Assembly: GCA_001914815.1 (NCBI GenBank)
Contig: MNDG01000165.1
Span: 1 to 34,448 of the forward strand
DNA: 34,448 nucleotides
Reading direction: 5' to 3'
DNA from: Acidobacteriales bacterium 13_2_20CM_55_8
Lineage (GTDB): Bacteria > Acidobacteriota > Terriglobia > Terriglobales > Acidobacteriaceae
Part shown: piece by piece, positions 1-34,448 of the stretch
How positions within the stretch are numbered: position 1 is the first letter of the stretch
Layout of the letters: the number at the start of each line of letters is the position of its first letter
The notes under the pieces: model-generated
What the model saw: only the letters and a program-made list of their open reading frames with translations
Database searches by the model: none
Told to the model about the DNA's origin: nothing
Translations under genes and position numbers: made by a program

Positions 1-1
1 C

Positions 2-2618
2 ACTACCACCGCATCAGGCTCGAAAAAATCGATTCCGATCAATGGCGCCGTCCACATGAACTACGATGGCCGGCGCAATGCGATCACTCTGCACCAAACT
101 GTGCTTCGGACCCCGGCAACTTCCATAATCGCAGATGGAACTATGAGTGAGCGCTCTGAGCTTCGAATTCAGGCGCGAACCGCCAATATAGAAGAATTGT
201 CCACGCTCGCAAATGCGTTACAAGCGGCAAGCACTCCGGCTTCACAATCTGCACCGAAGCCCTTAAGCGTTTCCGGGTCCGCTGTGGTGGACGCTACTGT
301 GCGAGGCCGATTGCAGAGCCCACATGTGAGTGCACAAGTTACCGCGCAAAACTTGCAGGCCGAAGGTAGCCAGTGGCGCAGCCTGCGCATGGTAGTTCAA
401 GCCAGCGCATCGGAACTCGCACTGCAGAACGGCTCGTTGGTCAGCGCACAGCAGGGGCAAGCATCCTTCAATGTGAAGGTTGGCCTGCGGAACTGGTCGT
501 ATGATCCGTCGAATCCAATCGCAGCGACATTGTCAGTGAAGCAAATGTCGCTGGCGCAGTTGCAACAAATTGCACGGCTGCAATATCCGGCTACAGGCGA
601 CCTCTCCGCTGATATCACGTTGCAAGGCTCACAACTCAATCCAGTCGGACGTGGATCGGCGAAGCTGGTGAAAGCCCGTGTATACAACCAGCCCATTCAA
701 ACTCTGACGCTTCAATTCCAAGCAGCGAACGGCGCCGTAAATTCCACCTGGAACGTAAAGACCACCGCAGGTTCGGCGGACGCAAACCTAATTTATTACC
801 CCAAAACCCGGAGTTACGACGTCCGTCTGAATGCGAGTGATGTCGCGCTGGAAAAATTAGAAGCGATTCAGGCCAAGAACCTGGCGGTTAAGGGCACGCT
901 GACGGCTTCCGCCAGCGGGAAAGGTACGCTCGATAATCCGCAACTCACCGCGACCGTACAAGTGCCGCAACTTCAGTTTCAGCAGAGCGTGGTGACTGGA
1001 GTTAAGGCTCAGTTGAATGTCGCCAACCATCGCGCGGATGCAACACTTAATTCGAATATCCAGCAGTCATCTCTGCAGGCAAAGGCGAACGTGAATCTCG
1101 ATGGACGCGACTATTACACGACCGCGACCATCGACACCACAGCTCTACCCGTTACCGCTTTGCTGGCGGTATATGTACCGACACTCCCTACTGGGTTGCA
1201 AGGCCAGATGGAGCTGCATGTCTCCCTGAAAGGACCATTGAAAGACAGGTCACGCATGGAAGCTCATCTCGTGATTCCGACTTTGAACGCGACTTATGAG
1301 TCCGTCCAGATCGCCAATGCGGGTCCTATACGCGTCGACTACGCGAACTATGTTCTGTCTCTCCAACCGAGTGAACTTAGGGGGACTGGAACGTCGATTC
1401 GCTTTGCGGGACAAGTTCCTTTGCGCGGCGCAGCCGCGATGAGCCTCAATGCGCAAGGGAACATTAATCTGCGTTTGTTGCGCCTGGTCAGTCCCGATGT
1501 CCGCAGCTCAGGAACCATGACGCTTGACATTCGAACTGCCGGCAATACGAGTAACCCGCAGGTTACAGGAACAATCCGTGTGCAGAACGCCGCCCTTTCT
1601 ACCGCGACCATGCCCTTTGGTCTGGAACAAATGAATGGACTATTGAATTTGAATAAGGATCAAGTCCAGATCAGCACTCTTACCGCACAAATGGGAGGCG
1701 GGCAGGTTACGGCCGGAGGCTTCATAACCTACCGGCCCGACGTGCAGTTCAATCTTGTGCTCAACGGGAATTTGGTTCGGCTGCGTTATCCCGAGGGGCT
1801 GCGCTCAGTGTTGAACAGCAGTCTTACGCTCACTGGCAACCGCCAGGCGGCCAGGCTGGACGGAAGAGTGCTGGTTGACAGTCTCTCGTTTACTCAGGAT
1901 TTTGATCTGGCGAATTTCATGAATCAGTTTACCGGGGACACCGCGCCCCCATCGGGGGAGCGCTTCGCCGACAATCTGAACCTTAACATCAGCGTGCAAT
2001 CGACAGAGCAGCTCTCCGCCGTGAGTTCGCAGGTCAGTGTTGAAGGGCAGGCCAACGTGCGGGTGATTGGAACAGCCTCCAATCCAGTGATCGTGGGCAG
2101 AGCGGATTTGACTTCGGGCGAAATTTTCTTCATGAAGAGGCGCTACGAATTAGAGCGCGGCATTATTAACTTCACCAGGACTGATCGCACTGCGCCCGAG
2201 GTGAACCTGCTGATAACGACAAGTTTCGGATCCTCCGTTACCTCCTGTGGACGTTATTAACCTGATCGCACGCGGGCAAACCACGGAAGAGACCACTCCG
2301 ACCAGTTTGGGCGCGAACTCGATCCTGGCACAAGGTTTGGCAAGTCAGGTCGGCACGCAGATTGGTAAGCTGGCGGGCATCTCCAGCCTGACCATTGATC
2401 CCTTAATTGGCGGTGATAACAGAAATCCCTCCGCGCGCATTGCCATACAGCAGCGCGTGACGAAAGATTTTATCTTTACTTTTTCGACCGATGTAACCTC
2501 GGCGCAGCGGGAAGTCATCCAACTGGAATATCAGCTCAACCGGCGATGGTCGGTGAGCGCAACCCGAGATGAAAATGGCGGCGTGGCATTCGATGCAAAG
2601 TTTCACAAGGTTTTTTAG
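2..2618 (+). pseudogene. tamB: TamB-like translocation/assembly protein, C-terminal part, 5' partial and apparently disrupted near 2225-2250 (ORFs 2..2260 and 2247..2618)
   Basis: Open from position 2. AsmA/TamB-like beta-repeat composition, with C-terminal motifs '...GEIFFMKRRYELERGIINFTRTDRTAPEVNLLITTS' and 'DPPLPPVDVINLIARGQTTEE...' lying in two different frames with about 20 expected residues missing between them. Confidence 0.8.
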
Positions 2619-2624
2619 AGCCGA

Positions 2625-4343
2625 ATGTTGCGCGGAATACACAAGGACGTTGAGCAAATGTCAGCGGTCGAAACGGATTTGTGGGTTTTTCGGGATGGAC
2701 GCAATTCCGTGTCGAGTGCGGGCCTGTTGGATGAACTGCACACCTCTCTGAAGAAGCTGCTGGATTCTCCACGACCGCACATTCGTGAGTACTGCCTTAA
2801 TGCATTGATCCGTGCAGGTGAATTGGAATCCGCACTCGCGGATGCTGAGTCTCTCGTCAGATCAGCTTTAGCAGCGCTGACCGATGCACTGGCATTCACA
2901 CTGCTTAGCGGCAATTTGAGTTCCGTCCGGAGACTTACTGGCAGCCTGAGCAATCTCTCGCTTCCCCAAATCGTTGAAACTTCGCCACCCGAGGGATTTT
3001 CCTATTACGCTCTGCATCCTCTGGATTTCGCAGACGCCGGGATGCGGCTCGCGAATCCCCCGCGACCCGTGGCAGTGATCGGAATTCGCAGCATTGGAAC
3101 TACTCTGAGCGCAGTGGTTGCGGCAACGCTACGCGGAACCGGGTCTTCCGTGGAACGGATTACGGTGAGGCCAAGCGGCCATCCTTATAGCCGAATCACG
3201 CAATTCACTTCCGAGCATATCCGGTGGATCGAAAAACAAAAAGAACAGAGCGCCATGTTCCTTGTGGTGGACGAGGGCCCAGGAAGAAGTGGTTCAAGCT
3301 TTCTATCGGTGGGCGAGGCACTGATTGACGCTGGCGTGCCAGCGGCGCAACTCACATTAATAGGAAGCCACGAACCCGACCTTAACCTGCTTTGTGCCGA
3401 TGATGCTGCGCGGCGATGGAAGGCTTTTCATTTTCGGGCGGCCGCGTCACGCGTTGATTCGCGCTTTTCCGATCATGTGTTTGTGGGAGCCGGGGAATGG
3501 CGGCGCAAACTGCTGCCGGAAGCTGCAATGTGGCCCGCCTGCTGGCCACGGATGGAGCGAGTTAAATTTCTGTCGCGAGATGGGACGAGGCTGTACAAGT
3601 TCGAGGGCTTAGGACCGATGGGAGAGGCAGTGCAGCAACGTTCGCGACTGGTGGACCAGGCTGGCTTCGGGTGCAGCGTTACGGATGCAGGCGACGGGTT
3701 CTCCTGTTATGCGGTCGCAGAGGCTACGCCAATGACGGCCGAAGAAGTAGACCCAATCGTCCTGGAACGAATGGCGCAATACTGCGCTTTCCGCGCCGCC
3801 GAGTTCGGTGCCGGTGGGGTGCCTGAACCTCTAGCGGAGATGTTGCGTTTCAATATTTCACGCGAGTTCCAGATCGAATTGAATTTGAACCTGGACGCAC
3901 TGCAACCCTCCCGCCTGGTTGTGGTTGACGGCCGCATGCAACCGCATGAATGGCTGCGCACAAAAGACGGAATTCTGCTCAAGACGGACGCCTCCACCCA
4001 CGGTGACGATCATTTCTTTCCGGGGCCCACCGACATCGCATGGGATCTGGGGGGAGTTACTGTGGAATGGAACCTCCATCCTGCGGCGCTGGAATTTTTG
4101 CTTGCCCGCTTCGCCCGGCTGACCGGCAATGACCTGCGTCGAACATTGCCCGCCTTCATGCTTGCTTACAGCGTATTCCGGCTGGCCTGGTGCAAGATGG
4201 CGCTGAGCACAGTGACGGATTCCTCTGAGCAGCTTCGTCTGCGAACTGCTTATCGCCGATATCGGAATGTAACGGTAAGACAAATGTCTCAGCTGGGAAT
4301 CAGAGTTCGAGCAGCATCCAGAGAGCAGGCAACCCTGGTTTAG
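2625..4343 (+). CDS. Hypothetical protein; phosphoribosyltransferase-like region fused to a kinase-like (APH-fold-like) region
   Basis: 572 aa ORF starting 7 nt after the tamB stop. 'VIGIRSIGTTLSAVVAA...FLVVDEGPGRSGSSFLSVGEAL' resembles a PRTase PRPP-binding loop; 'LYKFEGLGPMGEAVQQRSRLVDQAGFG...LVVVDGRMQPHEWLRTKDGILLKTDASTHGDDHFFPGPTDIAWDLGG' resembles an APH-like kinase core. An alternative start is at 2658. Confidence 0.75.
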   Translation: MLRGIHKDVEQMSAVETDLWVFRDGRNSVSSAGLLDELHTSLKKLLDSPRPHIREYCLNALIRAGELESALADAESLVRSALAALTDALAFTLLSGNLSSVRRLTGSLSNLSLPQIVETSPPEGFSYYALHPLDFADAGMRLANPPRPVAVIGIRSIGTTLSAVVAATLRGTGSSVERITVRPSGHPYSRITQFTSEHIRWIEKQKEQSAMFLVVDEGPGRSGSSFLSVGEALIDAGVPAAQLTLIGSHEPDLNLLCADDAARRWKAFHFRAAASRVDSRFSDHVFVGAGEWRRKLLPEAAMWPACWPRMERVKFLSRDGTRLYKFEGLGPMGEAVQQRSRLVDQAGFGCSVTDAGDGFSCYAVAEATPMTAEEVDPIVLERMAQYCAFRAAEFGAGGVPEPLAEMLRFNISREFQIELNLNLDALQPSRLVVVDGRMQPHEWLRTKDGILLKTDASTHGDDHFFPGPTDIAWDLGGVTVEWNLHPAALEFLLARFARLTGNDLRRTLPAFMLAYSVFRLAWCKMALSTVTDSSEQLRLRTAYRRYRNVTVRQMSQLGIRVRAASREQATLV

Positions 4344-4510
4344 ACCAGGCCAGTTAAAGTCCGATACCCTAAGAAGTTTTCAACAGGTGTATACAGCATC
4401 ACCTCGATTGCTCTAAGACGAGGCAGCGGGTAGAGTGTTGTTTGTTCTTTGCCCGGGAACCCGCGAAAGATCCACCGGCATAAAAAATTAAGATTTGAAA
4501 GGACATCATC

Positions 4511-4888
4511 ATGAATCTGGATTCCAAGAAAGCTATACGAATTGCCCGAGCCATTCTGGCTGGGGATGTCGATATTGAAGCACCACGGCGGAGGGGATAT
4601 TCCAACATCCCTCTGTTCCTCGCTGGCTTGGGCACCGGTCTTGCCCTGGGCGTGCTCTTTGCTCCCGGCTCTGGTGAAGAAACCAGAATGTATCTGGCGG
4701 ACAGTGCCAGGCAGGGACTGGACAAAGCAAAGGCTAAGGGTGAAGAGTTCTCCCGCCGTGCACAAGACGTGGTCACTCGCGGCAAAGAAGCCGTGACTCG
4801 CGGTAAAGAGGCAGTGAGCGAGAGCGTAGACGCTGCCAAGCAATCCGCCAAGCAAGCCTATTACGGCGAAAAGACCAACGTCTCCTAG
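4511..4888 (+). CDS. YtxH domain-containing protein
   Basis: 'IPLFLAGLGTGLALGVLFAPGSGEETR' glycine-rich TM segment followed by an amphipathic Lys/Glu/Ala helix; AAAGGA RBS upstream of ATG. Confidence 0.85.
   Translation: MNLDSKKAIRIARAILAGDVDIEAPRRRGYSNIPLFLAGLGTGLALGVLFAPGSGEETRMYLADSARQGLDKAKAKGEEFSRRAQDVVTRGKEAVTRGKEAVSESVDAAKQSAKQAYYGEKTNVS
4772..4813 (+). repeat. Tandem 21-bp duplication (2 copies) coding VTRGKEA-VTRGKEA
   Basis: GTCACTCGCGGCAAAGAAGCC / GTGACTCGCGGTAAAGAGGCA, in frame inside the ytxH-like gene. Confidence 0.85.
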
Positions 4889-4973
4889 GACAGTTGAGTT
4901 TCGTTCTCGCGATCCGACTTCGGTTGAACCGCGACAGCCGAATATAACTGCAAGTATTGGCGAGCGGAGGTGT

Positions 4974-5008
4974 GCTCAGAAACTCTAAGTTTCTGAGCTT
5001 TCTTTTTT
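4974..5008 (+). terminator. Rho-independent terminator downstream of the YtxH gene
   Basis: Perfect 11-bp stem GCTCAGAAACT-CTA-AGTTTCTGAGC followed by TTTCTTTTTT. Confidence 0.9.
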
Positions 5009-5209
5009 GGCGCATTAGCACTTTCGTGCCAACTCACCTACACTGCCGAGCCATTGCCGTTGTGGCCGGTAACAGCTACCTTGACGAATCATAAAAACTG
5101 GACCGCGAAGCTTCCAGCACTTACCTCTGGCCAGCCTGAAAGAAGCTCCGTGGCGATTGCTGACACAGTAGCAATCGAAAATTGATTTCTGAGGCTGGCA
5201 ATTCCAAAT

Positions 5210-5659
5210 ATGAACGCACAGACGCTGAACCCCCAATCGGCGGAAGCTCGTGTCAGAATTCTGGTCGTAGACGATCACGAAGTGATGAGACTGGGAATGC
5301 GAAATCTGCTTGAATCTCGCTCCGGATGGAGTGTTTGCGCCGAGGCCAGCAACGGACGCGAAGCCATTGAAAGCGCGCTCCGACTTCATCCTGATGTCAT
5401 CATCATGGATATAACGATGCCGGGCATGAATGGCCTGGACGCCGCGAGCCGGATCACGGAATCGCAACCCGAGATTCCGGTCATTCTGTTTTCTTTACAC
5501 CTTTCCGAGGATGTCATCGACCATTTTCAGAAGGACGGAATTCGCGGCGCGGTCAGCAAAGGCGATGCAGCGCGGGATTTGGTTGCTGCGGTAGAGACAG
5601 TGCTTTCTGGCGGGAATTTCTTTCCGACGCGAAAGTCTCCAGGCAAACTAACGCACTAA
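5210..5659 (+). CDS. Single-domain (receiver only) response regulator, NarL/FixJ-like REC
   Basis: 'RILVVDDHEVMRLGMRNLL...DVIIMDITMPGMNGLDA...VILFS...GAVSKGDAARDLVAAVETVLSGG'; ends shortly after the receiver, with no HTH. Confidence 0.88.
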   Translation: MNAQTLNPQSAEARVRILVVDDHEVMRLGMRNLLESRSGWSVCAEASNGREAIESALRLHPDVIIMDITMPGMNGLDAASRITESQPEIPVILFSLHLSEDVIDHFQKDGIRGAVSKGDAARDLVAAVETVLSGGNFFPTRKSPGKLTH

Positions 5660-5666
5660 GGCACAG

Positions 5667-6377
5667 TCAGCTCGCAGCCTGGCTGGCGCGTCCAATCCAC
5701 CACAGGATCTTAGCCACGATCCGCCAACTGGCGGATGAAATCGAGATGGAATCGTATTCCCGATTTTCAGGAACCAGAACTTCCGTATCGTCAAAGCGCT
5801 GCAATCTGGACACAATCAGGCCTTGCTCCTTGTGAGCTGCCACCACGATTTGTCCATATAGCTTCTTACGGTTGGTTTGGGATTTATCCACAACGATGAT
5901 GTAGCCATCGTGGAGCACGGGCATCATGGATCGCCCACGCACTCGAAGGCAACTGGTATAGGCGGGATTGGGACACCAGGAACTGGGAGCGGCCAGCACA
6001 GTTTCCGGCCGCGCCTGGTCCAGAGAAACTTCCGGATCTCCCTTTCCGCCGTGAGTTGCGGCCACCACGGGTAAGACTGGTATTGCTACCAGGTGACTTC
6101 CCTTTTTGCGCAGTCTGTGCGCAACCCGCATCAGATCGCCGCTATCCAATCCGGCTCGTCCCCAGAAATACCAGCACTCCGGATCCCCGGTGATGTTACC
6201 GAGCTGAATGTAGATATTGGCGGGAGGCTCTTGCGCTCCCCGCTCCCAGCGCGAGACCGCCATGGCAGAGGAATTGAGCTGCTTCCCCAACTCAGCCTGG
6301 CTTACGCCCATGCGGCGGCGAAGAGCAACGATCCGAGATGCCCATTCGCGATCAGTTGTATTCCTTGTTTTACGCAT
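5667..6377 (-). CDS. XRE-family HTH regulator with C-terminal S24 (LexA/CI/UmuD-like) peptidase domain
   Basis: N-terminal HTH 'MGVSQAELGKQLNSSAMAVSRWERG'; C-terminal 'CLRVRGRSMMPVLHDGYIIVVDKS...GQIVVAAHKEQGLIVSRLQRF'. Confidence 0.88.
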   Translation of the reverse strand: MRKTRNTTDREWASRIVALRRRMGVSQAELGKQLNSSAMAVSRWERGAQEPPANIYIQLGNITGDPECWYFWGRAGLDSGDLMRVAHRLRKKGSHLVAIPVLPVVAATHGGKGDPEVSLDQARPETVLAAPSSWCPNPAYTSCLRVRGRSMMPVLHDGYIIVVDKSQTNRKKLYGQIVVAAHKEQGLIVSRLQRFDDTEVLVPENREYDSISISSASWRIVAKILWWIGRASQAAS

Positions 6378-6394
6378 GAAGCACTGCTACACTC

Positions 6395-6423
6395 TTAACA
6401 AGGCTGATTAACGCCTTGGTTAA
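6395..6423. promoter_or_regulatory. Inverted repeat TTAACAAGGC-N8-GCCTTGGTTAA in the divergent promoter region
   Basis: Arms TTAACAAGGC (6395-6404) and GCCTTGGTTAA (6413-6423) are complementary with a one-base bulge. Confidence 0.6.
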
Positions 6424-6459
6424 TGGCACCGTCGCTGCCAAGTGGCAATAATCGTGCCA
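6424..6459. promoter_or_regulatory. Two tandem dyads TGGCA-N7-TGCCA (6424-6440 and 6443-6459), candidate operators
   Basis: TGGCAccgtcgcTGCCA-ag-TGGCAataatcgTGCCA; two identical-geometry dyads spaced 19 bp start to start, between divergently transcribed regulators. Confidence 0.65.
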
Positions 6460-6477
6460 GCTGCACGAAAGGACGTC

Positions 6478-7143
6478 ATGTCCCATGACAATCTTAGCAC
6501 AAGCCGGCCAGCCGGAATGCCGTTACCGCAGACGCTGTATCGCGGACTATATGTACGAATCGCAAAGAAACTCGGGGTCGACCCTTCCTACGTCAGTCGA
6601 GTGGCTCGCGGGGAACGATTCTCTGATCCGGTAGAGAGTGCTCTGCGACAGGAAGTCCATCAAATCAGCAGGAAACTAGGCGGGCGATTGCCCGTTCCGG
6701 AGGATAAACCGGCTCACCGAGGCCACAAGCGGCTCGGACTTCTTGTGAAGCGGCATCGAAATTCGATCCGGCGAGATTGGCTACACCACAGCCAGACAGA
6801 CCCGGGCCATCGACGCCTGAAGTTGTCTGCCCAGAAGCGAACGTCGCCTGTCCTGCCTTTAGTCGATGAAGCTTTGAGATCCATGAAGTTCACGCCAAAA
6901 GAGATGGCACAGATGAACATGAAGGCCGCGACACAGCATGGCAGGCTGCGGCGGGCTCAAGGTTATACGACGACGGGTCTGGTAGAAGACTACAACCTTA
7001 TTCGACGTTGCGTTTCCGTCTTAGCGGAAAAAAACTTGAATCATTTGGACGCTCATCTTCTGTTGCATGATCTCTCACAGCTCAGCGAAGTGTTTGATAT
7101 TCAGTTGCAACACGCGCTCCGGAAGTTTCTGGCAAGAGCCTGA
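6478..7143 (+). CDS. HTH protein with RsbRD_N-like C-terminal helical region
   Basis: 'LYRGLYVRIAKKLGVDPSYVSRVARGERFSDPVESALRQE' HTH; C-terminal 'ATQHGRLRRAQGYTTTGLVEDYNLIRRCVSVLAEK' resembles the H..R...G......L..EY.L.R pattern of RsbRD_N-type domains. ATG at 6478 preceded by AAAGGA; the ORF-track start at 6442 is GTG. Confidence 0.7.
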   Translation: MSHDNLSTSRPAGMPLPQTLYRGLYVRIAKKLGVDPSYVSRVARGERFSDPVESALRQEVHQISRKLGGRLPVPEDKPAHRGHKRLGLLVKRHRNSIRRDWLHHSQTDPGHRRLKLSAQKRTSPVLPLVDEALRSMKFTPKEMAQMNMKAATQHGRLRRAQGYTTTGLVEDYNLIRRCVSVLAEKNLNHLDAHLLLHDLSQLSEVFDIQLQHALRKFLARA

Positions 7144-7206
7144 CCTTGAACCCAAACAGGCGGCGATTCTGCGCAGGGCTTGACAGGAGCCGGCGGGACA
7201 CCGGTG

Positions 7207-10134
7207 CTACTTTCCACTTTCAACCGTTAGCAGTGCGACGGGAAAATTTTCCAGTAGAGACGACGCTCGGAGGAATCCCGATTCCCCGGCTTTTTCTGGG
7301 CGCAGGATTTCTGCGGTAAATGCGTTGCGGTACCTTGATTTTGAAAGCTCTGGTGGCAGTTCTATCCCGGTATCTTCCCACAAACCAGACTGAGCGGGCG
7401 AAGTTGCTCCGTTCACCAGCAAGCGCGCGCACATTCTAGGCACTGCGACGATCGCGGCAGAGCTTCCCTCCCGCCGGGCGAACGCGACGAGATGGTTAGC
7501 TTTGGCACCCAGGACGGCTAAGGGCAAGTAATCTCCCTGCTGAAAAAGAGATGCTTGTTGCTTGCGCAAATTCAGAGTTTTCCAGGTCAGATAAAACTTA
7601 GCCCGGCCATCGTTGTCGTCCTTCCCCAAACTGTCTGTCAGCTCTCGAGCGAGTGCCTTCACTCGCTCGCACGAGTCCGCGCCTGCCATCAATTCCTTCA
7701 AGCAACGCTGGCGGCGAGCGTAATCAACGGCGCGGCGATTGTCGGGATCGACCAGGCTAAGATCCCAGAGTTCATTGCCTTGGTAGATGTCAGGCACTCC
7801 GGGAGCTGTGAGCTTGATGAGGACTTGGGAAAGACTGTTGAATCTTCCGAGTCGCGCTACATATCGCTGAAACGGTACAAAATCTTCGAGAAAAGACTTT
7901 GCGCCGCTCGATGACAGAATTGCTTTCACGAACGCAGCCACGGCGGCTTCATATTCGGAGTTCGGATTCGCCCAACTGGTTCTTTGCTTGGCTTCGCGCA
8001 CCGCCTTCAACATGTACTGGTTGATTCGGTCGTAGAACTGGGGCCCCGCTATTGTTTCCTGCGGCGGCCAGGTCCCAATCAGGGTTTGATAAAGCAGGTA
8101 TTCGTCGTTTCTTGAAGGAGCTTCGGAGCCATCCACCATCCGCTTTTTATCTGCGTTCGTCTCCCGCCAGCGTCGGACGTTTCTTCTCCACAGAGCTGGG
8201 GTTTCAGAGAGCACATCAATGCGGGCGCGAACATCCTCGGAACGCTTGGTATCGTGGGTTGAAGTGTCCAGGAGGCTGTGGGGCCAGGCTTTTGCGCGCT
8301 GCTGGATTTCACGATGGAATTCATCCGGCGAAACACCGAATCTCTTGGGATCTCCTCCCACTTCGTTTAGCGAAACCAGACGGTTATAGCGATAGAAACT
8401 GGTGTCCTCCATACCTTTTGCCATCACCGCGCTGGTGAACTGTTGAAACTTCATGGCAAATCGGACGACTGACTGCCGGTAAGAACCCGTCTGCCCTGCT
8501 CCTTTTTGCGTGAGCAACACTTCTCGAATGAAATCGAAGACAGTGACATCAGCGATTGCACTTTGTCGCTTAGCCGATTGGACAGCTTCTTCGATATAGC
8601 TACGATCTGGGTCTGAGACATGAGTTTCGGTGATGTAGGTGCGATAAACCGGGAAATTGGCGACGATTTCGCTCAACGCATCCCGCAGACTGTTCAGAGT
8701 GAAGTCGCAGGTGTGACGTTCAGCCAGAGCGATACGACTGAGAATGTTTGCCAGCACATTCAGCTCGCTAGCCAGTGCACTGTGCATCACAATTTTCTTG
8801 GATTGATAGAGCAAGGTGTCAAAGTCGCATCGTTGGCCGAGGAAGGCACGATAAACGCGGTCCATTTTAGAAACGGAGTCCGGATCGACAAACAGCCCAT
8901 TCACCAGATTGGCAAAGTCATAACCCGTGGTGCCGTAAATTGGCCAATCTTCCGGTAGCCGCTCCACACTGGCAAGAATTTTTTCAATCACGACATAGAC
9001 TGATTTCGAATTGCATTCCTTGTTCAGGGATGGACAGTCCTGCTGGCATTGCAATCGATGGAAATATTGCGCGGGATTGTAGAGGCCGTCGGGATGATCG
9101 ATGCGCAGGCCATCCACTTTTCCGTCGCGGATGAGTTGCAGGACAAAATGGTGTGTAGCATCGAAGACCGCTTGGTTCTCCATTCGTAGACCGGCCAGGT
9201 CGTTGATGTCGAAAAAGCGGCGATAATTGATGTCGTCCGCGGCCACCCGCCAATATGCCAGCCGATAAGCTTGAGCTTTGATGAGCTCATGCAGAGCGTC
9301 GAAACTGCTGGGGTCGCCGGGCGTGCCATTGATCTTTCGCACGTTCTCGTCGATGAACTGGGATGTCTCAGCAGAACGCAAGCACAACGCCGCCAGGCGG
9401 CGCTTGTGAATTTCTTTATCGCGTATACGTTCTGCTTTTTTGTCAGGAGCGGTTTCCTGGCGACCGGGCAGATGATTGAAGGCCGAAATCAGACTTTGCA
9501 ATTCTAAAAAGTCGGCGTGCGAAGCGCCCAAACTCTGTTCAAGCCGCTCCAGACCACTTGCCCGCACGCGAGTATATTCTTTGGGATCCACGGGAAAACG
9601 GTGCTGATGATAGAAGATGCTGAACTCGCCTTTCTCTTTATCGAAAGTCAACTTCAGTTCGCCCAGATCGAGGATGCTGCCGTACTGATCTCCCAAGACT
9701 GGAACCAAAACTTTTCCTTGGAGTTCATCCTTCAGCGGCTGCCAGTCGATATCGAAGAAGTCGGCATAACTGGAGGCTTCTCCATTTTCCAGCACGTCTA
9801 ACCACCAGCCGTTGTCACTCCCCATCACTCCCATGTGATTGGGCACGATGTCCAGGATGTGTCCCATGCCGTGCTGGCGTAGCGCGGCCACGAAATTGTC
9901 GAAGTCTTCTGTGCTGCCGATCTCAGGATTCAGCAGGTTGTGATCGATGATGTCGTAGCCATGAGTGCTTCCCGGACGCGCTCTGAGATATGGAGAGGCA
10001 TAACAGTGAGTGATTCCCAGGGCGGCCAGATAAGGAACCAATTGGGTCGCATCGGCAAAGGTGAAATCGCGGTTGAATTGCAGACGGTACGTGGCCAGCG
10101 GAATTTGCGGCGAACTCATGGATGAAGAAACCAT
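7207..10134 (-). CDS. treY: Malto-oligosyltrehalose synthase
   Basis: 975 aa; 'IPLATYRLQFNRDFTFADATQLVPYLAALGITHCYASPYLRARPGSTHGYDI', 'VDGLRIDHPDGLYNP', 'GMEDTSFYRYNRLVSLNEVGG', 'PGVPDIYQGNELWDLSLVDPDNRRAVD'. Confidence 0.97.
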   Translation of the reverse strand: MVSSSMSSPQIPLATYRLQFNRDFTFADATQLVPYLAALGITHCYASPYLRARPGSTHGYDIIDHNLLNPEIGSTEDFDNFVAALRQHGMGHILDIVPNHMGVMGSDNGWWLDVLENGEASSYADFFDIDWQPLKDELQGKVLVPVLGDQYGSILDLGELKLTFDKEKGEFSIFYHQHRFPVDPKEYTRVRASGLERLEQSLGASHADFLELQSLISAFNHLPGRQETAPDKKAERIRDKEIHKRRLAALCLRSAETSQFIDENVRKINGTPGDPSSFDALHELIKAQAYRLAYWRVAADDINYRRFFDINDLAGLRMENQAVFDATHHFVLQLIRDGKVDGLRIDHPDGLYNPAQYFHRLQCQQDCPSLNKECNSKSVYVVIEKILASVERLPEDWPIYGTTGYDFANLVNGLFVDPDSVSKMDRVYRAFLGQRCDFDTLLYQSKKIVMHSALASELNVLANILSRIALAERHTCDFTLNSLRDALSEIVANFPVYRTYITETHVSDPDRSYIEEAVQSAKRQSAIADVTVFDFIREVLLTQKGAGQTGSYRQSVVRFAMKFQQFTSAVMAKGMEDTSFYRYNRLVSLNEVGGDPKRFGVSPDEFHREIQQRAKAWPHSLLDTSTHDTKRSEDVRARIDVLSETPALWRRNVRRWRETNADKKRMVDGSEAPSRNDEYLLYQTLIGTWPPQETIAGPQFYDRINQYMLKAVREAKQRTSWANPNSEYEAAVAAFVKAILSSSGAKSFLEDFVPFQRYVARLGRFNSLSQVLIKLTAPGVPDIYQGNELWDLSLVDPDNRRAVDYARRQRCLKELMAGADSCERVKALARELTDSLGKDDNDGRAKFYLTWKTLNLRKQQASLFQQGDYLPLAVLGAKANHLVAFARREGSSAAIVAVPRMCARLLVNGATSPAQSGLWEDTGIELPPELSKSRYRNAFTAEILRPEKAGESGFLRASSLLENFPVALLTVESGK

Positions 10135-11934
10135 ACGACGGACCAGGGCGGCATCTTGCCAGTATCCAGTTTTTCAGTCATGCCTTCGATAGTCGAGTAG
10201 ATCAAGCGCCTTGTGGGAGCAGCCGGCGGCGTTACAGAATCCGGACTGAGATTAGCTATCAAGCGTAGGGTCACTTCGCCGGCAAGTTTCCAGTCTACTG
10301 CCAGGCTATTGCTTTCTCCGAGCGTGAAGCTGCCAGATCGTCCACTCAAATTGCGAAGATGAGGAACGATTGTGTCACGTCTGAGCGTCAGTAGATCATG
10401 ATAGAAGGTAAGCCAAAATTGGTGAGTGGGCTCATCCAATGATCTCCAATCCAACTTCGACCTTGTGAAAGTCGTTTCTGCATTAGGATCGGGTAGCGAA
10501 GCCCTGGTATTGGGCGAACTGAATCTCTCGAATCGGGCGAACTCATTGCGTCGTCCGTCGGTGACTGCTGCGGCTAATTCGCCATCAAAATCGCAAAAAA
10601 ACAAAAACGAAGTATCGGCCCCGAATTCTTCTCCCATAAAAAGCAGCGGCGGCGACGGCGCCAGCAGAAGAATTGCCAGCGCAGCTTTGAGTGCTTTGGG
10701 TTCCGCGAGTTTGTTGATTCGTTCGCCATAGGCACGGTTTCCCACCTGGTCATGATTTTGCAAGAATGAGACAAACGAGGTCGGCGGTAAATCGCGAGAA
10801 GGTTCTCCGCGTGGAGCGTTGTTTCGATGGCGGGATCGCTCACCTTGATAGCTGAAGCCTTCGGCCAAGCATCGACCCAGGTGACGGATCGGCTGTTCGG
10901 AATAGTCGCAATAATAGCCGTCGGCCTCGCCCGTGATCAGCACATGTAGAGCATGATGGATATCATCATTCCATTGCGCGTCGTATAGTCTCGGAGTTTT
11001 GCGTTGGTCGCCCTCGGCCGTAGCGCCGGCGTCCCGTCGGCTCTCAAGAGATGTCAGATAATGAGCAGCGTTCTGATCATTCTCCAGCACTAAATGGATG
11101 AGCCGATCGACGCCTAACTTTGCGCGTATGGCTTCGGCCAACTCTGTGAGTATGTCAGGCTTCAATTCATCACTCTTCCAGCCAGTAAAGCGCATTGTGA
11201 ATAAAGAAATCTCGTACAGCGCGACTTCCAGGACCGTCAAAATTGATGGCATTGCCCCAGGGAGTGCGATGACGAGCAGTAAAAAACTCCGGAGCGTAAG
11301 TACGCAAGTAATTCCCTTCCGGCCCAAAGTGGTTGTATACCACATCCAAAAACACCATTAAGCCCTTGCGGTGTGCCGCCTGAATCAGCCGTTTCAGATC
11401 GTCGGGGTGGCCGTAGCAATTGTCAGGAGCGAACGGCAACACGGCGTCGTATCCCCAGTTGCGCGCTCCGGCGAAGTCGGCGATTGGCATTAGCTCAACC
11501 GTGGTGATTCCGACGTCGGCTAGATAATCGAGACGTTGTTCCGCTGCAGCGAACGTGCCGTCCGGAGTGAAGGTGCCAATATGCAGTTCGTAAATGACAG
11601 CTTCTTCCCAGGGCCGCCCGCGCCAATGTTCATCCTGCCAATCGAAAGCAGCGGGATCGATTACTTCGCTCGGTCCATGAACGTCGGAAGGCTGAAATCT
11701 CGACGCAGGATCTGGAACCTTGGTTTGCCCATTGATTTCAAACTGGTATCGACTGCCTGCGGGGGCATGGATGACAAGTTCGAGCCAGCCGTCTTCAAGT
11801 TTCGATAGGGCTCGCGGCTCCTGATTGGCGAGGCAGAGGTCGACTCGTTGCGCTTTCGGAGCCCAGAGGCGGAATCGTACGTTTCCGTCATCGAGGCACT
11901 CCGCCCCGAAGGGCATCGGATGTCTACGCCTCAT
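10116..11934 (-). pseudogene. treZ: Malto-oligosyltrehalose trehalohydrolase, apparently disrupted near 11170-11185 (ORFs 11170..11934 and 10116..~11195)
   Basis: N-terminal ORF ends '...VRDFFIHNALYWLEE*'; the tail continues in another frame as 'SDELKPDILTELAEAIRAKLG...LVLENDQNAAHYL...FLQNHDQVGNRAYGERI...LFMGEEFG'. The canonical segment between them, of the 'YRFDGLRLDAVHAI' type, is absent. Confidence 0.88.
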
Positions 11935-14089
11935 GCCGGCGCTCCACCGCCCGCACCTGGCCCGGTTCCCGTCCTACCAGCAAAGCTAGCGAGCGGGCCT
12001 GCAATGGGTAGCTTATGCCACCTTCGAAGAGACGTGCTGGGCTATCTGAGGCTGGGGAGGAGGTATCCACCAATCCCACCCAGCCTACGCCCGTAGGTGG
12101 CGCCGGAAGAAGAAAAGGTATGGACTCGTGATGAGCATTCATGAGAAGCAGGAAATCCTGATCGGTGACCGGCTCTCCACGCTCGGCCTGTTCCTCCAGT
12201 TTCCCCGAGAGGAAAATTCCCAGAGAACGAGCTGATTCGTTATTCCATTCTTCGTCGGTCATTTCGCGGCCGTCGGGCATCAGCCAATGGATGTCCTTGA
12301 TGCCGGCACCCTTGATTGATCTTCCCAGAAAGAAATTTCGCCGCTGAAATACAGGATGACTCTTGCGCAGGGCGATCATCCTCTGGGTGAAGGCCAGGAG
12401 CTCCTGCTCGGCTTCACCTAGATTCCAATGGATCCAGCTGAGTTCGTTATCCTGACAATAAGCATTGTTGTTTCCATTTTGTGTGTGTCCGATCGAGTCC
12501 CCTGACAGCATCATGGGTACACCTTGCGAGAGAAACAACGTCGCAAGGAAATTACGTTTTTGCCGGGCGCGCAGAGCGTTCACGTCCAGATCCTCAGTAG
12601 GGCCTTCGACTCCGCAATTCCAACTGCGATTGTTATCGGTGCCATCGCGATTGTCTTCGCCATTGGCCTCGTTGTGCTTGTCGTTGTAGCTGACAAGATC
12701 GTGCAGCGTGAAGCCATCGTGAGCGGTTACAAAATTAATGCTGGCATAGGGCCGGCGGCCGCTGCGAGCGTAAAGATCGCTTGAGCCGGTGATGCGATAC
12801 GCGAGCTCGCCGATGATGCCTCCATCTCCTTTCCAGTAAGAACGTATGGCATCGCGGTAACGGTCGTTCCATTCTGCCCAGCCAACGGGAAATTTTCCGA
12901 CTTGATAGCCACCCTCGCCCAGATCCCAGGGCTCGGCAATTAGCTTTACCTGCGACAAAATCGGATCCTGATGAATGATGTCAAGAAATGCCCCCAAGCG
13001 ATCGACTTCATGCAGCTCCCGAGCGAGAGTCGCAGCCAGGTCGAAACGGAAGCCGTCCACGTGCATCTCGAGAACCCAATAGCGAAGGCTGTCCATGATG
13101 AGCTGCAGCACCCGCGGATGCCGCATGTTTAACGTGTTTCCGGTGCCGGTGTAGTCGCGGTAATAGCGAGCATTATCCGGCATTGGGCGGTAATAGACAG
13201 AGTTGTCGATGCCGCGAAAGGACAATGTAGGACCCAGGTGGTTGCCTTCCGCCGTGTGGTTGTAGACGACATCGAGAATGACTTCGATGCCCGCGGAATG
13301 GAGCGTCTTCACCATCGTCTTGAACTCGCTGACCGTTCCCGTGGCGGAGTAGCGCGGCTCGGGTGCAAAAAAACCAATGGTGTTATAGCCCCAGTAGTTA
13401 CGCAAACCTTTCTCGATAAGTACGCGGTCATCGACGAAACAATGGACCGGCATCAGCTCAACCGCGGTAATGCCTAAGCGTTTCAGGTAACTGATGACCG
13501 GGGCTGTTGCTAATCCGGCGTAGGTTCCGCGTAGAGCAGGCGGAACTTCGGGATGCAATTTGGTGAAGCCCTTGACGTGTACTTCGTAAATCACACTCTG
13601 GTGCCAGGGAATGCGAGGAGGCTGGTCTGCACCCCAAGTGAAAGAAGGGTCGATCACGATGCCTTTGAGCATGCCGGGAGCGCTATCCCGGCGATCGAAA
13701 GACAAATCTTCCTTGGCGTGACCAATCCGGTAGCCGAAGTGCGAATCGCTCCACTTCAAATCATTCTTGACTTGTTTGGCGTAGGGATCCAGCAGGAGCT
13801 TATGGTGGTTAAAACGTTGTCCGTGCGACGGATCGTACGTACCGTGGACACGGTAACCGTATAAGAGTCCCGGGCGTGCTTCGGGCAAGTAGCAATGCCA
13901 AACCTGGTCAGTCTGCTCGTTCAAGGTAATGCGATGGATTTCACGTCGGCCGCTGCTGTCGAACAGGCACAGCTCGACCTTCTCGGCGTGTTCGGAGAAG
14001 AGGGCGAAATTCACGCCTTCGCCATCCCAAGTGGCTCCTAGGGGGTAGGGTTTACCCGGCCAGACGATCGGCTTAGTCTGGTGCAACAC
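11924..14089 (-). CDS. glgX: Glycogen debranching protein GlgX/TreX (isoamylase-type GH13)
   Basis: 721 aa; '[33 protein letters not shown]', '[15 protein letters not shown]', '[19 protein letters not shown]', '[26 protein letters not shown]'. Confidence 0.96.
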
Positions 14090-14393
14090 TCGAAAACCTC
14101 ACTGGAAACTTAGCCTCGGGGGTAGCCTTGGCACTTGAATGGTCCCAACCAGCAACAAACCCTTAACTCTAGAGCGTCAGCAGCCTACGCGCCATCCGGT
14201 ACTCACGGTACGGCGGGGTATGCGCTCTCTGTAGCTCTGGCTGGACGCGTGCACGGCCCAGTCAGGAGCGAATTTCTGTACTGGACCTTACGTGTCTGGA
14301 TACACTGCAATCCCGATTTCTTTTTAGATTATCCCTTCATAGACTCTTGCAGGCGGAAGTTTAACCTCCATGCGTGTTCGCCCGAGGAGTGCA

Positions 14394-15374
14394 ATGGCGC
14401 CGACAGTCAAATCGGCGATGAGCGGTTGGACAACATCCAAGTGCCTCGTTTTCGTTCTGACAGTTTCGGTCTGCGGAAGCGCTCAAGTGCCGCCGCGGTC
14501 TGGAACAGTGACCGCATCCTCGGATATTCAACCGCTTGTGTCGCCCGACGTACGAAAGACAGCGTGGGAGATTCTGGCTACGGCTGCTGCGGATAACAAA
14601 GTCTCTCGGCGGCAGAACGTGATTGTGGCGGCGTCCACGATCGGGACATGGTCCAAATCTGTAACCCTTGTCGAGTCCTTACTCCACGATAAAGATCCCG
14701 ATGTAAGAACAGTCGCCGCAGCAGCTTTAGCCGAGATGAATTCGCGCCGCTCAATCCCTGTTTTGCGAAGGCTTTTGGACGATGACTCGGCCGTCGTCAG
14801 GTTCGCGGCGGCGAAATCACTTTGGCAGCTTGGAGATTATAGCGGCCGGGAGATTCTGACGGGTGTGCTTCAGGGTGACAGCTCTCCGTCGGATGGAGTG
14901 ATAAAGAGCAACCTCCGAGACGCCAACAAGAAGCTGCACAGCCCGAAAGAATTGGCATTCGCTGGAATCAATGCGGCCTCGGGCCTGCTCGGTCCACTTT
15001 CATATGGAGTGACGGTGGCCGAACAGTTTGCCACGGATAAATCAGCGTCCGCGCGCGCGATATCGGCCTCCCTGCTTGCATCGGATCGCAACCCCGCTTC
15101 CGTGCGCGAGCTACGGGATGCTTTGCAGGACAAGAACGCCGCCGTACGGGCAGCGGCGGCAAAAGCTCTCGGTCAGCATCCTTGCAGGTCAGTGGTAAAG
15201 GATTTGCACAGCTTGCTTGACGAAAGTAAGGATGAAGTCAAATTCATGGCTGCCGCGTCTATATTACGGATTTCAACCAATGCTGGCCGGCGTCGCGAAG
15301 CATGTGAAATGCCCGCTCCCGCCGCGTCTGCCGTAGCGCAAAGTGTTCCGGAATCAGCAGACAAGACCAAATGA
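14394..15374 (+). CDS. HEAT-repeat domain-containing protein
   Basis: Repeats 'DPDVRTVAAAALAEMNSRRSIPVLRRLLDDDSAVVRFAAAKSLWQLGD', 'ALQDKNAAVRAAAAKALGQ'; N-terminal hydrophobic signal-like segment. Start uncertain (14370 or 14394). Confidence 0.8.
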   Translation: MAPTVKSAMSGWTTSKCLVFVLTVSVCGSAQVPPRSGTVTASSDIQPLVSPDVRKTAWEILATAAADNKVSRRQNVIVAASTIGTWSKSVTLVESLLHDKDPDVRTVAAAALAEMNSRRSIPVLRRLLDDDSAVVRFAAAKSLWQLGDYSGREILTGVLQGDSSPSDGVIKSNLRDANKKLHSPKELAFAGINAASGLLGPLSYGVTVAEQFATDKSASARAISASLLASDRNPASVRELRDALQDKNAAVRAAAAKALGQHPCRSVVKDLHSLLDESKDEVKFMAAASILRISTNAGRRREACEMPAPAASAVAQSVPESADKTK

Positions 15375-15554
15375 GACGGCGTAGTCCGCGCTAAAACAAT
15401 TAGCCTATACATATCCCCTCAAACCCTTCTCTCAAAGCCTGTACGGCTGTGTGAATTCCTGCTAGTTCTGAACTGGGAAGATGAGATGACATTTCTCGCG
15501 ATTTAGGGTTTCCGCTGGATTGCCGATATATGGTGAAGAGCTTAAAAGCAAATT

Positions 15555-16637
15555 ATGAAATGTTGTGGCACCCCGTCTCGTCAGATGTGCCGGCAAGCGG
15601 TGCGGCGCCGTGTAACGGTTTCGGCGAACTCCATTCTCGCTATCTTGTTGGGAGTTATCGCCTCCGGGACCATTCCTTCTGCTCGAGCCCAAAGTGCCAT
15701 TGACGACGTACATATCCAGCCGCGCGCCGAGCGCCCCATCGAGGACAAAATGCTGGTGGGTGGGCCAAAGCTCGACAGCGGAAGCAAGCCGTTGAAGGTT
15801 CTTGTCGACCTCGTCTTGGTCCCGGTCACCATCCTCGACGGCATGAACCGGCTGGTACGAGGTCTGGGCCGGGATAACTTCCAGGTATTCGAAGGAAAGC
15901 ATGCCCAGGATATTCGCTATTTCTCCAGTGAAGACGCGCCGGTTTCACTGGGTATCATTCTCGACGTGAGCGGTAGCATGTCGGATAAGATCTACCGGGC
16001 TCGCGAAGCAGTCCTCGACTTCCTAAATTCCGCCAATCCGCAAGATGAGTTCTTCATGATCACCTTTGCGGACAAGCCGGAACAAGCCGCGGATTTCACT
16101 GAACAGGTGGAAGACATCCAGTCCAAGCTGATCTATGCCATGCCCAGGGGCCGAACCTCATTGTTAGACGCTATCTATCTGGGAATCAGTAAAATGCGAC
16201 AGGCAAAGCATTCGCGAAAAGCTTTGCTCGTCATTTCGGATGGGGGAGACAACCACAGTCGCTATACCGAGTCCGAGATTGTCGCCCAGGTTAAAGAAGC
16301 CGATGTGATGATCTACGGGATCGGTCTCTATGACCGCCGCTTTCCGACTCCTGAAGAGTCTCTGGGCCCGGAATTGTTACGCAAGGTTGCTGAGGTGACG
16401 GGCGGATGCTCGTTCACCATTGATAACCCTAATGACCTGGCGCAAGTTACAAAAGCAGTCGGAGTCATGCTGCGTAACCAATACTTGCTTGGTTACCGCC
16501 CCGACAGTGTCAGTCGAGACGGGAAATGGCATAAGATCAAGATCAAATTGAAGCAACCAAAGAAAATCAAGTTTTCCCGTCCCGAACTGCAGTTTGGTTA
16601 CAGTCCTCCCCTTAAATTAGGTACAGGAATTACCTGA
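15555..16637 (+). CDS. VWA domain-containing protein (VWFA-related Acidobacterial domain type)
   Basis: 'LVLVPVTILDGMNRLVRGLGRDNFQVFEGKHAQDIRYFSSEDAPVSLGIILDVSGSMSDKI...GRTSLLDAIYLG...KALLVISDGGDNHSRY'; MIDAS DxSGS. Confidence 0.92.
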   Translation: MKCCGTPSRQMCRQAVRRRVTVSANSILAILLGVIASGTIPSARAQSAIDDVHIQPRAERPIEDKMLVGGPKLDSGSKPLKVLVDLVLVPVTILDGMNRLVRGLGRDNFQVFEGKHAQDIRYFSSEDAPVSLGIILDVSGSMSDKIYRAREAVLDFLNSANPQDEFFMITFADKPEQAADFTEQVEDIQSKLIYAMPRGRTSLLDAIYLGISKMRQAKHSRKALLVISDGGDNHSRYTESEIVAQVKEADVMIYGIGLYDRRFPTPEESLGPELLRKVAEVTGGCSFTIDNPNDLAQVTKAVGVMLRNQYLLGYRPDSVSRDGKWHKIKIKLKQPKKIKFSRPELQFGYSPPLKLGTGIT

Positions 16638-16729
16638 TTGGGGAAAACCTCATTGGTGAGATATATAAGTTCCAGATTAGAACTGTTAAGTCAAGGAATC
16701 TGGCCATACCCCACAATACGGCAAATTCG

Positions 16730-17016
16730 ATGGTCTCCCATTGCGCAAACCCCGCCTGCGCCGCTCCCGGCTATACCTGCGAGACGGAAGACTATTTCAA
16801 TTTGAGGTGCGGTCTTTCAGTGTTCCGGGTTTCACCCAGCCTGGAGAAACACTAAAAAACGGCAAGGTATCGCGCTTGGTCGCACATTTTTGGCTGTGCG
16901 GGCAGTGTTCTTCGAACTTGACCCTGACTTTCGAGCAGGCAAAGGGCGTGACTTTGACGTCTCTGCCGACCGCGAGCCACGACTCGTCTGCTGCTTTCCA
17001 ACAAGCTAATTCCTAA
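16730..17016 (+). pseudogene. Small zinc-ribbon-like hypothetical protein, apparently frameshifted by 1 nt near 16766-16772
   Basis: 'MVSHCANPACAAP' (frame from 16730) then 'RLYLRDGRLFQFEVRS...HFWLCGQCSSNLTLTFE' in another frame. Restoring one base in the CCCGG run gives a continuous Cx4C...CxxC protein. Confidence 0.6.
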
Positions 17017-17082
17017 CCAGTCGCCTCCCAGCTCCCCTCTCGAGAAGTCTTGTCCATGGCAGTGCTGCCAGCAGGTTCGAAC

Positions 17083-17164
17083 ACCAAGGGTTAAATACCA
17101 AGGGTTAAATACCAAGGGTTAAATACCAAGGGTTAAATACCAAGGGTTAAATACCAAGGGTTAA
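17083..17164 (+). repeat. 14-bp tandem repeat ACCAAGGGTTAAAT, five full copies plus a partial sixth
   Basis: Copies start at 17083, 17097, 17111, 17125 and 17139; partial copy ACCAAGGGTTAA at 17153-17164. Flanked by GAACACCAA (17079-17087) and TTGGTGTTC (17167-17175). Confidence 0.97.
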
Positions 17165-17199
17165 CGTTGGTGTTCAGAGGTTGGAAGAAATTAGGGAGG

Positions 17200-17243
17200 G
17201 GCGGGCACCGGATTTGAAAAGGGGAGGTAAATCGGTGCCCGCC
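17200..17243 (+). other. Long hairpin: 11-bp perfect stem extended by 4 bp with one bulge
   Basis: GGCGGGCACCG-gATTT-...-AAAT-CGGTGCCCGCC. No U-tract follows, so not a canonical intrinsic terminator. Confidence 0.8.
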
Positions 17244-17464
17244 TTCCGTCTCCTTCGCGTTGGGGTTAAGTTATTCATACGCCCCTACCGGATTCTGGTG
17301 CTATCAGGAACATCCTGTATTTTTTGATGAAAAGTGCCTCGTCCGCCCTCAGAAAGGGGAACTAGAAAAGCTCGCTCGGAAATCCAAGCCAGCTCTGGAA
17401 ATCAGCTCACAACCGCTGTCCTCCGATAGCGAATCTGAGATAGTGCGAAGGGGCAGCCCACTTC

Positions 17465-19381
17465 ATGGATCGCAGACAACTTCACAACCAATCCATCAAC
17501 ACGGCCAGCGAATACGCATTGCGTTCAGTCGTTTCCGAAATCCAGGATTACGGAATCATTGGCGACTGCCGCGCCGCCGCGCTGGTTTCACGGCATGGTT
17601 CCATCGATTGGTTATGCTGGCCGCGGTTCGACAAGACTTCCATTTTCGCCGCTCTTCTGGACAACGAGCGTGGGGGATATTGGCGCATCTCTCCGGAGTC
17701 TCCGCGGCAGATCAAAAGGCATTACCTGCACGACTCGAACGTGCTGCAAACCCAGTTTTCCACCAGCAGCGGCGCCGCCAGGCTTATCGACCTGATGCCT
17801 GTGATCGATGAATCGTCAAATCAACGCACCATGACCACCGATCATGAAATCATTCGAGAAGTGGAGTGTACCGAGGGAGAGATCTTAATCGACATTGCTT
17901 TTGTTCCTCGCGCTGACTATGGCTTGAAGTCTGTCCACATTCGCAATGCCGGCAAGCTGGGATTCCGTATGGAAGTGGGCGGGGGAGTTTATTGGCTGCG
18001 CAGCAGTGTTTCTCTGCAGCTCCATGGGGATGGGGCATATGCACGCATATCGATGAAGCGTGGCGACAGCCTGCGATTTTCATTCACTTATGCTGAAGAT
18101 GCTCCCGCAGTCTTGCCGCCACTGGATGAGCCAATCATCGCTACCCGCGTTCGAGCTACTGTTGAATGGTGGCAACAGTGGGCCAAGCGCGCGCAATATA
18201 ACGGGCCCTATCGCGACGCGGTGGTGCGCAGCGCTCTCGCTCTTAAGCTGCTCAGTTACGCCCCATCGGGTGCGATTATTGCGGCTCCTACTACATCGCT
18301 GCCCGAGCGCATCGCTGGTGACCTTAACTGGGATTACCGCTACTGCTGGCTTCGGGATGCGTCGCTGACCATCCGAGCTCTGCTGGGCCTAGGGTATTGG
18401 GAAGAAGCCGATGACTTTATGGATTGGATGCTGCACGCCACCCGGCTTACTCAACCTGAGCTGCGCGTTGTTTATACCGTCTATGGGGAGTTGGCTCCTC
18501 GAGAACGCATTCTCGAGCTTGAAGGCTACAAGGGATCACGTCCAGTACGCATTGGGAATGCCGCACGTCATCAATTTCAGCTCGACCTCTATGGAGAGGT
18601 AATTGACGCAGCTGCCCAGTATGCATTCCATGGCCGCGAATTGGACCGCACCATGCAGAAGGTTCTCATTGGATTTGGAAACTACGTCGTCAAGCATTGG
18701 GAATTGCCGGACGAAGGAATATGGGAACCGCGGACCGGACGCGAGCATCACACCCACTCGCGGTTATTATGTTGGACTGCGCTGGACCGCTTGATATCCC
18801 TTCACAAACAGGGATTGCTGGGCGGGGCTCAAGTAGATGTTTATAAGCAAAATGGCGAGTTGATCCAGCGTCAGATCCAACAACGTGGTTGGAATCAGCA
18901 ACTGCAGAGTTACGTCAGCGTGCTCGATGGCGATCAGTTGGACGCCAGTCTCCTATTGCTTTCCTGGTACGGCTTTGAAAAGGCGGGGTCACCGCGTATG
19001 CAGACCACCCATCGCGCGATTATGGAACGCCTGGCGACGGATGGATTGTTGTATCGCTATCGGACAGAACCCCCGGAGGGGGCCTTTGCTATTTGCAGTT
19101 TCTGGGAAGCGGAGTACCTCGCACTTGGCGGTGGATCGCTCGAACAGGCCCATGCATTATTTCGTCGGCTCCTGAATTATCGCAACGACCTTGGCTTGTA
19201 CGGGGAAGAAGTCGATCCCCGAACGGGAGCGGCTTTGGGCAACTTTCCCCAGGGGTTCACTCATGTTGGCTTGATCAGCGCCGCACTCTCTATTGCACAA
19301 CTGGAAAAGGGCGAGCCCCAGCTCGCGCATCGGGAAGATGCTGCCACAAAACGGGATTCTCCGGAAGGGGCGCTGGCATGA
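17465..19381 (+). CDS. Glycoside hydrolase family 15 protein (glucoamylase/trehalase-type)
   Basis: 'YGIIGDCRAAALVSRHGSIDWLCWPRFDKTSIFAALLD', 'LNWDYRYCWLRDASLTIRALLGLGYWEEADDFMDWML', 'DEGIWEPRTGREHHTHSRLLCWTALDR', 'GNFPQGFTHVGLISAAL'. Confidence 0.94.
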   Translation: MDRRQLHNQSINTASEYALRSVVSEIQDYGIIGDCRAAALVSRHGSIDWLCWPRFDKTSIFAALLDNERGGYWRISPESPRQIKRHYLHDSNVLQTQFSTSSGAARLIDLMPVIDESSNQRTMTTDHEIIREVECTEGEILIDIAFVPRADYGLKSVHIRNAGKLGFRMEVGGGVYWLRSSVSLQLHGDGAYARISMKRGDSLRFSFTYAEDAPAVLPPLDEPIIATRVRATVEWWQQWAKRAQYNGPYRDAVVRSALALKLLSYAPSGAIIAAPTTSLPERIAGDLNWDYRYCWLRDASLTIRALLGLGYWEEADDFMDWMLHATRLTQPELRVVYTVYGELAPRERILELEGYKGSRPVRIGNAARHQFQLDLYGEVIDAAAQYAFHGRELDRTMQKVLIGFGNYVVKHWELPDEGIWEPRTGREHHTHSRLLCWTALDRLISLHKQGLLGGAQVDVYKQNGELIQRQIQQRGWNQQLQSYVSVLDGDQLDASLLLLSWYGFEKAGSPRMQTTHRAIMERLATDGLLYRYRTEPPEGAFAICSFWEAEYLALGGGSLEQAHALFRRLLNYRNDLGLYGEEVDPRTGAALGNFPQGFTHVGLISAALSIAQLEKGEPQLAHREDAATKRDSPEGALA

Positions 19382-19863
19382 ACTGGGAAAGTTGGTTGCT
19401 TTCGGGATTCCTGGCCACGCTGGTGCTCTCAACGTTGTTGAGTCTCAGCCAGGGAATTGGTTTGACCCGGATGAATATTCCCTATCTGCTGGGCACAATG
19501 GTGACGCCGGATCGACAGAGAGCGAAACTCTACGGCTTCGTGATCCACATCCTCAATGGATGGCTGTTCTCAATACTGTACGTTTTGATCTTTGAGTCCC
19601 GACATCTCGCAAGTTGGTGGTTCGGAATGTTGATCGGCGTGGCGCAAGCCTTGTTCGTGCTCACAGTCGGAATGACGCTCATGCCCAGCCTGCATCCGCG
19701 AATGGCCAGTGAACAACACGGGCCGAGCGCGAGCCGACAGCTTGAACCACCCGGCTTCATGGCTCTGAATTATGGGTTCCGGACACCTCTTTCAGTATTC
19801 GTCGCACATGCCGCATACGGGGCGATTCTGGGATCGTTCTACCGATTAAGCAGCGGCCGTTGA
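19378..19863 (+). CDS. Hypothetical multi-pass membrane protein, translationally coupled to GH15
   Basis: ATG at 19378 overlaps the GH15 stop (ATGA). 161 aa with several hydrophobic segments. The ORF-track start at 19093 lies inside GH15. Confidence 0.75.
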   Translation: MNWESWLLSGFLATLVLSTLLSLSQGIGLTRMNIPYLLGTMVTPDRQRAKLYGFVIHILNGWLFSILYVLIFESRHLASWWFGMLIGVAQALFVLTVGMTLMPSLHPRMASEQHGPSASRQLEPPGFMALNYGFRTPLSVFVAHAAYGAILGSFYRLSSGR

Positions 19864-20032
19864 AATCTCTCGCGAATTGACCTATCGTCAGTTATGTCGG
19901 GGTGATGGCGGCACAGGTTTTTTATCGTTTCCCCTGTCCTGGGCACGGCCGAAGCGGAACGGTGTCAGGTCGAGCCACGCCATCCTCCCGCGATTTCCTG
20001 TCGCTAACGCCGTTGCCGCGAATTCACAATGC

Positions 20033-20038
20033 TAGAAT
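20033..20038 (+). promoter_or_regulatory. Putative extended -10 element (TGCTAGAAT) immediately upstream of the CRTAC1 gene
   Basis: TGcTAGAAT ends 12 nt before the ATG at 20050; no convincing -35 at standard spacing. Confidence 0.35.
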
Positions 20039-20049
20039 ACGCACGGGTC

Positions 20050-21789
20050 ATGCGTATTCCCTTCCTGTCTGTACTGTTATCCGCCACTTGCGTAGCTCAG
20101 GCTCCTTCCCCTCCGGTTCCAAAATTTGAGGACGTCAGCAAACAGGCCGGACTCACTGTCTCCCATCTGTCCTCGCCGGAAAAACGTTACATTCTGGAAT
20201 CCATGAGCGGCGGTGTCGGTTTTATCGACTGTGACAATGACGGAAAATTAGACATCGTCACCGTGAACGGCTCTTCCGTAGATCGCTATCGCCAGGGTGG
20301 CGACCCGATGGTCACGCTCTATCACCAGGATGGAGACCTCAAGTTTGTGGATATCACTAAGAGCGCCCGTCTGACGACTAAGGGTTGGGGAATGGGCGTG
20401 GCCGTCGCTGACTTTGATAATGATGGCTGGCAAGACCTGTACGTGACCGGTTACGGCGGAAATGTGCTTTACCGGAATCTCGGCGATTGCAAGTTCGAGG
20501 ATGTGACTGAAAAAGCAGGAGTGCGGGTGGGAGGCTTCAGCACCGGCGCGTCGTGGGCCGACTACGACCGCGATGGAAAGGTTGATTTATTCGTACCGCG
20601 CTACGTGTTTGTCGATATCAACAAGCTTCCGGAGTTTGGCAGCAATGATAAGTTCTGTCGCTTCCGGGGAATTTTGGTGCAATGCGGTCCTGGAGGCCTT
20701 CCGGGAGAGTCCGATTTCCTCTTCCACAACCGAGGCAACGGAACCTTTGAAGATGTTTCCAAAAAAGCCGGGCTAGACGATCCTGAACGTCGTTTTGGAA
20801 TGCAAAGCGTCTGGGCTGACTACGACAATGATGGCTGGCCTGATCTTTACGTGGCGAATGACGCCGGCCCCAATTTTCTTTATCACAACAAGCACGATGG
20901 CACCTTCGAGGAGGTAGGACTCCTATCCGGCGTAGCGCTCAGCCTAGACGGTCAGGAGCAAGGCTCAATGGGTGTCGATGTCGCCGACTTCGATCACGAT
21001 GGAAGGCTGGATATTTTTGTTACCAATTTCGCGGATCAACCTAATACTTTGTACTGGAACCAGGGCGTGCGTGGCATGACTGACATTAGTTGGAACGCGC
21101 AACTAGCACAGCCCAGCTATCCATTTGTGGGTTGGGGCACGGCATTCTTCGACATGGACAACGACGGTTGGCCGGACATCTTCGTGGCCAATGGGCACGT
21201 TTATCCGCAAATGGACTTGGTAAAAGGAGGCGCCCCCTACAAGCAGCCCTTGCTTCTTTTCCGCAACAAGAGAGATCGCACATTCGAAGACGTCACTGCC
21301 ATCTCAGGCCTGGATAAATTGCCGGCTTCTTCACGTCGAGGCGCGGCCTTCGGGGATGTCAATAACGACGGCAAAGTTGACGTTTTGATATTGAATGTGG
21401 GCGAACCGCCGACGCTGCTTATCAATCGTACTCAGAGTTCCAATCATTCAGTCTTGTTCAAACTCGTCGGCACAAAAAGTAACAAAGCGGCAATCGGTGC
21501 GCGGGTGACAGTGACAGCGGGAGATCTGGTGCAATTCAACGAGGTGCGGAGCGGGAGTAGTTATCTTTCACAAAACGATCTGCGCCTGCACTTCGGCCTC
21601 GGCCAGGAAACCCGCATAGACACGGTCGAGATTTCCTGGCCAACGGGGAAGAAGGAAGTTTACAAGGACCTAAGCGCTGATTTGATCTACACCATGGTGG
21701 AAGATGGAGGAATTACAGGACGAGTGCCGCTGAAAGTATCAAGCCTCACTGATGTTGATCACCCTCTGTCAACGATTAAGGCGCATTAA
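20050..21789 (+). CDS. CRTAC1-family protein (FG-GAP/VCBS repeats, ASPIC/UnbV C-terminus)
   Basis: Repeated 'ADFDNDGWQDLYVTG', 'ADYDNDGWPDLYVAND', 'FDMDNDGWPDIFVANGH'; C-terminal 'IGARVTVTAGDLVQFNEVRSGSSYLSQNDLRLHFGLGQETRIDTVEISWPTG'. Signal peptide best fits the start at 20050. Confidence 0.94.
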   Translation: MRIPFLSVLLSATCVAQAPSPPVPKFEDVSKQAGLTVSHLSSPEKRYILESMSGGVGFIDCDNDGKLDIVTVNGSSVDRYRQGGDPMVTLYHQDGDLKFVDITKSARLTTKGWGMGVAVADFDNDGWQDLYVTGYGGNVLYRNLGDCKFEDVTEKAGVRVGGFSTGASWADYDRDGKVDLFVPRYVFVDINKLPEFGSNDKFCRFRGILVQCGPGGLPGESDFLFHNRGNGTFEDVSKKAGLDDPERRFGMQSVWADYDNDGWPDLYVANDAGPNFLYHNKHDGTFEEVGLLSGVALSLDGQEQGSMGVDVADFDHDGRLDIFVTNFADQPNTLYWNQGVRGMTDISWNAQLAQPSYPFVGWGTAFFDMDNDGWPDIFVANGHVYPQMDLVKGGAPYKQPLLLFRNKRDRTFEDVTAISGLDKLPASSRRGAAFGDVNNDGKVDVLILNVGEPPTLLINRTQSSNHSVLFKLVGTKSNKAAIGARVTVTAGDLVQFNEVRSGSSYLSQNDLRLHFGLGQETRIDTVEISWPTGKKEVYKDLSADLIYTMVEDGGITGRVPLKVSSLTDVDHPLSTIKAH

Positions 21790-21798
21790 TTCCATAAA

Positions 21799-23295
21799 TT
21801 ATCTGACGTTTGGCAGATTTGCAGGAGATTCCTCAACCGGCCGGTTGGGCGCTCCGCGAGATTGTGTTGCTTTCAGTTTACGGAAGCGCTCCATATGCAC
21901 CTTCGCTTCCTCCGGCTTACCCAGACTGCTCAGCACCAGACCCAGGTCGTATTCCATCTGCGCATTGTTGGGATCGAGAGTCTCTGCACGCTGTAGGGCA
22001 TCAAGTGCTTTGTCCAGCTCTCTGGTCTGGATGTAGAGGGCCCCGAGACCCGCCAGGGCTCTGGCATGACGGGGCTGCATGTGCACAACCTGCTCGAAAT
22101 GCTGAATACCCTCTTGAGGGTTCCCTTCCTGTCCCGCGAGCGCTCCTAGCTGGTACTGAGTTTCAGTGAGTGTAGGATCCAATTGCGCCGATCGCTCCAG
22201 GGCCTTTCGTGCAAAATCAGAGCGGCGCTTTTCCAGATAGGCCATTCCCAGTCCCAGCCAGCCTTTAGCATCGTCGGGACGTTGCGCCACATATTTCTCC
22301 AGCAACGGAATGGCTGCCGTGAGTTCTTTCTCTTGCAGCATGACTGCTGCGGCCAGATAGAGATCGTCAAGGTTTTCAGGGCTCTTCTGGACGAGCTGAT
22401 TGGCGGCAGCAAGCGCAGCACGGTGTTGCCCGGCTTGCATGGCTTCCACTACAAAACGCCGTAACACCGCAACCGACTCGGGATTCAGAGTTCGAGCACG
22501 CTGGAGTGTAGCGAACGAATCGACGTGTTTGCCTTGCACGGCATAGATCTGCGCTATTGCGACTAGAGTGTCTGCCGATTTTGGATCGAAGGCAGAAGCC
22601 CGACGAAGGCTGCTCAATGCAGCCGGAATCTGTCCTTTTGCCTGCAAAACCCTTCCCTTCACGTAGTAGAAACGCGCTGGAGGTCGTTTCAAGCTAACAA
22701 GATTGAGAGTCCGAAGAGCTTCGTCGGCAAGGTCGTTACGAAGAAACAGTTCAGACAAATCCATGGCAGCCGTCGGGGAATTTTTCACCTGGGGCAATAG
22801 CTTAATGGCCTCCGACTTTCTTCCAAGGGCCAACAAGCTAGCAACTTTCAGCGGAATTCCTGCCACAGGAAATCGATCCGGCGGAATTGTTTTCAGCGTG
22901 GAGAGGGCCTGCTCAAACTCTGCTTTACGTACATAGAGAGACGCCAAATCGAGCTTCAAGTCGGCATTATCCGGTGCAAGGTTCATGGCCTGCTGGTATT
23001 GGCCGATGGCTTCATCGTGCTTGTTTTGGACGGATAGGACATTCGCCAACTGCGTTCGTGCCACAACTGATTTCGGATTGAGTTGCAGCACCCGTCCAAA
23101 CAGTACCTCCGGCAGAGACCAAACAGAGGTCTCTGCGGATGTCAGATCGCCACGCTTGAGTTGAGCTTGGGCGCTTACCACCGTAGGGCTGGCATTGCCG
23201 GTCGAATCTTGAGCAGCGGGACTCTGGGCCCAGGTGTCAATAGCTGCAGATAAGCAGAGCAGCATTAGAACAGAATGCGGTGTACGGCTCTTCAC
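21799..23295 (-). CDS. Tetratricopeptide repeat protein, secreted
   Basis: Many TPR units ('DEAIGQYQQAMNLAPDNADLKLDLASLYVRKAEFEQAL', 'ALAGLGALYIQTRELDKALDALQRAETLDPNNAQMEYDLGLVLSSLGKPEEA'); N-terminal signal sequence. Confidence 0.93.
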   Translation of the reverse strand: MKSRTPHSVLMLLCLSAAIDTWAQSPAAQDSTGNASPTVVSAQAQLKRGDLTSAETSVWSLPEVLFGRVLQLNPKSVVARTQLANVLSVQNKHDEAIGQYQQAMNLAPDNADLKLDLASLYVRKAEFEQALSTLKTIPPDRFPVAGIPLKVASLLALGRKSEAIKLLPQVKNSPTAAMDLSELFLRNDLADEALRTLNLVSLKRPPARFYYVKGRVLQAKGQIPAALSSLRRASAFDPKSADTLVAIAQIYAVQGKHVDSFATLQRARTLNPESVAVLRRFVVEAMQAGQHRAALAAANQLVQKSPENLDDLYLAAAVMLQEKELTAAIPLLEKYVAQRPDDAKGWLGLGMAYLEKRRSDFARKALERSAQLDPTLTETQYQLGALAGQEGNPQEGIQHFEQVVHMQPRHARALAGLGALYIQTRELDKALDALQRAETLDPNNAQMEYDLGLVLSSLGKPEEAKVHMERFRKLKATQSRGAPNRPVEESPANLPNVR

Positions 23296-23358
23296 AGATT
23301 TAGCCTACCATGCTGCGCGACGCTTAACGCCCGCTGGAGGTGACGAATCGACTTGGAC

Positions 23359-24573
23359 TCACGTGGAGTAGTCGGCGTTGATTCGAACGTAATCAGCAGT
23401 CAAATCAGTGGTCAGAAACTTTGTATTAGCGTGACCGCGCTGAAGGATAATACGAACATCAGAGACGGGCTTAGCTAAGTGACGGTGTGCTTTTCTCTCA
23501 GCGAACGGGCAACTTGCGCCATTGCGACATACCAATTGTGAACCGATAAAAATATTCACAGTGTCGGGCTTGATCGCCACCCCGGAAGCTCCAACGGCAG
23601 CCAGGATGCGTCCCCAGTTCGGATCAGCTCCGGCCCAGGCTGTCTTTACCAATAAGGAGTGTGCGACGGCTCGAGCCACTCGCAGCGCTTCTTCTCGACT
23701 ACTGGCCTGCTCAACCGAAAGCCGTATCACATGTTGCACCCCTTCACCATCCGACACGATCTGCTCCGCTAGAGACTGACAGACTTCGCCAAGCGCGTCC
23801 GCGAACTGCTTGCGTGAGCCATCGTTCAAGCGACCTCCGCTCTGGCCGGAGGCAAGCAGCAATACAGTGTCATTCGTGGAAGTGTCACCGTCCACCGAAA
23901 TGCAATTGAAGGTTTGTTCGCACGTACCTCGCAGAAGCCGTTTCAAGTCTGCAGGAGTAGCTACAGCATCGGCGAACAAATATACGAGCATAGTCGCGAG
24001 CTGCGGATGAATCATGCCGGAGCCCTTCGCGACACCCAATACGGTGATAGTTTCCTTCCCTGAGCGAAAACGAACCGAAGCCAGCTTGGGTCGCTTGTCG
24101 GTAGTCATGATGGCGCGTACAAATTGATCGAGATGCTTCCTGGTTGTGCCTCGTTCCGATACTAGAGTGGCGAGAGTAGGGAGAATCTTTTCAGTTGGTA
24201 GAGGAACTCCGATGATGCCGGTTGAGGAAGGAAATACTTCTTCAGAGGGCAAGCCGAGCAATTGTCCGGTGGCCCCGCAAATTCGCTGACAAGACCGGTA
24301 GGCATGATTTCCAGTCGCGCAATTGGCATTCCCAGAGTTGACAATCACGGCGCGTACTCGCCCCTTGGTAGCAGCCAAAGCAGCACGACCGATTTCTACA
24401 GGGGCAGCAACGACTCGGTTCTTTGTAAAAACAGCAGCAGCAGTGGTTCTAGGCGCGGCCTCGACCAACCCTAGATCTAGCCTGCCGCTTGCCTTGATTC
24501 CGGCACAAGCAGCGGAAAAACTGAATCCTTGCGGCAAATAAATTTTGCCTGGTGAACGCCGAGGCAGGGTCAT
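23359..24573 (-). CDS. argJ: Bifunctional glutamate N-acetyltransferase / ornithine acetyltransferase
   Basis: 'IVNSGNANCATG', 'GVAKGSGMIHPQLATMLVYLFADA', 'NCISVDGDTSTNDTVLLLASG', 'VKTAWAGADPNWGRILAAVGASG'. Confidence 0.96.
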   Translation of the reverse strand: MTLPRRSPGKIYLPQGFSFSAACAGIKASGRLDLGLVEAAPRTTAAAVFTKNRVVAAPVEIGRAALAATKGRVRAVIVNSGNANCATGNHAYRSCQRICGATGQLLGLPSEEVFPSSTGIIGVPLPTEKILPTLATLVSERGTTRKHLDQFVRAIMTTDKRPKLASVRFRSGKETITVLGVAKGSGMIHPQLATMLVYLFADAVATPADLKRLLRGTCEQTFNCISVDGDTSTNDTVLLLASGQSGGRLNDGSRKQFADALGEVCQSLAEQIVSDGEGVQHVIRLSVEQASSREEALRVARAVAHSLLVKTAWAGADPNWGRILAAVGASGVAIKPDTVNIFIGSQLVCRNGASCPFAERKAHRHLAKPVSDVRIILQRGHANTKFLTTDLTADYVRINADYST

Positions 24574-25082
24574 GCCTGGAGTTTCACCAACCAGCTTGTT
24601 AGCGGCTCCGGCAGAATGGCAAACTTGGGAAGCTCACCACGAACCATAGCCACTTCGTCGCAGCAATGAAGGCGCGGACAATTACAGCAGTCTTTGTGGA
24701 TTTTGTCGGGCAGATCTTCGCGCTGTGCCATAGCAAACCCCATTCTTGCGAAGAACTCTGGGATTCGGGTGAAGAGACAAATACAGCTCACTCCATGTTT
24801 TTTCGCCTGGACCAGCAAAGCTTTCACTAGACGTCTCCCGCCAGCGCAACCTTGATATAGAGGACTGACGGTGATCGAGCGAATTTCCGCTAAATGCGTC
24901 CCGTACAGATGAAGCGCGCCGCAACCGATGATCTCATCGCCTTCTTCTAAGACGACAAAGTCGCGCACATTCTCGCAGATTTCTGCCAAGGAGCGCGGCA
25001 GCAGTGTGCCGTCCCCGGAATAGGTTGCGATCAAGTCATGGATTCGCTGCGCATCGGGCAGGATGGCTTCACGCGTGCGCAT
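24570..25082 (-). CDS. argA: GNAT N-acetyltransferase, ArgA-like N-acetylglutamate synthase
   Basis: 'MRTREAILPDAQRIHDLIATYSGDGTLLPRSLAEICENVRDFVVLEEGDEIIGCGALHLYGTHLAEIRSITVSPLYQGCAGGRRLVKALL'; lies between argH and argJ. Start moved to the ATG at 25082, which overlaps the argH end. Confidence 0.85.
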   Translation of the reverse strand: MRTREAILPDAQRIHDLIATYSGDGTLLPRSLAEICENVRDFVVLEEGDEIIGCGALHLYGTHLAEIRSITVSPLYQGCAGGRRLVKALLVQAKKHGVSCICLFTRIPEFFARMGFAMAQREDLPDKIHKDCCNCPRLHCCDEVAMVRGELPKFAILPEPLTSWLVKLQA

Positions 25083-26472
25083 GCGCTTCCTCGCGTATGA
25101 ATTCGATCCGACGCTTTGCATCTGCAACCGCGCGCTGCACTTGTCCCGGGGCCGTACCGCCCGGAACATCATGAAGAGCCAGCACCGACGTAAGGTCGAG
25201 GCAGGAATAGAAATCTTCATCGAACAAGGGGTTGAGCTGGCGCAGTTCCTGCACTGATAGATCCTGAAGCTCGCAACTTTTTTCGAGGCACAACTGAACG
25301 GCCTTTCCGACCTGCTCATGGGCGAGGCGAAAAGGAACTCCGCGTTGCACCAGGTAGGTGGCCGCAGCCCAGGCATTCATGAATCCCGACTGCGCAGCTT
25401 CCCGCATGCGATCGAGATTGAACTCCACTGCCTTCATCCAATTCGTAACCAGGGGAATCAGCGCAAGCACGGTTTCAGCGGCGTCAAATAGCGGCTCCTG
25501 GGTTTCTTGCAGGTCCTTGTTATATGCCAGCGGCAGGCCCTTCAGAGTAACGGCTAGCGCAGTTGCGGCACCGATAATGCGGGCAGCTTTACCGCGCGTA
25601 AGTTCCAGTAAATCTGGATTTTTCTTCTGAGGCATGGCGCTGCTGCCGGTGGAGTACGCTTCGGGCAAGCGCACAAAGTCAAACTCCTGCGAGGAAAACA
25701 GAATCATCTCCTCGGCCCAGCGGCTTAGGTGCAGTCCAACCATTGAAAGTGCATTCACGAATTCCAGAACAAAATCGCGGTCGCCGGTTGCATCGATGCT
25801 ATTGAGCGTCGGAGCATCGAAACCCAGGTCGATTGCCATAGCGCGACGATCCAGCGGCAGCGTGGTTCCCGCAACCGCGCCGGAGCCGAGCGGGCAGAAA
25901 TTCAGTCGCTTCCGGCAATCTACAAGCCTGTCGGCATCGCGGATAAACATCTCCACATAAGCCAGCAACCAGTGGGACATTAAAACCGGCTCAGCGCGCT
26001 GCAGATGGGTGTAGGCAGGCATGGCTGCGTTTCCGGCACGCTGGGCACCTTCGACTAGCGCATCGAGACACTCCGCCAACTCCGCTCGCAACTGATCGAT
26101 GCAGACTCGGACATATAACCGAAGATCGGTGGCAATTTGCTCGTTGCGGCTGCGGCCGCTGTGGAGTTTGTATCCCGTGTCGCCGATAAGATGGACAAGA
26201 TTCTTCTCTACGAAGTGATGAACATCTTCAGCTTCGGAGTCCTCAAGAAACGCTGGAGAGACGGCCGCCTGCTCGGCAATCCGCTCCAGTCCTTGCAGAA
26301 TTGAAATGAGCTCGCTCGAAGACAGGATGCCCGCATTCGCCAGCGCGCGAGCATGGGCGCTGCTCGCGGCCAACTCGTGAGTTAACAATCGCCGGTCGAA
26401 GTCAAAGGACCGCTGCCAGCGTTCAAAGTCAGAATCGGGCGGCTGGCGGAAGCGTCCGGACCACATCTTCAT
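25069..26472 (-). CDS. argH: Argininosuccinate lyase
   Basis: 'MWSGRFRQPPDSDFERWQRSFDFDRRL', 'DTGYKLHSGRSRNEQIATDLRLY', 'GSSAMPQKKNPDLLELTRGK'. Confidence 0.97.
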   Translation of the reverse strand: MKMWSGRFRQPPDSDFERWQRSFDFDRRLLTHELAASSAHARALANAGILSSSELISILQGLERIAEQAAVSPAFLEDSEAEDVHHFVEKNLVHLIGDTGYKLHSGRSRNEQIATDLRLYVRVCIDQLRAELAECLDALVEGAQRAGNAAMPAYTHLQRAEPVLMSHWLLAYVEMFIRDADRLVDCRKRLNFCPLGSGAVAGTTLPLDRRAMAIDLGFDAPTLNSIDATGDRDFVLEFVNALSMVGLHLSRWAEEMILFSSQEFDFVRLPEAYSTGSSAMPQKKNPDLLELTRGKAARIIGAATALAVTLKGLPLAYNKDLQETQEPLFDAAETVLALIPLVTNWMKAVEFNLDRMREAAQSGFMNAWAAATYLVQRGVPFRLAHEQVGKAVQLCLEKSCELQDLSVQELRQLNPLFDEDFYSCLDLTSVLALHDVPGGTAPGQVQRAVADAKRRIEFIREEAHAHA

Positions 26473-27674
26473 CTCGCAATCTCCATGCGCGCACGGGCAC
26501 GCGAGCGAGCCGGCAAGCCGAGGATACGAATGAATCCCTCGGCATCCTTCTGGTCGTAATTCTCGCCCATGGTGAATCCGGCCAGGTCGGTACGGTACAA
26601 CGAATACTCGGACTCGCGGCCCACGACTGCGACGTTTCCCTTATACAAAGAAAGCTGCACTGAGCCAGTGATATCTTTCTGCGTAATTTCCACAAAGGCA
26701 TCGAGTGCTTCCCGCAGTGGCGTAAACCACAGGCCGAAGTAAACCAGTTCGGCATACTTCAAACCGACGTGCTGCTTGAAGTGCGCGACCTCACGCTCCA
26801 GGCACAAGGCCTCCAGCTCACGATGAGCCGCGATCAGCAGAGTTCCTCCGGGAGTCTCGTAGCATCCGCGAGATTTAATTCCTACGAAGCGATTTTCCAC
26901 CAGATCCACACGCCCGATCGCATTGCGAGCGCCAATCTCGTTCAACAACTCAACGAGAGACACCGGATCGAGCTTCATGCCATTGACCGCGATTGGAATT
27001 CCTCTCTCAAAACCGATGGCCACCTGCTCAGCTTGATCAGGCGCTTCTTGCGGTGAACGAGTAATTTGCCACGTGCTATCTAACGGCGGATTCCCGGCGT
27101 CTTCCAGTTCCCCTCCCTCATGGCTGATGTGCCAAAGATTTCGGTCGCGACTGTGGATCTTCTCGCGGCTGGCGGCGACCGGAATTCCATGCTGCTCAGC
27201 GTAGTCGAGGCAATCTTCTCGTGACTTCAGAGTCCACTCACGCCAGGGCGCGATGACTTTGAGCTCGGGGGCAAGCGACTGATAGGCCAGCTCGAATCTG
27301 ACTTGGTCGTTGCCTTTGCCGGTGCATCCATGAGCAACGGCGGTCGCGCCTTCGCGGTTCGCAACTTCCACTTGGTGTTTGGCGATTACGGGACGGGCCA
27401 GCGATGTCCCCAACAAATACTTGTGTTCGTACACCGCGTCCGCTTGCAATGCACGAAACACGTATTCGGTCAGGAATTCTTCGCGGAGATCCTCCACCAC
27501 TACCTTGCTCGCGCCTGTGGCGTACGCTTTTTCAACCACAGCTTCAAGGTCATCTCCCTGGCCGACATCGCCTACCATAGCGATCACGTCATAGGAATAA
27601 TTTTCCCTCAGCCATGGAATGATGATGGAAGTATCTAAGCCTCCGGAATAAGCAAGGACGACTTTTTCAGGCAT
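26469..27674 (-). CDS. argG: Argininosuccinate synthase
   Basis: 'KVVLAYSGGLDTSIIIPWLRENY', 'AVAHGCTGKGNDQVRFELAYQSLAP', 'RDRNLWHISHEGGELED'. Confidence 0.98.
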   Translation of the reverse strand: MPEKVVLAYSGGLDTSIIIPWLRENYSYDVIAMVGDVGQGDDLEAVVEKAYATGASKVVVEDLREEFLTEYVFRALQADAVYEHKYLLGTSLARPVIAKHQVEVANREGATAVAHGCTGKGNDQVRFELAYQSLAPELKVIAPWREWTLKSREDCLDYAEQHGIPVAASREKIHSRDRNLWHISHEGGELEDAGNPPLDSTWQITRSPQEAPDQAEQVAIGFERGIPIAVNGMKLDPVSLVELLNEIGARNAIGRVDLVENRFVGIKSRGCYETPGGTLLIAAHRELEALCLEREVAHFKQHVGLKYAELVYFGLWFTPLREALDAFVEITQKDITGSVQLSLYKGNVAVVGRESEYSLYRTDLAGFTMGENYDQKDAEGFIRILGLPARSRARARMEIAR

Positions 27675-28680
27675 GGGCGCTCCTAATCTGTAGACGGCTC
27701 ATCTCGCCGCCGAGCAGCAACATGAGAATCGCCTTCTGCACGTGCAAACGATTCTCTGCTTGCTCGAAAACAACCGACTGCTCGGAGTCGATGACCGCAT
27801 CGGTGATCTCCTGGCCGCGATGGGCGGGGAGACAGTGCATAAAAATAGCATGGGATGCCGCGGCCGAAACCAGATCTTCGTTTACTTGATAAGGCTGAAA
27901 GATTTTAGACCGCTCATCGGCCTCGTGTTCGCGACCCATACTTGCCCAAGTGTCGGTGTACACCGCGTCTGCCCCTGCTACCGCATCGTACGGGTCATGG
28001 CAAAGTTCGATTGTGGCGCCGGTCTGGCACGCGATAGCGCGCGCGTCGGCCACAATCTGGGCGTACGGCTCGTAACCAGAGGGAGCAGCGACGCGGATAT
28101 GTGAACCCAAGCTGGCACAAGTAAGCAGCAGCGAATGAGCGACGTTGTTTCCATCGCCGACATAGGCCAGGCAGATGTTTTTCAAATCACCAAATCGCTC
28201 TTGCAGGGTGAAGTAATCCGTCAATCCCTGACAGGGATGTTCGAGATCGCTAAGCGCGTTAATGACCGGAACGCAGGCGTGCTCCGCCATGCCTTCGATG
28301 GTTTGTTGGTCGAAGGTGCGCAACACAATCGCGTTGACCCAGCGCTCAAGATTATGCGCGATGTCGCTAAGCTTTTCTCGCGCATCGATTCGTTCGTGAG
28401 TCTGGTCCATGAAGAACGTCGTTCCGCCCAGGCTGGCCATGCCAGCCTCAAATGTCAGACGCGTGCGCAGAGACGGCTTCTCAAAAAACATGGCCATCTG
28501 TTTTCCGGCCAACGCACCACGAAATTCCGCCGGCAGGGATTTCATCAATCCAGCAAGGTGCAGAACAGCTTCCACCTCTGGTGGATTCAGATCGCGCGTA
28601 GAAACCAAGTCGCGAGACCAGAATCCTTTATTCTCTGGTAAAGCCACGATTTGTGAAGCATTGAATGCCTGACTGTTCAC
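27667..28680 (-). CDS. argF: Ornithine carbamoyltransferase
   Basis: 'FEKPSLRTRLTFEAGMASLGG', 'HPCQGLTDYFTLQERFG', 'FMHCLPAHRGQEITDAVID'; GTG start overlapping the argD stop. Confidence 0.97.
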   Translation of the reverse strand: MNSQAFNASQIVALPENKGFWSRDLVSTRDLNPPEVEAVLHLAGLMKSLPAEFRGALAGKQMAMFFEKPSLRTRLTFEAGMASLGGTTFFMDQTHERIDAREKLSDIAHNLERWVNAIVLRTFDQQTIEGMAEHACVPVINALSDLEHPCQGLTDYFTLQERFGDLKNICLAYVGDGNNVAHSLLLTCASLGSHIRVAAPSGYEPYAQIVADARAIACQTGATIELCHDPYDAVAGADAVYTDTWASMGREHEADERSKIFQPYQVNEDLVSAAASHAIFMHCLPAHRGQEITDAVIDSEQSVVFEQAENRLHVQKAILMLLLGGEMSRLQIRSAHA

Positions 28681-29930
28681 CGCAGGCTCCTTTTTGTGGT
28701 TTTCGCGGCGCGCATCGGCGGTCGCTTCGTCGCGCTTGCGCTTAAGGCCGAATCGAGTGTTCTCACTACTTCATCGACGTGCTTTTTTTGAATGATGTAG
28801 GGCGGCAGGAACCGCAATACTGTTTCCTGTGTCCGATTGATCAGGATTCCCTTTTGCAGCAGCTGTTGAACCACGGCCTTAGCGGTCTCCGCGGAATCCA
28901 ATTCCATGCCGAGCATGAGTCCCAAGCCACGTATTTCGCGAATGAAAACGTGCTTAGTCCGCAAATCTTCCAATCGCGCGCGGAAGTAGTCGCCTACTTC
29001 CCGTATGTGGTCCAGCAATCCATCGAGAGTACGTAGAAATTCGATTGCGACGGCACACGCCAGCGGTCCCCCGCCGAAAGTCGTTCCGTGCATGCCAGGA
29101 TGCATTCCGCTAGCTACCCGGTTTGTGGTAAGCAGCGCCCCCAGCGGCAATCCCGCTGCCAGCGGCTTGGCTACGGTGAGAATGTCCGGTTGTATGCCGT
29201 AGTGCTGGTAGGCAAAGTAGCGTCCGGTGCGACCTAAGCCGCATTGAATTTCATCAAGGATGAGCAGCGCACCGGTGCGGTCCGCCAACGCGCGAGCGAC
29301 TTGGAGGAATTCGGGAGTGAGCGGACGAATTCCACCTTCCCCTTGAATCGTCTCCAGACAAATGGCACAGACGCTGCCGTCGAATTGCCGCTTGAGATCC
29401 TCAACGTCATTAAACGCAACAAAACCGACTCCCGGGACCAGCGGCGTAAAAGGATGACGGTATTTTTCCTGGCCGGTTGTCGCGAGAGAACCGAAGGTGC
29501 GGCCGTGAAATGAATTCTCGAGAGCAAGGAGCCGCCATTTCGCTTTGTGGCCATTGTGATTCTGTGTGCGCGCGTAGGCACGAGCCAACTTGAGCGCGCC
29601 TTCCCAGGCTTCGGTCCCACTGTTGCAGAAAAATGCGCGGTCCAGGCCCGAAATTCTTGTTAGTCGTTTGGCAAGTTCCGCCTGATATGCGTGAAAGAAA
29701 AGATTGGAGACGTGAATCAGCCGGCCTGCTTGCTTTCTTAAAGTGGAGCTGATTGCCGGGTGCGAGTGGCCCAATGCGTTCACACCGATTCCACTGAGAA
29801 AGTCGAGGTAGCGATTGCCGCGCGAATCCCACAAATACAATCCGCGGCCCTTCTCGAACAGTACCTTCTGGCGATCATAGGTCGGTAGCAGCCATTTTTC
29901 TTCGGAACGGATGACGGTAGCAAGGTTCAT
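28677..29930 (-). CDS. argD: Acetylornithine aminotransferase
   Basis: 'YLDFLSGIGVNALGHSHPAI', 'FCNSGTEAWEGALKLARAYA', 'LILDEIQCGLGRTGRYFAYQHYGIQPDILTVAKPLAAGLPLGALL'. ATG at 29930 overlaps the argB stop (TGATG). Confidence 0.95.
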   Translation of the reverse strand: MNLATVIRSEEKWLLPTYDRQKVLFEKGRGLYLWDSRGNRYLDFLSGIGVNALGHSHPAISSTLRKQAGRLIHVSNLFFHAYQAELAKRLTRISGLDRAFFCNSGTEAWEGALKLARAYARTQNHNGHKAKWRLLALENSFHGRTFGSLATTGQEKYRHPFTPLVPGVGFVAFNDVEDLKRQFDGSVCAICLETIQGEGGIRPLTPEFLQVARALADRTGALLILDEIQCGLGRTGRYFAYQHYGIQPDILTVAKPLAAGLPLGALLTTNRVASGMHPGMHGTTFGGGPLACAVAIEFLRTLDGLLDHIREVGDYFRARLEDLRTKHVFIREIRGLGLMLGMELDSAETAKAVVQQLLQKGILINRTQETVLRFLPPYIIQKKHVDEVVRTLDSALSASATKRPPMRAAKTTKRSLR

Positions 29931-30712
29931 CAAGCCGTCACCTCGGTTCCGCATTCCAGTTTGGTGAAGTAAAACTGCGGCAGAATCTCAGCCTGTGTTG
30001 CAGGCAGAATGCGCACTCGGCCTACGCCTTTCTTGAGCGCCTGGCTACAAGCTTCCAGTTTGGGTAACATTCCGCCGCCGACCACGGAAGCTTCGACCAG
30101 CGCAGCCGCTTCGAGAATGTTGAGCCAGGGAATCACGGCACCTTCGGCATTGGTTACGCCCGCTACATCGGTCAGGAAAATTAAGGCGTCGGCGTGGCAT
30201 GCTACAGCACACGCGGATGCCATCTGATCCGCATTGATGTTGTAGTACTCTCCATCCGAACCCAGCGCTACCGATGACATCACGGGGATACCACCCGCGC
30301 TCCAAATGGCTTCGATCCAGCGCGGCTCCGCCCAGGAAATCTCTCCGACAAATCCGAGGTCGTAACCCTCGGTCTGCTTCTTTCGCGCGCGAAATGCCAT
30401 GCCGTCTCCGCCGCACAATCCAACGGCCGGGTGTCCCGCCGCAACAATTCCCGCTACCAGACTCTTATTCACGATGCCCGCCAATACCATCAGCGCCACG
30501 TCACGGGTCTCGGCGTCGGTGATACGCAGCCCATTGACGAAGTCGCTTTCCTTACCCAGCAGCTTCAATGTGCGGGTGAGAGCGGTTCCTCCACCATGAA
30601 CTACTGCAATGCGGTGCCCGTCGCGAGCGAGTTCCACAACTGCGTGAGCGCACTTGTGGAGCGTGGATTTATCCTCGAGCGCAGCGCCGCCGATTTTGAT
30701 CACGATCTTCAC
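29930..30712 (-). CDS. argB: Acetylglutamate kinase
   Basis: 'VIKIGGAALEDKSTLHKCAHAVVELARDGHRIAVVHGGGTALTR', 'YNINADQMASACAVACHADALIFLTDVAGV'. GTG at 30712 has an AGAGGAAGG-like SD and a GTGA overlap with argC; the longer ORF starts at 30736. Confidence 0.94.
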   Translation of the reverse strand: MKIVIKIGGAALEDKSTLHKCAHAVVELARDGHRIAVVHGGGTALTRTLKLLGKESDFVNGLRITDAETRDVALMVLAGIVNKSLVAGIVAAGHPAVGLCGGDGMAFRARKKQTEGYDLGFVGEISWAEPRWIEAIWSAGGIPVMSSVALGSDGEYYNINADQMASACAVACHADALIFLTDVAGVTNAEGAVIPWLNILEAAALVEASVVGGGMLPKLEACSQALKKGVGRVRILPATQAEILPQFYFTKLECGTEVTA

Positions 30713-31752
30713 TGCAGGCCTTCCTCTTCTTTCCACCCGTACATGAGGTTCATGTTTTGCACGGCCTGGCCTGCCGCGCCCTTCAGCAGGTTATCCACGC
30801 AAGACACCAGCACCAGGCGGCGTCCGTCTGCTGCCAGGCAGAAGCCGAGATCGCAGTAATTCGTATGCAGGGAAAACTGGATCTCCGGCAGTTGCGGTGT
30901 AGCGAAGACACGGACCCAGCGCTTGCCAGAATAAAAATCGCGAAAGCAGGACTCGACTTCGGCCGGTTTCATCTCGCGGACAAGATGCACGTAGAGGGTG
31001 GATAAAATTCCCCGCGGTATAGGAAGCAAATGGGGAGTGAAAATCAATTCAGACGTATTCAGCTGTAACTGTTCGAGAATTTCTCCGACGTGCCGGTGCC
31101 CGAATACAGAGTACGCAGAGAGATTATCGGCCACCGAAACAAAGTGTGTGCGTGCAATTGGTTCCTTGCCAGCGCCCGAAACTCCGGATTTCGAGTCAGA
31201 GATGATTCCTTTTTTTCGATCTACGATGCCCGCAGCCAGCAAAGGAGCCAACGCCAGGATGACGGAAGTCGCGTAACACCCGGGATTGGCCACTAATGCC
31301 GCATGCGGAATGCGATCACCATTCAGTTCAGGAAGGCCATAGACCGCTTTCTCGGTGAGTTCGGCTGCGGTCGCGGCATCTTCATCCTGGAAGCCATAGA
31401 TGGCGCGATGCTGAGCCTGTTTCAGCCGCCAGGCGCCGCTCAAGTCAATCACGCGAAGTCCTCGCGCAAGAGCCTCGGGCACCAGCGAGCGCGACGCTTC
31501 GTGCGGAGTGGCGAGAAACAAAAGTTTTGCGTCGTGTTGTTGCAGCGCTGTCCATGAGAAGGGTTGTAGCGCGGGGCATCCATTGCCGGCAAAAGACGGT
31601 GGCATCTGCGCAGAAGTTTCTCCGTTGGTCTCGCCCTCGCGCCGAAGCAGCAAAGGCGTCTCCAGCCGCGGATGATGCAGAAGGAGGCGCGCCAGTTCGC
31701 TGCCGGAATAGCCGGTGGCGCCTATCACAGCGGTCCTGAGTTTGGCCGGCAT
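30709..31752 (-). CDS. argC: N-acetyl-gamma-glutamyl-phosphate reductase
   Basis: 'TAVIGATGYSGSELARLLLHHPRLE', 'VANPGCYATSVILALAPLLAAG', 'SKSGVSGAGKEP'. Confidence 0.97.
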   Translation of the reverse strand: MPAKLRTAVIGATGYSGSELARLLLHHPRLETPLLLRREGETNGETSAQMPPSFAGNGCPALQPFSWTALQQHDAKLLFLATPHEASRSLVPEALARGLRVIDLSGAWRLKQAQHRAIYGFQDEDAATAAELTEKAVYGLPELNGDRIPHAALVANPGCYATSVILALAPLLAAGIVDRKKGIISDSKSGVSGAGKEPIARTHFVSVADNLSAYSVFGHRHVGEILEQLQLNTSELIFTPHLLPIPRGILSTLYVHLVREMKPAEVESCFRDFYSGKRWVRVFATPQLPEIQFSLHTNYCDLGFCLAADGRRLVLVSCVDNLLKGAAGQAVQNMNLMYGWKEEEGLQ

Positions 31753-32195
31753 CAGGCAAGCATCTCGTGGGTGCGTGATGCCAGGCGGCTGGCGGCTCGC
31801 TTATCCGGGCAAACGATCAGAATCGTGTCATCACCGGCGATGGTGCCTACCGCTTCCGGCCAGTCCTCGCCATCCAGAGCCGCGGCCACAGGCTGAGCGC
31901 TGCCAACCGTCGTCTTGATTACGAGCAGATTCTGCGCGGGCCGCACCTCGAGCACAAACTCGCGCACTAATCGCGAGACTGGCGGCAAGGCAGATTCTGA
32001 TGCGGTCTCTCCCTGTGGTTGAGCGTAACCTGTGGCAGTCTTCACTAAACCCAGATCACGGATGTCTCGAGACAAAGTTGCTTGTCCGACTTTGAGGCCG
32101 CGGCGGTTCAAGGCGCGCTGCAACTCTTCCTGGTTTGCGACTGGGCCACGCTCCAACAAATCAAGGATCACCTTCTGTCTCAAAGGCTTGCTCAT
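31752..32195 (-). CDS. argR: Arginine repressor ArgR
   Basis: 'RQKVILDLLERGPVANQEELQRALNRRGLKVGQATLSRDIRDLGLVK...LLVIKTTVGSAQPVAAALDGEDWPEAVGTIAGDDTILIVC'. Confidence 0.96.
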   Translation of the reverse strand: MSKPLRQKVILDLLERGPVANQEELQRALNRRGLKVGQATLSRDIRDLGLVKTATGYAQPQGETASESALPPVSRLVREFVLEVRPAQNLLVIKTTVGSAQPVAAALDGEDWPEAVGTIAGDDTILIVCPDKRAASRLASRTHEMLA

Positions 32196-32197
32196 AG

Positions 32198-32232
32198 TGA
32201 ATGTATATTCATCTGCATGAATAATTATTCAT
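32198..32232 (-). promoter_or_regulatory. Two ARG-box-like operators: TGAATGTATATTCA (32198-32211) and the palindrome ATGAATAATTATTCAT (32217-32232)
   Basis: Both match the ARG-box core TGAATwwwwATTCA (box 1 with one W mismatch), centres 20 bp apart, immediately upstream of argR. Confidence 0.88.
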
Positions 32233-32261
32233 ATTGTTAAGCGGATTGAAGTTACTGTCAA
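32233..32261 (-). promoter_or_regulatory. Putative sigma70-type promoter for argR: TTGACA (32256-32261), 17 nt, AACAAT (32233-32238)
   Basis: Consensus -35 hexamer on the minus strand with a 4/6 -10 at 17-bp spacing; the -10 abuts ARG box 2. Confidence 0.6.
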
Positions 32262-32323
32262 GCAGAAAATGAATAGCTCTTGTGTGGCAAAGCTTCCGCG
32301 AAAGAAGTTGTTAGGCGATCAGG

Positions 32324-33655
32324 TCAGCTCATGATCGGCAAAGTAACGGCGGAAGCCAGGCAGTCGATGAGTTCCTTAAGGCGTTTCAGCGCGACCTCGA
32401 GAATTGAGACAGGGCAGGACTCCAGTATCATAACCAGCACTGATCCGGTGCTTCCGCTGTCTGATTTTTGTAGTACGGAACGTACGCAGACTCCGCTTTC
32501 GACGAGAACCCGGCCCACAGCATCTGAAATATTCGTACCTTCGCGCACGCTTAGCCGCAAGTAACGTGGGGACTCCAAGTCAAGGTTCAACGGATAAGAT
32601 TTCAGCTCTGGTGGATTGTGCGAACCTGTGAAAGACGGTCCACGAGATATTGATACCAGGTCCGAAACGATCGCGACCGAGGTAGGCCCGCCTCCCGCAC
32701 CGCAGCCAGCAAAAACCGTCTCACCGCCATGGACTCCGGCGGTGATCAGCACGTTTTGATTGTCTCTAGTCTGCGCAAGTGGCGACCCCAGTGGGACCAG
32801 GGTGGGCTGCACGGCCGCGTAGAGCTCGGTTCCCTTCAGTTCAGCAATCGCAACTTGACGAATGGTACACCCCAGCTTTCTGGCGTACTCAAAATCGACG
32901 GCTTCGACTCCCTCAATGGAACGGGAGTAAACATCTTGCGGATTCAGTTGAGCGCCGAGACCAACTCGCGCCAGGATTGCCAATTTGCAACTCGCGTCAA
33001 AACCTCCGAGATCATGGGAAGGATCTGCTTCGGTGTATCCCATTTCCTGTGCTCGCGCCAGCGCGTCCCTAAAACTCACAGCTTCGTTTTCCATCTTGCT
33101 CAGGATGTAATTGCAGGTGCCGTTGAGAACGCCAGTCAGGCGGAAAAGATGTTCGCCTGCCAATCCCTGCTCCAGGCCGCAAAGAACAGGGACGCCACCC
33201 GCCACCGACGCTCCGTATTCCAACCTTTGACCTGTCTTGCGTGCGAGCTCGAGCAATTCGTCTCCCTCAGTCGCGATCAGATGCTTGTTGGCGGTGACCA
33301 CGGATTTTCCCGCATGCAGTGCTCGCCGTACCCAATCGCCCGCGGGTCGTACGCCGCCAACCAGTTCGACAATGACGTCTACATCGCTGGCGAGTATCTC
33401 GTCGAAATTGTCAGTCCAACGGACTCGGCTCGGTATCCACGGAACCCGTTTCCGGTCCACATTCCGGTTGTAAATATGCGTGAGACGAAGCGGAAGAGCA
33501 GGACTGCAACAAAGCAATTCGGCCACCGCGCGCCCTACCGTGCCAAAGCCGAGAATCGCCACTTTCAAAATAGATGGAAGTGGCTCGAGCCGGGCACGAC
33601 TCTGAGGTCGCTTCGCAGGTTGATCGATAAGTGTGTCACGCAGACTTAAACCCAT
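32324..33655 (-). CDS. hom: Homoserine dehydrogenase with C-terminal ACT domain
   Basis: 'VAILGFGTVGRAVAELL', 'VELVGGVRPAGDWVRRALHAGKSVVTANKHLIA', 'LTGVLNGTCNYILSKMENEAVSFRDALARAQEMGYTEADPSHDLGGFDASCKLAILA'. Confidence 0.96.
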   Translation of the reverse strand: MGLSLRDTLIDQPAKRPQSRARLEPLPSILKVAILGFGTVGRAVAELLCCSPALPLRLTHIYNRNVDRKRVPWIPSRVRWTDNFDEILASDVDVIVELVGGVRPAGDWVRRALHAGKSVVTANKHLIATEGDELLELARKTGQRLEYGASVAGGVPVLCGLEQGLAGEHLFRLTGVLNGTCNYILSKMENEAVSFRDALARAQEMGYTEADPSHDLGGFDASCKLAILARVGLGAQLNPQDVYSRSIEGVEAVDFEYARKLGCTIRQVAIAELKGTELYAAVQPTLVPLGSPLAQTRDNQNVLITAGVHGGETVFAGCGAGGGPTSVAIVSDLVSISRGPSFTGSHNPPELKSYPLNLDLESPRYLRLSVREGTNISDAVGRVLVESGVCVRSVLQKSDSGSTGSVLVMILESCPVSILEVALKRLKELIDCLASAVTLPIMS

Positions 33656-34448
33656 GATTCACCTGCCTGGCACAATGCGTGCGAAGAATCATCCACCGCC
33701 TGGACTTTTTCCGGCGGGAAGAACAAGCCATGGAGGCGCTGAACTGCTTCTTCCGCCTTCGACTCGTCTACCAGGAAACTGATACTGCGCTCCGATGCTC
33801 CCTGACAAATCATTCTGACGTCGATATCCGAAATTGCGCGGAACACCCGGCTGGCAATATCCGGCCGCCGCCGAATCTTCTCTCCTACCAGACAGACCAG
33901 CGCCTGGTGATTTTTCCAGCGCACCTTTGCCAGGCCCTGGAGTTCTTCCGCAATCGCGGGCAGAGCTGCTGTAGTACTTACCAGGACTGACAAACTGCCT
34001 CGCGATGCGGACAACAGATCAAGGCTGTAGTGATGCCGCTCGAAGACATCACAGACTTCGCGAACCAGTTCTGGAGCCAGCCAGCGCAGCGGTTCGACAT
34101 CCACCGATGCGACACCGCGCTTCACGCTGATGGCTTTTACCTGAATATGGTCGCTGGTATGCGCAAGGATTTCAGTTCCGCTGCACTCCGGATTGCGGGA
34201 ATTACGAACCCAGACGGGAACATCGTGGCGCATCGCCGGCAGCAGCGTGGCGGGATGTAAAACCTTGGCCCCAAAATAGGCCAGCTCAGCCGCCTCATCG
34301 AAACTCATCTTTTCGATGAGACGTGCATCCGGACAGAGATCAGGGTCAGTGGTCATGACGCCGTCAACATCGGTCCAGATTTCAATTCGCTGCGCCCGAA
34401 GTGCGGCTCCTACGATCGCGGCGCTGAAATCGGATCCGCCGCGGCCCA
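33646..34448 (-). CDS. lysC: Aspartate kinase, partial (N-terminus beyond the window)
   Basis: Reading frame is open to the window edge: 'GRGGSDFSAAIVGAALRAQRIEIWTDVDGVMTTDPDLCPDARLIEKMSFDEAAELAYFGAKVLHP'; C-terminal ACT-like region. Confidence 0.95.
   Translation of the reverse strand, partial: GRGGSDFSAAIVGAALRAQRIEIWTDVDGVMTTDPDLCPDARLIEKMSFDEAAELAYFGAKVLHPATLLPAMRHDVPVWVRNSRNPECSGTEILAHTSDHIQVKAISVKRGVASVDVEPLRWLAPELVREVCDVFERHHYSLDLLSASRGSLSVLVSTTAALPAIAEELQGLAKVRWKNHQALVCLVGEKIRRRPDIASRVFRAISDIDVRMICQGASERSISFLVDESKAEEAVQRLHGLFFPPEKVQAVDDSSHALCQAGESWV

Follow-up and report, generated by a model that had tools for sequence, protein, structure and literature searches.

The window, by which we mean the whole 34,448-nucleotide stretch of Acidobacteriales bacterium 13_2_20CM_55_8 that was analysed, encodes at 2625-4343 a fusion of a phosphoribosyltransferase (PRTase) domain with a kinase-fold domain. 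The protein is most likely a two-domain enzyme that uses PRPP, and probably ATP, to modify a glycan or cyclitol intermediate of the TIGR04295/TIGR04290 pathway. Both folds, the conservation of the presumed active sites, and the co-occurrence and co-location of the gene with pathway genes were observed computationally; from these we infer that the enzyme uses PRPP and ATP, in what order its reactions run and what kind of acceptor it modifies. The features referred to below are as follows, with residues numbered from the start of the ORF.

56..2618, + strand: TamB-like (DUF490-type) gene in two frames, cut by the contig start; it ends 7 bases upstream of the ORF and is a single ORF in L038 and L039
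2625..4343, + strand: PRTase-kinase-fold fusion, whole ORF (ORF list, homologues, AlphaFold2 model)
2664..2963, + strand: N-terminal helical region, residues 14-113 (DSSP of the model; alignment; conserved motif AGELExALAD)
2964..3479, + strand: predicted PRTase-fold domain, residues about 114-285 (domain model, Foldseek, PF00156 match of L081, hhalign)
3168..3194, + strand: RPxGHPxxR motif, residues 182-190, in the flexible-loop region of a type I PRTase (conservation)
3264..3302, + strand: putative PRPP loop VVDEGPGRSGSSF, residues 214-226 (conservation; aligns with VVDDHPNTGLT of L081)
3522..4292, + strand: predicted choline-kinase/APH-fold domain, residues about 300-556 (Foldseek match to LicA)
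3564..3599, + strand: N-lobe strands (314-316, 322-326) with K314 and K325, the candidate ATP lysine (conservation)
3927..3953, + strand: candidate catalytic loop DGRMQPHEW, D435 to W443 (conservation)
3981..4067, + strand: candidate metal site K453-x-D455 ... DIAWDLGG ... E481, equivalent of the choline kinases' IDxE...DLA...E (conservation; LicA profile alignment)

That the gene is real and conserved is virtually certain. It forms a single uninterrupted ORF of 572 aa, whose opposite strand contains many stops, and its protein is 79% identical across 569 aa to that of the nearest relative. In the comparison of these two genes dN/dS is ~0.22-0.30, and differences reach 30% at codon position 3 vs 11-12% at the other positions. 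By sequence comparison, the gene is under purifying selection. The homologues, the dN/dS and the third-position bias together confirm the ORF that the original prediction had singled out. The gene is encoded in 24 of the 61 related genomes, and a scan of the collection found it on 10 more named acidobacterial contigs besides that of the nearest relative. Many Acidobacteriota have homologues, and others are borne on plasmids of the alphaproteobacterial genera Sinorhizobium, Ensifer, Azospirillum, Roseomonas and Rhizobium; the plasmid homologues show 29-33% identity, with best matches that cover 94% of the length. As the nearest relative also starts there, translation probably begins at the ATG at 2658 (Met12). 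In one genome (G400; L080:6913-7946) the gene is truncated within the PRTase domain and adjoins a small HAD gene, which is probably due to decay or assembly error.

Scans of the protein against Pfam, NCBIfam and PADLOC matched no family, and it is thus not a known defence protein. Both folds are already known; their fusion, which the original prediction did not recognise as a characterised enzyme, has no family model in these three resources. PDB sequence searches gave no significant match, and a search of a literature library with few subscription journals found no paper describing a PRTase-kinase-fold fusion.

AlphaFold2 modelled the whole protein with high confidence (pLDDT 91.3, pTM 0.90) as a helical N-terminus followed by a type I PRTase domain and a choline-kinase/APH-fold domain. 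The three-part architecture that had been proposed from the sequence (helical N-terminus, PRTase, kinase-like module) therefore holds, and Foldseek matches to both a PRTase fold and a kinase fold support it. All of the motifs on which that proposal was built were located: VVDEGPGRSGSSF at residues 214-226, LYKFEGLGPMGEAVQQR at 323-339 and VVVDGRMQPHEW...KTDASTHGDDHFFPGPTDIAWDLGG at 432-478. In an alignment of 28-31 homologues, which has 30-38 invariant positions, the acidic pair of the putative PRPP loop and the kinase Lys, Asp and Asp are invariant or almost so; a wider set of 24 sequences was also aligned.

We have very little doubt about the PRTase fold. Modelled on their own, residues 100-312 (pLDDT 76.8) had the Giardia guanine PRTase as best Foldseek match (E 8.6e-5), followed by APRT, HGPRT, UPRT, OPRT and PyrR, in a list that also contains Rossmann-like non-PRTases with similar scores. 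The Pfam scan gave no match of the window protein to PF00156 (Pribosyltran) at E<=10. L081 and L082, divergent homologues from Acidobacteriota that are 960-970 aa long, align across both domains and bear in addition a C-terminal HAD hydrolase (PF08282). L081 matches PF00156 above the cut-off (E 1.8e-7, 31.0 vs 26.3 bits), and its sequence VVDDHPNTGLT sits where the window protein has VVDEGPGRSGSS. Profile-profile comparison by hhalign with true PRTases encoded in the same genome gave E 4.7e-4 with a matching register. Among the 28-31 aligned homologues, R182, P183, G185 and R190 of the flexible-loop motif and D216, E217, G218, P219, G220, S222, G223 and S224 of the PRPP loop are invariant, E123 and Y128 are nearly so, and R155 is conserved within GIRSIGTTLSA; R182-P183 is also invariant in the wider set (24/24). 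The acidic pair D216-E217 comes directly after a hydrophobic strand, as it does in type I PRTases. PRPP is a probable substrate.

A kinase fold in the C-terminal half is, on the basis of the model, highly probable. Foldseek of the whole model returned LicA (4r7b) with E 3.4e-7, prob 1.00 and TM-target 0.52, and human ChoK was also matched. At the sequence level, PF01636 and PF01633 had no Pfam match for the window protein or among the 28 members scanned, hhalign of the kinase half with APH proteins gave a non-significant E of 0.41 in a plausible register, and a profile match to LicA, aligned at DP.WDLA...E, was likewise non-significant (E 1.4). The assignment of the kinase half therefore rests on the fold and the order of the motifs. 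K314, D435, K453, D455, H459, D474 (in DIAWDLGG or DIAWDLAG) and E481 are invariant, and K325, E442 and W443 nearly invariant. The candidate loop DGRMQPHEW departs from the HxDxxxxN catalytic loop, as it has the Asp and no His, with Glu at +7 replacing Asn at +5. This departure and the missing kinase match would suit a pseudo-kinase, in which the PRTase half alone is catalytic and the kinase-fold half binds acceptor or nucleotide without phosphoryl transfer. However, loss of some catalytic residues would then be expected, whereas Acidobacteriota and alphaproteobacteria alike retain K325, D435, E442, K453, D455 and D474, most of which are also kept in the distant L081 and L082. These two have the classical DFE, and their metal motif VDFE...DPAYDLA is close to the choline-kinase form. 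We regard a pseudo-kinase as rather unlikely and slightly favor an active kinase domain.

Around the fusion, the window has TamB, YtxH-like, response regulator, trehalose and arginine genes. These were considered as partners and rejected, as they are kept with the gene in close relatives alone, which was taken as synteny. The TamB-like gene is split (734 + 123 aa) around 2247-2260, likely by a frameshift or assembly error; relatives L038 and L039 have a single TamB-like ORF of 1311-1335 aa in the same place. A second probable frameshift affects treZ (malto-oligosyltrehalose trehalohydrolase), which lies between treY and glgX and appears at 10116-11934 as overlapping ORFs of 409 and 254 aa, and the minus strand at 23359-32195 carries, as read from the sequence, a run of arginine biosynthesis genes (argJ, argH, argG, argF, argD, argB, argC, argR). 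In relatives, an SH3-type lipoprotein and a 76-aa small protein lie upstream of the gene, and both were rejected as core partners. The small protein is directly upstream in 12 acidobacterial genomes and was never found apart from the gene, and copies at L042:8876-9118, L046:8906-9136 and L048:8440-8667 have two YFIDxxGxV repeats. It was not found in the window's genome and is therefore not core.

A survey of the neighbourhoods of homologues, as the original prediction had suggested, revealed a sugar-pathway cluster with glycosyltransferases, epimerases, TIGR04290 and TIGR04295. The gene is inside this cluster in Roseomonas, Sinorhizobium, Ensifer, Azospirillum argentinense and Rhizobium. In Acidobacteriota it is physically linked at L031, L037, L078 and L079, within or beside a glycosyltransferase/TIGR04295 or TIGR04290 cluster; linkage was also seen at L085 and L091-L093, and the homologue on pSymB of Sinorhizobium meliloti R14 occupies L091:18001-19749. 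At most alphaproteobacterial loci examined, the cluster contains an inositol-3-phosphate synthase, a histidine phosphatase, a beta-xylosidase-like gene, four glycosyltransferases, two epimerases, a UDP-glucuronate decarboxylase, a Gfo/Idh oxidoreductase, a zinc dehydrogenase and the methyltransferase TIGR04290; among these clusters, that of A. argentinense also holds the B12 radical SAM protein TIGR04295. UDP-xylose synthase and inositol-3-phosphate synthase are often found in clusters with the gene. In Azospirillum ramasamyi and A. lipoferum the gene is present without neighbouring cluster genes. The cluster is not adjacent to the gene in the window's genome, where it is located on contig C20 (L098, G000:C20:8700-25122) and the gene on C167; it comprises four glycosyltransferase-like genes, TIGR04295, two epimerases, a beta-xylosidase-like gene and TIGR04290.

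Association with the cluster was also evident from the distribution of the gene among genomes. TIGR04295 was found in 20 of the 61 relatives, all 20 of which carry the gene, and the four remaining gene carriers are incomplete assemblies. When only good-quality genomes were considered (n=46), the gene and TIGR04295 were present in the same 15 and both were missing from the other 31 (Fisher 2e-12), and within the window's family alone 8 of 29 genomes have both and 21 neither (p 2e-7); these tests ignore shared ancestry, and the presence pattern is patchy inside one family. TIGR04290 is present in 15/15 gene-bearing vs 1/31 gene-less good-quality genomes. In a phylum-wide sample (n=396), it scored above cut-off in 8 genomes and covered 4 of the 6 with a full-length gene (p 1e-6, likewise uncorrected for ancestry). 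The gene occurs without TIGR04290 above cut-off in G181 and G377, and TIGR04290 occurs without the gene in G002, G250, G334, G358 and G404. Inositol-3-phosphate synthase was dropped as co-occurrence evidence, nearly all relatives carrying it. We consider a role in the TIGR04295/TIGR04290 pathway very likely. The pathway is conserved and appears to build a small modified glycoside.

In the mechanism that we propose, the type I PRTase domain would bind PRPP and Mg2+ and transfer the 5-phosphoribosyl group, so that a sugar or a cyclitol (perhaps inositol) which the cluster makes as an intermediate would become O-phosphoribosylated, and the choline-kinase/APH-fold domain, probably passing phosphate from ATP, would phosphorylate the same compound or a precursor. 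The sequential transfer of phosphoribosyl and phosphate groups suggested in the original prediction may occur. In the Hib capsule polymerase Bcs3 (PMC10299916) and in dual-domain gPRT-PRP proteins (PMC11127046), a PRTase-like domain is established as carrying out PRPP-dependent O-ribofuranosylation, after which a HAD phosphatase acts. Our proposal is based on this precedent and on the phosphatases that are near the gene in several lineages. A small HAD gene was found at L037, L078 and L079, its start overlapping the stop of the gene (ATGA) at L037, and a histidine phosphatase is near the gene at alphaproteobacterial loci. The three-domain homologues L081:4388-7300 and L082:4579-7467, PRTase + kinase-fold + HAD fusions, lie near polysaccharide-type genes; a plasmid search with a divergent three-domain homologue gave no match. 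The window's genome (G000) and nearly all gene-bearing close relatives lack both the small HAD and the histidine phosphatase of the cluster type, and we rejected either as an obligatory partner in this clade. A dephosphorylation step is therefore not general, and the phosphate may be kept, or a general phosphatase may take it off. That a sugar or cyclitol is O-ribosylated is plausible though tentative, and we hold the account as a whole, O-phosphoribosylation by a PRTase + kinase-fold enzyme within the TIGR04295/TIGR04290 pathway, to be about evenly balanced.

Alternatively, the kinase may act first, with a cyclitol or sugar being phosphorylated before the PRTase exchanges phosphoribosyl or transfers it from PRPP onto the phosphate, or uses this reaction for activating the sugar. 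Inositol-3-phosphate synthase and histidine phosphatase immediately adjoin the gene in alphaproteobacteria, and the choline-kinase fold matched by Foldseek, which acts on small alcohols, would suit such an order. However, inositol synthase is general in the window's family and does not track the gene, and we think this order of events improbable.

A nucleoside-like or nucleotide-derived product or signal was also weighed. In Ter operons, a PRTase, phosphotransferase and phosphatase logic has been proposed for nucleoside-like metabolites. On the other hand, no Pfam PRTase family, those of Ter PRTases included, was matched at E<=1 by the 28 members scanned, and the neighbours are sugar enzymes rather than base, Ter or effector genes. 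Glycosyltransferases and sugar epimerases accompany the gene, as do a B12 radical SAM enzyme and a methyltransferase, and such partners indicate an oligosaccharide-type product. The nucleotide-derived signalling product suggested in the original prediction is thus not supported; we consider it very unlikely, and less likely than glycan or cyclitol modification.

With a role in the TIGR04295/TIGR04290 pathway, an unnamed protein family would gain a pathway, and a missing PRPP-linked step would be supplied for the TIGR04290/TIGR04295 cluster, which spans Acidobacteriota to rhizobia and has no product in the literature searched. More speculatively, the bifunctional PRPP/ATP enzyme may represent a new O-phosphoribosyltransferase class and a core, hitherto unrecognised step of a widespread pathway for a B12-radical-SAM-modified, inositol- and pentose-containing oligosaccharide, which symbionts like Sinorhizobium meliloti possess. 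With the whole cluster on its pSymB, S. meliloti offers an experimentally tractable host in which the pathway can be tested directly.

The protein can be compared with four known systems. With the TIGR04290/TIGR04295 cluster, whose families are hypothetical equivalogs, the gene is co-located or co-occurs; that pathway is without a characterised product, the protein itself was listed as a hypothetical protein, and our search of a literature library with few subscription journals found no paper that names TIGR04290 or TIGR04295. With type I PRTases (PF00156; GPRT, APRT, HGPRT, OPRT, PyrR) the predicted domain has in common the fold, the arrangement of beta-strand and PRPP loop, the acidic pair and the Gly-rich first strand, whereas its loop, DEGPGxSGSS, is one residue longer than their DDxxxTGxT, and it has no HMM match and is fused to a kinase-fold domain. 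In choline/ethanolamine kinases and the APH family (LicA, ChoK) the fold is the one predicted here, and the Lys, the catalytic Asp, the metal Asp and DLA...E follow one another as in the window protein, but the latter has no significant sequence similarity to them and has a DGRMxPxEW loop in place of HxDxxxxN. The Hib Bcs3 CriT-CrpP and Klebsiella gPRT-PRP proteins likewise have a PRTase-like domain proposed to make O-linked ribofuranose-5-phosphate in a glycan pathway. PDB sequence searches found no significant similarity to solved CriT/gPRT members, and a dedicated HAD phosphatase like theirs is absent from the window's genome. Some homologues of the window protein do have a HAD partner, as CriT-CrpP and gPRT-PRP do, while in the window protein itself a kinase-fold partner replaces the fused HAD phosphatase.
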